64,000 nt of DNA from Gemmatimonadaceae bacterium. Its GTDB lineage: Bacteria > Gemmatimonadota > Gemmatimonadetes > Gemmatimonadales > Gemmatimonadaceae. The stretch's first letter is position 1. Every line of letters starts with the position of its first letter. The position numbers and the translations under genes were made by a program. The notes beneath the pieces were generated by a model. It did no database searches. It was not told where the DNA came from and saw only the letters and a program-made list of their open reading frames with translations. The DNA is taken from NCBI GenBank assembly GCA_030835125.1, contig JAUQWM010000044.1, positions 1-64,000 on the forward strand. The letters are read 5' to 3'. Positions 1-64,000 of this stretch are shown one piece after another.

Positions 1-382
1 CCCGGTGGTCCATCAGGGAATGCGTCGCGCGGTCGAGGATCTCCAGTTCGGCGCGGGTGAGGACGATGCGGTCGAGGCCGTGGTAGGGCTTGTCGGTCGC
101 CGGTTCGTCGAGGAGTTCGAGGTAGGGCAGGTAGGCGCTGCGGGGGCGGAGCCGGTAGCCGGTCGCGGGCTCGTCCCCCGCCGCGTCAGGCAGCGGCACA
201 GCCTCGATGTCGACGCCGAGTGCGCGGAGTTCTTCCTTGTCGCGCTCGAACTTGCGCCGGCCGCTCTCGCCGTCCTCGTAGCCGGTGACTTGGGCGAAGA
301 TCCTCTCCCGCGTGACCGGGAACCGGTACTGGAGGAGGAAAGCGACGAGGTTGAGCCAGCGCGAGGTCTTGGTAGTGGTCAT
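1..382 (-). CDS. WYL-domain (PafB/PafC-like) transcriptional regulator, N-terminal part, cut by window edge
   Basis: The minus strand is open from an ATG at 382 to the window edge and encodes about 127 residues starting MTTTKTSRWLNL. Residues 5-55 form a winged-helix-like segment (LNLVAFLLQYRFPVTRERIF, then GYEDGESGRRKFERDKEELR), and a short strand region follows (GYRLRPRSAYLPYLEL). In PafB/PafC-type regulators this HTH plus RRxFERDKxELRxLG pattern precedes a ligand-binding WYL domain, which here would lie beyond the edge. Family knowledge: such proteins are DNA-binding regulators, often linked to DNA damage or to proteasome/nucleotide sensing. The start has only a weak upstream GGAT. The target is unknown and the C-terminal half cannot be checked. 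Confidence 0.8.
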   Translation of the reverse strand, partial: MTTTKTSRWLNLVAFLLQYRFPVTRERIFAQVTGYEDGESGRRKFERDKEELRALGVDIEAVPLPDAAGDEPATGYRLRPRSAYLPYLELLDEPATDKPYHGLDRIVLTRAELEILDRATHSLMDHR

Positions 383-473
383 GATGAGGATCCTGCAGCC
401 AATGTCGGCATCCCGCGCCCGGCGTCAATAGTGCCTGTGAGATGTGACACGAAGCCGAACGTGCACCGCCGGG

Positions 474-899
474 TCACGAATCACGAGTCACGAGTAGTAC
501 CTCAGCGCGCCGCACGATCGCGGTCAGGATTCCGCGATCAAATGCTCCTGACAGTGTACCTTCGGCGAAGCGCTCGCCCCTGATCAGCGCAGTGAGCAGC
601 CTCGCCAGTTGAACGCAACTTGCGGTCGCGATCACCTCCGGGTCCAGCAGCAACGATGCCTCGGCGGTCTCCTTCCAGGCTGGCCAGTCGAAGTCCTTCA
701 TCACCCACCCGGCGTCGTACGCCGCCTCCACGAATGCGCCGGCGGGTTCGCTCAATGCGACCCAGGGCATTGTGAGCTGGCCGGGCGCGATCTCCTCCAG
801 GCCGCGAGGCTCGCCGAAGACGAACCCTGGTCGCTCGAATACCTCCACGTACGATGCGAGCGTGGCCAGTCGCTCCTTCAAGTTGTCATCGTTTGTCAT
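474..899 (-). CDS. DUF6508-family protein
   Basis: The protein has 141 residues from the ATG at 899 (MTNDDNLKERLATLASYVEV). An upstream in-frame ATG at 971 would add a low-complexity Arg-rich stretch, so I prefer 899. The C-terminal half carries the pattern seen in DUF6508 proteins: a Leu-rich helix, then RFAEGTLSGAFDRGILTAIV. The function of DUF6508 is not known. There are no signal peptide or membrane segments, so it should be cytosolic. Its start overlaps the end of a short hydrophobic reading frame upstream by 14 nt, which would fit a two-gene operon if that frame is real. Confidence 0.72.
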   Translation of the reverse strand: MTNDDNLKERLATLASYVEVFERPGFVFGEPRGLEEIAPGQLTMPWVALSEPAGAFVEAAYDAGWVMKDFDWPAWKETAEASLLLDPEVIATASCVQLARLLTALIRGERFAEGTLSGAFDRGILTAIVRRAEVLLVTRDS

Positions 900-1062
900 G
901 GGGCACCGTATCGGTTCTTGCCGAAGACTCGCTCTGCGTGGCCGCGCGGCTGCGCAGCCACACCCGGGCAATCAGGACCAGACCCAGGAGGCCGGCTGCG
1001 AGCGACCACCACAGGTCCGGCTCCTGCGCGACAACTTGCGATGGATAGTGCTGGTTGAACAA
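886..1062 (-). CDS. possible small single-pass membrane protein
   Basis: This short minus-strand frame begins at a TTG at 1062 and gives 58 residues. It holds one clear hydrophobic helix (WWSLAAGLLGLVLIARVW) followed by RSR, which is the expected positive-inside side, and a polar tail. It overlaps the DUF6508 start by 14 nt. There is no ATG or GTG nearby and no convincing ribosome site. I recognise no family. The hydrophobic segment and the overlap are the only support. Confidence 0.3.
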   Translation of the reverse strand: MFNQHYPSQVVAQEPDLWWSLAAGLLGLVLIARVWLRSRAATQSESSARTDTVPHDKR

Positions 1063-1099
1063 AGGTGGTCGATGCTGGCACTGCCGGCGGGAAGGTCCG

Positions 1100-1219
1100 A
1101 TGATGGAGCAACGGTACGAACGGGGTGTGACAGTTCGTTTCCCCGAACTGGTGAGCACCGGCATCGCCGCCCTCTTTGGCATGGAGGATGCGCGACGCAA
1201 ATTGCAGGTCACTGAATGA
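1100..1219 (+). CDS. possible 39-residue small protein
   Basis: A short frame starts with two ATGs in tandem (1100 and 1103). GGAAGG lies 7 nt before the second. It encodes an amphipathic-looking peptide (MEQRYERGVTVRFPELV, then ALFGMEDARRKLQ). No family is recognised. It ends 41 nt before the start of the secreted protease gene and could be a leader or a chance frame. Confidence 0.22.
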   Translation: MMEQRYERGVTVRFPELVSTGIAALFGMEDARRKLQVTE

Positions 1220-1259
1220 ACAGGACTATTTGCCAATGTTGTTCGCAGGAATCCGGAGC

Positions 1260-2225
1260 ATGAATTCCGCACTGTGCCACGTGCGCCCTGTCATCGCGCG
1301 TCTTCTCCTGGCGCTCCTCGCCGCATGGCCTGTTGATGCGCTTGGCCAGTCCCACGACCCTGACAGTGCGCGCATCGTTACCGAGGACATCCCGCGATTC
1401 TGGCAGGCCTTTGACGCACGCGGGACACTCGGCACCGCCGCGGCATTCGACTCGCTCTACCTCAGGCCAGGCACGGCGGGGCTGCGGGACTGGACCCGAC
1501 TCCGCCTGAAGGACGCGGCCACGCTGGGTCAGACCGTGGACCGGGCCGCACGTTACTACGGCGCCGCGCGCGCGAGTACGCTCCGGGTGGCCGAGTTCAC
1601 GCCGGCCATCCGCGAGTCCTTCCGGAAGCTGGCCGGCCTCCATCCCGACGCGGTCTTTCCCGACGTGTACTTCCTCGTCGGTCGGCTCTCGTCAGGCGGT
1701 ACGACGTCGGACGCGGGGTTGCTCATCGGCGCCGAGATGTACGGCCGGACCGACTCGGCGTCGCTCGCCGGGCTGGGCGACTGGCTACGCGAAGTCCTTC
1801 GTCCGGTTGACGAATTGCCCGGCATCGTCGCCCATGAACTCGTGCACTACCAGCAACAGGTGCAGGGCGCTTCGCTGCTGGCGCAGTCGCTTCGCGAGGG
1901 GATTGCCGATTTTGTGGGCGAGAAGATCTCGGGGATGAACATCAACGCGCACGTCCACGCCTGGGTGTTTGCATCGCCCGAGCGGGAGCGCGAACTCTGG
2001 GCGGAGTTCCAGCCCAGGATGAATGGCGTGGACGGCACCGGCTGGTTCACGTCCACCGACCAGGCAAGGCGCCCCAAGGACCTCGGCTACTTCATGGGCT
2101 ATCGCATAGCGCAGTCGTTCTACGACCGCGCTGCCGACAAAGGCTCAGCGATCCGCGCGATCCTCGCCGTGCGCGACCCCGCAGCCTTCCTCAGCCAGAG
2201 TGGCTACCCGGAGAAGTGGATGTAA
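1260..2225 (+). CDS. exported gluzincin-like zinc metalloprotease (DUF2268-like)
   Basis: The protein has 321 residues from the ATG at 1260, with an AGGA 9 nt upstream. Residues 1-30 form a signal peptide (charged start, VIARLLLALLAAWP core, cleavage near ALGQ), so it should be periplasmic or secreted. The zinc motif HELVH is at H192-E193-H196, and about 16 residues later comes REGIADFVGE, whose Glu can serve as third ligand. This HExxH...EGxAD arrangement is that of gluzincin-type proteases, and the whole resembles predicted Zn-dependent proteases with DUF2268. In-frame ATGs at 1176 and 1236 would place extra residues before the signal peptide, so I rejected them. The substrate is unknown. 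Confidence 0.75.
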   Translation: MNSALCHVRPVIARLLLALLAAWPVDALGQSHDPDSARIVTEDIPRFWQAFDARGTLGTAAAFDSLYLRPGTAGLRDWTRLRLKDAATLGQTVDRAARYYGAARASTLRVAEFTPAIRESFRKLAGLHPDAVFPDVYFLVGRLSSGGTTSDAGLLIGAEMYGRTDSASLAGLGDWLREVLRPVDELPGIVAHELVHYQQQVQGASLLAQSLREGIADFVGEKISGMNINAHVHAWVFASPERERELWAEFQPRMNGVDGTGWFTSTDQARRPKDLGYFMGYRIAQSFYDRAADKGSAIRAILAVRDPAAFLSQSGYPEKWM

Positions 2226-2323
2226 GCCCCTGATTGCAGTAACGCAGAGGAGGAAGGGCAGGGTAGACTCCGTCCGCTCCTGCGATCTTCACTCCGCAAT
2301 CTGCAATCAGCACTCTGCACTTG

Positions 2324-2629
2324 TCAGCGTTTCCGCCCGCCCTTCCGGTTGTGGGTCATCGCGATCCCGACTGCCGCGCCGGTCGCGGCCACGGCCGCAG
2401 CACCGGCCGCCATCGCCATCACCTTCCTGCGCTTTTCTACGTCGCGACCGGTCACACGGTCAGCGAACTTCTCGACGATCTCCTTTGCGTCGGCGCCCTT
2501 GTCCTTCGCGACGTCGAGTGCCTTGGCGCCCTTCTCCTTCGCGGCGTCCAACCCGTCAGCAGCGGCGACCTTCGCGGTCTTGAGTGCCGTGGCGGCCTTC
2601 TCCCTGGCGACCTTCGTCATGTCTTTCAT
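2324..2629 (-). CDS. small Lys/Ala-rich amphipathic-helix protein with C-terminal membrane anchor
   Basis: The 101-residue protein starts at an ATG at 2629 with a strong purine-rich site (GGAGGGG) about 6 nt upstream. Residues 1-65 are Lys/Ala/Asp-rich with 11-residue-like periodicity (AAKEKGAKALDVAKDKGADA), as in LEA-like or apolipoprotein-like helices. Residues 70-92 are a hydrophobic segment (MAMAAGAAAVAATGAAVGIA), and the tail is basic (HNRKGGRKR). This suggests a membrane-anchored helical stress protein. No specific family is assigned, and function is inference from composition only. Confidence 0.6.
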   Translation of the reverse strand: MKDMTKVAREKAATALKTAKVAAADGLDAAKEKGAKALDVAKDKGADAKEIVEKFADRVTGRDVEKRRKVMAMAAGAAAVAATGAAVGIAMTHNRKGGRKR

Positions 2630-2901
2630 GGGAACCCCCTCCGTGTGGACGCGGCGCCGAACTGGTTCACCGCGCTGCCGGTCGGGGTATCGCGGCAGCA
2701 TGGTGCCGCAGACGTTCCCCCGCCTGAGTCAGGATAGGGACCAGGTGTGCTGCGCGTACTCAGCGTCCCTACCCGGACTTATCGGGGATCGCCTGACCTC
2801 ACGTTGTCGCATGGTCGCCAGGCGGGCGGTACCGTGCGCGGGGTTATCTCGCGACATTGGGACACGATTCACAACGCCTTTCTCGATCGGGGCTTCCGGC
2901 C

Positions 2902-3117
2902 ATGAAGATCGCGTACTACGAAGAGACGGATTCGCTCTACATCGACCTTTCGGCCGGTCCGAGTGTCGAGAGCCGGGAGGTGTCACCCGGCGTCGTGATC
3001 GACCTGGACGGCGATGGCAATATCACCGGGATCGATATCGACCATGCGAGCCGGCTGGACCTTGCCGAGGTTGCGCTCAGCGCGCTGCCCTTGGCGCGTG
3101 ACGGCGCACGAGCCTGA
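2902..3117 (+). CDS. DUF2283 family protein
   Basis: The 71-residue protein starts at ATG 2902 (MKIAYYEETDSLYIDLSAGP). The pattern Y-x-x-E-x-D-x-L-Y-I, then a REVSPGVVIDLD strand, then GxIxGIDI is the DUF2283 signature. DUF2283 proteins are small beta-rich proteins of unknown role that often sit beside DUF4258 or toxin-like genes. Here the nearest neighbour downstream is a repeat arm and a GxxExxY gene. An earlier in-frame ATG at 2857 adds 15 residues without the family pattern. Confidence 0.8.
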   Translation: MKIAYYEETDSLYIDLSAGPSVESREVSPGVVIDLDGDGNITGIDIDHASRLDLAEVALSALPLARDGARA

Positions 3118-3148
3118 GGACCAGCACCGGCTCCGTGCTCTGGCCCGG

Positions 3149-3197
3149 GAACTGCACGAACGCAGAGGACGCCGGGGGCGCCGAGGGGCGCCGAGGA
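3149..3197 (+). repeat. palindromic repeat family, arm A (forward arm)
   Basis: The sequence begins AACTGCACGAACGCAGAGG and continues with GCCG/GCCGAGG units. It is the same arm as at 3649 and lies 45 nt before the GxxExxY start. Together with the copy at 3649-3765 it brackets that gene. Confidence 0.85.
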
Positions 3198-3241
3198 CAG
3201 ATGTGACGCTGGCGTGACGGTGCCCCCGCACCGTTACCGAC

Positions 3242-3640
3242 ATGAAAACTGACGATCTCACCGGCGCAATCATTCGTGCCGCGCTCAGGGTCCATTCGCA
3301 ACTTGGTCCAGGTCTCCTCGAGAGTGTCTACAGTTCGTGCCTCACGCATGCGTTGCGAGGCTCGGGCTGCGACGTCGTCACCCAGGTTCCCGTGGCGATC
3401 CAGTTCGACGGCCACCGCATCGCGGCCGGGCTTCGACTCGATCTGCTGGTCAATCACCGTGTGATTGTCGAGGTGAAGGCCGTGGAGCACCTTGTCCCGC
3501 TCCATGCGGCGCAACTGCTGACGTACCTGCGACTCTCGGACTTGCCGGTCGGCCTGCTGCTCAACTTCAACGTTCGGCACATGCGGCAGGGCATCAAGCG
3601 CGTCGTCAACGGCTTTGATGCCGACTCCGATGCGACGTAA
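3242..3640 (+). CDS. GxxExxY protein (small PD-(D/E)XK-like putative nuclease)
   Basis: The 132-residue protein contains the family motif GLLESVY at G24-E27-Y30. A nuclease-type core follows: D67 in LRLDLLV and E77-V-K79 in VIVEVKAVE. A helix follows (LLTYLRLSDLPVGLLLNF), and the usual C-terminal IKRVVNG is present. E27, D67, E77 and K79 match the acidic/lysine set expected of PD-(D/E)XK folds. Family knowledge: GxxExxY proteins are short, occur in many copies in some genomes and have no proven function. Here the gene is tightly enclosed by two arms of a palindromic repeat family: one ends 45 nt before the start and one begins 9 nt after the stop. The gene looks intact. Confidence 0.88.
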   Translation: MKTDDLTGAIIRAALRVHSQLGPGLLESVYSSCLTHALRGSGCDVVTQVPVAIQFDGHRIAAGLRLDLLVNHRVIVEVKAVEHLVPLHAAQLLTYLRLSDLPVGLLLNFNVRHMRQGIKRVVNGFDADSDAT

Positions 3641-3648
3641 GCGGCCGA

Positions 3649-3800
3649 GAACTGCACGAACGCAGAGGACGCCGGGGTCGCCGAGGATCGCCGAGTACAT
3701 CCGCCCATGAAGTCCTCGGCGCCCCTCGGCGCCCTCTGCGTCCTCGGCGTTGTGCCTTTCGTTGTTTCGTCGGTCGAGCTACTGCGTTGTGCCTTTCGGG
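3649..3800. repeat. palindromic repeat family, copy B (two facing arms plus fragment)
   Basis: The forward arm 3649-3695 begins AACTGCACGAACGCAGAGG. The reverse arm 3712-3765 ends GCGTTGTGCCTTTCG. The arms are nearly complementary in their GAGGACGCC core and are separated by about 16 nt, so the element can fold into a long hairpin. A further fragment of the outer end (GCGTTGTGCCTTTCGG) lies at 3783-3799. The copy starts 9 nt after the GxxExxY stop. Confidence 0.85.
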
Positions 3801-3899
3801 ATCAGGCGTGATCAGTCGGTCTCTTGCGGATGGCCTGAACGGGGTGACGGCTGGGTGACGCCACCGCATCAATATGACGCACCCTCGAGCCCTCGTGCC

Positions 3900-3935
3900 T
3901 TGACATGTTGTGCACATGCACGACATGTTCTCCAC
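3900..3935 (+). promoter_or_regulatory. promoter/operator of the FitAB-type module
   Basis: A perfect -35 hexamer TTGACA at 3900-3905 is followed 17-18 nt later by a weak -10 (CATGTT near 3924-3929). The segment holds the palindrome TGTGCACA and several repeats of ACATG, which could be the RHS antitoxin's operator. The ATG at 3936 lies at the expected transcription start and there is no ribosome site, so the message may be leaderless (inference). Confidence 0.45.
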
Positions 3936-4166
3936 ATGTCCAAGATGATACAGCTTCGCAACGTTCCTGATGCCCTCCACAAGCGCCTGCGCGCCCGTGC
4001 CGCCTTGGCAGGCATGACCTTGTCCGACTATCTCCAGCAGGAACTGGAGCGGACGGCGGCTCAGTTGACGCCAAGCGAGTTACGCACGCGACTCGCCAGC
4101 CTGTCGCGGACGGACTTGCGCGAGCCGCCGGCGGACGCCGTTCGTGCCGAGCGAGACAGCCGGTGA
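3936..4166 (+). CDS. ribbon-helix-helix antitoxin (FitA/VapB-like)
   Basis: The 76-residue protein starts MSKMIQLRNVPDALHKRL. The N-terminal beta-strand MIQLRNVP and the two helices through GMTLSDYLQQEL are typical of Arc/MetJ-type FitA antitoxins, which bind their own promoter. The C-terminal tail (LRTRLASLSRTD, then ADAVRAERD) is the usual toxin-binding part. A start at 3945 is also possible. The stop codon overlaps the GTG start of the PIN toxin (GTGA), so the two are translationally coupled. Confidence 0.88.
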   Translation: MSKMIQLRNVPDALHKRLRARAALAGMTLSDYLQQELERTAAQLTPSELRTRLASLSRTDLREPPADAVRAERDSR

Positions 4167-4555
4167 TCGTCGTCGATGCGTCCGTCGTCATCGAGATCCT
4201 GCTGCAGACCAAGGACGGCGTCGTGATCGGCGGGCGGCTCCTGGACCGGCAGGAGCCGTTCCACGCACCTCACCTGATCGACGTCGAAGTGACGCAGGTG
4301 TTTCGCCGCTTCGTGCTCCGCGGCGAGTTGCATGCCGACCGCGCCCGACAGGCGCTCGATGTGCTCGCGGCGTTTCCGCTGAGGCGGTATGCACACGAGC
4401 CGCTGCTGGAGCGCATGTGGGCCCATCGTGAGAACCTGACAGCGTACGACGCCGCGTATGTTGCGCTGGCCGAAGGGTTGCGGGCGAAGCTGGTAACGCG
4501 CGACGCCCGCCTGGCGGCTGCGCCGGGACTGGGATACCTGATGGAGCTGGTGTGA
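4163..4555 (+). CDS. PIN-domain ribonuclease toxin (FitB/VapC-like)
   Basis: The 130-residue protein starts at GTG 4163, overlapping the antitoxin stop by 4 nt. PIN-domain acidic residues are all in place: D5 (VVDASVV), D40/E42 (HLIDVEVTQ), D96 (YDAAYVALAE) and D114 (LVTRDARL). VapC/FitB toxins cleave specific RNAs in a Mg-dependent manner and are held inactive by the paired antitoxin. The length is normal for the family and no defect is visible. The type II module is therefore probably functional. Confidence 0.92.
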   Translation: MIVVDASVVIEILLQTKDGVVIGGRLLDRQEPFHAPHLIDVEVTQVFRRFVLRGELHADRARQALDVLAAFPLRRYAHEPLLERMWAHRENLTAYDAAYVALAEGLRAKLVTRDARLAAAPGLGYLMELV

Positions 4556-4937
4556 ACGGCGCAGGTCGGTGTGCCTCTCGCAGTTGCCGAACTGCCGCGG
4601 TTCACATTGCATTTCCTCGGCGCTCCTCGGCGGCCCCGGCGTCCCCTGCGTTGTGCCTTTTGCTGGTGCGCGGGTTGCGTCACCGAAGAGCCGAGTCGAA
4701 GAACTCCCCGCATCGCGTCCCCCATCAGATTCACTGGCGCCCACCGGTGCATGGGAGACACTGAGTTGACTGGTCGAAGTGGCTCGCCGGGGGCAGCGCT
4801 GACGCGTCGTCGCAGGTGATTGGGGTCCCCCACCCCATTGCCCTTCCTCGGCGACCCTCGGCGACCCCGGCGTCCTCTGCGTTGTGCATTTCGTTCGTTC
4901 AAGCCGTCAAGGGTGACCGAGTTCTGGCGTCGGCCAA
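4556..4937. repeat. gene-free stretch with two solitary repeat arms (C and D)
   Basis: This stretch between the two toxin-antitoxin modules holds no credible gene. It carries two reverse arms of the palindromic family. Arm C at 4614-4664 ends CTGCGTTGTGCCTTTTG and arm D at 4844-4900 ends CTGCGTTGTGCATTTCG. Neither has a facing forward arm. Arg/Ser/Ala-rich reading frames here are translations of the repeats. Confidence 0.75.
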
Positions 4938-5237
4938 TCAGCGTGCCACTGGAACCGCGCGAAGGCGGAGACCCAACGCGTGGATGACCCGCATCACGGT
5001 GGCGAATTCCGGGTTGCCTCCGGGCGACAGCGCCTTGTACAAGCTCTCGCGTCCAAGGCCGGCCTTTTTTGCAACAGTGGTCATTCCACGCGCTCGCGCG
5101 ACGTCGCCGAGCGCCGCTGCGATGAGGGCGGGGTCACCCTCTTCGAGGGCGGCCTGAAGGTAGGCGATGACCTCGGCGTCATTCGTGAGGTATCGCGCCG
5201 GATCCCAGACGCGCGTCCTTGTTGGCTTACGTGGCAT
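4938..5237 (-). CDS. HigA-type antidote protein of addiction module
   Basis: The 99-residue protein starts MPRKPTRTRVWDPARYL (ATG at 5237). A phage-repressor-like HTH covers roughly residues 45-95 (VARARGMTTVAKKAGLG, then SLYKALSPGGNPEFATVMRV), the classic pattern of the addiction-module antidote family linked to HigB-type toxins. It lies 10 nt downstream of the toxin gene; toxin-first order is normal for HigBA. Extension to the ATG at 5330 would overlap the toxin without family similarity. It is expected to bind the promoter ahead of the toxin gene. Confidence 0.88.
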   Translation of the reverse strand: MPRKPTRTRVWDPARYLTNDAEVIAYLQAALEEGDPALIAAALGDVARARGMTTVAKKAGLGRESLYKALSPGGNPEFATVMRVIHALGLRLRAVPVAR

Positions 5238-5247
5238 GGCGCTTTGG

Positions 5248-5538
5248 TCAAAGGGTCCTGGCCAGGTCGAGCGCATCCCGGATGTCGCGTTTCTGTGTGT
5301 GCTTGTCGCCACCTGCGAGCAGGATGACAACGGATTGCGTTCTCATCGTGTAGTAGACGCGGTACCCTGGTCCGTAATCGATGCGCAATTCCGAGACGCC
5401 TTCGCCGATCGGCGCGACGTCGCCGGGGTTCCCGAGTGAGAGCCGCCGAAGCCTGATGAGGATTCGCCGCTGCGCTTCCGAATCGCGGAGATTCTCGAAC
5501 CAGGTCGAATAGCGTTCAGTTTCTCTGACCTCCAGCAA
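5248..5538 (-). CDS. RelE/HigB-type toxin
   Basis: The 96-residue protein begins at TTG 5538 (read MLEVRETERYSTWFENL). The pattern EVRxTxxYxxWxxxL, then RIxxRxxRLxxGNPGD, then GVSELRIDYGPGYRVYYT and VVILLAGGDKHTQKRDI is that of the HigB/RelE-like killer family, which cleaves mRNA at the ribosome. The alignment of the N-terminus with the family supports the TTG start, although GGAGG lies inside the first codons and cannot act upstream. The gene is directly followed by its HTH antidote gene. Confidence 0.88.
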   Translation of the reverse strand: MLEVRETERYSTWFENLRDSEAQRRILIRLRRLSLGNPGDVAPIGEGVSELRIDYGPGYRVYYTMRTQSVVILLAGGDKHTQKRDIRDALDLARTL

Positions 5539-5566
5539 GTGTATCCTATGGGATATACGTTGTCAA
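5538..5566 (-). promoter_or_regulatory. sigma70-type promoter and operator of the HigBA-type module
   Basis: On the minus strand there is TTGACA (5566-5561), a 17-nt spacer and TACACT (5543-5538). The spacer and -10 contain an inverted repeat (GTATATCC then GGATAC), a plausible HigA operator. The -10 box overlaps the TTG start codon of the toxin, which leaves the transcription start inside the first codons. This conflict is discussed in the findings. Confidence 0.6.
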
Positions 5567-5664
5567 CGGTGGTCCTCCCTGGGGACAGGGGGCGCTTGGT
5601 GACAACGTGATGCTCGGGTTCGCGGCGGTTACATGGCCGCGCAGAGTCGCTTGGCTTTCCGCTC

Positions 5665-6186
5665 ATGACCGGCATGATGACGTGGAGCGAGGGGGCGGTC
5701 GAAGAATGGCACCAGTGCTTTCGGATCCTCACTGAAATCGTGTCGCACTTTGCGAGCCAGGAAGGGCGGGCGAGAGTCGAGCTGGGATCGGCGCGAGGAT
5801 TCCTCGTCCACCCCGGGCGCGGATGTGAACCGGCATCCATCGGGTTGTTGAAGTGCACGGCAAACGCAGAAGGCAACCACGAGTGGTTCTGGTATTGCAG
5901 GTGCAAGACACAATTCGCGTCAGTCTTCGGCGACGAGTATTTCCTGGAGTGCCACGAGAGGATGGTCGCACTGCTTGACGACGCGATTGCCTTGGGAATC
6001 AACGTTATCGTGCGCGACGAGACCGGCTACTGGCCGTCACGAGATCGCGACGCCACCTTGGGCGAAGTGAAGAAGATGAATCGGATCATCGCGCGGTTCG
6101 CTGGTGCCTTCAGTGACCGGGTGAGTGGGGTAGGGTCACCGATCTTCGATCATCCCGACTTCGAACGGCTCGAGTCAGAACAGTAG
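5665..6186 (+). CDS. hypothetical protein
   Basis: The 173-residue cytosolic-looking protein begins at ATG 5665; ATGs at 5674 or 5677 are alternatives. It has ordinary amino-acid composition, with several Cys and Trp residues around the middle (EWFWYCRCKTQF) and an acidic-basic C-terminal helix (GEVKKMNRIIARFAGAF). I recognise no domain. It stands alone between the HigBA-type module and the HEAT-cyclophilin gene. Composition and frame length suggest it is real. Confidence 0.55.
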   Translation: MTGMMTWSEGAVEEWHQCFRILTEIVSHFASQEGRARVELGSARGFLVHPGRGCEPASIGLLKCTANAEGNHEWFWYCRCKTQFASVFGDEYFLECHERMVALLDDAIALGINVIVRDETGYWPSRDRDATLGEVKKMNRIIARFAGAFSDRVSGVGSPIFDHPDFERLESEQ

Positions 6187-6296
6187 GGTGGTTCGTGGGG
6201 TCAGGTTGCGACCCGTGCCTGTTCGTACAGGTACCCCGGGGCAATGTCCGCACCGTTCGGCCACACGAGCTTGACCAGCACCGTACCTTCTCACGG

Positions 6297-8063
6297 ATGC
6301 GACTACAACTCCTGTTACTGCCTCTGGCGGTGGGGCTGAGCCCCCTCGCCCTGCCTGGGCAACAACGCGCCCCGCTCACCGATCGCGAGATCGGCGACAT
6401 AACGACGCTCCTCAGCCTTGAGGACCATCGCCGCTTCGACTCCGTCGCGCTCGGCCGGATGCTCCGCGACCGGCATCCCGAGGTACGGCGCCGAGCCGCG
6501 CTGTCGATCGGCAGGATCATGGATCCCGCTGGGCGCGCGCTGTTACGCAGCGCACGACGAGACAGGGACACAGCGGTTGCGGCGACCGTTGTCTTCGCGA
6601 CTGCCCAACTGTATGACTCATCGGCCATCGGCTGGCTCGATTCCCTCCTGATGAACCCGAGGACGCCAGTTGGTGTCGCGACCGAGGCGGCGCGCGCGTT
6701 CGGGTTGATTCGCACGCCCGCCACGCGAACGGCCCTTCTGCGATTCCTTGCTGGTGCTCCCGAGAACGCATCGGCATCGCTCGTCGGTGAAGCACTGCTG
6801 TCCGTCGGCCGTCACCCGAGGGGGGACTTCACGCCCGTCGCTCGCTGGACGACGTCGCGCGACGTCGAGGTCCGCTGGCGCGCAACGTGGGCGCTGTTCC
6901 GGCCACGTGATCCGTCCATGGTGGCGACGCTCCTCAGCCTCACCTCCGACCCCGAAGTCATTGTTCGCAACTGGGCGGTGCGCGGACTCACCTGGGCCCA
7001 GGTCGACACCGCGCGGCTCGATCCAGCCGCCGTGCGCGCGCGATTGCGCGCCCTGCTCGCTGATCCCGACCGCACGGTGCGTACCGAGGCGCTACGCGCG
7101 CTGGGCACTCATCCGGATTCAGCGTCGGTGTTGGCGGTAGGAGAGAGTCTGAAAGATCCCGACGCCTGGGCTTCGGTCACTGCCGCCGAAGCGCTCGCGG
7201 CACATCGGTCGTTCGCCGGCATGACAGTCCCGCGCCTCATTGCTGCGGCGTCTTCCGGGCCATCGTGTGCCGCCCGGTCGGTTGCGTTGGCGTCGATCAA
7301 CACGCTCTCTCCGGGTGACGGGTACAATGCCGCCGTCGCGATGTCACGCGACACGTCGATTCAGTGTCGTTCGGCCGCCGTCACGTACCTCCGAGGCATG
7401 GGTGACCGCGTGCGCATCGCCCTCGACTCCCTGCGCAGCGACTCGGCGACCCTGGTGAGCACACCCGCTCGTGCGGCGTACAACGCGCTGTTCGACTCCC
7501 TTGCCGGGCGCGCCGGTGGCCGCGGTGGACGTGGCGGTGGCGGCGGTGGGGGTCGTGGTGGACGCGGCGCCATCGTAACTGGAAAGACCGATGCCGATTA
7601 TCGCCGCATCGTCGAGCAGTGGATCGTGCCCGACTACAACGGAAAGGCGCATCCACGGTCGGAGTGGGTGACTAACCGTGGCACAATAGAGATCGAGCTC
7701 TATCCAGGAGACTCGCCGATAGCAGTCGACAATTTCGTGCGCATGGTCAACGCCGGCACGATTACAGGAACCGATTTCAGCCGCGTGGTTCCTGATTTCG
7801 TCGACCAGCAGCGCGGCATCGCCGGGGCGCCGCTACAGCGCGACGAGGTGAATCGCCATCGACTGACGCGGGCGAACCTCAGCTGGGCGAGCGCTGGCCT
7901 CGATACCGGGCGCCCGGGTTACACGCTCAACCACACGGTACAGCCGCACAACGAGGGCAGCTTCACGTCGATGGGGCGCGTGGTGGGCGGGATGGACGTG
8001 GTCGACCGCATCGAACTTGGCGATCGCGTGTTGCGCACGAGGATGCTGCCGGAAACGAGGTGA
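6297..8063 (+). CDS. exported HEAT-repeat protein fused to a cyclophilin-type peptidyl-prolyl isomerase
   Basis: The 588-residue protein starts at ATG 6297 with a signal peptide (LQLLLLPLAVGLSPLALPGQ). Residues 25-390 are HEAT-like helical repeats (for example HPEVRRRAALSIGRI, SRDVEVRWRATWALF, DRTVRTEALRALG). A Gly/Arg-rich linker lies near residues 405-425. The last 150 residues are a cyclophilin domain: GTIEIELYPGDSPIAVDNFV, then DFSRVVPDFVDQQRG, then NEGSFTSMGRVVGGMDVVD. Cyclophilins catalyse proline isomerisation, and the HEAT part probably binds protein partners. The likely location is the periplasm. An upstream in-frame ATG at 6195 would precede the signal peptide and is less likely. 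The product is probably a folding factor. Confidence 0.85.
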   Translation: MRLQLLLLPLAVGLSPLALPGQQRAPLTDREIGDITTLLSLEDHRRFDSVALGRMLRDRHPEVRRRAALSIGRIMDPAGRALLRSARRDRDTAVAATVVFATAQLYDSSAIGWLDSLLMNPRTPVGVATEAARAFGLIRTPATRTALLRFLAGAPENASASLVGEALLSVGRHPRGDFTPVARWTTSRDVEVRWRATWALFRPRDPSMVATLLSLTSDPEVIVRNWAVRGLTWAQVDTARLDPAAVRARLRALLADPDRTVRTEALRALGTHPDSASVLAVGESLKDPDAWASVTAAEALAAHRSFAGMTVPRLIAAASSGPSCAARSVALASINTLSPGDGYNAAVAMSRDTSIQCRSAAVTYLRGMGDRVRIALDSLRSDSATLVSTPARAAYNALFDSLAGRAGGRGGRGGGGGGGRGGRGAIVTGKTDADYRRIVEQWIVPDYNGKAHPRSEWVTNRGTIEIELYPGDSPIAVDNFVRMVNAGTITGTDFSRVVPDFVDQQRGIAGAPLQRDEVNRHRLTRANLSWASAGLDTGRPGYTLNHTVQPHNEGSFTSMGRVVGGMDVVDRIELGDRVLRTRMLPETR

Positions 8064-8087
8064 CTGCGCCAGCGCTGCGCGGGACAG

Positions 8088-8402
8088 CTAGCGCAGGATC
8101 CAGCGACCGTTCCTGGCGATTTCGTCGTGCATCGCGTCGGGGGCGAGGTCCTGTCCCGTTGGCCAGGCTACGTAGTAGTTCTCTACGTAAGCCCTCGAAA
8201 ACGCTCCAAGGTCGCTGAGTTCGGCGAAGACGCCGGCGTCAGGGGAGGTGACCATTGCGGACATGTCGACCTCGCCTTCCAGCCCATCGATGAATCGAAC
8301 GTGCAGCCGATGCCCCGGACGCACCGACACATGAGTAACTGCATACGGAACGTTGGTCACTCGAGCGGTGGGATCTTCTTCGGCGCCTGTTTCGTGGAGC
8401 AT
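8088..8402 (-). CDS. DUF2442 family protein
   Basis: The protein has about 104 residues from the ATG at 8402 (an ATG at 8411 is also possible). The DUF2442 pattern is clear: VTHVSVRPGHRLHVRFIDGL, EGEVDMS, GVFAELSDLGAFSRA and WPTGQDLAPDAMHDEI. DUF2442 proteins are small, of unknown role, and frequently sit next to DUF4160 or toxin-antitoxin-like genes. Here the start lies inside what looks like the 3' end of a deleted Uma2 gene, and the Uma2 promoter upstream (8539-8568) may now drive it. Confidence 0.82.
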   Translation of the reverse strand: MLHETGAEEDPTARVTNVPYAVTHVSVRPGHRLHVRFIDGLEGEVDMSAMVTSPDAGVFAELSDLGAFSRAYVENYYVAWPTGQDLAPDAMHDEIARNGRWILR

Positions 8403-8445
8403 AGGATCCAATCCTCCAGAAGTTCTTCACGGTGCTCGGCTGCCC

Positions 8446-8538
8446 CTCCCCGTCCAGCACCTCGTAGCGCCTGCCGTCGGCGGGCAGGGCCCTGGCCATC
8501 TCGGCGGTCCACTCGGATTGATGCGCGGGCATGCCCAT
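8446..8538 (-). pseudogene. Uma2-family gene remnant, N-terminal 31 codons only
   Basis: From the ATG at 8538 the frame reads MGMPAHQSEWTAEMARALPA, then RRYEVLDGE. This is the same N-terminus as the Uma2 genes at 33714 and 54449. The similarity stops at the GE of VLDGE, where the other two continue with LFV/LFM, and the frame continues into unrelated residues. The body of the gene is missing and a DUF2442 gene sits in its place. Confidence 0.75.
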
Positions 8539-8568
8539 AGCGTACGCTCGGCTCGGCGAGGGTGGCAA
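8539..8568 (-). promoter_or_regulatory. conserved Uma2-type promoter, copy 1
   Basis: On the minus strand TTGCCA (8568-8563), 18 nt, then TACGCT (8544-8539) directly abuts the ATG at 8538. The same arrangement and most of the surrounding bases recur at 33715-33744 and 54450-54479. Confidence 0.5.
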
Positions 8569-8701
8569 GCGAACATACGCCGAGGATGCCATGCAGGTGC
8601 AGCGCGCGCGTCATCCTCGCATCGCGTCCTCCATCAGAGTCACGCAGCACGGTGCGTGTGAGACGCTGAGAGGATTGGGTCGGAACGGGGTTGCTGTCAG
8701 A

Positions 8702-8853
8702 TGTCCTCGGCGATCCTCGGCGCCCCCCGCGACCTCTGCGTTGTGCCTTTCGCTTTCCCACGGTGAGCACGCGGGACCACTGCCTGGAAACTGCACGAAC
8801 GCCGAGGACGCCGAGGACGCCGAGGACGCCGGGGTCGCCGAGGATCGCTGAGG
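8702..8853. repeat. palindromic repeat family, copy E (arms in reversed order)
   Basis: The reverse arm 8702-8754 ends CTGCGTTGTGCCTTTCG. It is followed after about 30 nt by a forward arm 8787-8853 that begins AACTGCACGAACGCCGAGG and has three extra GAGGACGCC units. Compared with copy B the order of the arms is swapped. The region 8593-8920 holds no credible gene. Confidence 0.8.
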
Positions 8854-8920
8854 GGTAGATCGCGTAACCTTCCGGGCTATTTGCCGGCCCCGACGAACTG
8901 ATGATCTGTGAGCGAACCGG

Positions 8921-9103
8921 TCAGTCCAACACCCAGTGACCATTGCGCGCGATCTCGTCGTGCATGGCGTCAGGAGCGAGGTCCTGGCCACTTGGCCAAC
9001 TGACAGCGCCGTCAAGTACGAACGCTCTCGAGAAGGCGGTTGGATCAGCGAGTTCGGCAAAGACCCCGGCGTCGGGTCGTGCAACAAGCACGGACATGTC
9101 CAC
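8921..9103 (-). pseudogene. DUF2442 copy, N-terminally truncated
   Basis: The 60 residues (MDMSVLVARPDAGVFAELAD, then WPSGQDLAPDAMHDEIARNG) are closely similar to the C-terminal half of the DUF2442 protein at 8088. The first strand region of the family is absent: the sequence just upstream does not fit the family and runs into the end of the neighbouring membrane-protein gene at 9150. It is probably a decayed duplicate, though a 60-residue product is possible. Confidence 0.6.
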
Positions 9104-9149
9104 TTCACGGACCTCATTCCAGCGCGTCTGCGTGCCCTTATTGGCGAGG

Positions 9150-9635
9150 TCAATACGTGGTGCTGCTTGTTGCAGACACGTAAATCAGGACGAACGCGAC
9201 TGTCCCGATCAGTCCACCCGCGAGTGCACCGGTGGTGTTCATGCTCTTCGCCTTGGCCGAGTACCCCTCGCGGTAGCACGCGCCCTCCACGCCTTCGGGG
9301 GTGGCGTAGGGGCGGACGTCGCTCGAGGCGGCAACTGCCGTAATGATGGCCGTGCCGATCAGGCCAAGGACCACGCCCGAGGCGACGCCGCCCACCATCC
9401 ATCCCGTGCCGCTGTGGTTGTGCCCTGCAGCCTCCCGGCCCCGCGCGCGGTCCGCCTCGCACTCGACCGAGAGGAACCGGAGCAGCCGCGATGAACCTGG
9501 CAACGTGACGGTACTCGATGACGCGGCGTGCGCGGCAATGATGCCGGCGGTGCGACGATACTGTGCATCTGCGGTCGATGCCGAGAGGAGCAAAGTGGCG
9601 CCGATGACCAGCAGGCGCATTCCAGGCGTCGTCAT
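9150..9635 (-). CDS. exported small membrane protein with glycine-rich helices
   Basis: The 161-residue protein starts at ATG 9635 with GAGG 8 nt upstream. It has a signal peptide (MRLLVIGATLLLSASTADAQ) and two glycine-rich hydrophobic segments, WMVGGVASGVVLGLIGTAII and ALAGGLIGTVAFVLIYV. A Cys between them (EGACYREGYSAKAK) is notable. It lies 9 nt downstream of a beta-barrel-type gene, so the two form an operon. It is an envelope protein of unknown role. Confidence 0.68.
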   Translation of the reverse strand: MTTPGMRLLVIGATLLLSASTADAQYRRTAGIIAAHAASSSTVTLPGSSRLLRFLSVECEADRARGREAAGHNHSGTGWMVGGVASGVVLGLIGTAIITAVAASSDVRPYATPEGVEGACYREGYSAKAKSMNTTGALAGGLIGTVAFVLIYVSATSSTTY

Positions 9636-9644
9636 GGCGTTTCC

Positions 9645-10175
9645 TCAGTGGATCGTGATGCCAAGGCCGATCTGGCCGAAATTCGCGTCCCCGTCCTGGA
9701 AGGTCACCGCGGCGCCGTTCCAGAAGGCAGTGAGGCTTGCGGCGCTCCCGAGTGGGATGTCGTAGCCGAGTCCCAGGAGCGCGCCTGCGCCCGATTCGCG
9801 GTTGCTTCCGAAGCCGCTGAGTTGTAAGTCGACGGAGCCGAGTCCGAGGCCGCCCACGAAGTGAAAGCCGTTGGTCTCGGACGGATACCAACGGACTCCG
9901 GCGACGAGTGTGCCGGCGGTGAGCGTAGCGCCGCTCTCGCTCTTGCTCCAGCCATTGGAGAAGACTCCGATGAGTAGGGTCTTGCTCACCGTGCCGCCGA
10001 GCGCGATGCCCCCGCTAAGACCAGAGATGCGGTCAGTGCAGTCGCTGCAGCCGAGGGATCCGCTGCCGAGGCCGATGTTGAACCAGAACCCTTCGCGGCT
10101 GGATGGGTTCTGGGCCCTCGCGTTGTTCGCGAGTGCGACGGATGCGAGAAGTACGAGCAGGAGACTGCGCAGCAT
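9645..10175 (-). CDS. small outer-membrane beta-barrel-like protein
   Basis: The 176-residue protein starts at ATG 10175 with GGAGG 5-6 nt upstream. A signal peptide (LLLVLLASVALANNARAQ) is followed by alternating Gly/aromatic strands (GFWFNIGLGSGSLGC, HFVGGLGLGSVDLQLSGFG, AGALLGLGYDIPLG) and a C-terminal strand ending QIGLGITIH. This pattern fits an 8-stranded outer-membrane barrel. One CSDC pair near residue 45 may form a disulfide. It is cotranscribed with the downstream membrane protein. Confidence 0.72.
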   Translation of the reverse strand: MLRSLLLVLLASVALANNARAQNPSSREGFWFNIGLGSGSLGCSDCTDRISGLSGGIALGGTVSKTLLIGVFSNGWSKSESGATLTAGTLVAGVRWYPSETNGFHFVGGLGLGSVDLQLSGFGSNRESGAGALLGLGYDIPLGSAASLTAFWNGAAVTFQDGDANFGQIGLGITIH

Positions 10176-10380
10176 CAGGTCCTCCGCGGAGGTTGGTCAC
10201 CGCTTGCCAGAAACGTCCCCGGTGTGGGGACGGGCATGCATTGTGCGACAACGACCGTACCGCGGGGGTGTGACAAGACCGCAGCAGCGCTGGCGGTCCC
10301 TTCTCAGCGGACGCATTCTGGCGCCGTCACAGGGGTGTGACAGATTCAGGTTCTCAACTGAGAACGGTGGGGGAGACGAT

Positions 10381-13191
10381 ATGGGGCAGGGGAATGACAA
10401 GGGCCTTGGTCGTCTGCTCAGGGCTTTGGAGGCATCGCCTGACGTTTCGCTCAGGCAAGTCTGGTCCGCCCTCACCACCGAGGAACGGGCGGCGGCGCTG
10501 TCTGCCTGGTTAGGACAAGCGGAAGCAGCGGACGCCAGGGGGCAACGTGAGAACCGCCAGTTGCTCGTGGGCGCCGTCGCGAACGGGCTGCGGGGCTTCA
10601 GGCCATCGACTGTACTTTCCTGGCCGGTAGACCGCCTCTGCGCGGAGGCGTCCCGCCTTGGGGACATCGATTCGCGAACGGTGCTTGAAGGTGTGGTACG
10701 GCAGCACCACATACCACTGTTCGGCCGGCTTCAGGCGCCATTGTTCGATGCGATCGGAGTCCAGCATCGCGATGGCGCTCTATTGGACGGCGTACGGGAA
10801 TCGCTCAACGCGATTGACGCTGACGCTGTAAGGCTTGGGGCGCTTACCGCATGGCGCGCCCAGCCCACCAGGGAGATGGCGATCTACCTGCTATCGCTCG
10901 TCGCCATGTATCCGAGGGAGTGGGCGGCGCTAGCGCCTGTTCTCCCTGGCTTGGCGAGGGACCTGGTTGCAGGCATCGCGCCTTCGACTCCCTCCAACAA
11001 CGGACCATCCGCAGTTGCCGAGAATGCAGCAGAATTGTATGAGGCCTCACCAACGCCGGAACCGAAGGACCTAACGGCGGCCACCGGGGAATGGCGCGCT
11101 CCAGCGCGACCGCTGGTCGCAGGTGAGACTGCCAAGCTGTCGGCACTGGATGATCAGCTGATCCTTCGGATCGTCGCGTCCGTGCAAGGCATCACGGACG
11201 CGCCCGATGAGCATGAACTCGAGATCATTCTGGATGAGTTGGTCCACCTCAGTGCGTCGCGCCACCAGAGTTACTTCCATCTCGGCTTGAACGATTCAAT
11301 GCGACGGCGCGGAGTCATTTCCGACTTTCCCGCGTCGAATCGCTCTCGCATGCGTTGGTACCTCGCCGGCTATGTCTCCGGCTTATCGCGACGCACTGCG
11401 TCTGACGAGCTACGCGCCCTGTTCGAGGAGCGGCGAGACGTGCGCGAGTTGGGAGACACCGGTCAAGGACCTTCGGCATTGGCAGCTCCCATTCTTGCCG
11501 GTGCACTAATCGAGGGTGACCTGAGTAGCGAGCTGGATCTCTTTCTATCACGGGATTCCCTGCTGCGAAACCACGACTTGGCCCAGATGGTCCTGGAGTA
11601 TGCGGCAGATCTCACGAAATCCGAGCGCTTCGCGGAAGCCTTGCCTCTACTTGAGAAGCTGTGGACGACCCTGACCACCGAGCGCGGTGTGGATCCCGGA
11701 TTCCGCGCCAGCCTGTCGCGGCGGCTTGCTCAGTGCCTGAGGGAGCAGGACCAGCTCGAGGCAGCGCGTGACCTGCTGCTTGGCTTGGTGGAAAGTGAGG
11801 ATGAGGAGCATCGGGCTATGGCTCTGGCAGACTTGGGACTCATCGAGGCCGGGTTCCGTCGGCTTGCGGACCTGCGCCTGCCGGCGACGTCGGAGGATGC
11901 CACCGCTGTCAGCGAAGCCCTGGAAAGGGGCTGGAGCCGGTTTTCGGAGGGCGAAGTCCTCGATGTTTCCACCTCGTCCCACGCCCGCTACTGCAAGGGG
12001 ATGGCAGAACTGGCCCGGCGCGAGTACTCAAAGGCAGAGGCACATCTCACCGCGGCCATACAGGCATTCGACCAGGAGCAGAGCCGCTATGCACCAGGCG
12101 GCCTGCTGCGGCGAGCCCACTTTCACCTCGCCGTCGCGCGCTGCGCCAACCTGGAGTCCAACAAGCTCCGGCTGGAGCGCGCCGCGGAGTACATCGTAGA
12201 CGCACTGAAAGCGGGTGAGCGACTACCCGATCGCTACGCTGGTGAAGTAATTGCCGGACTCTCGCTCCGAAGCGACGCTGGAACGATCGTCCTCATCGAG
12301 CGGCTGCTCGAGATCGGCGGAACCACCCTTCTCGATCGCCTTCGGAACGACGAGAACGTGCAGAAGTCGAAGGTCGTTGCCGAAGCTTTCTCCACCCGAT
12401 CCGTGGCGAAGGGCCGCACTTCCGAAGAGCGGGCGCTGGACTGCCGCACTGCCTTGGCGATGTTCCTCCTTCGACTCGATTACGACAGGGCCGATGACAC
12501 TCTGGCTCAGCTCGAAGGCCTCGCCTTCGAGGGTGCCGGCGCAGTCGAGTTCTGTTCCCTTCTCGAGAGCAACCGAAACCTCAGTGCAGTCTGGGAGCGG
12601 GAGGAGATTGACGAGGCGCTCGTTGCGCAGCTTGAGGGCCTTGCTGAATATGGCTCTGCGGCACATCTGCTGATCGCAAGGTTTCACCGCGTGGTTGCGA
12701 GTGCGCGGCCTGAGGCACATGGGCGCGCCCTGGACATACTGGAGCGCCTTGGCTCATACCCCAACAGGGATGAATTCGGGATCGCACAGCTTCGAGTCAG
12801 GCTGGAAGGCTCCGGGCTCGTGCCCGAGGATATCCCGTCAACGCCACCGCCTCGCGGCGTGACTGTTCTCGTGGTAGGTGGGAACGAGACACAGCGGCAG
12901 TACGACGAGCCGATCACTCAGGACTACCGGGAGCGGGCAAAGTGGTTGGAGGTTGAGTTCATGCACACCGGCTGGAATTCGAACTGGGGCGACTACGTGG
13001 GTGAGTTCGAGCGACGAGTGGAAAGGGCCGACGCGGTCGTGTTCATCTACCTAATGCGCACACAACTGGGACGCACTCTGCGCCAGCGATGCGGGAGGAA
13101 GCCATGGCGAGGGTGCGGCGGGAAGGGCAGGGCGGCAATTCAACGTGCGATCGAGGCAGCGGCAGCAGCGGGCCTACAGCGAACTCACTGA
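10381..13191 (+). CDS. TPR-like scaffold protein with C-terminal DUF2325-like domain; candidate defence component
   Basis: The 936-residue protein starts at ATG 10381 with GGGGGAG about 6 nt upstream. Residues 1-260 are helical with no recognised domain. Residues 390-800 look like TPR/helical repeats (for example FAEALPLLEKLWTTL, LEAARDLLLGLVESEDEEHR, EYSKAEAHLTAAIQAF). Residues 826-936 resemble DUF2325: VTVLVVGGNETQRQY, then ADAVVFIYLMRTQLGRTLRQ, then WRGCGGKGRAAIQRAIEAA. DUF2325 has a nucleotide-binding-like fold of unknown function. The gene is followed at 72 nt by an MrfA-like helicase and stands at the edge of a restriction island, so a role in anti-phage defence or DNA repair is a reasonable inference. 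There is no signal peptide; it is expected to be cytosolic. The in-frame extension to 9871 covers neighbouring genes and is not real. Confidence 0.75.
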   Translation: MGQGNDKGLGRLLRALEASPDVSLRQVWSALTTEERAAALSAWLGQAEAADARGQRENRQLLVGAVANGLRGFRPSTVLSWPVDRLCAEASRLGDIDSRTVLEGVVRQHHIPLFGRLQAPLFDAIGVQHRDGALLDGVRESLNAIDADAVRLGALTAWRAQPTREMAIYLLSLVAMYPREWAALAPVLPGLARDLVAGIAPSTPSNNGPSAVAENAAELYEASPTPEPKDLTAATGEWRAPARPLVAGETAKLSALDDQLILRIVASVQGITDAPDEHELEIILDELVHLSASRHQSYFHLGLNDSMRRRGVISDFPASNRSRMRWYLAGYVSGLSRRTASDELRALFEERRDVRELGDTGQGPSALAAPILAGALIEGDLSSELDLFLSRDSLLRNHDLAQMVLEYAADLTKSERFAEALPLLEKLWTTLTTERGVDPGFRASLSRRLAQCLREQDQLEAARDLLLGLVESEDEEHRAMALADLGLIEAGFRRLADLRLPATSEDATAVSEALERGWSRFSEGEVLDVSTSSHARYCKGMAELARREYSKAEAHLTAAIQAFDQEQSRYAPGGLLRRAHFHLAVARCANLESNKLRLERAAEYIVDALKAGERLPDRYAGEVIAGLSLRSDAGTIVLIERLLEIGGTTLLDRLRNDENVQKSKVVAEAFSTRSVAKGRTSEERALDCRTALAMFLLRLDYDRADDTLAQLEGLAFEGAGAVEFCSLLESNRNLSAVWEREEIDEALVAQLEGLAEYGSAAHLLIARFHRVVASARPEAHGRALDILERLGSYPNRDEFGIAQLRVRLEGSGLVPEDIPSTPPPRGVTVLVVGGNETQRQYDEPITQDYRERAKWLEVEFMHTGWNSNWGDYVGEFERRVERADAVVFIYLMRTQLGRTLRQRCGRKPWRGCGGKGRAAIQRAIEAAAAAGLQRTH

Positions 13192-13263
13192 CGCGGTAAC
13201 CAGGCGACATGTCGTGTTGCCGGGAAACGCCACATATCCATCCAGGGAACGAAGCGAAGACAG

Positions 13264-15828
13264 ATGCAGCCAAACAATGAGCGAGAGTCGTTGGAGAGCC
13301 GAGTACGGGACGTCGTCAAGGATGCTGGGTTCCTGCTTCAAGAGACCGAGCACGTTGGGGCGAGACAGGGCCGCTATGCCGGAACTCCACCGTACCTGGC
13401 GAGACCGCTTGGACAAATCCTGCAGGCATTGTACCCGAGTGGGCTGTACTCCCACCAAGCCCTGGCCCTCAACCATCTCGGTGCGGGTCGTGACGTCTGC
13501 CTGACCACGTCGACCGCATCGGGGAAGAGCCTTGTATTCATGGCGGGGGCAGCTGAGTTGTTGCTTCGCGATCCGAACGCAAAGGTCATCTGCCTGTATC
13601 CCGCGAAGGCACTCATCCAGGACCAACTCGACAAGTGGAGAAAATTCCTGGAGACCCTCTCGTTGCGTCCTGGCTATATCGACGGCGCTGTTCCCATGGA
13701 TGTTCGTGAGAAGACACTGACAGAGTGCCGTGTTGTCCTCATGACCCCGGATGTAGCCCACGCCTGGATGATGAGTCGCGCGTCACAGGCTCCCATCCGA
13801 CCATTCCTCGATTCCGTCCGGATGCTCGTCCTTGACGAGGCGCACGTGTACGATGGCGTGTTTGGCACTAACATGGCGTACTTCATCCGTCGCCTGTTAG
13901 CTGTGTCCGCGATCGACCGGGTGATTGCCAGCACGGCGACGATCGGAGAGCCAGCCTCGCTGCTCGAACGCCTGACTGGTCGGGACTTCGTCGTGGTGGA
14001 TGACGGGGACGATGGTGCGCCACGCCCGTCAAAGAGCATCCTGCTCGTTCGAGGCGGTGACAAGTCGTTTGACAACACCGTTACCCTGATTCGTGAACTG
14101 GCGAGCCGTGGCATGGGAAGGTTTCTCGCATTCGCTGATTCTCGGAGAATGGTAGAGCAAATTGTCGCCGCATCGGAACGGGGGGCGGCGACTTCTGACC
14201 AGTCGGAAGACGAGGGGCCCGAGGATGCTCATGACGCCGAACGTAGCGTGTTGCCGTATAGGTCGGGGTACGAGGAGGAGGATCGCAAGGGGATCCAGAG
14301 GGCCCTCACTGAAGGCACGCTGGCTGGAGTCGTGTCCACCAGCGCCCTCGAATTGGGACTTGATGTCGGCGAGATAGACATTGTGATCCTTCTCGATTCC
14401 CCCCCAACCGTGAAGGCGTTCTGGCAGCGAGTGGGCCGTGCGGGTCGTCGCAATCCGGCTGTATGCGTCCTGATCGACTCCCGCGGAACAGTTGGTGCCC
14501 AGCCGGATGGATTGAGGGGATACCTGAGACGAGCCGTCGAACCGGGCTGGCTCTACCTGCAGAATCGTTACCTGCAGTACACCCAGGCTCTGTGCGCTGC
14601 CCACGAGATTGCCGGTCTTGGCGGTCGCGCAGATCGTTCGCGCCTGTCTTCGCTGCCGGCGCCGTTCAACGAAATGCTCGAGAATGAGCTGAACCCCGTC
14701 GAAGCGGTTGCGGAGGACCTTTACCACCTGAAGCAGCGAGGTCAGGCCGGGCCGCACTACGAGTTCCCGGTCCGAAGTGGAATCGAGAAGGGGTTTGTGG
14801 TTCGAGAGCACCTCATCGGTGCTCGATCCCTCGGAACGGTGACGTTCTCCCAGGTGCTCCGGGAAGCGTTTCCCGGCGCGATCTACTACTACATGGCACG
14901 TCCCTATCGCGTTACCCAAGTCAACTACAGGGCCGGCGAAGTGGCGGTCAAAGGAACGAAACGCTGGACGACACGCGCGACTCTTCAGAACATGGTATTC
15001 CCTCGGCTTCAAGGCTTCCTCAACGGAAAGCGATCGGGGCGAGGCTTTATCGTTGAGACTCCGCTGCAGGTGAGTGAACGCGTAGTGGGTTTCACCGAGA
15101 AACGTGGTCCGAACAAACAGGTTCACGTCTATGGTCCGGGCTCGCCCTTCGCGCAGCGGCCCCTTCAACGGATGCTGGACACCACAGGCGTATGCTGGCA
15201 TTTCGATGAGCCGCGCTCAGTCAACCTCGCTGTTGGTGAGGCTGTTCTCGAGGCGTTTGCAGCTCTCTGCGGGATCGAGATGCGCGACATCGGCGTCGGC
15301 CTCTTTCATACCAAGCCGTCAGCCTTCTGGGCGACCGAGTGTCAAGGAGTCTGTATCTACGACGCCACGCATGGAAGCCTCAGACTCACGCAGCAGCTCG
15401 CGGAACGGTTTGAAGAAGTGTGCGCGTTCGCCCTTAAGCTCGACGCGAGCGGGACCATGATTAGCGGCGGAGCTCGGGACGAATCTGGGCGCGGGATTCA
15501 GTTGCTTGCCAGCCTGGTCGCAGGAACTGAACGCGTCGGCCGTTCCGATCGACAGGAAGAGGAAGCACCGCAGGACCCAACCGCTGATATCGTCCGAGTT
15601 ATTGCTGCAAACCAGCCAGCCGTGCTGCTGGACGAGGTGTCACGTGAGGTGCGTGTCATCGCATTTAGGTATACGCCCAAGGGCCCGATGTACCAGCTCG
15701 AATCGCTGCGCCCAGGCAATACGTGGATGGTGCCGAGAGAAGCGGTCCAGCCTATCTCCGGTGTTACTCTGATGGAGGAGCTCAACCTCGTGACGGGGGA
15801 GCGACGGTCGCTGGGAGAAGCAGAATAG
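13264..15828 (+). CDS. SF2 DEAD/DEAH-box helicase, MrfA/YprA-like
   Basis: The 854-residue protein has all helicase motifs: Walker A TTSTASGKSLVF (residues about 81-92), YPAKALIQDQ, MTPD, DEAH at D191-H194, STATIG, the C-terminal lobe with VVSTSALELGLDVGEID, and QRVGRAGRR near residue 390. The order and wording of these motifs match MrfA/YprA/Hrq1-type 3'-5' DNA helicases. The C-terminal part (GLFHTKPSAFWATE, then CIYDATHGSLRLTQQL) resembles the DUF1998/MZB region. I see no pair of CxxC motifs there, so the metal site of MrfA may be absent. It is paired with the TPR-DUF2325 gene upstream. The likely role is DNA unwinding in defence or repair. Confidence 0.86.
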   Translation: MQPNNERESLESRVRDVVKDAGFLLQETEHVGARQGRYAGTPPYLARPLGQILQALYPSGLYSHQALALNHLGAGRDVCLTTSTASGKSLVFMAGAAELLLRDPNAKVICLYPAKALIQDQLDKWRKFLETLSLRPGYIDGAVPMDVREKTLTECRVVLMTPDVAHAWMMSRASQAPIRPFLDSVRMLVLDEAHVYDGVFGTNMAYFIRRLLAVSAIDRVIASTATIGEPASLLERLTGRDFVVVDDGDDGAPRPSKSILLVRGGDKSFDNTVTLIRELASRGMGRFLAFADSRRMVEQIVAASERGAATSDQSEDEGPEDAHDAERSVLPYRSGYEEEDRKGIQRALTEGTLAGVVSTSALELGLDVGEIDIVILLDSPPTVKAFWQRVGRAGRRNPAVCVLIDSRGTVGAQPDGLRGYLRRAVEPGWLYLQNRYLQYTQALCAAHEIAGLGGRADRSRLSSLPAPFNEMLENELNPVEAVAEDLYHLKQRGQAGPHYEFPVRSGIEKGFVVREHLIGARSLGTVTFSQVLREAFPGAIYYYMARPYRVTQVNYRAGEVAVKGTKRWTTRATLQNMVFPRLQGFLNGKRSGRGFIVETPLQVSERVVGFTEKRGPNKQVHVYGPGSPFAQRPLQRMLDTTGVCWHFDEPRSVNLAVGEAVLEAFAALCGIEMRDIGVGLFHTKPSAFWATECQGVCIYDATHGSLRLTQQLAERFEEVCAFALKLDASGTMISGGARDESGRGIQLLASLVAGTERVGRSDRQEEEAPQDPTADIVRVIAANQPAVLLDEVSREVRVIAFRYTPKGPMYQLESLRPGNTWMVPREAVQPISGVTLMEELNLVTGERRSLGEAE

Positions 15829-16088
15829 TCCAGCGTGTGCGGTGTCGTGGAGTCGGTGGACACCTCCGCTGAGGGACGCCACCGGCATCCGCCGGGAAGC
15901 GGCCGGCGCCTATCGGAAAGCCGCTGGGATCCCGGTGCGCGGCGTCGGCGGCCGACCCAAGCTCTGGACCCAACCCCAAAATCGGCCACCATGGCGAGAG
16001 GGCGACTGGGATTGTCGCATCCAAGGGCAGGATCCCGCCGTTCGAACCCTCGTCTCATCCGATCAGCCGTCCGGCCCAGTTGAGTCGG
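15829..16088. other. gap between convergent genes, no clear feature
   Basis: This is the junction between the plus-strand helicase and the minus-strand nuclease gene. A plus-strand frame from 15842 (with AYRKAAGIPVRGVGGRPKLW) looks faintly like a decayed DNA-binding segment, but it runs into the nuclease gene and matches no family I know. I saw no hairpin with a T-run. Confidence 0.4.
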
Positions 16089-17087
16089 CTAGCCTTGGGA
16101 CGGACCCGTCGACGCAGCGCTCTCGAGCCATTCTCCCGAATTGATCCAGGCAACCAGCGCATCCATGGCACTCGCGGCCGTCTGAGCGCGTTGCGGCGTT
16201 ATCGTGGTGCGGTCCTCACTCGTGAAGTGCATTCCCAAGGTCACGACTATGTTGCGCCGAGCTTGACTCAGGCGCCATCCACGTGCCTGCGCGTCAGCGA
16301 TTGCAGCTTGTGTGAATCGAAATCCGCTGTGTTTGACCTCCACGGCCACTTCGCCGGGTTTGATTCGGTATTGAAACCAGTAGGCCGACGTGCTCTCGTG
16401 GTGAACATGCACATAGTCGCCCTCGTTGCCGTTCACCTGATACCATCCCTGTGACCCGGCTAGTGCTTGCCAGATCGCGTCGTGGACTTCAGGGAACTTC
16501 CCCTTTACACCTTGAAACGCACAGATTGCGAAATCGTGTTCGATCTCTGCTAGGACATCCCGGACGGCGGCGATTGCGGGATCGAGAGACTCAGCCCGTG
16601 CGACGAGGTCCATCCAGTCCCCTCGTAGGCTGAAGCGAAAGTCAAACGCTCGTGCCTCCGGATGAAATCTCTTCCGAGTCAGGTAGCCTTCGGGAGCTGT
16701 CAGGATCGTAATGACAGGTCGTCCTCCCGAGCGTTCCTGGGCCCACCTGGCACGCTCCTTGTACCGTGCTCCCTGACGCGGCTGGAAGTCGGAGTTAAAC
16801 TTGTTTTCGAAGAGGACACGCGGCGCGCCATCCAGCAATAGCCGAACGTCGTCTTCACCTTTGTGCATTCCGTGGCCACTGGTTTCGTTGCGGACCAGGA
16901 CCGCAGCGCTTGAATCAGCCTCTTCCGGCCAGCCTATTCGCCGATAGAGCTGGGCCCTTATGGTTGCGTTGCCGAGCGCTTTCTCGAGGATGTCATCAAT
17001 GCGTCTTTCGCCCGCTAATGCGATCTCGAGCAAATGATCCTCCGTTGGATTCGGTTCGGCTGGGTGACTCGGGCCTTCGCGTGTCAT
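16089..17087 (-). CDS. PD-(D/E)XK nuclease-family protein
   Basis: The 332-residue protein is taken from ATG 17087 (MTREGPSHPAEPNPTEDHLL). A GTG at 17183 would add 32 residues and cannot be excluded. The TEDHLLEIAL helix near the N-terminus and the core DVRLLLDGAPRVLFENKF (D, then E-x-K) are typical of PDDEXK-family nucleases found in defence islands. The C-terminal half is a domain of unknown function with many aromatic residues (YVHVHHESTSAYWFQYRI). It is the last gene of the minus-strand restriction operon, about 155 nt after HsdR. DNA cleavage is inferred from the motif only. Confidence 0.72.
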   Translation of the reverse strand: MTREGPSHPAEPNPTEDHLLEIALAGERRIDDILEKALGNATIRAQLYRRIGWPEEADSSAAVLVRNETSGHGMHKGEDDVRLLLDGAPRVLFENKFNSDFQPRQGARYKERARWAQERSGGRPVITILTAPEGYLTRKRFHPEARAFDFRFSLRGDWMDLVARAESLDPAIAAVRDVLAEIEHDFAICAFQGVKGKFPEVHDAIWQALAGSQGWYQVNGNEGDYVHVHHESTSAYWFQYRIKPGEVAVEVKHSGFRFTQAAIADAQARGWRLSQARRNIVVTLGMHFTSEDRTTITPQRAQTAASAMDALVAWINSGEWLESAASTGPSQG

Positions 17088-17243
17088 CTCTGCGGATGCC
17101 AATGAATGGAGTTGCCACGGGCGCGCCCCGAGGTCGGCAACGTCCCCAAGCGCCCCGAACAGGGCGAGGGTGCTCTCACCCACCGGTCGCCGGTGCTGTT
17201 CGGTTGTGCCTTGGTGGTGGCGCCGATTGTGACGGTAGGCCAG

Positions 17244-20240
17244 CTAGCCGTAAGTCAGTCCAAATACAGTGTCCGCCAGCCACCGACGGAACCCCTCGTT
17301 GTCCACGAACTGCTTGAACAATTCCGTGTCATCCTTGAGTACCGCAGTCATGACTCGTGACAGCGCTTTGTCGTGCTCGACCCGAGCATTCTGCCGGTCC
17401 GAGTTCTTCTTCGCGTTCCGGTACGCCGTGTCGGCAGCAACGCGATTCGGAATGTCCTGCGTGATCAGCTTGTGCACACGGTCACGGTCCGACCAGCTGA
17501 TGTTCCCGAACTGATCGTTGAAGACCTTCAGAATATTCGATAGCCGATCCAGCTCTGCTTCAGGCTTGTGCCCCCCGCCGGTGGTCGGTACCGGTTCGAT
17601 GTCCGCATCTGCGTCAGGTAGCTGGATTGCGACGGCTGCCCGTTTCTCCACGCGGTAGCTGTCCATGTCGATCGCGTCGAGGATGCCTTTTGACAGGTCC
17701 TCCTCGACCGGAGCAGGGAGCTTCGGCACGAGGAAGGTCAGGAAGATCGAGAGCTTCTCCCACTCGGCGTTGCTGTAGGGCAGGATCGACGACAGGAACC
17801 CGTAGGCTCGCAGGAAAGCCTTAGCCTTCCCCTTGAAGTCCACCTGATCGTCCTCGCCGAGGCGCTCGCGGTAGTCCGCTACGCAGGCGTCGAGGATGGG
17901 GTCAAGGCGGTCCCGATCCGCCCCGCCCAGATAGAGCCCCACGAACTCGTCAACCTGTGCCGGCGCATACATCTGGTAGCCGTCCAGCGCCGCCTTGAGA
18001 TCGTGCAGCTTGTTGGGATCGGTCTCCTCGGCGAGCACCGTCGTCCGGTAGTAGTCGGCGAACGCCTCCTGAATCGTGTCAGCGTCGTTCATGAAATCGA
18101 GCACAAAGACGTCGTGCTTCTTCGGGTGCGCTCGATTCAGGCGCGAAAGCGTCTGCACCGCCTTGATGCCCGAGAGGATCTTGTCCACGTACATCGTATG
18201 CAACAGCGGCTCGTCGTAGCCGGTCTGGAACTTGTCGGCGCAGATCAGGAACCGGTACGGATCCTCCTGGATCTTGTCGACAATCTGGCTGGATGGGAAA
18301 CCGTTAAGCGACGCCTCGGTCACCTTCACCCCGCCGTAGTCGTGCTCGCCTGAGAACGCTACGATAGCCCGGTGCCGGCTCTTCCGCTCTCCGAGGTATT
18401 CGCGAAAGCCGTGGAAGTACTGAATTGCGCGCTCAATACCGCTCGTCACCACCATTGCTCGCGCCTCGCCTCCGATCTTGTTGAGCGCCAGCACCTGCTC
18501 ATGGAAGTGGTCGACCATGATCTCGGCCTTGAGCCGGATGGCGTGGTCGTGACTCTCGACGTACCGGCGCAGCTTCTTCTTCGCCCTCTTGGTGTCGAAC
18601 TCCGGATCGCTCTCCACCTTCTTGACAAGCTTGTAGTAACTCTCAACGGGCGTGTAGTACTTCAGCACGTCCAGGATGAAGCCTTCCTGGATGGCCTGCT
18701 TCATCGTGTAGCTGTGGAACGGCCGGTGCTTCACGGTGCCATCGCCCTGAGGCTCAGGCACGCCAAAGATCTCGAGCGTCTTGTTCTTCGGCGTCGCGGT
18801 GAAGGCAAAGTAGCTCGCGTTGGGCAGGAGCTTCTTCGCCTCCATCAGCCGGTTGATCTTGTCCTCGAGGGTCTCGTCGTCCTCACCCGCGCCTTCCGTC
18901 GAGAGCGCCTGCGAAAGCGCCGCCGAGGTGCGGCCGCCTTGGCTCGAGTGCGCCTCGTCGATGACGATCGCAAAGCGCCGCCCTCGGTGCTCACTGCCGA
19001 TCTCGTCGAGGATGAACGGGAACTTCTGCACCGTGGAGATGACGATCTTCTTCCCCTCGGCGAGGAACTTGCGCAGATCGCCCGAGTGCTCGGCGTGCCC
19101 GACGGTGGCGCCCACCTGCGCGAACTGCTTGATGGTGTCCTTGATCTGCTGGTCGAGGATCCGGCGGTCGGTGACGACGAGGATCGAGTCGAAGACCGGC
19201 GCATCGTCCTTCTCGAGGCCGATGAGCTGGTGCGCGAGCCAGGCGATGGAGTTCGACTTGCCGCTTCCGGCCGAGTGCTGGATCAGATAACGCTGCCCCG
19301 CGCCAAGCACGGCGGCATCGGCGAGCAGCCGACGGACGACGTCGAGCTGGTGAAAGCGCGGCCAGATCTGCACCGACTCCTTCCGGCCGGTCTTCTCGTC
19401 CTTGGCCTCGACCACTTGCGCGTAGTTCTCGAGGATGTCGGTCAGCCCCGCGCGCGTCAGCACACGCCTCCACAGGTAGTCGGTCTTGAGGCCGTCCGGG
19501 TTCGGCGGGTTTCCGGCACCGTTGTTCCAGCCGCGGTTGAAGGGGAGGAACCACGAGCCCTTGCCCTTGAGGTGTGTGCAGAAGCGCACCTCGTGGTCGT
19601 CCACCGCGAAGTGCACCACGCAGCGCCCGAACTCGAACAGCCGCTCGCGCGGGTCGCGGTCGCGCTGGTACTGCTCGACAGCGTCGGCGACCGTCTGTTT
19701 GGTCAGGCTGTTCTTCAGCTCGAAGGTGGCCACCGGCAGGCCGTTGATGAACAGGCCGAGGTCGAGCGCGCGCTGCGTCTCGTCGCGGCTGTAGCGAAGC
19801 TGTCGCGTGACGCTGAAGCGGTTGGCGGCGTAGCGTTCGGCGGCCTTCGCGTTGCCGGGCGAGGGCGTGCCGTGGAAGAGGTCGAGGTGGTGCGGCCCGT
19901 GCTTGAGTCCGTGGCGCAGCACGTCGATGGTTCCGCGCTTGGTGATCTCGCCCTGCAGGCGTGCCAGGAACTTGCGCCGGGTGGGGCCTTCCTGGCCGAG
20001 ATCGAGCGCGTCGCAGATCTCCGGTTGGGTCGCCCGCAGGAAGGCCGAGAGCTGGGCGATGTCGACGCAGTACTCGCGGTCGTAGTCGCCCGGATTACCG
20101 CAGATCCAGCCCGCGCCGTAGGTCGCTGGCCGCTCGCGGACCGTGTTGGGTTCGGCGGTGCCCGGATCGCAGGACGCGCCGGTCAGCGCCGTGCAGATCA
20201 ACCGCTCGAGGCCGCGTTCCGAGGTGTCGGTCGGGCTCAC
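17244..20240 (-). CDS. hsdR: type I restriction enzyme, HsdR subunit
   Basis: The 998-residue protein starts at GTG 20240, overlapping the upstream nuclease-like gene by 4 nt (GTGA). The N-terminal nuclease has D160, E174-L-K176 (VATFELKNSL) and the Q-x-x-x-Y-type helix (AVEQYQRDR). The translocase has Walker A HSAGSGKSNSI, DEAH in VIDEAHSSQGG, and a lobe 2 with FLICADKFQTGYDEP and LSRLNRAHP. HsdR uses ATP to reel in unmethylated DNA and cuts at a distance, in complex with HsdM and HsdS encoded in the same operon. The length is normal and the motifs are intact, so the enzyme should be active. Confidence 0.95.
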   Translation of the reverse strand: MSPTDTSERGLERLICTALTGASCDPGTAEPNTVRERPATYGAGWICGNPGDYDREYCVDIAQLSAFLRATQPEICDALDLGQEGPTRRKFLARLQGEITKRGTIDVLRHGLKHGPHHLDLFHGTPSPGNAKAAERYAANRFSVTRQLRYSRDETQRALDLGLFINGLPVATFELKNSLTKQTVADAVEQYQRDRDPRERLFEFGRCVVHFAVDDHEVRFCTHLKGKGSWFLPFNRGWNNGAGNPPNPDGLKTDYLWRRVLTRAGLTDILENYAQVVEAKDEKTGRKESVQIWPRFHQLDVVRRLLADAAVLGAGQRYLIQHSAGSGKSNSIAWLAHQLIGLEKDDAPVFDSILVVTDRRILDQQIKDTIKQFAQVGATVGHAEHSGDLRKFLAEGKKIVISTVQKFPFILDEIGSEHRGRRFAIVIDEAHSSQGGRTSAALSQALSTEGAGEDDETLEDKINRLMEAKKLLPNASYFAFTATPKNKTLEIFGVPEPQGDGTVKHRPFHSYTMKQAIQEGFILDVLKYYTPVESYYKLVKKVESDPEFDTKRAKKKLRRYVESHDHAIRLKAEIMVDHFHEQVLALNKIGGEARAMVVTSGIERAIQYFHGFREYLGERKSRHRAIVAFSGEHDYGGVKVTEASLNGFPSSQIVDKIQEDPYRFLICADKFQTGYDEPLLHTMYVDKILSGIKAVQTLSRLNRAHPKKHDVFVLDFMNDADTIQEAFADYYRTTVLAEETDPNKLHDLKAALDGYQMYAPAQVDEFVGLYLGGADRDRLDPILDACVADYRERLGEDDQVDFKGKAKAFLRAYGFLSSILPYSNAEWEKLSIFLTFLVPKLPAPVEEDLSKGILDAIDMDSYRVEKRAAVAIQLPDADADIEPVPTTGGGHKPEAELDRLSNILKVFNDQFGNISWSDRDRVHKLITQDIPNRVAADTAYRNAKKNSDRQNARVEHDKALSRVMTAVLKDDTELFKQFVDNEGFRRWLADTVFGLTYG

Positions 20241-21025
20241 GTGTGTCCCCGCTGCAGCGGTTGCATCGCGGTGGCGATGAGCGGAGCGAACCGTACCCCG
20301 TTGACTGTCCAGGCCTGATCCCAGATTTCCGGCGGGAACAGGCTCGCGCTATGGCTAAGCACCAGTCTCGTCCATGCCTCGGCCGTCAAAACGGGATCAC
20401 CCTTGTCAGCCATCTCGTCGGCGCACAAGAAGCCGAGATAGACGAGACACACCGGGATGCCGAGCTGCGTCAGCTTCCAGCTCCAAGCGAACCGGTTGGA
20501 CATCTGATAATGGCTGTCCCTGGAGATATCCCACGGGTGACCGGTGGCCGCGGTCAGGCCTGCCCGCGCCGACTCGATCGCCAGCCCGATAGTCGGGTGA
20601 CTCGCCTTCCTGTCCTCAGAAGCGTCCTTCGGCAGATGGCGACCCGCAGCCTCCTTGATCAACTCCTGATCGTATGCCTTCGCTTCGATCAGCAGCAGTC
20701 CGCGTTTGCCATCGATGATGCACGTACTTGCGATGTCGAAGTTCGGTGTCCTGGCCCCATGCCGATTACTCGGAAGCCACCAATCCACCAACTGTCCCCT
20801 GTGAGCGCGGTCGAGCAGGCGCTCTGCTTTGTCCAGCTCCGCCTCTGCGGTAACGGTGAAACCCTGCGGCATCCATTGATCTGATGGAGCGACGACCGCG
20901 AATGGCGTAGCCAACGCCGTTAGCTTATTGGCGACGACCTGTGGAGAACCGTCTGTAAGCAGGTGGCAGCGCGGCTTGCTCCCACGCTGGGCGTTGCGGT
21001 CTAACTCCCTGAAGAGCCCTGTCAC
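20237..21025 (-). CDS. PD-(D/E)XK-fold protein embedded in the restriction operon
   Basis: The 262-residue protein starts at ATG 21025, overlapping the HsdS stop by 4 nt. A nuclease-like core is visible: D97 (TPNFDIASTC), then a strand with E114-A-K116 (LLLIEAKAYDQEL). The C-terminal half has a long helix-rich region (FAWSWKLTQLGIPVCLVYLG). It is neither HsdR nor HsdS. Similar short proteins are found next to type I systems, but I know no tested role. It could be an accessory nuclease or an inactive partner. The tight coupling on both sides argues that it works with the complex. Confidence 0.65.
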   Translation of the reverse strand: MTGLFRELDRNAQRGSKPRCHLLTDGSPQVVANKLTALATPFAVVAPSDQWMPQGFTVTAEAELDKAERLLDRAHRGQLVDWWLPSNRHGARTPNFDIASTCIIDGKRGLLLIEAKAYDQELIKEAAGRHLPKDASEDRKASHPTIGLAIESARAGLTAATGHPWDISRDSHYQMSNRFAWSWKLTQLGIPVCLVYLGFLCADEMADKGDPVLTAEAWTRLVLSHSASLFPPEIWDQAWTVNGVRFAPLIATAMQPLQRGHT

Positions 21026-22461
21026 ACCACGGCCTCATCGGGCACGCCGTCGCTGTCATCAACGGCGGCTTCTTCCGCGTCGCTCTCGACTTCGGTTTCG
21101 TCGAGCGGCTCGGACTCTTCGGCCTCGTGCGGCATCCGCGCCGCCGCCTCGCGCACGTCGAGCTTGCCGGTCACCACGTCGACGATCAGGCGGGTACGGT
21201 ATTCGCGGAGGAGGTCGACTTCGCGTTGGGCTCGGTCGGAAGCGGCGACGATGTCCCGCGTGGCACCTTTGAGGTGCTCGACTATCTGGGTCTGCTCCTG
21301 AGCCGGTGGGACCACAAGCTCAATACGCTTAAGGTCGCGTATGTTTATCCCGCGCACGGTCGCGCCGACCACTCGCGACTTCACATGCTCGCGAAAAATC
21401 GGAGCCCGAACGGCGTGTAGAAGCCAACGCGGATTGACGCGTGCGTTCGCGGCGATGCGAGCGGCGTCCTGTGTCAGGTTAGCTCCCACAAGCTCCGGCG
21501 GGACCAACTCGGCGGCCCCAACGCCACCTCGAATTGCGAACACGATGTCTCCTTCCGCCAACCGTGAGCGCGCGTATCGTGACTCAATCTCGAATGTGGT
21601 TCGCGATAACAACTCCGGGCGGAGGTGTCCAGGTTCGCAGTTGCCACCCTTCACAATGAAGACACCCTCGTCGACGTTCGGCCCGGGAAGAACGATGCCG
21701 TACATGATGGGCCGATTCGGATCCGTGATTTGCTGCACGCGCCGTACCTCCCAATGCTCCGGGACATCCCCCAGCCACTCCACTCCGGAAGGCTTTAGAC
21801 GGACGTTGGGGTCGAGGCCGCGGGTGACGGCGCGGTGGATGATTGCCTGCTTCTGCTCCTCCAGCAGCTTTGTCAGCTTCTGCTTGGCGTGGACGTAGCG
21901 TCGAATCCGCCTCTCCGCGTGGTCGAGGAAGCGGACGATAACGGCCTGTTCGGCGAGGGGCGGGAGGCACGAGTAGATCATCCTGAAGTGCTCGGGCCGT
22001 AAGCTCCACATGTCCGACGTGATCCCGTAGGACCATCTCTCGGCCTCTTTCGCAAAGGCTGGAGTGCGAAGCAAATAGTGCAGGTAGCGGGGCACGGCTC
22101 CTGCATGCGGACGCAGCACCACGTATGCCGGGCTCACGATCCCTTCGTACTCGGAAACCCCTACGGCTCCCTGCCAGGCGCGCATCTTGTTGTAAGCAAT
22201 GTTCCCGGGCCGGACGAACTTGTAAGCGGACTTCTCCAGTTTCGAGCTGTCCTTCTTCGAGCTGTCTTCGAGCAAGGTCTTCTGTCGAATCACACCTTTG
22301 GTGATCGTCACCGAAAGCATGTCGGCATCAGGGTGATCGCGCTCCTTGATCTCGGTGAAGACCGCGCGATTCGGCAGGACATCCCAATGCCCAGGCACCT
22401 CCCCCAGCCACGGCACACCGGAGTCCTTCATCGCGCGATAGGGCGTGAGGCCGACGATCAT
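21022..22461 (-). CDS. hsdS: type I restriction-modification specificity subunit HsdS
   Basis: The 479-residue protein starts at ATG 22461 (MIVGLTPYRAMKDSGVPWLG), overlapping the upstream ATPase stop by 4 nt. The two target recognition domains are each introduced by the family phrase: MKDSGVPWLGEVPGHW near residue 10 and LKPSGVEWLGDVPEHW near residue 215. Each is closed by conserved helices (PPLAEQAVIVRFLDHAERRI and PPAQEQTQIVEHLKGATRDI). The tail is unusually acidic (EESEPLDETEVESDAEEA). HsdS reads the two halves of the target site and links two HsdM copies. In-frame codons upstream of 22461 belong to the ATPase gene. Confidence 0.94.
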   Translation of the reverse strand: MIVGLTPYRAMKDSGVPWLGEVPGHWDVLPNRAVFTEIKERDHPDADMLSVTITKGVIRQKTLLEDSSKKDSSKLEKSAYKFVRPGNIAYNKMRAWQGAVGVSEYEGIVSPAYVVLRPHAGAVPRYLHYLLRTPAFAKEAERWSYGITSDMWSLRPEHFRMIYSCLPPLAEQAVIVRFLDHAERRIRRYVHAKQKLTKLLEEQKQAIIHRAVTRGLDPNVRLKPSGVEWLGDVPEHWEVRRVQQITDPNRPIMYGIVLPGPNVDEGVFIVKGGNCEPGHLRPELLSRTTFEIESRYARSRLAEGDIVFAIRGGVGAAELVPPELVGANLTQDAARIAANARVNPRWLLHAVRAPIFREHVKSRVVGATVRGINIRDLKRIELVVPPAQEQTQIVEHLKGATRDIVAASDRAQREVDLLREYRTRLIVDVVTGKLDVREAAARMPHEAEESEPLDETEVESDAEEAAVDDSDGVPDEAVV

Positions 22462-25049
22462 GTCTTGTATGCCTTGACGCGCTTGAACCAGCTGTCGACC
22501 AAACGCAGCTCTTCGTCGAGCTTCTCGATGTCGGGGGCGACGTAGTTCACGGCCGCGCTCTTGTCGTGACGCTTCGCCCACTGCGATGCCCGGCCATAGC
22601 TGCCCTCGAACTCGTGGTGATCTTCGTCGGAGAAGCGAGCCAAGACTTTCACCATCACCGGGCGTACCTCTAGGCCGCCTTCCGCGAGAACTGGTCCGAC
22701 GATCTCCTGACTGAAGATTCGCTCCCAGGTCTCAGACAAATTGCCGGCCCAGACGGCCACGGCTTCCTCGTACTGTTTCTCGTCCCAGGCGCTGCTGTCC
22801 CGCCTAATTCGGCTGAGCTCCTGCCGAAGTTCATCGAGACGCGCCGGGACATCCTTCGCCTTCCATGGGTGCTTCGTGGTGCAGGCACCTGGCTGACGCT
22901 CGTCCGCTCGGCTCCTCATGACCGACCGCTCCGCAACCATGACACCCCTGGCACCGGCCTCGCGCTTGAGGTCTGCTACGAACGCCACGTCGTGCGTGAA
23001 TATGATTACCTGTCGAATCTCGGCGAGCGCTGCAAGCCGGGTCGCCACGAGACCACGACGGATGTGATCGAGCGATGTCACGGGGTCATCGAGGATGAGT
23101 GCTGACTTCGAGTCATCGAGGTGAGCCTCGGTGAAGAACGCCGCGAGTCCCAGCGCAGTCCGCTCGCCTTCGCTGAACACCCTTGGCAACGTAGCCTGTT
23201 GGCGTGCCCCGACGAGCTTTGGCTGATGAAGCAGGGCTCCCTTGTCCGCACGAGTACGGGCAATCGTCACCCGTTCGAGCCGAAGCCTGTCTGTCTCTCT
23301 CGTGAAAGAGTCTCGGACCACCTCGGTAATGCTCTCCTCGGAGAGTTCCAGGATCTTCTTTGTGATCCCCGTCGTCGCCGCAGCGCTCTTGGCGGCCTCC
23401 AGCGCCTCGCGCTCCTTCAAGCGTGCGATCTCCTTCACGATGGCCGACCGCGACTTCTTGACCTGCTCCAGAAGCTCGAGCTCGGCCCGCCTCGCGGTTA
23501 GAGCGGCGAGCTGTTTCTGAATCCCCTCTGGGTTCCCGATTTCCTCGGCAGCTGCTTGTGCGGCATCGCTGGCTTGGGTGAGGCGGTTGATGGCTGTCCC
23601 GTGCTCGATTGCGATTCGGGGAAGCTCCCATTGATTCGCCAGTGCCTCGCGCACGCGTTCGCATGCTGCCTCGTAGTTGGAGAGAAGCAGGCGCACGTCG
23701 GCGACGACGTCGCCATACGTCCCGTCCAAGTCCACGAGGTTGTTCGTGATGGAGTCCGGCGAGACGGCCATCTCTCGCATGACTTTCGCCCTTTGCTCGT
23801 AGGCGCGCTTCGCCGTCTGCAGTTGGACTTGGGTATCGTTGCTGACAAACTTGTTGAACCGAACGAAACGATCGCGGCTCTCAGTGCCCAGCGGCTGTTG
23901 GCACAGAACGCATCGACAATCATCTCCCAGAAACGGGACATCATCGTTCGGGTAGGCGTGCTCCTTCGAGAAGCGTGTTGCGGCCTCCCACAACGCCTTC
24001 CAGGGAGAACTCCCAACGCCAGGGAGCGGTTCCGATTCCAGGGACCGCGCAAGCAAGGAACTCGCATCTTCAAGAGTCTTGAGCGCGGTCAGTTCATGTT
24101 GAAGGTCGGCCAGAACTGCGATACCCACGGCCGCATCAAGGCTCTCAATGTGACTGCGTAGCGCCGTCAGCTTCTCGCTCTGCCGGATGAGTTGGTGCCG
24201 TGCCTTCGTCGTGTCGGTGGAGCGCAGCAATGCTTCCTGGTTCTTGAGTTCCTCGATCGTCTCCTCGGAGGCTGCGAAGCTCGTGATTAGCGCGTCGAGC
24301 CTGTCGACCGAGGAACTCGATGAAAGGAAGGAGAGAAACCTGCCGGCATCGCTAGTTCGCACTTGCTCGGGCACGATCGGCAACCGGATGGCTGAAGCGC
24401 TGTTCTCCGCAAGCCTGGTATCGATACGCGCGCGGACGGCCACGCACGCCTCGATAAGGCCGTCCATGACGAACAGGGCGGACGGCCGGTACGGGAAGTC
24501 CGACTCAGTCGCGATGTAGGTACTGCCGCAGGCGGCGTCATAGAAGAGCATACGCTGCAACTCGGGACGGGAGGACTCAGGCCAGGCAACGGACTCTTGG
24601 GTGTCGCCGATCCGCACGGAGAGCGCAGCTGTGGGTTGCACCAGAGACGTATCGCGGAAGACATCCGTCAGAACGTCCTCTCGGTGACGAGCCCGAGTAA
24701 TGCGTTTCAGCAGCCGAGCGTAACCTGACTTCCCGCTCCCGTTGTCGCCGTACACAATTGTCAGGCCCTGCGGCTCGAAGGTCAGAGGCTCCTTCGATGC
24801 CAGCGCATTCACGTGTTCATGCTTCTCAATCGCCAGAAGGCAGACCGGGAGGTCTTTCGAAGCGGTCTGTGGTAGCTGCTGAAGTCCGAACTGCCCCGTC
24901 GAAATGACCTTCCCGTTCAAGATGTCGTCGACAAGGCGATCGTAAACGTCGCTGGAGAGCGTCTCAGCGGCTGCCACCCGACGCATGACCTCGCGTTGCC
25001 ATGCGGGGCGTTCCTGGCTCCACGCCACAATGAGCTCTTCTAGTGCCAC
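22458..25049 (-). CDS. SMC/Rad50-like ATPase with zinc-hook (AAA_13 type, RloC-like architecture)
   Basis: The 863-residue protein begins at GTG 25049. Walker A is G101-D-N-G-S-G-K-S108 (TIVYGDNGSGKSGYARLLK). Two coiled-coil arms flank a hook at C380-V-L-C383 followed by QQPL, as in Rad50 and RloC zinc hooks. The C-terminal half has a signature-like FSEGERTALGLA and Walker B ALILDDPVTSLDH, followed by VIIFTHDVAFVADL. The last 200 residues lack the anticodon-nuclease pattern I would expect of PrrC/RloC, so the effector is uncertain. ATPases of this type occur inside type I restriction loci and may sense DNA ends or restriction failure. The gene sits between an HsdS remnant and HsdS, overlapping both. 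Confidence 0.83.
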   Translation of the reverse strand: MALEELIVAWSQERPAWQREVMRRVAAAETLSSDVYDRLVDDILNGKVISTGQFGLQQLPQTASKDLPVCLLAIEKHEHVNALASKEPLTFEPQGLTIVYGDNGSGKSGYARLLKRITRARHREDVLTDVFRDTSLVQPTAALSVRIGDTQESVAWPESSRPELQRMLFYDAACGSTYIATESDFPYRPSALFVMDGLIEACVAVRARIDTRLAENSASAIRLPIVPEQVRTSDAGRFLSFLSSSSSVDRLDALITSFAASEETIEELKNQEALLRSTDTTKARHQLIRQSEKLTALRSHIESLDAAVGIAVLADLQHELTALKTLEDASSLLARSLESEPLPGVGSSPWKALWEAATRFSKEHAYPNDDVPFLGDDCRCVLCQQPLGTESRDRFVRFNKFVSNDTQVQLQTAKRAYEQRAKVMREMAVSPDSITNNLVDLDGTYGDVVADVRLLLSNYEAACERVREALANQWELPRIAIEHGTAINRLTQASDAAQAAAEEIGNPEGIQKQLAALTARRAELELLEQVKKSRSAIVKEIARLKEREALEAAKSAAATTGITKKILELSEESITEVVRDSFTRETDRLRLERVTIARTRADKGALLHQPKLVGARQQATLPRVFSEGERTALGLAAFFTEAHLDDSKSALILDDPVTSLDHIRRGLVATRLAALAEIRQVIIFTHDVAFVADLKREAGARGVMVAERSVMRSRADERQPGACTTKHPWKAKDVPARLDELRQELSRIRRDSSAWDEKQYEEAVAVWAGNLSETWERIFSQEIVGPVLAEGGLEVRPVMVKVLARFSDEDHHEFEGSYGRASQWAKRHDKSAAVNYVAPDIEKLDEELRLVDSWFKRVKAYKT

Positions 25050-25153
25050 GACGGCTCCCCTCTTGGTATCTCGACGCCCTTAGTCAACACCTTTCCCGGC
25101 CATGGCATGCCGGAGCCCTTCATCGTCGGATATGCCTTGAAACGGTAGAACAT
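25040..25153 (-). pseudogene. HsdS N-terminal remnant (37 codons)
   Basis: This short frame begins at an ATG at 25153 that overlaps the stop of the DUF262 gene (ATGA) and ends at a TAG 10 nt inside the ATPase gene. Its first 20 residues include YPTMKGSGMPWPGKV, which parallels YRAMKDSGVPWLGEV at the start of the intact HsdS. After that it has no HsdS character. It looks like the 5' end of an hsdS gene left when the ATPase gene was inserted. It could still act as a translational coupler. Confidence 0.6.
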
Positions 25154-26949
25154 CACAGGGCTTCGAACCAGGTTTTGATTTTGAGCGCCATGAGCTTGCG
25201 GCGCTCCTCGAGAAAGTCGTCGTATGTCGGGATCCTGCCATCGAGCATCAATTCCGGGAGACAGCTTGCGCGGAGGTTGGCGCGCAGGTCGGCCTGCTCC
25301 GTGATGCCGCCGTACTTCCTCTTGCCGCCGTTCACCTGGTCGGCCAACTCCTTGAAGTACTTCTCGGGTGGCTTGTCGCCGATTGCGATATTGATCTCGC
25401 TCTGGGCCAAAACAAAGTTGGCGATCTGATTGTAGCGTCCACGTGCGAGGCCTTGCCCTTTCAGGTGTTTCTTCGGATAGACGTGGTGCACGTCGCTGCG
25501 ATTCATCAGGAGGTCGACCACCGTGATGTCCCGAGACAAGAATCCCTTGTCTACTGCCTTAACCTGCGCTGCTTGATAGGCAAGGAAGTACGGGCTGTTG
25601 ATGGATGACGTGTCCATGAGCTGCGGGAGCATCCCAGTCCAGAAGCTCGCGGGCAACTCGTTGTCGATCACTGAGGCGGCATACGTAGCGAGTCCCCGCG
25701 CCGCAACCTGTCTGATATCGAAGTCGAATGCGGTCTCGGGACTACCGGTGTATCGACTTCGCAGAATCGACATCGCGTACCAGCGTCTAACCAACCGCTC
25801 GAGGTCCGCCGCTCCCATGCCCTCCGCCCGGCCGCGCAGGTAGAGGATGTATGCAAAGTTGACCGCATTCCGGCCGCCGATGAGATCGCTCGTCACGAAA
25901 CCCGCTGAGCGGAGGATCATTGTGATCCGGTCGAAGTGCGTCTTGTTGATGAAAGCCAAAACGCCCTTCTTCAGTCTGCCGAAAGACTGCTCCGCAATCG
26001 CCTCCTCGAACTGCTTGGTCTCGAAGTTCCGGCCCGAGAGCAACGCTACCAGATCCTGCAGCTTGCCGCGGCCGAACTCGGACGTGAATGCGACGCGGAG
26101 CATGTCAGTGTAAGTCGGATCGTAGATGTCGTCGTTCACTTCCTTGAGCCAGCGCATCTGTGGCAGGAACTCGGAAGCGGCGAAGGCCTTGTCCCCCTTC
26201 TCGATGCGGGCGAGGAACTCGGGGGCTACCGCGAGGTGGCAGAAGTAGTCGATGGCCTTGCGGAGCAAGTTGCCGCCGTAGGTCTCGTTAACGGCGATCT
26301 TCGACATGGCGAAGTCGGCCTGAGACAGCTCGGTGCCTGCAGAGTTCACACGGATGAAGATCTCGGTAACTGTCTCGATGTCGAGGTCGTCGGCCAGCTC
26401 GATCACACCGACATGGTTATTGATAGTCTTGCGGAGCTTCTCCAGAACGCGCGAGACCCGCCTGCGATCCGCGGCGGGGTTCTTCTCGGTGTAGATGTCG
26501 GTCAGCTCGGTGAGACTCGCGTCGGGCGCGAACACCTGGGCCACGTCTTCGATCCAGGCCACATCCTTGCGGATGGCCGGGTTGGCCACCTCGAAGCGTT
26601 CGTCCTGGGGGTGGAAGGCAATGCGGATGCGGACAGTCTCGTAATCCTTGGTGAGCACCTCACGGCCCAGCAGCGCCGCCATCAGGGCGGTCACGCGCTG
26701 CTGTCCGTCGATCAGGATGCGCTTGCCGGCCGACGATGTGCCGTCCTTGAGCTTCACCGTCGGGTTGCGCCACGCGATCAGGTAGCCAACCGGGTAGCCC
26801 TGGTAGAGCGAGTCGAGGAGGTTGCGGACCTTGGTCGCCTCCCACACGAAGGGGCGCTGAATCTCGGGGATAGCGATCTCGCCCGACTTGACCCAGGTAA
26901 GGAGTGTCTCGATGGGGTGGGGAGTGACCGAGTAACGCTGAGTGGACAT
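25153..26949 (-). CDS. GmrSD-like DUF262 protein with C-terminal HNH-type region
   Basis: The 598-residue protein starts at ATG 26949, overlapping the previous stop by 1 nt. The N-terminal DUF262 (ParB-like) motif is D81-G-Q-Q-R85 ([13 protein letters not shown]), preceded by [20 protein letters not shown]. The C-terminal region has [13 protein letters not shown] (near residue 488) and [15 protein letters not shown], which resemble the DUF1524/HNH core. GmrSD proteins are NTP-dependent type IV enzymes that cut modified phage DNA; BrxU and SspE use the same fold. Here the protein is embedded in a type I operon between HsdM and HsdS, so it may add a modified-DNA arm to the same system (inference). 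Confidence 0.85.
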
Positions 26950-27176
26950 CAGCGCTTCGCCTTGACTGAACGCGCCTCCGTTTCCATCAGGTCGGCGAAT
27001 CGTTCCCATGTAAGGCGCTTCTTGTTTACGTACTTGCCCTTGGGGAGCCACTCGATATTGCCCTTGCTAATGAGCAAAGTGCCGAGCTTCTCGCCGTTGC
27101 GCTTCACAGTGATCGCCAAATCCTTGTGGCCGATCACCTTCGTATCAACGCGCGCCCGGACGTCATGTTGTGCCAC
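26949..27176 (-). CDS. small conserved protein of type I restriction loci
   Basis: The 75-residue protein begins [20 protein letters not shown]. It has a beta-rich core ([20 protein letters not shown]) and ends in a short helix ([12 protein letters not shown]). It lies 8 nt after the HsdM stop and shares one base with the next start. I recall similar short proteins beside HsdM genes, all without assigned function. It is basic and cytosolic. It may bind DNA or the modification complex, but nothing in the sequence proves this. Confidence 0.7.
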
Positions 27177-27184
27177 GTGTGACC

Positions 27185-29167
27185 TCAGACGGTTGGTGGA
27201 CCAATGATCTCTGCGAGGAGTCCCTCAGTTTCTCTTTCGAGCGCTAGGATATCAGCGCGGATCTCCTCGAGGGTGCGCAGCGGCTGCGGATTGTAGAAGT
27301 AGCGGGTGAAGCTGATCTCGTAGCCCGTCTTGACGCCGTCGGGCACGTACCAGGCGTCGGCCGCGTGGGGCAGCACCTCGTGGCGCAGGAAGGCCTCGAT
27401 GCCGCCCTCTTCCAGCAGCGGCACCTGCTCGGTGTCGCGCAGGTCCGGGTCCGGCTCGAACTCGACGACCGCGGGCTTGCCGCCGACATTAGTCTCGACG
27501 AGGCCGCGCAGCGGGTCGGGCGCGGTGCCCTTCTTGTGGATCTTCCTGATCACGGGCGGCGCATCGTCCTTGCGTTGGGCGCTCTCCTTGAGCCCCTTGA
27601 TCTCCTTGGGCGTGTAAGCGCGCTGAGGATCGATACCCACGAGGCGCAACGGCCGCTCGACCGTGACCTTCCAGTACCCGAAGGCGGCGTTCGGGAAGAT
27701 CTTCGATTGCTCGGTCTCCCTGAACGAGAGAAACGTGTCGCAGATGCGTTGGATATCCTCGTCCGAGAGCTCGCAGTTCTTCTTGCCGAGGTTCTTGCGC
27801 AGCGGCTTGAACCACTGCGTGGCGTCGATGAGTTGCACTCGGCCCTGGCGATTCTCGGGCTTGCGGTTGGTCAGCACCCAGACGTAGGTGGCAATGCCGG
27901 TGTTGTAGAACATGTTGAGGGGCAGAGCGACGATCGCCTCGAGCCAGTCGTTTTCGATGATCCAGCGGCGGATGTTGCTCTCGCCCTGGCCGGCATCGCC
28001 GGTGAAGAGCGAGCTGCCGTTATGCACCTCGGCGATGCGGCTGCCGAGCTTCGTCCCGTCCTTCATCTTCGAGAGCATGTTCGCCAGGAAGAGCATTTGG
28101 CCATCGCTCGACCGGGTGACGAGCGAGTACTCCGGGTCGCCCGAGTGCTCGATCAGGAAGCGCGGGTCCTTGAGGCCGTCCTTGCCGCCCATGCGCTCCA
28201 GATCGCTCTTCCAGCTCTTGCCGTAGGGCGGATTGGAGAGCATGAAGTCGAACTCGCGTGACGGGAACGCGTCGTTCGCGAGCGTCGAGTGTTCCGGCCC
28301 GCCAACGATGTTGTCCGCCGCGTCGCCCTCGCCTTTGAGCAGAAGATCCGCCTTGCAGATGGCGTAGGTCTCGGCGTTGATCTCCTGGCCGTAGAGATGC
28401 GTGGCCACTTGCTTGCCGTGCGCGGTGGCGAGCTCCTGCAGCGTCTCTTCGGCCACGGTCAGCATGCCGCCCGTGCCGCAGGCGCCGTCGTAGAGCAGGT
28501 ATGTGCCCGATTCGATCGCGTCGGCAACGGGCAGGAAGATCAGCTTCGCCATGAGCTTCACGGCATCGCGCGGCGTCCAGTGCTCGCCCGCCTCCTCGTT
28601 GTTCTCCTCGTTGAAACGGCGAATGAGGTCTTCGAAAATGGTCCCCATGCCGTGGTTGTCGAGGCCGGGGTGCTTCAACGAGCCGTCACCGTTGCGCACC
28701 GGGTGCGGGCTCAGGTTGATGTCGGGCGAGAGAAGCTTCTCGATCAAAGTGCCCAGCGCGTCGGCCTTGGAGAGCCGTTGGATCTGGTTGCGGAATTCAA
28801 AGTTCTCGAGGATGTCCTGGACGTTGGGAGAGAAGCCGTCGAGGTAGGCCTCGAAGTCGGCCCTGAGCTGCTGCTGGCTCGCGCGAGCCTTGAGATCGCG
28901 TAGCGTGAACTTGGACGTGTTGTAGAAGGCTTGGCCTGCGGCCTGGCGCAGAGCCTGGTCCTGGTTCGTGATCTTGGCCTTGTCGAGCGAGGCCTTCATG
29001 TCGAGCACGGCCTGCTTGGTCGGCTCGAGCACCGCGTCTAATCGGCGGAGCACGGTCATGGGCAGGATGACGTCGCGGTACTTGCCGCGGACGTAGAGGT
29101 CCCGGAGGACGTCGTCGGCGATGCCCCAGATATAGTTCGCGATCCACCCTAACTGATTCGATGCCAT
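27185..29167 (-). CDS. hsdM: type I DNA N6-adenine methyltransferase subunit HsdM
   Basis: The 660-residue protein starts at ATG 29167. An N-terminal helical HsdM_N region (residues 10-150) is followed by motif I YDGACGTGGML (about 226-236), which binds S-adenosylmethionine, and the catalytic NPPY (312-315, MLSNPPYGKSWKS). HsdM methylates adenine on both strands of the site chosen by HsdS, protecting host DNA. The C-terminal 130 residues extend beyond the usual HsdM core (VRKIHKKGTAPDPLRG, then a region with GYEISFTRYFYNPQPLRTLE). It is the second gene of the operon, 9 nt after the PUA/EVE-like gene. Confidence 0.95.
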   Translation of the reverse strand: MASNQLGWIANYIWGIADDVLRDLYVRGKYRDVILPMTVLRRLDAVLEPTKQAVLDMKASLDKAKITNQDQALRQAAGQAFYNTSKFTLRDLKARASQQQLRADFEAYLDGFSPNVQDILENFEFRNQIQRLSKADALGTLIEKLLSPDINLSPHPVRNGDGSLKHPGLDNHGMGTIFEDLIRRFNEENNEEAGEHWTPRDAVKLMAKLIFLPVADAIESGTYLLYDGACGTGGMLTVAEETLQELATAHGKQVATHLYGQEINAETYAICKADLLLKGEGDAADNIVGGPEHSTLANDAFPSREFDFMLSNPPYGKSWKSDLERMGGKDGLKDPRFLIEHSGDPEYSLVTRSSDGQMLFLANMLSKMKDGTKLGSRIAEVHNGSSLFTGDAGQGESNIRRWIIENDWLEAIVALPLNMFYNTGIATYVWVLTNRKPENRQGRVQLIDATQWFKPLRKNLGKKNCELSDEDIQRICDTFLSFRETEQSKIFPNAAFGYWKVTVERPLRLVGIDPQRAYTPKEIKGLKESAQRKDDAPPVIRKIHKKGTAPDPLRGLVETNVGGKPAVVEFEPDPDLRDTEQVPLLEEGGIEAFLRHEVLPHAADAWYVPDGVKTGYEISFTRYFYNPQPLRTLEEIRADILALERETEGLLAEIIGPPTV

Positions 29168-29176
29168 TGACTTGAT

Positions 29177-29638
29177 CTATCGTTGAATGCCCAGCCATCG
29201 CTGGATCAGTTGGTAAGAGCCGGTGGAGTCCTTCCGAAGTGGTGTTATCGTCGCTGTCATTACCAACCGCTCCCATTCCTGCGGATTCGTCACAAAGTCC
29301 GCGTAGTACGACACGTCGGAGATTCTGCGAAAGTGTCGAAACCAGACTCCGACTTCCGGAGCGATGGATCTGATGTAGTTGTATTCTCCGGCGACACGCA
29401 CCAAAGCCAGTGGGAAATGATGAGCGAAGACCAGAACGTGATCGCCGACTTTCATCTCATGCGCAAACGCCCAGTAGTTCTTCTGGTCTGACGGCAGATC
29501 GTCCTGGGTGATGGTGAGCAGGTCGGGAACGTCTCGTACGAAGTCCAGCCCGATGTAGCCTGCGGAAAGACTACTGACGGTGTGTTTCACCGCGTCAGTC
29601 GGGTCGCCCGGATGCACCTGCATTCGCCAGTACGACAT
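29177..29638 (-). CDS. PUA/EVE-like domain protein, first gene of the restriction operon
   Basis: The 153-residue protein starts at ATG 29638 with AGGAG about 9 nt upstream. The pattern YWRMQVHPGDPTDAVKHTV, AGYIGLDFVRDV, then YWAFAHEMKVGDHVLVFAHH resembles PUA/EVE-like domains fused to or next to McrB/GmrSD-type type IV enzymes, where they read modified bases. Another conserved stretch is VGVWFRHFRRISDVSYYADF. It heads the operon, so its dose may set that of the rest. The assignment rests on recalled patterns rather than a search. Confidence 0.6.
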   Translation of the reverse strand: MSYWRMQVHPGDPTDAVKHTVSSLSAGYIGLDFVRDVPDLLTITQDDLPSDQKNYWAFAHEMKVGDHVLVFAHHFPLALVRVAGEYNYIRSIAPEVGVWFRHFRRISDVSYYADFVTNPQEWERLVMTATITPLRKDSTGSYQLIQRWLGIQR

Positions 29639-29920
29639 TTGACGGATCTCCTGAGGTGACCGACGGACGTGTCGCGACTAGGTTGGGATAATCCAGTCCG
29701 TGCGAGACTCGGATTCGTGCAAACAGTCAGAACCAAAAAAAAATCGCATGGACCTGTGACAAATTCGGTTCCGCTGCTGGAATACGTTAACCCGCGCCCA
29801 TCAAGGCGTAACCACCAATACCATTCGCGACCATCCGGGGACGTTTCTGGCAATGGGAGTCGGCAGGCCGTGCTTGTCCCCTGAGGGTGATCCAGTTGGC
29901 GAGGTCGTTGGCGACCGTGG
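29639..29920. other. intergenic region upstream of the restriction operon
   Basis: This 282-nt region must hold the promoter of the minus-strand operon starting at 29638. An A-run at 29736-29744 gives a T-run on the operon strand, but I found no convincing -35/-10 pair. The sequence CCGGGGACGTTTCTGGCAA at 29835-29853 is the reverse complement of a 19-nt sequence at 10204-10222. Confidence 0.5.
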
Positions 29921-30706
29921 TCAGATGCTGCAACGGCGACCACCCGCCGGCCGCGCGCCAGCGGCCAGCGCCTCACGCTCAGGCGCGAACCGACCTCGGA
30001 CCGTCCGCCCGTACCACTGAGTCCCGCGACAGTGATAGACGTTTGACCGCGGGTTGATCCAGACACTGTCCGCGAGCGCCAGTGAACTCGAGTCAGCCCT
30101 GGCACTGTCACGCTGCGCACTCAACGGCATCGGTGAGAGCAACCCCGCCGGCCGCGATGGTCCGATCACCCGCAGCGAAAACACCGGATGGATCTCGATC
30201 CCGTTTTCAGCCATGCCGGACTGCCCGTGATCGGTATCGAAGAAGCCGACTCCGACAATCTCCACGACCCCGTCTCGCGGGACGCCGCGCAAGGCACGAC
30301 GCACCTCCTCGAACAGCACCTTGTGACGCGGGTTGGTCACACACTCCGGACTCGGAATCTCCGCAACCAGCGTCGCGTCCTCTACCTCGAGGTCCCGGAG
30401 GAGAAGGTGAATGTCGGAATCGTCCTGGTCACGCGCGCGCGCGAACCGCGCCCGCAGCACATATGTCCGAAGCTCAACAGGCCCGACCCGGTTGGAGTGC
30501 GGAAACGGACCCGCGGGGCGGGGCAGGCGGCGCAGCTCCGCCACCGTCGTCCTGATCGGGACCGTGTCGATGGCGCCAGCATCCCGATCCTCGGCGATCT
30601 TCACGGGCCAGCGCAGGACACCACACTTCGACTGCGCCTCCAGCACGACCGGCGCAGCGAGCAGCGCAACGATCGCCAGCAGCGCCGGCACCTTCGTCAG
30701 GCGCAT
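29921..30706 (-). CDS. exported protein with C-terminal YHCxGTxWYG motif
   Basis: The 261-residue protein starts at ATG 30706 (MRLTKVPALLAIVALLAAPV), with a signal peptide cleaved near VLEAQ. The middle part is a beta-rich domain I do not recognise. The last 45 residues contain NVYHCRGTQWYGRTVRG, then EREALAAGARPAGGRRC. This His/Cys pattern resembles small Ada-like or YHxPGCxxY metal-binding tails found at the end of some secreted nucleases and unknown exported proteins. It is probably extracytoplasmic. An upstream ATG at 30838 precedes the signal peptide and is unlikely. Confidence 0.65.
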   Translation of the reverse strand: MRLTKVPALLAIVALLAAPVVLEAQSKCGVLRWPVKIAEDRDAGAIDTVPIRTTVAELRRLPRPAGPFPHSNRVGPVELRTYVLRARFARARDQDDSDIHLLLRDLEVEDATLVAEIPSPECVTNPRHKVLFEEVRRALRGVPRDGVVEIVGVGFFDTDHGQSGMAENGIEIHPVFSLRVIGPSRPAGLLSPMPLSAQRDSARADSSSLALADSVWINPRSNVYHCRGTQWYGRTVRGRFAPEREALAAGARPAGGRRCSI

Positions 30707-30879
30707 CGCTTCCCAACTGCCGCGCGAAGGCTTGTGGCGGCCGCCACGCGCATCACCGGTGCCGTTCGGGCTGAGTGGTCCCCCGGTTCGGCCTTCCGCG
30801 GACAGTGGCACACACCGGGCTCCGTGTTCATGTCGCACACGGGTGAGAACTTAACGCTTCCAGGCGTCGGCATACCTCA

Positions 30880-31512
30880 TTGGCTGACCATCCGGGCGGA
30901 TCGGGCGACGGACACCATCGACCGAGTCGTGGTCACATCGGTCTCTCCGCCGGTCACCCTGGACCGAAGCGCGGTAAGAAGGCACTGAAGCGCGGTAACA
31001 TCGAATCGTGGTGCAGTCAGAAGAGGCGTCGCCGCGGTCCGCTCGCACGTTTTGCCCGTCAGCCTCATCGTGGCGGGTCCGGCAGGCGATCGTGCGCGCC
31101 CTCCCCATCATCGCGCGCGCCTGACCGATCAATTGGTGCGCTGTTCCGGTGAGCCGTTGCGCCGGTCAGGGCATCGATACGGCTCGTCCTTCGATCGGTA
31201 CTGGCCGCAACATCACCGGAGGGCTGCTCTCCACCCGTCGAGTGCCGCCGTCAGGTCGCCGGTCGCGCCGGTCAGGTCGCCCTGCGTGGCCTTCCGGCGA
31301 CTTGTCGCGACCCTCCGCTGACCATGACGCGTCTGACAGTCGACCGCGTGCGCGCTGCAGATCGTATGTCGGTCCGTTCAGATCGTTGGCGCCGCCTTCA
31401 CGGCCGCACGTCGCGTCCGTCAGGCGACCGCGTGCGCTCGTCAGCGTCGCCTTTTCGCCATCGTCCGCCCACTGTGAGCATCTGTCCGCTCATCGAGTGC
31501 GTCTGTCCGCTC
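30880..31512 (-). repeat. diverged 21-nt tandem array; fossil of a heptad-repeat coding gene
   Basis: Read on the minus strand in 21-nt blocks, successive units translate as ERTDALD, ERTDAHS, GRTMAKR at the right end; TSRIDAL, TGATAHR, NSAPIDR in the middle; and VTALQCL, LTALRSR, VTGGETD, VTTTRSM at the left end. The best-preserved units are at 31450-31512. Stops and small indels break the frame in several places, so no intact protein remains. The blocks resemble degenerate coiled-coil repeats of the kind ALDERxD/ALRSRVT. Confidence 0.6.
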
Positions 31513-31594
31513 ATTTATCCTCGCCCCGACGACGGGAGCGCGCCGGCGACCGGCGGCTAAAGTCTTGTCAACAGCTACCTTACAGTCGGCACCG

Positions 31595-31716
31595 TCGAAC
31601 CAGTCCTCCGGACCGTTGAAGCGACCTTCTCGCACGGTCGCGGCGATTCCGGCATCAGGATCGAGGATCCAAGGCTCGGGAACGCGTTCGTCCCGGAAGA
31701 CATGACGCTTCCGGTG
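31595..31716 (-). pseudogene. Uma2-family C-terminal fragment
   Basis: The minus-strand frame reads RKRHVFRDERVPEPWILDPD. This matches the KKVTIYRGQRIPEYWILDVD region of the intact Uma2 protein at 53853. Nothing recognisable as Uma2 lies upstream, and the sequence after it diverges. It is a fossil next to the decayed 21-nt array. Confidence 0.6.
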
Positions 31717-31802
31717 CGGCTGCCTGAGGGCGGCGATCCTCGAGCTTGTGTGACCTGACCGGTCACCCCAACATTGGGCATCCCCAGATCCACGGGTGGC
31801 CC

Positions 31803-32954
31803 ATGCGTGTTCTCCTCGCCGCCGCACTGATCGCCCTCGCGCCAGGCGCCTCCGCCGCGCAGAACGTTCCCGTCACCACGCTGGCCAGGCCGGACGCCGA
31901 GTTCCCCGAGGGGTTCACGAACATCAGCACGATGCGCGAACTCCCCGACGGGCGGGTCATCGTGCTCGAACGCTGCGAACGCCTGCTCAAGCTGCTCGAC
32001 CTCCGCACGGGCGAGATGGCCCCCGTGAGTCGCACCGGCTCAGGCCCGGGCGAATACCGGTTGCCCGCGGGGATGTTCTCGATCGGGGACAGCACCGTCC
32101 TCTACGACCCGGGCAACCGCCACTTCCTCATCTTCGGCCCGGACGCGAAACCGGTCCGCACGTTCGACCCGATCCCGTCCGTGAGCGTCAACACCGGATC
32201 GATGGTCTTCTCCACCGGCGGCTTCAACGTGACCGCGAGCGATGCGCGCGGACGGCTCTACGCCAGGCAGAGCGGGGTCTTCGCGGGCCCCAGCGGTCGC
32301 GAGCGCGCCGAGTCGGTGGCGGTGGAGCGCTGGGACTTCCGCGCCGGCAAGCGCGACACGATGGTCTTCTTCGGGCTGCTCGGGAAGCCCGGGCCGATAT
32401 CGATGACGGAGAGCTCACCGCCATTCCTCACCGGCACGCAATGGGCCGTCGCGCTCGACGGGACCGTCGCGCTGGTTCACCCGCAGGACTATCGGGTCGA
32501 GTTCATCTCCCCCGCGAAGGTCCGCACCACCGGAAAGCCTAACGCATTCACGCCGGTGCGCGTCGATGATGCCATCAAGCAGCTGTGGCGGGACGACCAG
32601 AAGCCACCGTGCGGGCCGGGGCCGACCTCGTTCACCGGCGCCGACGGCAAGACCATCACCGCGATCAGGATGCCGACGCCGGAACCGACCGACTGGCCCG
32701 AGGTGCTCACGCCCTTCCTCACCGGCGCGGTCACGTTCGCGCCCGACGGGATCCTCTGGGTCAAGCGCACCACGCGCGCCGGCGACCCGCCGACGTTCGA
32801 CCTCATCAACCGCTCCGGCCAGGTCGCGCATCGCGTCCTGCTCCAGCAGCGCGCCCGGTTCCTGGGCTTCGGCCGGGCCAGCGTGTACGTGCTCCGCGTG
32901 GATGACGACGACCTGCAGTACGTGCAGCGGTTCATGCTGCCGCGATCACGATAG
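31803..32954 (+). CDS. exported 6-bladed beta-propeller-like protein
   Basis: The 383-residue protein starts at ATG 31803 with a signal peptide (RVLLAAALIALAPGASAAQ). The body has repeated blades of the form MRELPDGRVIVLERCERLLK, FSIGDSTVLYDPGNRHFLIF and VTFAPDGILWVKRTT, with a GSGPGEYRLP loop that is typical of exported 6-bladed propellers in Gemmatimonadota and Bacteroidota. Such proteins bind ligands or partners and are rarely enzymes. It stands alone, with a repeat copy just after it. Confidence 0.78.
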   Translation: MRVLLAAALIALAPGASAAQNVPVTTLARPDAEFPEGFTNISTMRELPDGRVIVLERCERLLKLLDLRTGEMAPVSRTGSGPGEYRLPAGMFSIGDSTVLYDPGNRHFLIFGPDAKPVRTFDPIPSVSVNTGSMVFSTGGFNVTASDARGRLYARQSGVFAGPSGRERAESVAVERWDFRAGKRDTMVFFGLLGKPGPISMTESSPPFLTGTQWAVALDGTVALVHPQDYRVEFISPAKVRTTGKPNAFTPVRVDDAIKQLWRDDQKPPCGPGPTSFTGADGKTITAIRMPTPEPTDWPEVLTPFLTGAVTFAPDGILWVKRTTRAGDPPTFDLINRSGQVAHRVLLQQRARFLGFGRASVYVLRVDDDDLQYVQRFMLPRSR

Positions 32955-32974
32955 CGGCGCACAGGCCCGCTCCC

Positions 32975-33120
32975 GAACTGCACGAACGCCGAGGACGCCG
33001 AGTCCGCCGAGGATCGCCGAGTAAAACAAACGGAAGGCTACTGCGGTGCGGTGGGATCGCCGTTGCCGTCCTCGGCGCTCCTCTGCGGCCCCGGCGTCCT
33101 CGGCGTTCGTGCAGTTCGTT
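32975..33120. repeat. palindromic repeat family, copy F (both ends of the same type)
   Basis: The forward arm 32975-33022 begins AACTGCACGAACGCCGAGG. The reverse arm 33069-33120 ends GGCGTTCGTGCAGTTCG. Here both outer ends are of the CTGCACGAACGC type, unlike copies B and H where the second end is GTTGTGCCTTTCG. The arms are separated by 46 nt and can pair. Confidence 0.8.
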
Positions 33121-33153
33121 CAGCGTGACCCCGTTCGCCTCACCGGTTGCCCA

Positions 33154-33714
33154 TCAGCCGAGCACCGTCCTGAAGTACTCGACAAGGTCGATCTCCAGCG
33201 CAGGAACCGTCGCGACGGGATGCCACACGATCCGTTCGCCGAGGACCTCCGGTCTCACATCCCCGGGGCGTCAGCGTTCGATGATCCTGGCATCAAGATC
33301 GACGATCCAGTACTCGGGAACCCGTTCGTCCTGATAGATGTGACGCTTCTCGCCACGGTCCACCTGCGCGGTCGAGGGCGAGATGATCTCAGCCGCGACC
33401 AGGAGTGACCTGATTTCTTCCCACGAGCGGATCAACCGACCCTCGTTCAGCGGAACCACGAAGACATCCGGCTGCAACAAGCGGTGGTTCGAGAACGCGA
33501 TGTCAGCCGGCGACATCATGGCCTCGCCGATTCCATACCTGCCGCAGTACTCATCGATCAGTGCCCACAGCCTCGCAACCGTTCGCTGGTGCAACGCCGA
33601 TGGCATCGGACTCACGAACAGCTCCCCGTCCAGCACCTCATACCGCTTCCCGTCGTCCGGAAGCGCCCGGACCCGCTCAGCGGTCCATTCGGTCTCTCGC
33701 GCAGGCATGCCCAT
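33154..33714 (-). pseudogene. Uma2-family putative endonuclease gene with one in-frame TGA
   Basis: From ATG 33714 the frame gives MGMPARETEWTAERVRAL, KRYEVLDGELFVSP, LQPDVFVVPL, AEIISPSTAQVDRGEKRHIY and PEYWIVDLDARIIER, then TGA at 33273-33271. The same frame goes on without a break (RPGDVRPEVLGERIVWHPVA, then LEIDLVEYF) to a second TGA at 33156-33154. The intact paralogue at 53853 has VVERWRPDDDRPEIL here, so TGA replaces a Trp codon. Uma2 proteins have a PD-(D/E)XK fold and unknown role. The shortened 147-residue product keeps the nuclease core but lacks about 38 residues. Confidence 0.85.
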
Positions 33715-33744
33715 AGCGTACGCTCGGCTCGGCGAAGGTGGCAA
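33715..33744 (-). promoter_or_regulatory. conserved Uma2-type promoter, copy 2
   Basis: TTGCCA (33744-33739), 18 nt, TACGCT (33720-33715), then ATG at 33714. Bases between the boxes are nearly identical to the other two copies. Confidence 0.5.
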
Positions 33745-33824
33745 GCGAACACAAGCCGAGGATGCCGCGAATGGTCCAAATCGCATCATCGTGGCAACGC
33801 GCACCCCATCAATTCCACGCCAGC

Positions 33825-33877
33825 ATCCTCGGCGCTCCTCGGCGGCCCCGGCGTCCTCGGCGTTGTGCCTTTCGCTC
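33825..33877 (-). repeat. palindromic repeat family, solitary arm G
   Basis: A reverse arm of CCTCGGCGCTCCTCGG and GCGTCCTCGG units ends GGCGTTGTGCCTTTCG. No facing arm is seen nearby. Confidence 0.8.
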
Positions 33878-33939
33878 TTGTCACGTGCGACCCCGGCGTG
33901 TTGTGCCCTTGCCGTGAGCGCCGAGCGCGCCAGGATCTC

Positions 33940-34245
33940 TCAATGCGACATGAGCCCGTCAGGGTGACGCGTCGCCAGCTTGGCCTGGTTCAACGCCGCG
34001 ACGTCACCTAACGAAAGCCCAGCGCAGGTCGCCACCGTAGCCACGCACCAGAGCACGTCGCCGAGTTCGTCGGCCAGGCGCTGCTGGTCCAGGTCCCGCC
34101 CCTGAAAGAGGTGCTTGCGCACGTGGGCGAGAACTTCTCCCGCCTCTTCCGCAATCCCCGCCGCCGCGTCGAGCAGCCGCTCACTGTCGGTGAGCGACGC
34201 GTTCATCGTACGCGTGGCGGCCTGTTGAAACTGGTCCAGCGTCAT
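33940..34245 (-). CDS. MazG-like nucleotide pyrophosphohydrolase
   Basis: The 101-residue protein starts MTLDQFQQAATRTM (ATG 34245). The metal-binding motifs of the all-alpha NTP pyrophosphohydrolase fold are present: GIAEEAGEVLAHVRK (EExxE) and LADELGDVLWCVATVA (ExxD). Members remove pyrophosphate from aberrant or signalling nucleotides and house-clean the nucleotide pool. The length matches the single-domain MazG-like group. An ATG at 34296 would add a poorly conserved extension. It has no operon partner. Confidence 0.88.
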   Translation of the reverse strand: MTLDQFQQAATRTMNASLTDSERLLDAAAGIAEEAGEVLAHVRKHLFQGRDLDQQRLADELGDVLWCVATVATCAGLSLGDVAALNQAKLATRHPDGLMSH

Positions 34246-34293
34246 TGCACCCCCTGGTGACGGACTCACGCCAATATGCGCTGCCGTCACCAT

Positions 34294-34314
34294 CAATGGG
34301 GTCAGACCCCATTG
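34294..34314. repeat. perfect palindrome around GGGGTCAGACCCC
   Basis: A 21-nt dyad with CAATGGGG and CCCCATTG arms around TCAGA. A near-identical palindrome lies at 56659-56681. It resembles REP-type palindromes of the GGGGTCAGA class. Confidence 0.75.
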
Positions 34315-34446
34315 CCCGCTGACATGGCAACCAAAGGTCGAGTTGCCTCCCCTGGTGATCAGCCTACCCGAGTCCTTCGCAGCGGCGTTGGACTGAGCGG
34401 CGTTTGCTCAAAAACGGGTAGTGCCCCCGACACAAGCGCGTGCCCT

Positions 34447-34594
34447 TGACTGCACGAACGCCGAGGACACCGAGGACGCCGAGGATCGCGGGGTAACGAA
34501 GGAGGGGTTGAACGATGTCGCGTCAGACCCCAATCCCGCGGGTTCCCTCGGCGCTCCCCGGCGTCCCCTGCGTCCTCTGCGTTGTGCCCTTTGA
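34447..34594. repeat. palindromic repeat family, copy H
   Basis: The forward arm 34447-34492 begins GACTGCACGAACGCCGAGG. The reverse arm 34543-34594 ends CTGCGTTGTGCCCTTTG. They face each other across 50 nt, as in copy B. The whole stretch 34246-34740 has no credible gene; Arg-rich frames here are repeat translations. Confidence 0.8.
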
Positions 34595-34740
34595 TGCAAC
34601 GCACGAGGGCGGAATCAGCAACGCAGCCCTCGCCGCCCGACCCTCCACCGAGCAGAAGATGCGCATGGAGTAGCCGAGGTCGGCGTGGCGTCCGGGTCTT
34701 CCCCCCCGTCCCGCCGCAACGGAGATTCGCTTGCTCCAGC

Positions 34741-35280
34741 GTGTCCCCAGTGGCCCACTCCGCATCCGTGACCGAGGCGATCGAACGAGACCTCTCCGGG
34801 AAGTTCCGCGAGAGGCTCCGGATGTTCGGTGCCCGCCGGCTTGGCGATGCGGCGCTCGCCGAGGATCTCGCGCAGGAGGTCCTGCGGCTGGTGACCGAGG
34901 CGCTGCGCGGTGGCCGCATCGCGGACCTGGAGGCACTGCCGGCGTTCGTCTTTCAGACGGCGACGCACCTGTGCATGCATCACTACCGTTCGCGGGAGCG
35001 TGAAGAACGGGCGATGGCGCGCATGGTCGGGATGAGCCCGGGGGATCCGGGTCCATCACCCCTCGATGTCCTGGTGAACGAGGAGGGCCGGGGAGTGGTA
35101 CGCGCCGCGCTGGCCGAACTCAGGCCCGACGATCGAGATCTCCTGCGCCGGATCTACTTCGACGAGGAACCGACTGAGCAGACGGCGCGGAGCCTCGGGG
35201 TGACCCTCGGCGCCCTGCGCGTCCGCAAGCACCGAGCCCTGGCGCACCTCGCCAGCGTGCTCACCGAATGGCGGCTGTGA
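34741..35280 (+). CDS. ECF-type RNA polymerase sigma factor
   Basis: The protein has about 179 residues. The start is uncertain: GTG codons at 34741, 34750 and 34768 are all possible and no ATG fits. Region 2 is visible in LAEDLAQEVLRLVTEALRGG and AFVFQTATHLCMHHYRSRER. Region 4 is visible in AELRPDDRDLLRRIYFDEEP, then TARSLGVTLGALRVRKHRAL, an HTH that reads the -35 box. It directs transcription of a specific regulon, which in such systems usually includes its own operon. An anti-sigma and a CHAT gene follow at once. Confidence 0.88.
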   Translation: MSPVAHSASVTEAIERDLSGKFRERLRMFGARRLGDAALAEDLAQEVLRLVTEALRGGRIADLEALPAFVFQTATHLCMHHYRSREREERAMARMVGMSPGDPGPSPLDVLVNEEGRGVVRAALAELRPDDRDLLRRIYFDEEPTEQTARSLGVTLGALRVRKHRALAHLASVLTEWRL

Positions 35281-35312
35281 AACGTGATGCATCCAGCGGG
35301 AACCCTACTGTG

Positions 35313-35918
35313 ATGGAACAGCAACCGATCACGTGCGAGATGGTGGACCAGCGCGAGCTGGACCGCCTCTATGTCGCTGGGCGCCTCGGCGAGGACGAGG
35401 CGGCGGCCTTCGAGGCGCACTACTTCGGCTGCGACCGGTGCTGGGCGCTGGTCAAGGGCGGCGCGGGTGTTCGCGCTGCGCTGGCCGGTACAGCGGCCCA
35501 GGCGCCCGCTATCCGCCGACGCTCCTGGGTCAGGCCGCTGGCAACGGCGGCGGCGCTTGCGATCGTCGTCTTCGGGACCTGGCGCCTGGTCGACCCGACC
35601 GAGTCCGACGCGCCGGATGCCATCCGCGGTCCCGCCGATTCAATCGCCGTTGCGACGGGCAGCGCCGCGGGGCGCTGGACGGCCGCCTGGCCGTCCGTTG
35701 CCGAGCCGGGCTCGTACCAGGTGCGACTCTTCACCGCCGATGGACGGCTGATCCTGACACGCGACATGAGCGATACCACGCTCTCGCTCCCCGCGGACTC
35801 GCTCACTGGCGTCGCTGGCGGTGGAACGCTCTTCCTCGAGGTCCAGCGGTTGGACATGCTGCGGCGTCCGGTCGCCCGCTCTCCACTCATCGCGCTCCGG
35901 CCACCCGGGCAGCGCTGA
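35313..35918 (+). CDS. membrane anti-sigma factor with zinc-binding motif
   Basis: The 201-residue protein is taken from ATG 35313; an ATG at 35268 overlapping the sigma stop is also possible. The N-terminal ZAS-type motif is HYFGCDRC (H-x3-C-x2-C) within EDEAAAFEAHYFGCDRCWAL. One membrane helix (PLATAAALAIVVFGTWRLV) separates it from an exported Ig-like C-terminal domain (GSYQVRLFTADGRLILTRDM). ZAS domains hold the sigma factor inactive until a signal arrives. It lies between the sigma and CHAT genes with only 4 nt to the latter. Confidence 0.85.
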   Translation: MEQQPITCEMVDQRELDRLYVAGRLGEDEAAAFEAHYFGCDRCWALVKGGAGVRAALAGTAAQAPAIRRRSWVRPLATAAALAIVVFGTWRLVDPTESDAPDAIRGPADSIAVATGSAAGRWTAAWPSVAEPGSYQVRLFTADGRLILTRDMSDTTLSLPADSLTGVAGGGTLFLEVQRLDMLRRPVARSPLIALRPPGQR

Positions 35919-35922
35919 CCGG

Positions 35923-38673
35923 ATGCGCACCGTCTTGCCGAAGACCGCATTCAGCACCGTCGTCGCGTTACTGGCGCTCGCCGGCACCGGATGCGAAGCG
36001 GGTCGAGACCGTGCGCCCGTCTCGCCATTCCATGCCGCGGACAGCCTGCGGGACGAACGGCGCTTCTCCCAGGCGCACCCGCACTACCGCCGTCTGCGCG
36101 ACTCCTTCGCCCTGGCGCAGGACACCGCCGGGTGGTGGCGCGCGCAAGTCTGGTGGGCCCAGACCCTGATGCGCCTCGGCAGAACCGACAGCAGCGAGAC
36201 GGCGATCCGGGACGCCTTCCTCCTGGCCGGATCCGATTCGACTCGTCAGGCGTGGACCTGGCTGATGCGCTGCGGACTCCGGTCGCGGCTGGGGCAATCA
36301 CAGGAGGCGATCGATGATTGCGCCCTTGCCCAGCAACTGGCGGACGCGTTGGGGGCCGGTGACCTCCAGGCGCGAGTGCACTTCCAGTTAGGCACGATCT
36401 ATTCCCGGCGCGGCCTGTTCCGCCGCTCGGTCGCGGAGTCCGAGCAGGCGCTCGCGCTCGAGCGGCAATACGGCGGCTCGCCGCACCAGTTGGCGGGTGC
36501 GCTCAACAGCATGGGGGTCGAGTACGCGGCCGTCGGACGACTGTCGGAGGCGGCGCAAGCGTACGAGGAAGGGCTGGCGATCACTCGTCAGGTCGCGGAC
36601 ACATCGACCGCCGGGTACCTGATCAGCAATCTCGCCGCCCTCCGTGCCTACACGGGGCGCCTCGACCAGGCGGTCGAGCTGATGACCCAGTCGCTCGCCT
36701 CGGCGATCGCCCTCGGCGACACGGCGTCGATGGTATACGCCCACAACTCGCTGGCCGGCTACTTCCTCAAGGCCGGTAACGTCGGTGCCGCGCGGGAGCA
36801 TGTCGAACGATCGCTGTCGCTGGACGGGCGGTCTCCCGCGATCTACCGCGTCATCGCGCTGACCAACCTGGGGTTGATCGCGATGGCCGAAAGGAGCCCG
36901 GATTCCGCCGCCGCCAGTTTCGATCGGGCCCTTGGTCCAGCGGTGCGTGGAGGGTTCGCCTTCGAACGATTGCGGATTCTCACCGCGCAGGTGCGCCTTG
37001 CCATCGATCGGGGTGACCGATCGGCCGCGCGCCGACTGCTGAGCGTCGCGAGCACCGTCGCCGATTCCCTCGGGAGTCCGGATGCCGAGCTGGATGTGCT
37101 GGTGCTCCAGGGACGTGTGGCCGAACTGGAGCGGCGCGCCGACGCATCCCGTTTCTTCCTCGACGGCATCGACCTGCTGGAGTCCTGGCGTGGCCGTCTG
37201 GCGATGGGGGACCTGAAGCTCGGGATCACGGAGCCCAAGTGGGCCGTCTATGAAGGCGCGATCCGGACCCTCTTCGCCCGGGGAGACACGTCCTCGGCGT
37301 TCGACGTCGCCGAACGCGCCCGCGCACGCATGCTGCTCGAGGTCATGGCCGAGCGAGGCGCGCAGACCAGGGTGTCCTCGGCGGCGACGCTGAAGCAGCG
37401 GCTTCGCGAGCGAGCCGAGGAAGCCGGCGCGGGCGCGGACTCGTCCGAACAGCGGCAGGTGGCGGCGGAACTCCGCGCGCTCCAGGACTCGCTGTCGGCG
37501 CTCGAACGGGATACCGCGCAGGACGCGCGAGCGCGGGTGCGCCATCCGGTGCCCGCTCCGATTGCCGAGATCCGGGCCCGGCTGCTGGATCGGCCGGATG
37601 TGGCGATGTTCTCCGTCTTCTGGGGTGACAGCGCCGTGTACGGATGGTGGATCACCGGCACTGCCCTTCGCGGCCGTCGGCTCGGGTCCGCCGACTCGCT
37701 TGCCGCGACACTCGACTTCCTCCGGCGCGCCATCGAGCGTCCTGGCGACTCGACCTGGCGGGCGGCGGCCCGCAGGTCCTGGCAACAGTTGCTGGAGCCC
37801 TTCGCGGTCTCGGGATCGACCACGATCTATGCCATCGTGGATGGCCCGCTGGCGCGCGTGCCACTCGAGGTGCTGGTGCCGGCCCCGGCCGCTGCGCCGT
37901 TAGGCGCGACGCATCGCATCATCTACGGACCGTCCGCCTCGGTACTCACCGCGCTCGCGCAGTCCGGCTCGCCGGGGCGCTGGGAGCGCGCGATCCTGGC
38001 GGTGGGAAATCCGCGGGCCCTGGTGGCGTCGCGCATGCCCTCTCCTGACGTGGCACGAGACGCCGGCAGCGGCCTGGAACTGCCGTTCGCCGAGTCTGAA
38101 GCGCGCACCCTCCGCGACCTGTACGAGGAAGAAGGAGCCGACCTGCTGGTCGGACGCGCCGTGACTTCGGATCGATGGCTGGCGCTCCGGCCGGAGCGGT
38201 ACCGGTACCTGCACTTCGCCGCGCACACGTCAGTGAGCGACCGCGATCCCGAGGAGAGCCGCCTCCTGCTCGCGGATGGAATGCTGGACCTGTCGGTGAT
38301 CCGCGGCCTGAGGCTGACCGCTGAGCTGGTGACCTTGTCGGCGTGTGAGACCGCGGTCGGACGCCGCGTAAGGGGCGAAGGGGTCGTTGGCCTGTCTCAC
38401 GCATTCCTCTCCGCGGGCGCCCGCAGCGCACTCGTGACGCTGTGGCCGGTAACCGACCGGTCCACGTCGCTCTTCATGACCGATGTCTACCGGGAGCTGC
38501 ATGGTGGACGCGGCGCCGCGGAGGCGCTGTACCGGGTGCGCAGCAGGTGGATAGCAGCCGACTCGGCCACCAGCCACCCGGCCTACTGGGCGCCTTTCAT
38601 CCTGGTTGGAGACCCGAGTCCGCGCGCGAGCAGTGGCGTCGCGCCGGTGCGGGAGCGAGCCAAGGGGATGTAG
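35923..38673 (+). CDS. TPR protein with C-terminal CHAT (caspase-like) protease domain
   Basis: The 916-residue protein starts at ATG 35923, 4 nt after the anti-sigma stop. The N-terminus looks like a lipoprotein signal (FSTVVALLALAGTGCEAG). TPR repeats fill roughly residues 35-440 (for example LGTIYSRRGLFRRSVAESEQ, LAGALNSMGVEYAAVGRL, YLISNLAALRAYTGRLDQAV). The CHAT domain covers the last 300 residues. The catalytic dyad is H768 (YLHFAAHTS) and C808 (LVTLSACETAVGR), followed by GEGVVGLSHAFLSAGARSAL. CHAT proteases cleave protein partners upon activation. Its place in a sigma/anti-sigma operon suggests it acts in, or is controlled by, that signal path. Confidence 0.9.
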   Translation: MRTVLPKTAFSTVVALLALAGTGCEAGRDRAPVSPFHAADSLRDERRFSQAHPHYRRLRDSFALAQDTAGWWRAQVWWAQTLMRLGRTDSSETAIRDAFLLAGSDSTRQAWTWLMRCGLRSRLGQSQEAIDDCALAQQLADALGAGDLQARVHFQLGTIYSRRGLFRRSVAESEQALALERQYGGSPHQLAGALNSMGVEYAAVGRLSEAAQAYEEGLAITRQVADTSTAGYLISNLAALRAYTGRLDQAVELMTQSLASAIALGDTASMVYAHNSLAGYFLKAGNVGAAREHVERSLSLDGRSPAIYRVIALTNLGLIAMAERSPDSAAASFDRALGPAVRGGFAFERLRILTAQVRLAIDRGDRSAARRLLSVASTVADSLGSPDAELDVLVLQGRVAELERRADASRFFLDGIDLLESWRGRLAMGDLKLGITEPKWAVYEGAIRTLFARGDTSSAFDVAERARARMLLEVMAERGAQTRVSSAATLKQRLRERAEEAGAGADSSEQRQVAAELRALQDSLSALERDTAQDARARVRHPVPAPIAEIRARLLDRPDVAMFSVFWGDSAVYGWWITGTALRGRRLGSADSLAATLDFLRRAIERPGDSTWRAAARRSWQQLLEPFAVSGSTTIYAIVDGPLARVPLEVLVPAPAAAPLGATHRIIYGPSASVLTALAQSGSPGRWERAILAVGNPRALVASRMPSPDVARDAGSGLELPFAESEARTLRDLYEEEGADLLVGRAVTSDRWLALRPERYRYLHFAAHTSVSDRDPEESRLLLADGMLDLSVIRGLRLTAELVTLSACETAVGRRVRGEGVVGLSHAFLSAGARSALVTLWPVTDRSTSLFMTDVYRELHGGRGAAEALYRVRSRWIAADSATSHPAYWAPFILVGDPSPRASSGVAPVRERAKGM

Positions 38674-38907
38674 CAGGCGAGGTGCGGCGGGGCGGTCGCG
38701 CGCACGACGCAGGCGGCCCGGGCAGACCCGTCGTGAGCGAGTTCGGCGGACTCCGACCCGAGCGTCCGTCCACTATCGCCTGGGACACCCGGTCAAGCTG
38801 AATGGGACTCGTCGACTACCGCACCACGAGGCGCAACCTTACACTGGCCCGACCGACGATCCCGGGCCTGCCCTCATCCCGAACCCACTCCGAGTGAGCA
38901 AACACCG
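38674..38907. other. gap before the hybrid regulator gene, nothing recognised
   Basis: This 234-nt region between the CHAT gene and the hybrid two-component gene has no clear promoter, hairpin or repeat. Confidence 0.4.
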
Positions 38908-41900
38908 GTGAACGCCGCGGCCTGCGCCCGTTGCATTGTCACCGTCGCGGGGCTCTCCGTGCTTTCTGCGGGCAACGCCGCCGCGCAGCGCGAGGCGCCG
39001 GTCTCGCTCGCACCCGTCTTCCGCGTGGATCGCTGGACCACCGCCGAGGGCCTGCCGGGAATGGCCGTGACCAGGATTCGCGCCGGTCCGGACGGCCACC
39101 TGTGGCTCATCGCCAGCGGCAGTGTCGTTCGCTTCGATGGGTATGGCTTCCAACCCCTCGGTGGCGGCCCGCCCGACCTTCGGCCCGCCCGCACGTTTGA
39201 CATCCTCCCAGTGGGCGGTGACACCGTGTTCGTGCTGAGCGTTCGCTGGGCGCCCGACACCTCGGTGTTGACGACGTATGTCGGCGACCGACGGTTGGGC
39301 GAACTGAAGGTCCCGGGCATCTGGGTCGGCGTGGTTCGCGACGGCCGCGGTGCGCTCTGGCTCCAGGGCAACAGGAGCAGCGGTGTCGTGGCCCGCTTTG
39401 CCGGTGGCCTCCTGTCCCCGCCGCTGGACGTTGCCGCCGCGGACTCGCGTGGAGAGGAGTACGGCTCGCTGATGGCGATTGACCGATTCGGCGACCTCTG
39501 GCTGCGCGACGCGAAACGCGATTCGGTCGGCCGGGTGACCGCGCTGGGGCTGACCTTCGCCGCGCCGGCACCAACGTCGGCGCTGATCACGCGCCCGTCG
39601 ACTCGCGACATTCTGTCTGCGTCGCGCATCGGGCAGACCATCACCGTGCACGCACCCGATGGAGCGCGTATCGCGGCGTTCACCGATGGAGAGGGACGCA
39701 CCCCGCGCCTGGTTGACCGGAGTGGCCGACTGTGGGTCAGCACATCGACGGGCCTCGAGGCGTTTGTCGCCGGCTCGATGGTCCCCGTGGCCCGCGTGCC
39801 GTTGCCTGACCTCGACGTGGTCGACGATCTCATCGAGGACCGGGAGGGTAACCTCTGGGCGCGGGCCACCACGCAGGGCATTTACCGGATCCGCGAGCAG
39901 CCAGTCGTTATGCTCGGCGCCGCCCAGGGCGTGATCGGTCGGCAGGTCATGGCCATCGCCCGTGGACCGGACCGGTCCATGCTGCTGACCGACGCGCGGG
40001 GCGCCGCGTATCGATACCAGGACGGTGTCCTGTCGGTGGTGGCCGATCCCGACCGACCGACGCCAGTTGTCCTGGCCTGGCCGTACCCCGTCGAGGCAGA
40101 CTCCCGCGGCACCGTGTGGCTGAAAGGCACGATCGATACGTCACCACCGCCTGCCATTATCATCGGCCGCCGTGCGGATCGCGGCATGGTCACGGTGCGC
40201 ACGCCAGCCTACATCACCCTGATCCGTGAGGACCCGCGTCGCGATGGCACGATCTGGGCCGGAGGCGGGGACCTGCTGCAACTGCGTCCTGATGCCGTCG
40301 ACGGCAAGGTGGTCCTCGATTCGATCCCGATCGGAGCCGAGTCCATCCGCTCTTTGGCGTTCGACAAGGCAGGCGCGCTGTGGACCCCATCCGACGCGGG
40401 CCTGGTCAGGATCTTCGAGGGTCAGCGTGCCGTGTTCAGCGACTCGCTCTGGCCGGGGCGTCAGGCACGTTCCCTCCACATCGACTCCACCGGGGCGATC
40501 TGGATCGGGACCTACGGCCTGGGGCTGCTGCGCTACAAGGACAGCGTCTTTCGTCGCCTGACCGAACGGGACGGGCTGGCCGAGGATGTCGTCTCGACGA
40601 TGCTGGAAGACGACGCCGGCAACCTCTGGATGGCGGGCAACCGTTCGGTGCACCGGGCGAGCCTAGCACAGCTGCATGCCTTCATGGACGGCACCGTGGG
40701 GCGGGTCGACAGCCGGGCGTATACGCAGGCGGATGGGATCCCCAATCCGGAAACGAGCGGATGGGCGGGCGCGCGAGATGCCACAGGCCGGCTCTGGTTC
40801 CCGACCTTTGACGGCGCCGCCATCATTGATCCGGCGCGCGCGATCGCGCTCGACAACGTGGCGCCACTGGTGCACGTCGGCGCCGTGCACGCTCCCTCCG
40901 GCGCGATCCCGCGCGACTCGCTGGCCGCGCATACCGTGCGGATCGCGGCCCGCGATCGACGGTTCGAGATCGCCTACACCGCGATTGCATTGCGGGACCC
41001 GCAGGCCGTGCGATTCCGCTACCGGCTCGACGGGTTCGACAAGGACTGGAACGACGCCGGCACATCGCGCACGGCGACGTACACCGGGGTCCGCGGCGGA
41101 CACTACACGTTCCGCGTCGCGGCGATCAACGCCGGTGGTGTGCGATCGGAGACCGATGCGACGCTCGAGGTGTTCGTCGCGCCGCGCTTCCGTGAGACGG
41201 CCTGGTTCCTTGCGCTCGCCGCGATCGGGATCGCCGGGCTGGGATACCTGGGCGCGCGCTGGCGCCTGGCGAGCGTGCTGCGCCGCCAGGAGGAACTCGA
41301 CCGGCTGGTCGCGGAACGGACCGCGATGCTGACGGAGCAGACGACCAGGACAGAACTCGCGCTCTCCACAGTGGCGGAGCAGGCCGACAAGCTGCGTGCG
41401 TTGGATGTCGCCCGGTCGCGCATGTTCTCCAACGTGAGCCATGAGTTCCGCACGCCCCTCACGCTCATCGTCGGCCCGCTGCGCGACCTGAAGGACGGCA
41501 GGCTGGGTGCGCTGCCACCCGCGGCGCGGGACGAGATCGATGTGGTGCTCCAGAGCAGCGAGCGGCTCAACACGTTGGTGGAGGAACTGCTCGATGTGGC
41601 GCGGCTCGAGGCCGGTGAACTCAAGCTGCAGTTGCAGGGAGGGGACGTGGTCGCATTCCTCCGGCGCATCAGCCGCGGCTTCGAGCCCCTGGCACGCGCC
41701 CGCCGGATCACGTACCGCGAATCACTGCCTGACGAGTCGATCCGGATGGCGTTCGACCCGGCCCGGCTCGAGAAGGTCCTCAACAACCTCCTCGGCAACG
41801 CCTTCAAGTTCACCGGCGAGGGAGGGACCATCGCGCTGAGTGTCGCGCCTGACGCGGGTGGGCAGTGGGTCCGTATTGCCGTCAAGGATACGGGCATCGG

Positions 41901-42969
41901 GATCCCGGCGGACGCACTGGCGCGCGTCTTCGAGCGCTTCTACCAGGTAGACGACAGCTCGCGGCGCCAGTACCAGGGCACGGGCGTGGGACTGGCGCTC
42001 GCGCGAGAGCTGGTGGAACTGCACGGCGGGACGATCGACGCAACGAGCGTGGAGGGGGAGGGCAGCGAGTTCGTCGTGCACCTGCCGGTCGCGCCGGCCG
42101 CTGGCCCCGCCGCGGTGGCGCCGGTCGACGAGCCGGCGGAGTCAGGGGCATCCGTCGCCTCACCAGGTGAGTCCACTCCCCACGAGTTGGTGAACGAGGG
42201 ACCGACGGTGCTGATCGTGGAAGACAATCCGGGACTGCGGGCGTGGCTCCGTCGCCACCTGGAGGCGTCGTACGCGGTGGTGGAGGCGGTGGATGGCGTG
42301 ACCGGACTGGAGACCGCGCGCCGCGTCCTGCCTGACGTGGTGGTGAGCGACGTGATGATGCCTAACATGGACGGGCAGGAGATGCTGGAGGCGATCCGGG
42401 CCGACCCATCGCTGGCCTGGCTGCCGGTCATTCTGCTGACCGCGCGCGCCTCGCACGAGAGCCGGCTCACGGGACTGCGAGGCGGCGCCGACGACTACAT
42501 CACCAAGCCGTTCGACATCGACGAGGTTCTCCTGCGGGTCGGGAACCTGATCGCGTCGCGCCGGCGCTTGCGCGATCGCCTCGGCGAGTCGCAGCGCGTG
42601 GCGCCGACGATTCCGCCGCCGATCAGCCAGCACCAGCAGGCGGCGACGCAGTTCGTGAATGACCTGCAGCGCGTGATCCAGTCGCACCTGGACGACGAGG
42701 ACTTCGGCGTGGACGCGCTGGCCGTGGCGCTCAACATGAGCCGGTCCTCGCTGTACCGCCGGGCGCAGGACGTCCTCGGACGCCCTCCTATGGATGTGGT
42801 CTGGGAGTCTCGGCTCGACCTCGCGGCCCGCTGGCTGCGTGAGACGGACGCCGCCGTCAATGAGATCGCCTACGGCGTCGGGTTCAAGAGCGTGCCGCAC
42901 TTCAGCCGGAAGTTCCGGGAGCGGTTCGGGATGAGCCCATCTGAGGCGAGGGTGAAGGGCAGAGGGTAG
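38908..42969 (+). CDS. hybrid two-component system protein (HTCS) with periplasmic propeller sensor
   Basis: The 1353-residue protein starts at GTG 38908, with a signal peptide (CIVTVAGLSVLSAGNAAAQ). Residues 40-640 are regulator-propeller blades (TTAEGLPGMAVTRIRAGPDG, LIEDREGNLWARATTQGIYR). A Y_Y_Y domain follows (YRLDGFDKDWNDAG), then one membrane helix (WFLALAAIGIAGLGYLGARW). Inside are the kinase (H845 in FSNVSHEFRTPL, then NLLGNAFKFT and GTGVGLALARELV), a receiver (D1148 in VVVSDVMMPNMDG) and an AraC-type DNA-binding domain (LNMSRSSLYRRAQDVLG, then YGVGFKSVPHFSRKFRERFG). HTCS proteins sense glycans or peptides and switch on uptake operons. No target operon is adjacent. Confidence 0.94.
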   Translation: MNAAACARCIVTVAGLSVLSAGNAAAQREAPVSLAPVFRVDRWTTAEGLPGMAVTRIRAGPDGHLWLIASGSVVRFDGYGFQPLGGGPPDLRPARTFDILPVGGDTVFVLSVRWAPDTSVLTTYVGDRRLGELKVPGIWVGVVRDGRGALWLQGNRSSGVVARFAGGLLSPPLDVAAADSRGEEYGSLMAIDRFGDLWLRDAKRDSVGRVTALGLTFAAPAPTSALITRPSTRDILSASRIGQTITVHAPDGARIAAFTDGEGRTPRLVDRSGRLWVSTSTGLEAFVAGSMVPVARVPLPDLDVVDDLIEDREGNLWARATTQGIYRIREQPVVMLGAAQGVIGRQVMAIARGPDRSMLLTDARGAAYRYQDGVLSVVADPDRPTPVVLAWPYPVEADSRGTVWLKGTIDTSPPPAIIIGRRADRGMVTVRTPAYITLIREDPRRDGTIWAGGGDLLQLRPDAVDGKVVLDSIPIGAESIRSLAFDKAGALWTPSDAGLVRIFEGQRAVFSDSLWPGRQARSLHIDSTGAIWIGTYGLGLLRYKDSVFRRLTERDGLAEDVVSTMLEDDAGNLWMAGNRSVHRASLAQLHAFMDGTVGRVDSRAYTQADGIPNPETSGWAGARDATGRLWFPTFDGAAIIDPARAIALDNVAPLVHVGAVHAPSGAIPRDSLAAHTVRIAARDRRFEIAYTAIALRDPQAVRFRYRLDGFDKDWNDAGTSRTATYTGVRGGHYTFRVAAINAGGVRSETDATLEVFVAPRFRETAWFLALAAIGIAGLGYLGARWRLASVLRRQEELDRLVAERTAMLTEQTTRTELALSTVAEQADKLRALDVARSRMFSNVSHEFRTPLTLIVGPLRDLKDGRLGALPPAARDEIDVVLQSSERLNTLVEELLDVARLEAGELKLQLQGGDVVAFLRRISRGFEPLARARRITYRESLPDESIRMAFDPARLEKVLNNLLGNAFKFTGEGGTIALSVAPDAGGQWVRIAVKDTGIGIPADALARVFERFYQVDDSSRRQYQGTGVGLALARELVELHGGTIDATSVEGEGSEFVVHLPVAPAAGPAAVAPVDEPAESGASVASPGESTPHELVNEGPTVLIVEDNPGLRAWLRRHLEASYAVVEAVDGVTGLETARRVLPDVVVSDVMMPNMDGQEMLEAIRADPSLAWLPVILLTARASHESRLTGLRGGADDYITKPFDIDEVLLRVGNLIASRRRLRDRLGESQRVAPTIPPPISQHQQAATQFVNDLQRVIQSHLDDEDFGVDALAVALNMSRSSLYRRAQDVLGRPPMDVVWESRLDLAARWLRETDAAVNEIAYGVGFKSVPHFSRKFRERFGMSPSEARVKGRG

Positions 42970-42995
42970 AGGGCAGAGGGGCAGAGGCAGACGGG
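42956..42995. repeat. short purine-rich direct repeats
   Basis: Units of GGCAGAGG/AGAGGGT recur just at and after the stop of the HTCS gene. No T-run follows, so it is not a standard terminator. Confidence 0.4.
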
Positions 42996-43166
42996 TGAAG
43001 AAGTCGAAGTGTGGCCTGAGGGTCGCCTGAGCGATGTCCCGGAGTCTCACGGGACGTGCAGGCGCCATGCGCGGGACTCCAGTGATAGTCGTTGCGTAGC
43101 AGCGCGCGACACTTTGGCGGCGCCACGATGCCGACGGACACCTGGCGTCCCCGAACCGCAGGAACC

Positions 43167-45727
43167 ATGGTCACCGGACCCGATCGCTCCGCCTCAGCTC
43201 CGCCGTCCTGGTCCTTTCCGTCCTCGCGGCGTGCGGCTCACCCGAGAATCCCACGGAGCCGGATCCCACGCCACCTCCGACCGTCGCGGCCGAGGTGCGC
43301 CTGTCCCTGGACAGCGTGCAGGTCGTGGTCGGCAATTCGACCACGCTGACGGCGACCGTGATCGACAGCAAGGGTGCCACGTCCTCGGCCTTCCCCGTTA
43401 CGTGGAGCAGTTCGACGCCCAGCGTGGTGACCAGTTCGGGGAACGGCACATTCGCCGCAGTGTCACCGGGCCTGGCCGTCGTCGTCGCGACCGCCCAGGG
43501 TGGCGTCTCGGCCACCGCGCGCATCCGGGTGGTGGAGGTCGCGGTCAGCCAGGATGTCGTGATGGCCGACTCGGGGTTCAGGGTGCTGTCGGACTCCGCG
43601 GAGATTGCCGCGGGGACGCTGCGCATGCAGGCGACCGGCGCGGGCGGCCAGGTCGCCGTAGGCGACGTCGTGTTCGGGACCACGGACGGCGGCTTCCTGC
43701 AGAAGGTGACGGCAGTGCAGTCCTCGGGGCAGAACGTGGTCCTGTCCACGGTGCCGGCGAGGCTGACCGATGCGATACAGCAGGGGACGATCGACGTGTC
43801 GGGGAACGTGGACATTTCGGCCGAACTGGCGCAGGCGCGGCTGCGAACCGGCAAGGACGCCATCCAGCTTCCTCCTGGCGTCTCCATTGACCATCGCGGA
43901 CGCGTGCTCTTCAGCAACGCGGACTTGATCTTCGAGTCGGGCGGCAGCATCCAGGGGTTGGAGGCGCACGTCCGGCTGACCGGCGCCATCAATGTCAGGT
44001 CCGGCAGCGAGCTCAAGCCCGGAGCGGACTCGTGGCGACTCAAGCTGGACATCAATCCCTGCTTCTCCACCGGGATCTGTCTCGACAGGGTCGATTTCGG
44101 GACGGTCGTTGGCGTGGAACTCGATGGGGCCATCGAGTCCGAAGTGGCGATCACGTCGGGCGGTCGGCTGGCGGTGCCGCTCAAGATCCCGATGGGCCGC
44201 AAGCGGATCGCCAACATTCCGTTGCGGGGTCAGTGCTTTGCTGGCCAGATGCTGTGCGTCGGGTTGTTCGCGGTGCTGGAGGTGTATGCGGAAACCTCAG
44301 CCAGTGCGCAACTGACCGTCTCCCGGCCGATCAATGTGAAGAGCGGTGTGGATGCGGGCTTCACGTGGACTGAGGCGCAGGGGTTCAAGGGGCACTTCGA
44401 CCCGATCAACTCCTTCACCCAGAACGCGCCCACGTACTCGATCGGCGGCGAGGCCGGGGTCCGCCTGGGGATGGAAGCCAAGCTCCTGTTGACTGTGTTC
44501 GGCCGGGGTGAGCTCTCCGGCGGTGTCGACGCAGCCGTGCAGGCCTCGATCTCGGCAAACTCGAACTACGAGTGGAACGCCGAGGTCCTGGCATTGCTGG
44601 AGGCGTTCGCGCGCGCCGAGATTGACGTCCTGGGGTTCCACGCCTCGTGGGAGCCCGTGCGCCTGCGGATCTGGGACCACGCCCTCGCGTCGGCCAGCGG
44701 GGCGCTCGCCAAGCTCTCACTGGCACCCGCGTCGGTTTCGGTGGAGGTGGCGAAGCAGTCGACGGTCACGCCGCACGCGAGCACGATCCTGGGGAACTTC
44801 GACATCGGCATCACGCCGCAGGGGGTCGATTGGGAAGTCTCGCCGCCCAGCCTCGCCAGCGTAAGCACGTCAGGCGTGGTGACCGGGTTGCAGGCGGGAG
44901 CGGGCGTGCTGAAGGCCACGATCAAGGGTACGACCATATCGGCGCAGGTGCCGCTGACGGTAACGCAGCCGGGGCTGGAACTCTTTGCCTGCATCACGTT
45001 CAACCAGCCAGTTGGCGGGCGCTGCCCATCGCCCCCGGTGTCGCAGTACGCCAGTCGGGGCCAGTTGCTCCAATACCTCTGGGTACAGGTGGCCCCGCCG
45101 GGGGCGCCGTCGGTGACGGGGTACTCGCTGACGGTGCACGATCCCTTCACGGGCGCAGTCCTCACTCCGGTCACGACCGTGAACCACCACACGCTGTTCC
45201 AGTTCACGGTGCCGGCGAACCAGGCGCCGGGCTCCTACAACGTCGTGGTCGGCCCGGCGTCGAAGGCGGGGTACGTCAATGCGGCACCGATCAACGTCCC
45301 GCTCGAGGTCGTCAACGGGACGGTCGGTGTGGGCGCGTGCCTGACGAGAGACGCCACGGCTTCGTTCAACTACAACCTGCATTGCGTTGCGCCGACCGGG
45401 TCCTGCCCGATCGCCGATTCCCCGACCTGCACAAACTTTCAATTGACCGGCGGTGTTGCCGGCCAGACGTACTACCTGTGGTTTGGTGGAGACGACGAGA
45501 ACCACGTCGCGATGTGCGGCGTGACCGTCAGCGTCAAGAATCCCTTCACGGGTGTCACGACGGACCACCTGGTCCCCCAGGGGACGCCGCTCTGCCTCCT
45601 GAGGGTTCCGTTCACGGTTCCCGGGGGCACCGGGCCCGGGAGCTACACCTTCGAGGTGGGACCTGCCCGGCTGCAGGGGTGGGCGCCCACGCCGATCAAG
45701 AAGACCCTGACCCTGGTGATTCCATGA
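43167..45727 (+). CDS. exported lipoprotein with Ig-like (BIG2) domains; signal peptide out of frame with any start
   Basis: The frame ending at 45727 is open back to a TAG near 43096. It encodes a lipoprotein signal, SSAVLVLSVLAACGSPENP, with the lipobox Cys at 43232. There is no ATG, GTG or TTG in that frame upstream of it; the nearest ATG (43167) is one frame off, so a frameshift or unusual start is likely. The mature protein begins with a BIG2 domain (VRLSLDSVQVVVGNSTTLTA), then a long beta-rich region (residues about 100-420 from 43295), a second BIG2 (SLAPASVSVEVAKQSTVTPH) and two C-terminal Ig-like units (SYNVVVGPASKAGYV, SYTFEVGPARLQGW). It should be on the cell surface or periplasm. 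The stop overlaps the next start (ATGA). Confidence 0.7.
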
Positions 45728-48114
45728 GCGCGCACCTCTTGCTGCGTGGCGTCTCGCTGATGCGCGTTCGCCGTGCGATTTGGGCGGCTGTGGTCTCGTC
45801 AACCGCGGTTGTGCTGGTCGGCTGCAGCAACCCAGGTGAACCCGATGATCCATGTGTCCTCACTGTCGCGGCGGCGACGTCGTCGGTGACGATCGAGGTG
45901 TTCGAGACGGCGTCGCTCTTGGCGACCGGGACAGAATCCCCAGAGTGCGGCACCGTGAAGCGCTTGTGGTCGAGCACCGACCCGTTGGTTGCCGCGGTAT
46001 CGAGCCAGGGAGTGGTCACCGGCATTGCGGTGGGAGCGGCCACCGTCAGGGCGACCGATCGCGACGAGACCGACGGCACCACGGCTTTCGCCGACGTCCA
46101 GGTGACGGTGGTGGCGCCAGTGGCGGTGAGCATCACCGGTGCGCCATCGGCGATCGACGTGGGTGCGTCGCAGCAACTCGCCGCCACGGTCAGCGGCGGT
46201 GTGTCGCAGGCGGTGAGCTGGACTTCGAGCGCCCCGTCGGTGGTGTCGGTGACAGCGGGAGGACTCGCAACTGCGATGGGGACCGGCACGGCGACGCTGA
46301 CCGCGACATCGACCGCGTCTCCGAACAAGTCTGCGTCGATCAGCGTGAGCGTGTCGGTGCAAGTCGGTGTGTCGCCGGGGCCTGTATCGCTCGCCATTGG
46401 TGGCACGCAGCAGTTCACGGCCGTCGTGAGTGGGGCCGTGAACAAGGCCGTGGTCTGGACGAGCAGCAATCCGTCCGTCATGAGCGTGAGCACGAACGGA
46501 CTGGGCACGGCCCTGGCAAACGGGTCGGCGAACGTGATAGCGACATCGGTTGCGGCCCCGAACCGGACGGGATCGACGACGGTGACGGTGACGGGCCCTG
46601 CGCCGGTGGCGTCCATCCAGCCGTTCACCATCCCGGCCACGGAGGCGGGCACCGCACGACAGGTCACGGTCGTCCCTCTCGACGCCGGCAGCAACCCACT
46701 GGTGAACAGGACATGCACCTGGCAGAGCTCCTCGGCGCCAGTGGTGACGGTCACGTCGCCCGGCATGACGACCACGCTCACGGTCGTCTCCTCCCTGGCG
46801 GATATCACCGACGTGCTGGTCACCGTGACCTGTGAAGGCATCAGCCTGGGTGTCACGGTCAACGTGTTCCCGATTCCCGTGGCCTCGGTCACAGTGACGC
46901 ACGACTCGACGTTCCTCGCGGTCGGTGAGGACGGCCTCGCCCGCGTCGTGTTGCGGGGTGCGCAGAACCAGGTGCTCAGCGGGCGCGCCGTGCGCTGGTC
47001 GGTGTCGAACATGGCGCGTGCGACCGTGCCGCCGGGGAGCGGCTGGACCTCGTGTGCGGTCGAGGGCGGGACCTGCGCCTTCGCGGGGACGAAGATGGTT
47101 CGCTACGGGGCGAACAACACGTTCGCCTATGGGGAATTCTCGGGCGGCACCGCGTGCAGCAACGCCGTGTTTGGAGACCCCGTGCCGAACGTCGCGAAGG
47201 CGTGTGCCGTGGCTGACCTGGCCACAACCACCAGTGGTACGGGTGGGCTGGACGTGACCGGGGTCGGGGCCGGAGCGGTGACACTGACCGCGACGCCGGT
47301 CGTCAATCCCGGCAGCGTCTCGGGGAATGTGTCGGTGATGATCGTGACGCCGTTCACGGTGACGGCGGCCACGTCGCCGGCGGTGACCCACCACAGCATC
47401 GAGACGACAAACGTCCTCACGTTCTCGAACCCGATCAACCTGTCGACGTTCACGATCGGTAACGTCTACCTCCAGGTGAGCGGGGGCGCGGTGGTTCCGC
47501 CGCAGGTCGTTGGGCAACCGTCGCCGAATGCCTACAGGTACTACGTGCTGCATAACGAGGCGACGGACTACGTCTTCGCGTACACGAACGGCCTCAAGGA
47601 CATCTACGGCAAGCGTCTCAGGAACCCGGGGCAGATCGCGTATACCACGGTGGAGATGGACCCCCTCTACTTCTACCGCATCTCGAGCCAGTGGCTGCAG
47701 AGTGTCGGCCACTCGTTGTCGGTCGACCCGGTGACCTTCAAGTGCCAGGCGTCACCGACCAATACCAACGACACGAAGCAGCGCTGGTACACGAACCCGG
47801 ATCCCAATCTTCCAACGCACTGGCAGCTGCAGAACCAGTTCTACGGCGCCACCCGCTCCCTCGAGGCCGATGTCGGCCCCACCAGCGCCAATCCGTGCCA
47901 CATGGATGCGAGCGGCAACTTCACCGGTCAGTACTGGTACACCGCGCCGTACCCGCAAGCCGGTCCGGGTTACTTCCGCCTGCACTCCGAGCTCGACAAC
48001 CTGACCAAGGCGCTGGACCAGAACGGTGGGCCGCCGTACGAGCCATTCATGGCACCGGTCGGTGTTTTCAGCGGCCAGGCCATCTTCTTCCAGCGCATCG
48101 CGCGGAGGCCCTGA
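45724..48114 (+). CDS. exported lipoprotein with several BIG2 domains
   Basis: The 796-residue protein starts at ATG 45724, overlapping the previous stop by 4 nt. The signal ends in a lipobox (STAVVLVGCSNPGEPDD). Three BIG2-like domains follow (VTIEVFETASLLATG, AIDVGASQQLAATVSGGVSQ, SLAIGGTQQFTAVVSGAVNK) and a further Ig unit (VTVTHDSTFLAVGEDGLARV). The last 200 residues form a domain I do not recognise (YFYRISSQWLQSVGHSLSVD, then TKQRWYTNPDPNLPTHWQLQ), faintly like a ricin-type/trefoil carbohydrate fold. It is likely to act in surface adhesion or glycan binding together with its upstream partner. Confidence 0.78.
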   Translation: MSAHLLLRGVSLMRVRRAIWAAVVSSTAVVLVGCSNPGEPDDPCVLTVAAATSSVTIEVFETASLLATGTESPECGTVKRLWSSTDPLVAAVSSQGVVTGIAVGAATVRATDRDETDGTTAFADVQVTVVAPVAVSITGAPSAIDVGASQQLAATVSGGVSQAVSWTSSAPSVVSVTAGGLATAMGTGTATLTATSTASPNKSASISVSVSVQVGVSPGPVSLAIGGTQQFTAVVSGAVNKAVVWTSSNPSVMSVSTNGLGTALANGSANVIATSVAAPNRTGSTTVTVTGPAPVASIQPFTIPATEAGTARQVTVVPLDAGSNPLVNRTCTWQSSSAPVVTVTSPGMTTTLTVVSSLADITDVLVTVTCEGISLGVTVNVFPIPVASVTVTHDSTFLAVGEDGLARVVLRGAQNQVLSGRAVRWSVSNMARATVPPGSGWTSCAVEGGTCAFAGTKMVRYGANNTFAYGEFSGGTACSNAVFGDPVPNVAKACAVADLATTTSGTGGLDVTGVGAGAVTLTATPVVNPGSVSGNVSVMIVTPFTVTAATSPAVTHHSIETTNVLTFSNPINLSTFTIGNVYLQVSGGAVVPPQVVGQPSPNAYRYYVLHNEATDYVFAYTNGLKDIYGKRLRNPGQIAYTTVEMDPLYFYRISSQWLQSVGHSLSVDPVTFKCQASPTNTNDTKQRWYTNPDPNLPTHWQLQNQFYGATRSLEADVGPTSANPCHMDASGNFTGQYWYTAPYPQAGPGYFRLHSELDNLTKALDQNGGPPYEPFMAPVGVFSGQAIFFQRIARRP

Positions 48115-48240
48115 CCGACGTCCGCGAGGCTTGGCCCGTCAGCGCGCAATTCTCTCGTCAGCGCCATCAGTCCTCCCGTGTAACGCCTGACGGCCTTCGG
48201 GAACCCACGGAAGACCGTGACTTCCCGAGAGGCCGCTCGT

Positions 48241-49851
48241 ATGGCGATTCCGTTTCGTTCCATCCTCCGCAGCACGCGACGTCGCTGGACGTCGCTCGGC
48301 CTGATCGTCGGGCTGACAGGCCCGCTCGCCGCGCAAACCCCGGCCACACCCCCGCCATTCAAGGGCGTGTGGGAGCCGGTGAGTTTCACGGAAGACCTGG
48401 AGCTGCGTGAAGTCTTCTTCGTCACCGTCGACCGGGGATGGGTGGCGGGTTCGAAGGGGACGATCCTCCATACGAAGGACGCCGGCGCCACGTGGTCCGT
48501 GCAGATGGGCGGCGATCCGCAATCCGCCGACCCACCGGTCCGACTCCTGCGCTTCCTCGACGAGACCCATGGCTGGGCCGTGCTCGGTGGAGCCGGAAGC
48601 AGTTCCACGCGCATCCTCCGCACCGAGGATGGCGAGTCGTGGGAGAATCTCGGCGCCGCCCCGCAGTACATCCATGCGCTGGCGATGAGTACCCCGACCG
48701 AAGGGGTCGCGGCGGGATTCCTCGGGATGGGAAGCGTGCCGTCGACCATTCTCAAGACTCGTGACGGCGGCAAGACATGGAAGCCGGTCGCCGAATGCTC
48801 CATCAAGGCGACCGTCGGCGGACTCAGTCGCGAGATCGGCTGCAGCGTCACGCGTATCCAGTTTGTCTCACCGATGGTCGGATACCTGGTCGCGACCACG
48901 AAGTGCGTCGGTCCGTGCGCGTTCCCGCCGATCCTCGCAAAGACCGAGGACGCCGGTGAGACCTGGCGCTTCTTCCTCGGCCCCGGTGATCCCGAGGTGG
49001 TCGGGGCGACCGACCTGTTCTTCACGGACGAAAACACCGGGGTCGTGCGAACCACTGATGGGAAGCTGTCGCGCACCACCGACGGGGGCGCCACCTGGAA
49101 GGGCCTGGTCGCGAGCGTGGGGACTTACAGCAAGTTGATCTTTGCTGACCCCGAGGTCGGTTGGGCGCTCGAGTTTCACGAGAAGATGAGCTTCACGGTC
49201 GATGGCGGGAACCGCTGGAACTCGCGCGCGTTCCGTTTTCCAACGACGCCGCGGGCGTGGAGCTTTCCGCGTCGCGACCGGGCCTATGTCGTCGGCGATC
49301 ACGGCATGGTGTTCCGTTATAGCGTGGTGCCAACCGCGCAGCGCGTACCGGCATCATCGATTGCGGGACCTGTCATGCCGTCGTTCGGGTCACCGCTCGC
49401 CACGCAGGTGCCCGAGGTGGCCACGTTCGTCCAGGATCTCACGACTGCCGTCGAGCAACTTCCCGAGTCCGCGGCATCGGTGGGCGCGCCGCCGGCCGTC
49501 GCTTCGAGTCCCGACGCCGGTGGATTCACCCAGGACGTCACGCCACCGTCCCCATTCGTGACCGCGTGCTGCGAGAAGTCGTTCAGCCGGCTCAATACCG
49601 CGCTCGGCCTGGTCGCCCAGAACCTGCCGCAGTTCATCAGCCGCTTCAGGAACACCAACCTCCTCGTCGCCGGACTGCGGATGTTCACGACGATGCCGTC
49701 CCAGCTCGCCGACCTCCGTGGTGCATTGCGTGACTTCAAGAGCGCCACGAACAAGGAAGCGGCGCTGGCGGCCCTCACGCGCCTTGGCGGTGCCGCCACG
49801 TCGCTCAAGGAGTCCACAGCGGCAGCGCTGCAGAAGGAAGGAACGCCATGA
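48241..49851 (+). CDS. exported YCF48/BNR-type beta-propeller protein
   Basis: The 536-residue protein is taken from ATG 48241 with GAGAGG about 9 nt upstream; a GTG at 48217 is an alternative. A signal peptide (RRWTSLGLIVGLTGPLAAQ) is followed by YCF48-like propeller blades (GWVAGSKGTILHTKDAGATW, TILKTRDGGKTWKPVAEC, KLSRTTDGGATWKGLVASVG). The C-terminal 170 residues are helical with a CC pair (FVTACCEKSFSRLNTALGLV). It resembles photosystem-assembly-factor-like propellers of unknown role in heterotrophs. The stop overlaps the next start (ATGA), so it shares an operon with the CC-domain proteins. Confidence 0.78.
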   Translation: MAIPFRSILRSTRRRWTSLGLIVGLTGPLAAQTPATPPPFKGVWEPVSFTEDLELREVFFVTVDRGWVAGSKGTILHTKDAGATWSVQMGGDPQSADPPVRLLRFLDETHGWAVLGGAGSSSTRILRTEDGESWENLGAAPQYIHALAMSTPTEGVAAGFLGMGSVPSTILKTRDGGKTWKPVAECSIKATVGGLSREIGCSVTRIQFVSPMVGYLVATTKCVGPCAFPPILAKTEDAGETWRFFLGPGDPEVVGATDLFFTDENTGVVRTTDGKLSRTTDGGATWKGLVASVGTYSKLIFADPEVGWALEFHEKMSFTVDGGNRWNSRAFRFPTTPRAWSFPRRDRAYVVGDHGMVFRYSVVPTAQRVPASSIAGPVMPSFGSPLATQVPEVATFVQDLTTAVEQLPESAASVGAPPAVASSPDAGGFTQDVTPPSPFVTACCEKSFSRLNTALGLVAQNLPQFISRFRNTNLLVAGLRMFTTMPSQLADLRGALRDFKSATNKEAALAALTRLGGAATSLKESTAAALQKEGTP

Positions 49852-51650
49852 AGTGCGCGACCATAGTGGCGGTGGTCAGCGCGATGTCGTTCGCGCCGGC
49901 CGGCGCACAGCAGCCTGCCGCTCCGTGCTGTGGCATCACCGCCATCGACGCCGCGACGGGCATGGTGACCGCCAAGGTTACGGCCAGCGGCCAGGTCTTC
50001 CAGTTCAAGGTCGCCGATGCGCGTGCCCTGGGGTCGCTTCGGGTCGGGCAGGGCGTGTACGCAAACTTTGCGGGTAAGCAGGTATCGCTGGACGGGCGCA
50101 GGGCATGCTGTGCCATAACGAGCGGCCCAAGCGCATCGGCCGCGACACCACCTTCGCGTACCAGACCGCCATCCGCTCCGCCGGCCGCTGCGCCTGACGT
50201 GGCACCCCCAGCCACACCTCCCCCGGCGGCGCCACCCGCCTCCCGGACCCCAGCCCGAACCGAACCAGCCCCGATCGCGGTACTGCCAACGGTCAAGTCC
50301 GTCTCGTTTGTGGGGAGCAGGGCACCCGGAATGGTGAAGGGAGGATCCGGCTGGAGCGCAACCGGCGGCCAGGAGGCCGTGCTCCGCGTCGAGCTGACCG
50401 GACCCGCGCCCTGCGTGGAGCGCTGCGGTTCGGTCGCGTTGAATGGACAGCGTTCGGGCTACATGCCGGTCCTGGTGTCTGGCAACAACCCGGCCCAGTT
50501 CAACGTGCAACGCGTGCAGGTGCCCACCGACCAGACGGCCGGCGAAGTCAAGTTCGTCACGGTCCCGGTGGTGTCGACCACACCGGTCACGATTTCCGCG
50601 TGGACAGAGGGTGTCGCGCCGAAGCAGGCAACCCTCAACGTCCTGGCACCGGCGATGACGACCTTCGTGATCGACAGGACGAAGGTTGTTGGGGGAGAGG
50701 TCGTGCACGCGACCGTCACGTTCACCGGACCACCCGCATCCAGCGGAGCGGTGAAGGTCTCCCTGCAGACGACCAACTCCCAGGTCCTGAGGATCCCGTC
50801 GTCGGTGGTGCTCGAGCCGGGCAAGACCGTTGCGGCCTTCGACATCGTTGCCCGGGGAGTCGCGCAGGACCGGTCCGCGCAGGTCGTCGCCATGTGGCAG
50901 GACAAGATCCTCCCGGTGTCCGTGGATGTCGGTGCCACGGTCCTGGATGATATCGACAACTCCTGGCCCTGCTGCGACAACCCGTTCACGATCACGTTGA
51001 AGGGGAGCGCACCACCCGGGGGCGCCGTCATCCAGCTGTCCAGCGCCAATCCGGCCCGGATGGTCGTGCCCCCCACGGTGACGATACCTTCCGATTCCAG
51101 CAGCATCAGCCTCGTCGGGCAGTCGATCCCGGGCAATTCGGATACCAGGGTCACGGTCACCGCGTCCTACGGCGGCGTCTCGAAGCGTTACGACGTCCTT
51201 TCGAGGAAGATCGTCCAGCCGGACCTCAACTTCTCCGACGTCTCCCTGACCGATCGGTTCGGCAACGTCATCACGGCGCCGCAGGACGGTCAGTCGTTCC
51301 GGCTGTGCGCGACGCTGCGCTGGAATCGCGAGGGCGTGTTCGCGCCTAACGTGCCGGTGCCGCCGAGCGTGCTGCGGATGTCGTATCGCACGCCCACGGG
51401 GACGGGGACGAGCACCGGCCGGATCATCGATGTCCCGATCGATTTCGTCCGCGACGTGAACCAGCAGGCGGCGCCGATCACGTCGTGCCTCGACCTCCCC
51501 GGGCTCGCACCGGGAGCGCACACGGACGTGGAACTCACCGCCGACTTCCGGAAGGAGGTCGATGAGGATCGCGAGGGCAACAACACGCGCGAGCTGAGGA
51601 TCACACGGCCGTCGCAGGACCAGGGGGAGCGCACCTCCCCCGGACGTTGA
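49848..51650 (+). CDS. exported protein: CC-pair N-terminal domain plus Ig-like/CARDB-like repeats
   Basis: The 600-residue protein has a signal peptide (MKCATIVAVVSAMSFAPAGA). Residues 21-91 form a compact domain that starts with PCCGITAIDAATGMVTAKV and ends with YANFAGKQVSLDGRRACCAI, with a Cys pair at each end. A Pro/Ala-rich linker follows, then beta-sandwich repeats. The last, DLNFSDVSLTDRFGNVITAP through HTDVELTADFRKEVDEDREG and NNTREL, is CARDB-like. The N-terminal domain is repeated almost word for word in the next gene. It is likely exported and disulfide-linked. Function is unknown. Confidence 0.78.
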   Translation: MKCATIVAVVSAMSFAPAGAQQPAAPCCGITAIDAATGMVTAKVTASGQVFQFKVADARALGSLRVGQGVYANFAGKQVSLDGRRACCAITSGPSASAATPPSRTRPPSAPPAAAPDVAPPATPPPAAPPASRTPARTEPAPIAVLPTVKSVSFVGSRAPGMVKGGSGWSATGGQEAVLRVELTGPAPCVERCGSVALNGQRSGYMPVLVSGNNPAQFNVQRVQVPTDQTAGEVKFVTVPVVSTTPVTISAWTEGVAPKQATLNVLAPAMTTFVIDRTKVVGGEVVHATVTFTGPPASSGAVKVSLQTTNSQVLRIPSSVVLEPGKTVAAFDIVARGVAQDRSAQVVAMWQDKILPVSVDVGATVLDDIDNSWPCCDNPFTITLKGSAPPGGAVIQLSSANPARMVVPPTVTIPSDSSSISLVGQSIPGNSDTRVTVTASYGGVSKRYDVLSRKIVQPDLNFSDVSLTDRFGNVITAPQDGQSFRLCATLRWNREGVFAPNVPVPPSVLRMSYRTPTGTGTSTGRIIDVPIDFVRDVNQQAAPITSCLDLPGLAPGAHTDVELTADFRKEVDEDREGNNTRELRITRPSQDQGERTSPGR

Positions 51651-51670
51651 TTCCAGGAGGACGCCACGTC

Positions 51671-53839
51671 ATGAAACTCGCCCTCTCGCTGGCGGCGATT
51701 GTCCTGCTGTCGTCAGCACGCCTGCCCGCTCAGCAGCCGGCGGCTCCCTGCTGCGCCGTCACCGCTATCGACGTGGCGACGGGTATCGTGACCGCCAGGG
51801 TCACCGCCAACGGACAGGGATTCCAGTTCAAGATGGCCGATGCGCGGGCACTGGCTTCCCTGCGCGTGGGCCAGGCGGTCTATGCCAACTTCGCGGGCAA
51901 GCAGGTGTCGCTCGACGGGCGCAGGGCCTGTTGCGCCATCACCCGCGCACCGGCCGCGCCAGCCGCGACACCACCGTCGCGCACGCCCGCCACGACACCA
52001 CCAGTGGTCGCACCGGCTCCTACGCGCGCGCCTGCGACCACCGCTGTTCCGCCGCAGCCTGCCGCCGGAAGAGCGACGCCCACACAACCAGCGGGCCGGA
52101 TCGCCGATGCGATGGCGATTACCGCCGCGACGGTGAACGCGTTGCCCATCGTGACCGTCGGTGCTCCGCAGCCGAGGGTCACCCAGCTCGTGAGGGCAGC
52201 GAGTCGATTCCAGGCCGGCAGAATGACCGCCCAGGTCGCCGGCAGAACCGTCAACAGCGAAGTCCTCTATCTGCGCGGGCTGAAGGCCGTCGGTGAAGCG
52301 CCCGGCCTTCCCGACGGGGCCAAACGCGTGCTCGAGATGCTGGTTCGACGGGTCCCATCAGGCCAGTCCGATCACTACATCGTCAACACCCAACTCGCCC
52401 GCGAGTGGATCGCCGCGCACCCGGTTCCCGACAACGTCAAGCCGACGGAACCGAAGGAGAAGAAGTGCGGCAACTGGTACGATTCGTGGGACTGCGCCGG
52501 CCAGGCCGCGACCGACGAGTGGAGACGCACCTACGACCACGCCGTCGACGAATGGCAGGACGCCGAGAAGACTCTCGCCGACGCGTGGGAGACATCGCTG
52601 GCGTGCTTCACCGAGCGGACGATCTCGACGGGCGACTTCCCCGTCCGCTTCTCCATCGCCCCGTCCATGACCGTGAACCTGTCGGAGGGCAAGTCGAAGG
52701 GCTCGGCGCAGGGGACCGCCGCGGGTAGCGCAACGATCGGCGTCCCGATGCAATCGGACGTTGCTGCGCGGCTCGACCTGTTCTACATCCCGTGCCTGCC
52801 CTTCGCGGTGCGCCCGAAGTCGCTCTCGGCCAACGGGTCCCTGACGGTTGGTCAGGAACTCAGCGCCAGCGTGTCGGCCACCGGGAGTTTCGACAAGACC
52901 TTCACGATCCCGCCGACGGGCGGACCGGTCATTCCGATCCAGGTCTTCCCGATCGTGATCGCCGGCGTGCCGGTCGCCGAAATGGACGTCAGCGCTTACA
53001 TCGAGGGTGAGATCCAGGTCAGTGCCGATGGCAAGGCCGAAGGCGGCTTCCAGATCAGGAACTCCAATCCGACCCACTTCTCGTTCTCCTGCAGCGGCAG
53101 CGGATGTTCCGCCAGGTCGAACAGGCAGCCCGCGGCCACCACAACCAACGAGAGCGCCCAGATTCAGGGTACTGTCACGGTCAAGCCGGCGATCTATACC
53201 GCCCTGCAGCTCGACTTCAACTACGAGGCGCTCAGCGCGCGCGCCGGCCCCCAGCCCTACCTGTTGGGAATGGCGTCCGGATGCGGCGCGGCGACCGCGT
53301 CACAGTCGTCAGGCGGTGCCTCCACCGGTCAGGAGAATCACGTCCTCAGCGCCGACCTGGATTGGGGAGTCGAACTCCGCGCCGAGGCGCTGGTGCTTGG
53401 CAAGATCGTCGGCGACTCGTATCGCCAGAAGCTGATGGAGGAAAAGCACCTCTGGTTCCGCGACCTCGCGCCCGGCGGCTCGAACGCGCTCGTCGCCGTT
53501 GTGCAGAGTGCCGGTCCGTCAGTCGCGGGAAAGCGGAGCGATCACCGGGTGAAGATGCCGACGTGTTATCCCTATGCGAATCGCGTGACCTACCAGGTGA
53601 GCTGGACCGGCGGAGCCACGCCTGTTCCGGATCGGTCGCGCAACGCGGCCTGTACCTGGCTGTCGGGGCAGGGCAAGGGCACCTGCACCTTCGATCCTTC
53701 GAAGGAGTTCGTGATCAGCCTGATCTGGCCGACGCCGGGTGAGTGGTCCCTGACGGTGGTTCCGGTGGGGGATGCGCACGATCGCGTGTTCGCGCCGGCC
53801 CCGGTTCCGACGCGCGTGGGAGTGACGGTGGTGCCGTAG
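51671..53839 (+). CDS. exported protein: CC-pair N-terminal domain plus unknown beta-rich body
   Basis: The 722-residue protein starts at ATG 51671 with AGGAGG about 12 nt upstream. The signal peptide is MKLALSLAAIVLLSSARLPA. Residues about 22-90 repeat the CC-pair domain of the preceding gene (PCCAVTAIDVATGIVTARV to GKQVSLDGRRACCAI). After a Pro/Thr-rich linker there is a helical part with KKCGNWYDSWDCAGQ and then a long beta-rich region (LNFSEGKSKG-like strands, SFSCSGSGCSAR, HLWFRDLAPGGSNALVAVVQ). I recognise no enzyme motif. It is an envelope or secreted protein, probably acting with its neighbour. Confidence 0.76.
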   Translation: MKLALSLAAIVLLSSARLPAQQPAAPCCAVTAIDVATGIVTARVTANGQGFQFKMADARALASLRVGQAVYANFAGKQVSLDGRRACCAITRAPAAPAATPPSRTPATTPPVVAPAPTRAPATTAVPPQPAAGRATPTQPAGRIADAMAITAATVNALPIVTVGAPQPRVTQLVRAASRFQAGRMTAQVAGRTVNSEVLYLRGLKAVGEAPGLPDGAKRVLEMLVRRVPSGQSDHYIVNTQLAREWIAAHPVPDNVKPTEPKEKKCGNWYDSWDCAGQAATDEWRRTYDHAVDEWQDAEKTLADAWETSLACFTERTISTGDFPVRFSIAPSMTVNLSEGKSKGSAQGTAAGSATIGVPMQSDVAARLDLFYIPCLPFAVRPKSLSANGSLTVGQELSASVSATGSFDKTFTIPPTGGPVIPIQVFPIVIAGVPVAEMDVSAYIEGEIQVSADGKAEGGFQIRNSNPTHFSFSCSGSGCSARSNRQPAATTTNESAQIQGTVTVKPAIYTALQLDFNYEALSARAGPQPYLLGMASGCGAATASQSSGGASTGQENHVLSADLDWGVELRAEALVLGKIVGDSYRQKLMEEKHLWFRDLAPGGSNALVAVVQSAGPSVAGKRSDHRVKMPTCYPYANRVTYQVSWTGGATPVPDRSRNAACTWLSGQGKGTCTFDPSKEFVISLIWPTPGEWSLTVVPVGDAHDRVFAPAPVPTRVGVTVVP

Positions 53840-53852
53840 CGGGCGCCGAGCG

Positions 53853-54449
53853 TTATGTAGGTCGCGGCTCGATGGGGCCCTGGATCTTCCTGCCTGTCCG
53901 CGCTGCAAACAGGTCGGGCAGGTGAATCCTCAACGGTTCAATCCGTGGGTCGGGCTGCCACTCGAGCGTCGTCGCAAGAATCTCCGGACGGTCATCGTCG
54001 GGACGCCAGCGTTCGACAACGTGACCATCCACGTCCAGGATCCAGTACTCGGGGATCCGCTGGCCACGGTAGATCGTGACCTTCTTGCCGCGGTCGGCTT
54101 GGGCAGTCGACGGCGACGTCGCCTCAACCACGAGGAGCAGCGCCTTCACTTCCTTCCACGTCTCGGGTTCGCCGTGACCTGTGTCGGGAATGACCAGAAG
54201 GTCGGGTTGAACCCTTCGGCGAGGCGAGAACTCGATGTCCGCGGGGGACCAACGCGTCCATCCCAGCGAATGCTGCACCACATAGGGATAGAGCACGTCG
54301 TAGAGCCTTGCCAATACGGCTTGATGGCGATAGCTCGGTGCCGGAGTCATGAAAAGCTCTCCGTCCAGCACTTCGTACCGGTTCCCGTCGTCGGGGAGTG
54401 CACGCGCCATGTCGGCGGTCCACTCCGCTTGGTGCGCAGGCATGCCCAT
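53853..54449 (-). CDS. Uma2-family putative endonuclease, full length
   Basis: The 198-residue protein starts at ATG 54449 (MGMPAHQAEWTADMARAL). Family landmarks run in order: RYEVLDGELFMTPAPSYRHQ, SPADIEFSPRRRVQPDLLVI, LLVVEATSPSTAQADRGKKV and PEYWILDVDGHVVERW. D in QPDLL, E in VVEATSPST and K in DRGKK are the expected PD-(D/E)XK residues. Uma2 proteins are very common in multicellular cyanobacteria and some soil bacteria; their role is not established. It is the intact reference for three damaged copies in this window (8446-8538, 31595-31716, 33154-33714). Confidence 0.88.
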   Translation of the reverse strand: MGMPAHQAEWTADMARALPDDGNRYEVLDGELFMTPAPSYRHQAVLARLYDVLYPYVVQHSLGWTRWSPADIEFSPRRRVQPDLLVIPDTGHGEPETWKEVKALLLVVEATSPSTAQADRGKKVTIYRGQRIPEYWILDVDGHVVERWRPDDDRPEILATTLEWQPDPRIEPLRIHLPDLFAARTGRKIQGPIEPRPT

Positions 54450-54479
54450 AGCGTACGCTCGGCTCGGCGTGAATGACAA
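54450..54479 (-). promoter_or_regulatory. conserved Uma2-type promoter, copy 3
   Basis: TTGTCA (54479-54474), 18 nt, TACGCT (54455-54450), with the ATG immediately after. The closeness of the -10 box to the start suggests a leaderless message beginning at the first or second ATG (ATGGGCATG). Confidence 0.5.
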
Positions 54480-54594
54480 GCGAACATACGCCGAGGATCG
54501 CACGGTGCCTTTGCTGGAGCACCATCCCTGCAACGCAGGCGGTATCAAATCCTTCCCCCGAAACCTCCGCTCCCCTCAGCCCGTTCTCCTCTCC

Positions 54595-55509
54595 ATGACC
54601 ATCCTCGAGACCAGCGGGCTCACCAAGCGATACGGCAGGCTCACCGCCGTCGACCACGTCTCGCTCTCCGTCGAAAAAGGCCAGGTCTTCGGCTTCCTCG
54701 GCCCCAACGGCAGCGGCAAGACCACCACCATCGGCATGCTCCTGGGGATCATCACCCCCTCGGGCGGCGCCTTCCGCATGTTCGGGCGCGACGGCGGCGA
54801 CGAACTCCACGCGGCCCGCCGGCGCATCGGCGCCACGCTCGAGACCCCGAACTTCTACCCGTACCTCTCCGGCCGCGACAACCTCCGCGTCGCCGCGCGC
54901 ATCAAGGGCGTGGCCGAGGACCGCATCGGTGAAGCGCTCGATATCGTGGGCCTCACTGGTCGCCAGAAGGATGCCTTCCGCAAGTACTCGCTGGGCATGA
55001 AGCAACGCCTGGCGCTCGCCGCCACGATGCTTGGCGACCCGGAACTGATCATCCTCGACGAGCCGGCGAACGGGCTCGACCCCGAAGGAATGCGCGAGGT
55101 GCGTGAGATCATCCTGGCCCTGGCCGCGCGGGGCGCGACGATCTTCCTCTCCAGCCACCTCCTCAACGAGGTGGAACGCACCTGCACCCACGTGGCGATC
55201 CTTCGCAGCGGCAAGGTCGTCAGGCAGAGCGCCGTGCGTGACTTGGTCGCCGGTGCCACGGTCGCGTCGGTGGCGTCGGACGACCTCGCGGCGTTGCGGC
55301 GGATCGTGGCCGAGTACCCGGCGGCGACCGGGACGGAAGAGCGGGGCGACCGACTGTTCGTCCACCTGGCCGATGACGACCTGGCCTCCCTCAATCGCTT
55401 TGCCCACGAGCGCGGCGTGACGTTCTCGCACCTGGCGGTCGAGAAACGAACGCTCGAGGATGTGTTCATCGAGGCGACCGCGAAGGACGCCGTGGGAGGT
55501 GCCGCATGA
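54595..55509 (+). CDS. ABC transporter ATP-binding protein
   Basis: The 304-residue protein starts at ATG 54595. Walker A is GPNGSGKTTTIG (residues about 38-49), the signature is YSLGMKQRLALA, and Walker B is LIILDEPANGLDPEG, followed by the H-loop SSHLL. The C-terminal 80 residues form the extra domain common to ABC-2 type exporters (TLEDVFIEAT). It energises the permease encoded next, whose ATG overlaps the stop by 4 nt. The substrate is unknown. Confidence 0.94.
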   Translation: MTILETSGLTKRYGRLTAVDHVSLSVEKGQVFGFLGPNGSGKTTTIGMLLGIITPSGGAFRMFGRDGGDELHAARRRIGATLETPNFYPYLSGRDNLRVAARIKGVAEDRIGEALDIVGLTGRQKDAFRKYSLGMKQRLALAATMLGDPELIILDEPANGLDPEGMREVREIILALAARGATIFLSSHLLNEVERTCTHVAILRSGKVVRQSAVRDLVAGATVASVASDDLAALRRIVAEYPAATGTEERGDRLFVHLADDDLASLNRFAHERGVTFSHLAVEKRTLEDVFIEATAKDAVGGAA

Positions 55510-56576
55510 AGATCGGGTCCCTGATCGGCATCGAGTACCTGAAGACGGTCAAGCGCCGCGCCTTCTGGGTGGCGCTCGCATTCCTGGCCTTCCTGTCCAC
55601 GGTGGCGATGGGCAGTGAGCTGATGGGCGGCCGTCGCGGCGTGAGCGCGCCCCTGGTCGCGCCGTACTCGTGGGCGATGGCGGCCGGCGAGATGGGCCCG
55701 ATGCCGGCGTTCTTCCTCGCCCTCACCATCGTCATGCTGGTGACGAGCGAGTTCTCATGGCGCACGGCGCGACAGAACGTGATCGACGGCCTGTCGAAGG
55801 AGCAATTCTTCACCGCCAAGTGGCTGATGGCGACGATGGTCGCGCTGGCCTTCACCATCGTGCCGTTCGCGGTCGCCACGGGGGTGACGATCTACGGGCG
55901 GGTGACTGGGGCGACGCCGACCTCCACGCTGGCGCCCTCGTCGGCACCGTCCAGCGCCGAGCAGGCGGCGACGCATGCGGCGTTCGCCGACTCGACGCGC
56001 AAGGCACTGGCAACGGTGCGCACCGCCACGGATTCGCAGCGCGTGCTGGTGTCGCGACAGGCAGACTCGACACAAGCGGCACTCCGGCAGGCCCTGCGCG
56101 ACGCGCGGGCGCAGCGGCCGCGGGCCGTCTATCCGCCGCCCGATCCTGGTGCGCCGCTGGTGTCCCTCGGGGACCTCAAGGTCTTCGCGGGCTTCTTCCT
56201 CGGCAGCCTGGGATTCGCCGCGATGGCGTTCATGCTGGCGATGCTGCTGCGGAGCACGGGCGGGGCGATCGGTGTGTTCATGCTGTACTTCGCGTTCCTG
56301 GAGCAGATGATCGGGCTGCTCCTGCGTCGCTTCGGTAGCGCGGACCTGGCGAACAAGGTGGTGCCGTACCTGCCGGTCAATGCGCTGCGGGGCCCGACGA
56401 ACCCGAACGTGTGGCACGAGGCGCATGTGGAGCGGCTGAACGCGGTCGCGGCTTCGCTGGGCCAGGCGCGGGTCACCGCGGACGCGGACATGATGAAGCT
56501 GGTGGGGCTGCCTCTGGCGTGGATCGGGGTCTTTGTGCTGGTGACGTTCCTCGTGTTCAGGAAAAGGGACCTTTAG
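55506..56576 (+). CDS. ABC-2 type transporter permease
   Basis: The 356-residue membrane protein begins MKIGSLIGIEYLKTVKRRAF. Hydrophobic helices are visible at about residues 20-37 (FWVALAFLAFLSTVAMG), 60-80 (FFLALTIVMLVTSEFSW), 105-125 (MATMVALAFTIVPFAVATGV), 225-265 (FFLGSLGFAAMAFMLAMLLR and GAIGVFMLYFAFLEQMIGLL) and the C-terminus (WIGVFVLVTFLVFRKRDL). A large extracytoplasmic loop (residues 130-215) is Ala/Ser/Arg-rich. Together with the ATPase it forms an exporter of unknown cargo. Confidence 0.88.
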   Translation: MKIGSLIGIEYLKTVKRRAFWVALAFLAFLSTVAMGSELMGGRRGVSAPLVAPYSWAMAAGEMGPMPAFFLALTIVMLVTSEFSWRTARQNVIDGLSKEQFFTAKWLMATMVALAFTIVPFAVATGVTIYGRVTGATPTSTLAPSSAPSSAEQAATHAAFADSTRKALATVRTATDSQRVLVSRQADSTQAALRQALRDARAQRPRAVYPPPDPGAPLVSLGDLKVFAGFFLGSLGFAAMAFMLAMLLRSTGGAIGVFMLYFAFLEQMIGLLLRRFGSADLANKVVPYLPVNALRGPTNPNVWHEAHVERLNAVAASLGQARVTADADMMKLVGLPLAWIGVFVLVTFLVFRKRDL

Positions 56577-56599
56577 GGACTGAGGGCTGCGGGCTGCGT

Positions 56600-56657
56600 G
56601 GCTGATTGCTGCTTGGGGCTGCTGCGGCTGCGGGCTGGGGCTGGGGCTGGGGCTGGG
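56600..56657 (+). repeat. GGCTGG/GGCTGC simple repeat
   Basis: A G-rich run of six-base units (GGGCTG) directly after the permease gene, ending with three GGCTGG copies. It lies just before the palindrome at 56659. Confidence 0.7.
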
Positions 56658-56658
56658 A

Positions 56659-56681
56659 CCAATGGGGTCTGACCCCATTGG
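56659..56681. repeat. perfect palindrome around GGGGTCTGACCCC
   Basis: A 23-nt dyad with CCAATGGGG and CCCCATTGG arms around TCTGA. It shares its core with the palindrome at 34294-34314. Confidence 0.75.
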
Positions 56682-56743
56682 TGAAGTGACCCGAAGTGCC
56701 GGTGTTCTGCGCCGGGCTCTCCTGGGCGTCTTCGGGAGGGGTC

Positions 56744-59584
56744 ATGCGCGCAAGCCTGCTGGTCGTGGGTCTCGTGGTGGTTGCTGCCTGCGGAGGCGGG
56801 GATTCGCCTTCGGAACCGCAAAACCCGCCACCGCCACCACCGCCTCCCGTCGCCGCATCGATAACGGTCCACGCGGGCGACGCGCAGACGGCGGAGCCCG
56901 GCGCCCTGCTTGGCGTCCGTCCAGCGGTCATCGTTCGCGATGCGTCGAACCGGCCCGTTGCGGGGGCAGTGGTCTCCTTCGTGATCGATTCCGGTGGCGG
57001 CACGGTCTCGACGCCGAGTGTGACGGCCGGGGCCAGCGGGGTCGCCGAAGCGGGGGACTGGCGACTCGGCGTCATCGCCGGCCACAACGTGCTCAGGGCA
57101 TCGAGCGGCACGCTGACCCCGGTGAAGTTCCGCGCCAGCGGCCAGTTCCCGAGTGTCCGGCAGTTGTTAGGCAGCGCGCCCATGCCCCAGACCGGCGGCA
57201 CGCTCGTCTACACGCGTCCCGGCGACCCGTTGAGCGGCGTGACCGTCACCGTGCCTGACGGCGCCTATCCGACGTCGACGACGTGGACCGTCACCGCCGA
57301 CTCGACCATCCCGGTGCCGTTGCCGCCCGACTTCAGCCTCGCCAGTCCGGTGTACTCGATAGGCAACGGGCAGGGCTATGCCGACAGCCTGCTCGAGATC
57401 ACCCTGCCGATCCGGGCCGCGCCTGACGAGGTGGTCGCGCCGTTCTTCTTCGACCAGGCGACCGGGCACCTCGAGGGGATCGAGTTGATCGCCCGCACCG
57501 ACACGTCGGCGACCTTCGGGACCTATCACGTGGCGGCGCAGCTCGTGCCGATCCCCGGCGTGATACCGACCGCCTTCAGGACGGTCATCCGCGTGGCGTC
57601 CGCGGCGGCCGTGCCGTTCGGCGACGTCAAGATGGTCTTCGTCAAGCTGTCGCAGGCGAAGCTGCTCGGCACCTTCACGTCGTCCTTCCGGCCCGGGACG
57701 GACGACTGGGAGTTCATCAACTACGGCGACTACCAGGGCCATCGCGGCAACTGCTGGGGCATGTCCGCCATGGCGATGTACTACCACTACTTCCTCCGAG
57801 CCAGCGGCGCGCCGCCGCTCTTCGGCCGGTACGATCATGACCCGCAGAATCCGTTCGACAACGTCGATGGCATCCATCTCGTCGGCGCCGCCCAGGTCGA
57901 CATGTCCGTGCGGATGCCGATCACGCAGCAGCAGCGCGACCAGATCAAGCTGAAGGCGCAGGGCAACGGCATGCGCGTGTCGCGGCTCACCGATACGTGG
58001 ATCCTGCTGAACCTGAAGCTCACGCAGCGGCCGGTCATGATCCAGCTCTACGGCGCGTCGGGTGCCCACGCCGTCGTCGCCTACGAGGCGACGTCCACCG
58101 CCAACGCGGTGAGCGTCGCGTATGCCGACCCCAACACCCCGGGAGCCGGGCGCACGATGACGTTCCACGACGGCGTCCTGACGCCCCTGCAACTGCGCCC
58201 CAGCGCGACCGACAACCCCCACACCATGACAGAGGCGACGGCGTTCGGGCTTTCCTCCTACGTGACGATGAACCACCTGCACCTCCGGTGGGCCGACTTC
58301 GTCGCCAAGCACCCGGGGCAGTACTGGTTACCCAAGCCGCAGCTCCAGGTGTTCGACTCGTTGTCCGGAACCTGGGCCGCGATGGGCGATACGGTGCGAC
58401 TGGCTGCGGACACGCTGAAGATGCGCGCCCGCTGTGACGCCTGCGCCCTCTCCGACCAGACCCAGGGCGTGCCACTGGTCGACGCCGTGATCACCAACGA
58501 AGCCGGTGCGTTCCTCGACGGCGGCCAGGAAGCATGGGTCCATATTCCCGAGGGTGAACATCGGCTGTTCGCGATGGCACAGGCGCCGAGGGTGGTCGAC
58601 GGCGACCGGAGGTTCCTCGACGGTCGGCCGATCGTGGTCATCCGGGGGAAGCTGCGACTATTCCCGCTGACCCTGACCGGCAAGGCGGACACCGCCTACA
58701 CATTCACGGCGTCGACGAGCGGGCTGGCGGGCCCGACGTGGAAGTTCGTCTGGAATTTCGGCGACGGCACGGCCGTGCAGACCGTCACCGGCGACAGCGT
58801 GAAGACGCACACCTTCACCACGGGCGGGACCTTCACGGTGACCGTGGAGGTGCGCGATCCTGCCAACACGCTGGTCGCGAAGACCACGAGCACGGTCACG
58901 ATCGTGACGGGCGAGAAGTGGCGCATAACGAGTTTCGCCGAGCGCTCTTACACGAACACGCTGCCCGGGTCCCACCAGGCGAGCTGGATCGCGGGCCTGG
59001 TGCAGTCGTACCGGCTCACCGAATGGGAGCTCCGCGACTCGCTCCTGGCCCGGCCAGGCGGCGGGATCATCGAGGTGCGCGCCGCCAATGCCCCGGCGCT
59101 GGCGCGCTACTACCACCCGAACGACTTCACCATCCTGTTCGACTGGCTGATGGCGCTGAAGGAGCCGAACGGGACGGCCGCGATGTACCTGACCTTCCCC
59201 CGCGGCCCCAGCGTGCTGGCCGGGCTGTTGGGAACCACCGGGTTCCCGGCCTTCGTCCCCGGCTTCGGTTTCGGCTTCCCCCGCAATCCGGTCAACTACG
59301 TCAACACCTTTGTGAAGGGCACCGGGGCGACGCCGACGTACACGGGCCGCGCCGCGGTCAAGGCGCTGGGGACGCGCACGAGCTCCGGCACGCAACCCAG
59401 TCCGGTCATGATGGTCCTGGAGATCGACGCCACGACCCTGCCTGACGGCAGCCTCGCAGGAACGCTCTCGTTCGTGGGACACATCCTGTGCTCGGAGGGA
59501 GCACCAACGTTCCTGCCGTGCCTCCCGAACCCGATCGTCGGCGAGGTGCGCCGGGTCTACGACTTCACGGCAGCGCGACAGTAA
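56744..59584 (+). CDS. lipoprotein with papain-like (C39-like) Cys/His region and PKD domain
   Basis: The 946-residue protein starts at ATG 56744 with GGAGGGG just upstream. The lipobox is in LLVVGLVVVAACGGGDS, followed by a Pro-rich stretch and an Ig-like domain (RPAVIVRDASNRPVAGAVVS). The middle has a papain-like triad pattern: Cys in GHRGNCWGMSAMAMYYHYF, His in GASGAHAVVAYEA and Asp in VAYADPNTPGAG. A PKD domain follows (WKFVWNFGDGTAVQTVTGDS), then a C-terminal region of unknown type. It is probably a surface-anchored cysteine peptidase or transglutaminase-like enzyme. Catalysis is inferred from the residue order. Confidence 0.75.
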   Translation: MRASLLVVGLVVVAACGGGDSPSEPQNPPPPPPPPVAASITVHAGDAQTAEPGALLGVRPAVIVRDASNRPVAGAVVSFVIDSGGGTVSTPSVTAGASGVAEAGDWRLGVIAGHNVLRASSGTLTPVKFRASGQFPSVRQLLGSAPMPQTGGTLVYTRPGDPLSGVTVTVPDGAYPTSTTWTVTADSTIPVPLPPDFSLASPVYSIGNGQGYADSLLEITLPIRAAPDEVVAPFFFDQATGHLEGIELIARTDTSATFGTYHVAAQLVPIPGVIPTAFRTVIRVASAAAVPFGDVKMVFVKLSQAKLLGTFTSSFRPGTDDWEFINYGDYQGHRGNCWGMSAMAMYYHYFLRASGAPPLFGRYDHDPQNPFDNVDGIHLVGAAQVDMSVRMPITQQQRDQIKLKAQGNGMRVSRLTDTWILLNLKLTQRPVMIQLYGASGAHAVVAYEATSTANAVSVAYADPNTPGAGRTMTFHDGVLTPLQLRPSATDNPHTMTEATAFGLSSYVTMNHLHLRWADFVAKHPGQYWLPKPQLQVFDSLSGTWAAMGDTVRLAADTLKMRARCDACALSDQTQGVPLVDAVITNEAGAFLDGGQEAWVHIPEGEHRLFAMAQAPRVVDGDRRFLDGRPIVVIRGKLRLFPLTLTGKADTAYTFTASTSGLAGPTWKFVWNFGDGTAVQTVTGDSVKTHTFTTGGTFTVTVEVRDPANTLVAKTTSTVTIVTGEKWRITSFAERSYTNTLPGSHQASWIAGLVQSYRLTEWELRDSLLARPGGGIIEVRAANAPALARYYHPNDFTILFDWLMALKEPNGTAAMYLTFPRGPSVLAGLLGTTGFPAFVPGFGFGFPRNPVNYVNTFVKGTGATPTYTGRAAVKALGTRTSSGTQPSPVMMVLEIDATTLPDGSLAGTLSFVGHILCSEGAPTFLPCLPNPIVGEVRRVYDFTAARQ

Positions 59585-59676
59585 GACGAACGGGACGCGA
59601 TCGACGGGTTCGCAGACACGAATGGCGCGGAGCTGTCGCCCCGCGCCACTCGAACCTCCGACCTCGGACCTCAGAC

Positions 59677-60987
59677 CTAGGGGTTCCTGTCGATACACGA
59701 CTCGAAGTTCGGGTTGTTCCGCTCGTCCGACGACACCGGGAAGTTGACGTCGCTCCCGTAGGCGCCGCCCTTGTGGTACGTCCCCGTCGGGAACACCGCG
59801 TCCTGCGCCCGGCCATACTGCCTGACGAGCCGCCGCAGGTCGCTCAGCCGGTGCCCGGTGAGGTACAGCCAGAACGCGCGCTCCCGGAAGAGCAGGTCCA
59901 CCCGCGCCGCCTGCGTCCCAGGCTGCGTGAGCGAGCCCATCCCGGCGCCCTGGCGGAGCGTGTTCAGCGCCGACAGGAAGCCGGTGTTGTTCCCGGCCTG
60001 CAGCGCCGCCTCGGCCTCGATCAGGCGGGCCTCGATGCCTGACGCGAGCGGGGTGTCGGACTCCTTCACCGGGTACTTCCCCTGCATGAAGTACGGCGTC
60101 TCGCCGTCGAAGCCCACCTCGCCCGTGTCCTCCCAGGGAACGCGCGGGTCATTCGCCGACAGGAACGGAATGCCGTTGGTCCCCTCCGCATCCGGAACGC
60201 TGAAGCCGAAGAAGTTCACGGTGTAGTTCCAGACGCCGTTGTTCTGGCGTGCCGAGTTGGTCGAGCCCTGGATGGCGTAGACGAACCCGGTCGGCACGGT
60301 GTTCACCGCCGAACCGGCGGCTGCGTACTGGCCCTGGTTGAGCAGCGTCCGTGCCCGGCCGACCCGCGCCAGGTCCGCCAGTTCGTCGTTGCTGTTGGCG
60401 GTGGCAAAGGTCAGCGCCGAGTCGAACTTGGCGAGCGCGATGGCGAGGATCTCGTCACGCGTCTGCGGCTGCCCGAAGTCCACCCCGTCGTCCGTCAGCG
60501 TGCTGAACGGGACGCCGGAGCAGAAGTTCTCGGCGAACATCAGGTACGAATACCCGGCGAGCGAGAGCGTCTCCGAATGCCCGTCGACACCCTGGTCGAA
60601 CGTGTTGTAGCGCGAACTCGTCAGGTCGGCGAACGCGCGAGCCTGGCTGAGGTCGAAGAACACGCCCTTCACCGACCCGTTGCCCGGGGCGATGCTGCGC
60701 ACGTCCACCCCCTGCCGGTCGGGGAACGTCTCGGCATGGATGTACTCGTCGGCGAGGAGGCCGGACATGTTGACCATGCCCTCGTGGCCGCCGTTGGAAA
60801 GGTCCCCCGCGCCACTGAACGCGATCTGGAACGAGGACAGCGTACCGGCGAGGAGCGTCGGCAACGCGCCCTTGGTGTTGAGGGTGCTGGGGTCGAGGAC
60901 GTCGATATCGGAGACATCGAGCAGTCGATCGGGGGAGCAGCCCAGCGCCAGCACGAGCAGCGGAATCTGAAGTCTGCGTACGGTCAT
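59677..60987 (-). CDS. SusD/RagB-family nutrient-binding outer-membrane lipoprotein
   Basis: The 436-residue protein starts at ATG 60987 with a lipobox (IPLLVLALGCSPDRLLDV). It has the helical, TPR-like layout of SusD-type proteins (YNTFDQGVDGHSETLSLAGY, DLARVGRARTLLNQGQYAAA). The C-terminal half has the typical RLIEAEAALQAGNNTGFLSA and FRERAFWLYLTGHRLSDLRR, with the final FPVSSDERNNPNF. SusD proteins cap the SusC channel and capture oligosaccharides or peptides. It follows the SusC gene on the same strand. Confidence 0.92.
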   Translation of the reverse strand: MTVRRLQIPLLVLALGCSPDRLLDVSDIDVLDPSTLNTKGALPTLLAGTLSSFQIAFSGAGDLSNGGHEGMVNMSGLLADEYIHAETFPDRQGVDVRSIAPGNGSVKGVFFDLSQARAFADLTSSRYNTFDQGVDGHSETLSLAGYSYLMFAENFCSGVPFSTLTDDGVDFGQPQTRDEILAIALAKFDSALTFATANSNDELADLARVGRARTLLNQGQYAAAGSAVNTVPTGFVYAIQGSTNSARQNNGVWNYTVNFFGFSVPDAEGTNGIPFLSANDPRVPWEDTGEVGFDGETPYFMQGKYPVKESDTPLASGIEARLIEAEAALQAGNNTGFLSALNTLRQGAGMGSLTQPGTQAARVDLLFRERAFWLYLTGHRLSDLRRLVRQYGRAQDAVFPTGTYHKGGAYGSDVNFPVSSDERNNPNFESCIDRNP

Positions 60988-61011
60988 GGTTCACTCCGAG
61001 GGAAGCGCCAG

Positions 61012-61119
61012 GCGCACAGCGCAAGGCGCAAAGTGTTTTGAAGTCGAGGAAGCGCACTGGCTCAACGCACAAGAGGTGGCGAACCACCCTCCTTGCGCGT
61101 TGCGCCTTGCGCCCTGCGC
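61012..61119. repeat. inverted repeat of GCGCAAGGCGCAA type between SusC and SusD genes
   Basis: The left part (61012-61033) contains GCGCAAGGCGCAAAG and the right part (61090-61119) contains TTGCGCCTTGCGC. They can pair across about 57 nt within the SusC-SusD gap. This could slow or partly stop transcription between the two genes (inference). Confidence 0.55.
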
Positions 61120-61123
61120 TAAC

Positions 61124-64000
61124 TCACCACCCGACGCTCAGTCGCATGGTCACGTACCGCACCTGCGGTTGCGTCAGGAACTCCGCCGTGCTGAAGTTCG
61201 ACGTGCCGTTGAAGTTGATTTCGGGATCGAACCCGGTGTAATCGGTCCACGTGGCCAGGTTGCGGCCCGAGACCGTCAGCGCCAGGTCGCTCACGCCGAG
61301 CCGGCGCGCCCAGGACGACGGCGCGGTGGCGGTCAGCGAGACCTCACGGAGCTTCCAGAACGTGCCGTCCTCGACGAAGCCGGCGTCGCTGGCATCGAGC
61401 CCGAAGTTGGCGCGGGCACTGGCCATGATGCGGGCCTGCTCGGCGAGTCCCACCGACGGGTCGTTGGCGCCCTGGCAGTTGAGGAACACCGCGCAGCGGA
61501 ACTGCGCCGTGGAGTTGTAGACCTTGAAGCCGCCGCGGTAGTTGAGCGTGCCCGAGGCGCGGAAGTACTTCAGGAACGTCAGCGCCGGCGTGATGCTCAT
61601 CTCGGTCTGCGGCAGCGGCTGCCCGAGGAACGTCGCCTCGTCGGCGAGCGTGACTTCGCTCGGCCCGATGATGCCGTCGTCGTTCGCGTCGTCGAACCCG
61701 AGCAGCGCGCGCTGCCAGTAGCCGCCTAACGGGTGACCCTCGGCATGCCGCTGGATGAAGTCGCCGTTGTTGGCGCCGAGCCCGAAGAAGATGGTGTCGA
61801 CGTCCTGGCCGAGGCGTACCAGCTTGTTCCGGTTCTTCGACGCGGAGACGGCGAGGTCGAACTGCAGGGTGCGGCCGTCGAACAGGCGCGCGTTCACCGT
61901 GCCCTCGATGCCCTTGTTCGTCACCTTGCCGAGGTTCTCATAGCGGCTGGCCGCGCCGCTGGAGGGCGGCAGGTTGCGCAGGATGAGCGCGTCCTCGGTG
62001 GTCTTGTCGTAGTACGTCCCCTCGAAGGTGATCCGGTCGTTGAGGAACCCGGCGTCGAACCCGAGTTCGTACTCCGCCGAGCGCTCCGGCTTGAGGCTCG
62101 CGTTGCCGACCGGCGCGCCGATCTGCACCCCGCCCACGTCGCTGCCGGCTTTCTTCACCGCCACCGCCGTGTAGAACGTGATGGCGTTCCGGAAGCCCGG
62201 GCGCTGCCCGGACTGGCCATAGGCCGCGCGCAGGCGCAGGGAGCTGAGCCAGTCGTTCTGTGGGAAGAACGATTCCTCGCCGATCACCCACGACAGGCTG
62301 GCCGACGGATAGTAGATGAAGCTGAAGTCCTGGCCGAACGCGGAGTTGTCGTCGCCACGGAGGGCGCCGGAGAGGAAGACCTTGTCGCGCCAGGCGAGCT
62401 GCTGCTGCACGTAGCCACCGATGGTGATCACGTCGCTGTTCTGCGCGGCGACGGCGAACCCGCTGGTGGTGCCGCCGACCGAGCCGGTGCCGCCGGCCAG
62501 GCCCTCGCCGAACGCCTGCGTGCCGCGCACCCGCTCCCCGACGTACTGACCGCCCACGGCGCTCGAGGCCTCGATGTCCGAGGTGAGCTGGTACGTCGCC
62601 GTGGCGTTGACGTTGCTCGTGTACGTGTAGAGCGAGTACGGGTTGGACGTCGCGTTCCCGATCGCGCGGCGATCCGGATCCGGGATCAGTCCCGGCGGGG
62701 TGATCGACTGGTCGGTGCGCCCGGCGTAATCGAGGCCGGTCACGGCGTTCACGCGCAGCCAGCCGAGCGGCTGCCAGCGCGCCTCGAGTCCGCCCGTCAG
62801 GCGGTCGACCGACTGGTTGGTGGTGATCTGATTGTAGACCTCCTTCGGGAACGACAGGTACCCGCCGTTAGGCGACGTCAGCGGGTCGCGACCGAGCAGG
62901 CCGTTGCCGAGCGGGCCCTGGTCGTTGTTGTCGTTCTGGGGCAGCTCGAGGCGGTTGGAGCCGTAGCCGAGCCGTGCGGCGGCGGTCAGGTCGCTGGCGA
63001 GTTCGGCGCTCAGGTTCGAGCGCAGGTTGACCCGCCGGGCGACGTTGTTGGCGTAGACGCCGTGCTCGCGGCTGAAGTCGCCGCTGAGGAAGTACTGCAG
63101 GAGGTTGACGCCCCCGGCGGCGCTGGCGCCGTACTGCTCACGGTAGCCGGTGACGAAGATGCTGTTGTCCTCGAGCGGGTTGTAGGAACGCAGCGAGTCG
63201 GGCTTGGGCGTGCACAGGCCTTCCGCCTGGAGGAGCAGGGAGCACCGGGCCACACGACCGCCGCCGGCGTTGGTCCCGATCTGCTGATAGTTGGCCGGAT
63301 AGGCCGTCGTCTCGTCGAGCGTACCGGCGTCGGCGTAGGCGGTCCAGCGGGTCCTGCCCGACAGGCCACGCCTGGTGGTGATCTGGACGACGCCATTGGC
63401 GGCGGCGGTGCCATAGAGGGCGGCCGCGGCCGGTCCCTTGATGATCTCGATGGTCTCGATCTCGGCGGGGTTCAGGTCGTCGAGGCGGCTGGGATTCTGG
63501 CCGCCGACGCTGATCGTGCTCCCGCCCGGATCGGCGATGGCGCGGACGCCGTCGATGATGATGAGCGGCTCGTTGGTCAGGGAGACCGAGTTCGAGCCGC
63601 GGATCCGGATGCGCGAGCCGCCGCCGGTGGTGCCTGACGTCGCCGTCACCGTGACGCTCGGCGCCCGTGACGAGAGGAGGTCGCTGACGCTGTTGATGGC
63701 CGTCTTTGGAATGGCGTCGGCGTTGATGGTGGCGACGGAGTTGCCGGTCTCCCGGCGCCGCTCCGACTCGCCGGTGGCGGCCACGACGACCTCATCGAGC
63801 CGCGCGATGGTCCCCTGGAGCGAGAAGTCGGCTGTGGCCGTGCCGCCTGACGAGACCGTCACGGTGGTGAGTCCGGCTTCGTAACCCAGCCGCAGGGCGC
63901 GGACGCGGGTCGGACCCTCGGGAACGTTGGTGATGCGATACTGCCCGGCGTCGTCGGTGCGGGCGCCGCGCTGGGTCCCCACGACGAGGACCTGCGCGTC
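61124..64000 (-). CDS. SusC/RagA-family TonB-linked outer-membrane receptor, cut by window edge
   Basis: The frame is open from the stop at 61124 to the right edge, so the N-terminal signal peptide is missing; at least 958 residues are seen. The visible start (QVLVVGTQRGARTDDAGQYR) belongs to the carboxypeptidase-regulatory-like domain. A TonB-box-like EVVVAATGES follows, then the plug (INSVSDLLSSRAPSVTV, RIRGSNSVSLTNEPLIIIDG) and barrel strands to the end (MRLSVGW). SusC proteins import glycans or peptides with TonB energy. With the SusD gene downstream it forms an uptake pair. No glycoside hydrolase is seen in the window. Confidence 0.93.
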   Translation of the reverse strand, partial: DAQVLVVGTQRGARTDDAGQYRITNVPEGPTRVRALRLGYEAGLTTVTVSSGGTATADFSLQGTIARLDEVVVAATGESERRRETGNSVATINADAIPKTAINSVSDLLSSRAPSVTVTATSGTTGGGSRIRIRGSNSVSLTNEPLIIIDGVRAIADPGGSTISVGGQNPSRLDDLNPAEIETIEIIKGPAAAALYGTAAANGVVQITTRRGLSGRTRWTAYADAGTLDETTAYPANYQQIGTNAGGGRVARCSLLLQAEGLCTPKPDSLRSYNPLEDNSIFVTGYREQYGASAAGGVNLLQYFLSGDFSREHGVYANNVARRVNLRSNLSAELASDLTAAARLGYGSNRLELPQNDNNDQGPLGNGLLGRDPLTSPNGGYLSFPKEVYNQITTNQSVDRLTGGLEARWQPLGWLRVNAVTGLDYAGRTDQSITPPGLIPDPDRRAIGNATSNPYSLYTYTSNVNATATYQLTSDIEASSAVGGQYVGERVRGTQAFGEGLAGGTGSVGGTTSGFAVAAQNSDVITIGGYVQQQLAWRDKVFLSGALRGDDNSAFGQDFSFIYYPSASLSWVIGEESFFPQNDWLSSLRLRAAYGQSGQRPGFRNAITFYTAVAVKKAGSDVGGVQIGAPVGNASLKPERSAEYELGFDAGFLNDRITFEGTYYDKTTEDALILRNLPPSSGAASRYENLGKVTNKGIEGTVNARLFDGRTLQFDLAVSASKNRNKLVRLGQDVDTIFFGLGANNGDFIQRHAEGHPLGGYWQRALLGFDDANDDGIIGPSEVTLADEATFLGQPLPQTEMSITPALTFLKYFRASGTLNYRGGFKVYNSTAQFRCAVFLNCQGANDPSVGLAEQARIMASARANFGLDASDAGFVEDGTFWKLREVSLTATAPSSWARRLGVSDLALTVSGRNLATWTDYTGFDPEINFNGTSNFSTAEFLTQPQVRYVTMRLSVGW

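Follow-up and report, generated by a model that had tools for sequence, protein, structure and literature searches.

The window is the whole analysed stretch of DNA, 64,000 nucleotides from contig JAUQWM010000044.1 of a Gemmatimonadaceae bacterium. It carries, on the plus strand, a gene for an ECF-type sigma factor followed by genes for a zinc-finger anti-sigma factor and a TPR-CHAT protein (table 1). This order, the near contiguity of the three genes and the 4 nt between the anti-sigma stop and the start of the CHAT gene had been described in a sequence-only reading of the locus, and all are borne out by the coordinates and by Pfam. The sigma and anti-sigma genes share 13 nt if the anti-sigma gene starts at 35268; there is an alternative ATG at 35313. 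The sigma factor matches Sigma70_r2 with E = 3.7e-6 and r4_2 with E = 2.5e-10. Neither a sigma-70-type promoter nor a plus-strand terminator turned up in simple scans of positions 34300-39000; since such scans see only consensus patterns, this speaks weakly for a single transcript.

Table 1. Genes and features of the sigma/anti-sigma/CHAT locus (window coordinates).
Feature	Position	Strand	Basis
ECF-type sigma factor, 179 aa, GTG start	34741..35280	+	Pfam Sigma70_r2, r4, r4_2 and TIGR02937, all over cut-off
Membrane-bound zinc anti-sigma factor, 216 aa	35268..35918	+	zf-HC2 over cut-off; AF2 model: helices, TM, beta domain
zf-HC2 anti-sigma domain, residues 34-58	35367..35441	+	Pfam match
Predicted transmembrane helix, residues 90-107	35535..35588	+	AF2 helix H90-107 (low pLDDT); hydrophobic stretch preceding stalk
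Juxtamembrane stalk, residues 108-126, modelled disordered	35589..35645	+	AF2 pLDDT <50 at 100-125
R120, conserved stalk arginine; predicted cut between R120 and G121	35625..35627	+	49/49 family, 20/20 held-out
FN3-like extracytoplasmic domain, ~residues 127-210	35646..35897	+	AF2 beta sandwich; FN3 domains among Foldseek matches
Exported TPR-CHAT protein, 916 aa	35923..38673	+	Pfam domains; AF2 mean pLDDT 85.6
Lipoprotein-like signal peptide, C24	35923..35994	+	Sequence; Cys aligned in six window-clade proteins
TPR superhelix, ~residues 39-452	36037..37278	+	Pfam TPRs; paired helices in AF2 model
CHAT domain, residues 614-897	37762..38613	+	PF12770 E 2.5e-57, 195 bits vs cut-off 24
Catalytic His H768	38224..38226	+	H at position in 67/84 aligned CHATs
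Catalytic Cys C808	38344..38346	+	C at position in 84/84 aligned CHATs

The zf-HC2 match of the anti-sigma factor has E = 3.1e-5 (24.4 bits, cut-off 22.2), with the zinc motif H51-x3-C55-x2-C58. A zinc-finger domain and a gene overlapping that of an ECF sigma factor are the pattern of class I (ZAS) genes, to which the protein is provisionally assigned. In the AF2 model the FN3-like domain forms a block with pLDDT 69-87 across residues 131-210, and R120 lies just before it, in the disordered stalk. The same genome contains a gene for an M50 site-2 protease; with a transmembrane anti-sigma factor bearing an ectodomain, it makes up what appears to be a RIP-type layout.

The N-terminal sequence MRTVLPKTAFSTVVALLALAGTGC of the CHAT protein resembles a signal peptide and contains a non-canonical lipobox, whose cysteine (C24) aligns in 6/6 window-clade proteins. 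The sequence-only reading had placed a lipoprotein-like N-terminus, TPRs, H768 and C808 correctly. The domain score and the His/Cys pair identify the product as a putative CHAT peptidase (PF12770). A separase-type S1 Asp was also expected, and this candidate was rejected. Counted on PDB sequences from the catalytic cysteine of separase, which we take to be residue 2110, D2151 maps to W+8; this position is Ser in the window protein and Ala in 49/84 family members. D2151 is the Asp that reads the P1 arginine in separase (PMC9729208). The published equivalent in Csx29, K670, is likewise at W+8. A role in defence, for which CHAT effectors had been cited in the sequence-only reading, finds no support here: PADLOC gave weak TPR and BovA matches only, and one scan of viral contigs found no relative of the CHAT protein.

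A survey of the co-occurrence of these families, as the same reading had suggested, revealed linkage in both directions. In related genomes, 50 of 85 CHAT ORFs have a sigma gene no more than 3 kb away, compared with 6 of 96 control ORFs (Fisher p = 5e-15); among CHAT ORFs with enough flank, the count is 20/31 (Fisher p = 1e-10 against controls). The association is not due to chance. Conversely, 44 of the best 50 matches to the anti-sigma profile share their locus with a CHAT that lies no more than about 4 kb away (E up to 3.9e-19, a cut chosen by us; four of the 50 are partial). For the 20 held-out matches, a CHAT gene is directly downstream on the same strand in 16, while three end at contig ends and one at a masked stretch. 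The linkage recurs across several orders, orientations and phyla, and is kept in convergent and divergent arrangements.

The architecture of 84 CHATs was labelled by hand. There are 32 operons (in three of which, L039, L069 and L047, the contig stops short of the sigma gene, so that just anti-sigma and CHAT are seen), 1 fusion, 13 convergent pairs, 5 same-strand pairs with a gap and 33 loci labelled none, some of these limited by contig ends. At L074, labelled none, sigma and anti-sigma genes lie downstream on the same strand; at L086, with the same label, both are about 3.5 kb away.

The sample consisted of 80 regions and the window, covering 86 of the 119 listed CHAT rows (rows 1-82 minus two at contig edges, plus 6 of the 37 weaker rows); L108 was lost from the second CHAT profile, reducing the 85 CHAT ORFs to 84. 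None of the six weaker matches examined has a sigma gene within 3.5 kb, and the link therefore holds for strong matches. Each of 20 contigs supplied two control regions; one of these, L131, overlaps with a CHAT locus and so tends to reduce the contrast. Our home-made sigma profile detects 6.4 sigma genes per Mb in the control regions, against about 8-10 per Mb by Pfam in seven whole genomes. The anti-sigma searches scored at most 31 candidates per genome in one case and at most 10 in another, so anti-sigma factors may be missed.

Words upstream of the sigma genes were also analysed. At 23 operon loci the commonest two-block word is TTGAC-N18-ATAT, present in 4 (at most 3 in 20 shuffles); it looks like a vegetative promoter. 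There is no excess of words over shuffles at 12 convergent loci or at all 35 loci pooled. The regions upstream of the CHAT genes were scored without a shuffle control.

The single fusion, L070, encodes zinc domains, TM, FN3, TPR and CHAT in a single frame. A hydrophilic linker takes the place of the CHAT signal peptide of its unfused relatives; the outer parts of anti-sigma factor and CHAT protein therefore share a compartment. Export of the CHAT protein follows the membrane anchoring of its partner. Among 15 hand-picked pairs from other phyla, a TM partner goes with an exported CHAT in 11/11 and a TM-less partner with a non-exported CHAT in 4/4 (p = 7e-4). Six loci with a doubtful or non-adjacent partner were left out (L164, L167, L182, L194, L197 and L231), and a signal-peptide call inside the TPR region of L228 was judged spurious. 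The recurrent linkage, the natural fusion and the matched export strongly support the earlier proposal that the CHAT protein is tied to the sigma/anti-sigma switch.

The stalk arginine (R120 in the window) is present in 49/49 members of the anti-sigma family and, read by eye, in 20/20 held-out anti-sigma factors. In 60 realignments of residue-shuffled stalks, the best Arg column had a mean of 16 and a maximum of 44. There are on average 4 Arg per stalk, so part of this alignment signal could be compositional. The set was derived from 54 hits, reduced to 50 by the removal of two truncated sequences (L039 and L074), one of TPR type (L085) and one missed by the pattern (L087, stalk VVRGG), and then to 49 by the removal of L131 as a duplicate of L048. 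The 49 include profile-building rows and four anti-sigma factors without a CHAT, and the 20 held-out stalks contain neither; the four, out of the 50 matches, lack a CHAT at the locus yet retain Arg before a small residue.

The catalytic His is replaced in 17/84 CHATs by Tyr (15), Ser or Phe. These form one clade with the same operon type, and the CHAT part of the L070 fusion is His-less. The clade keeps the catalytic Cys, and the stalk arginine is kept in the 15 readable stalks of its partners.

We propose that the three-gene operon may work as a switch for envelope signals. On the cytoplasmic side, the ECF sigma factor would be held by the zinc domain of the anti-sigma factor, whose single TM helix would lead through a flexible stalk to the FN3-like domain outside. 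There it would meet the CHAT protein, exported as a probable lipoprotein, whose TPR superhelix is a likely sensor or docking surface and whose CHAT domain would be a separase-like Cys/His peptidase. Upon a signal, the CHAT protein would cut the stalk after R120 (site-1 cleavage), and the M50 site-2 protease and cytoplasmic proteases would then free the sigma factor. The probable target of the exported caspase-like protein is the outer part of the anti-sigma factor, which it would most likely cut at the one conserved arginine. We hold it slightly more probable than not that this protein performs the site-1 cleavage of a RIP cascade, between R120 and G121. The linkage both ways, the L070 fusion, the matched export, the stalk arginine, the M50 gene and the precedent of Csx29/Csx30 speak for it; the loss of His in CHATs whose partners keep the arginine, the lack of conservation of the separase Asp at W+8 and the arginine of the four anti-sigma factors without a CHAT speak against it. 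A further point against it is that no single residue of Csx30 is essential for cleavage (PMC10028731), so the specificity of the CHAT protein need not depend on one residue. The cleavage of the anti-sigma factor that the sequence-only reading put forward as possible is the best interpretation, still a putative one, but its simple form fails for the sister clade without the catalytic His.

That this clade still has the operon, the Cys and, in its partners, the arginine, and that in L070 a His-less CHAT is fused to an anti-sigma factor, would also fit a protein that binds the ectodomain without cutting, as a sensor or shield comparable to RseB. The TPRs would take up the signal and the peptidase fold would hold the stalk arginine, exposing it to another protease or hiding it. 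Shielding of an anti-sigma factor by a partner has reportedly been observed in another system (PMC11637429). In the window clade, however, H and C are both retained, which points to selection for catalysis there, and across the family these residues are kept as given in table 1; we regard binding without cutting as unlikely, though with some chance of being right. The arginine itself may be structural or topological, belonging to the linker that leads into the ectodomain and having no link with proteolysis, which is compatible with either of the other alternatives to cleavage. Arginine is frequent in these stalks, and R[GSAEDT] occurs in the stalk window of 14/29 membrane anti-sigma factors away from CHAT loci (those of a set of 40 in which a TM is clear, none near listed CHAT places by coordinates). 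The Arg-small motif is nevertheless also found by eye ahead of TPR-like and helical ectodomains (6/6) and in TM-less partners of cytoplasmic CHATs, and we consider a structural role doubtful but not far-fetched. Finally, the CHAT gene could belong to the output of the sigma regulon and encode an exported peptidase that has other targets and travels with its regulator, as the sequence-only reading had also envisaged. Cargo genes often adjoin their sigma gene, and the same operon is present in many genomes. This is less likely, because the link persists in convergent and divergent genes and in a single chain; the matched compartments and the occurrence of the anti-sigma family mostly at CHAT loci also count against it, and we judge it quite improbable.

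Site-1 cleavage by the CHAT protein can be extended to a broader picture, which we offer tentatively and with less than even confidence. A separase-like (caspase-fold) lipoprotein would be exported as a dedicated site-1 protease and would cut a large family of ECF anti-sigma factors behind their one conserved juxtamembrane arginine. The same scheme would operate in several phyla with different ectodomains, and inside the cell with cytoplasmic partners. The His-less sister clade would be a non-cutting receptor, and Craspase a CRISPR-recruited relative of an older module. With such a caspase-fold enzyme and its single predicted cut site, DdvA and the sigma branch of Craspase would fall into one wider family of switches. 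The prediction singles out R120 as the residue and C808 as the active site, and the His-less clade provides a natural comparison of protease and pseudoprotease within the same operon type.

Known site-1 proteases in anti-sigma control are mostly serine proteases, and DegS is a PDZ serine protease. The window resembles the DegS-RseA-RseP system in its transmembrane anti-sigma factor with an ectodomain, its ECF sigma factor and the M50 protease of the genome; in place of DegS, it has a TPR-bearing, separase-like CHAT lipoprotein as candidate site-1 protease. The fold is similar to that of eukaryotic separase (5u1s, Z 28.6 over 681 residues; 5fc2, Z 26.4 over 310 residues, 3.4 A), with which the window CHAT shares the motif LWxVxD but not the S1 Asp. 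CHAT proteins are also present in the gene context of the ECF54 sigma group, for which proteolytic control has been proposed (PMC8999054); there the control is proposed without an anti-sigma factor, unlike in the window.

In the type III-E Craspase system Csx29-Csx30-CASP-sigma, the TPR-CHAT protein Csx29 cleaves Csx30, the inhibitor of an ECF-like sigma factor (PMC10028731). The folds of Csx29 (8eey_B) and the window CHAT are alike (Z 32 over 589 residues, rmsd 9.0). Csx29 is, however, RNA-activated within the Cas7-11 complex, its inhibitor lacks the zinc/TM/FN3 plan of the window anti-sigma factor, and the window CHAT fails the Csx29 model NCBIfam NF041237 (15.7 bits against 300). The first Foldseek match of the window CHAT protein is 8rot (E = 3.4e-15), one of two PDB entries named 'transmembrane anti-sigma factor DdvA' (8rot, 8rw5); its rmsd is 9.8 over the whole chain and it is absent among the 50 matches listed by a second aligner. 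The deposited chain is a 'CHAT domain-containing protein' of 991 residues, and we infer from the entry name that it is the Myxococcus protein. Myxococcus xanthus DdvA is the anti-sigma factor of the ECF sigma factor DdvS, and PMC4374960 describes its activating signal as unknown. DdvA combines anti-sigma factor and CHAT in one chain, as does L070, whereas the window has two genes, with the FN3 ectodomain on the anti-sigma factor and a signal peptide on the CHAT protein. No description of the three-gene arrangement was found in the openly accessible titles and passages searched; subscription papers and preprints lie outside that search, so it may have been published. Of the systems described, DdvA (8rot) and Csx29/Csx30 come closest to the arrangement.

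The row of ECF sigma, anti-sigma and CHAT genes described by the sequence-only reading was confirmed when the sequence was re-read: its coordinates, the 4-nt gap between the last two genes, residues H768 and C808 and the lipoprotein-like N-terminus of the CHAT protein are all correct. The genome carries a second CHAT gene (locus L079, contig C20), whose product has a lipoprotein-like start; no sigma or anti-sigma gene was seen beside it in the fetched flanks.

Table. The sigma/anti-sigma/CHAT row and genes downstream of it in the window.
Feature	Position	Strand	Remarks
ECF-type sigma factor	34741-35280	+	First gene of row
Anti-sigma factor with zinc-finger domain	35268-35918	+	Second gene of row
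TPR-CHAT protein, 916 residues	35923-38673	+	Third gene of row
Hybrid two-component protein (Reg_prop, Y_Y_Y, HisKA, HATPase, receiver, AraC HTH)	38908-42969		Directly downstream of CHAT gene
Large protein with Big_2 domains	43295-45727		No NCBIfam match

A CHAT match is present in 53 of 99 related genomes. The co-occurrence of the three families is recurrent in a survey of 80 regions around strong CHAT matches, with 40 regions taken from these genomes as controls: 50 of the 85 CHAT ORFs have a sigma gene no more than 3 kb away, versus 6 of 96 large control ORFs (Fisher p 5e-15), as do 20 of the 31 CHAT ORFs with enough flank (p 1e-10 versus controls). Pfam sigma r4_2 has 37-72 matches per genome, about 8-10 per Mb in seven genomes, so that a chance proximity of about 8 per cent is expected; the control rate is close to this. 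Among 84 CHATs with architecture labels assigned by hand, 32 belong to a sigma, anti-sigma, CHAT operon (the sigma gene is cut off by the contig end in three), 13 are convergent to the anti-sigma gene, five share its strand but are separated from it by a gap, one is fused to it and 33 have no link label, some owing to contig ends. The labels are clustered on the CHAT tree (21 changes versus a shuffled mean of 39.7), where the window clade has six members (support 100/100). The tandem CHAT genes L067 and L068 fall within a ten-member clade labelled without sigma link. Locus L109 encodes a CHAT-like C-terminus behind a start resembling, by eye, an alpha/beta-hydrolase.

A profile (A2) of 26 CHAT-linked anti-sigmas was run over the same related genomes. 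Its best 50 matches extend to E 3.9e-19 and include four partial ones. A CHAT gene is found at the locus for 44 of them, split into two frames in one case and at 3.3-3.5 kb spacing in two; two other matches lie at contig ends and four are without CHAT. Phylum-wide, A2 matches at E up to 1e-20 in 51 of 298 genomes. In the held-out set, the 20 best new places from this search, CHAT is directly downstream on the same strand in 16, three loci reach contig ends, and in one a TPR-like start is followed by masked sequence. Locus L308 has a convergent CHAT gene in two frames adjoining an intact anti-sigma. Four FN3-type anti-sigmas (L303, L305, L306 and L307) have no CHAT gene within the fetched stretch and a stalk Arg before a small residue; that of L306 lacks a clear zinc domain, and near the lone anti-sigma of L307 is a lipoprotein-like protein with an FN3-like domain only (L307 6777-7280).

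Among 564 relatives obtained by scanning named genomes, the best 80, none titled Gemmatimonadota, were used. A sigma gene lies within 4 kb of 15 of these, including Acidobacteria (L152, Pyrinomonadaceae; L224), Chloroflexi (L212), Bacteroidetes (L186, L188, L209) and a deltaproteobacterium (L199), in operon, convergent or divergent order. Compartments were compared in 15 pairs of a CHAT and its partner from outside the phylum, chosen by hand: all 11 transmembrane partners are paired with a CHAT predicted to be exported, and all four TM-less partners with a CHAT without signal peptide. TM-less partners adjoin such CHATs at L190, L212, L228 and L172; the first three share a linker with RSG or RGS and the word RQMLF. 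In the fused locus L070, zinc domains, TM, FN3, TPR and CHAT lie within one open frame, and a hydrophilic linker takes the place of the CHAT signal peptide of unfused relatives, which makes the fusion more than a mere lost stop codon.

For the window CHAT protein AF2 gives a good model (mean pLDDT 85.6, 30 sequences). It matches Csx29 (8eey_B; Z 32, 589 aligned, rmsd 9.0) and separase (5u1s, Z 28.6, 681 aligned; 5fc2, Z 26.4, 310 aligned, 3.4 A). The transmembrane anti-sigma DdvA (8rot) ranks first in Foldseek (E 3.4e-15) with a weak superposition (rmsd 9.8), and is absent among the 50 matches listed in the Z-score comparison. The anti-sigma model is weaker (mean pLDDT 59.7, four sequences); its ectodomain is a beta sandwich matching FN3 domains (block pLDDT 69-87 over 131-210), and the stalk is predicted to be disordered around R120.

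In the FN3-type family, all 49 readable stalks have, immediately ahead of the FN3 domain, an Arg with a small or acidic residue after it (next residue G 22, E 8, S 7, A 6, D 3, T 2, P 1); in 60 shuffled realignments the best Arg column averages 16 and reaches at most 44. Of 29 membrane anti-sigmas away from CHAT loci, 14 have R[GSAEDT] in this part of the stalk. By eye, Arg precedes S, A, D, E, G or N in 20 of 20 held-out stalks (VERN in L330; L335 and L336 are near copies), and a similar motif is seen ahead of ectodomains that are TPR-like (L081, L085, L098) or helical (L053, L101, L105) and occurs in CHAT partners from other phyla. A protease site would be expected to show up in this way, as one residue conserved within a disordered and otherwise variable linker that leads into unrelated folds. 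A preference for P1 Arg is common among clan CD peptidases.

We favour, with modest confidence, a cascade of regulated intramembrane proteolysis in which the CHAT protein would act on the anti-sigma factor as site-1 protease. Against cleavage stands a linked 17-member CHAT clade (support 100/98) in which the catalytic His is replaced by Y (15), S or F; all 17 retain the catalytic Cys, and the Arg is kept in all 15 readable partner stalks. CHATs lacking this His are present in the held-out set too. Nor is the Asp that serves P1 Arg in separase, D2151 (PMC9729208), retained: its position is S849 in the window protein and Ala in 49 of 84 aligned CHATs, so an Arg pocket, if any, would be built some other way. 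Csx29, whose sigma-inhibitor substrate has been mapped, depends on no single residue around its cut (PMC10028731). The main rival, a CHAT protein serving as a receptor that does not cut, is rather unlikely. The sequence-only reading had offered cleavage of the anti-sigma factor or output of the regulon; we retain the former, and the latter is improbable, ranking last of the three readings. The main contrasts are unaffected by the partial matches among the best 50, the outcome of the promoter search, the row selection and the weak DdvA superposition.

A literature search found no description of the split, exported CHAT/anti-sigma form, of a family of FN3-type anti-sigmas that is linked to CHAT loci in most cases, of the conserved stalk Arg or of the His-less clade, and these appear to be new. 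The kind of system is already known from DdvA and Csx29. In DdvA the anti-sigma and CHAT parts are joined in one chain, whereas the window system consists of two separate proteins; Csx29 is a CHAT protein that cuts a sigma inhibitor.
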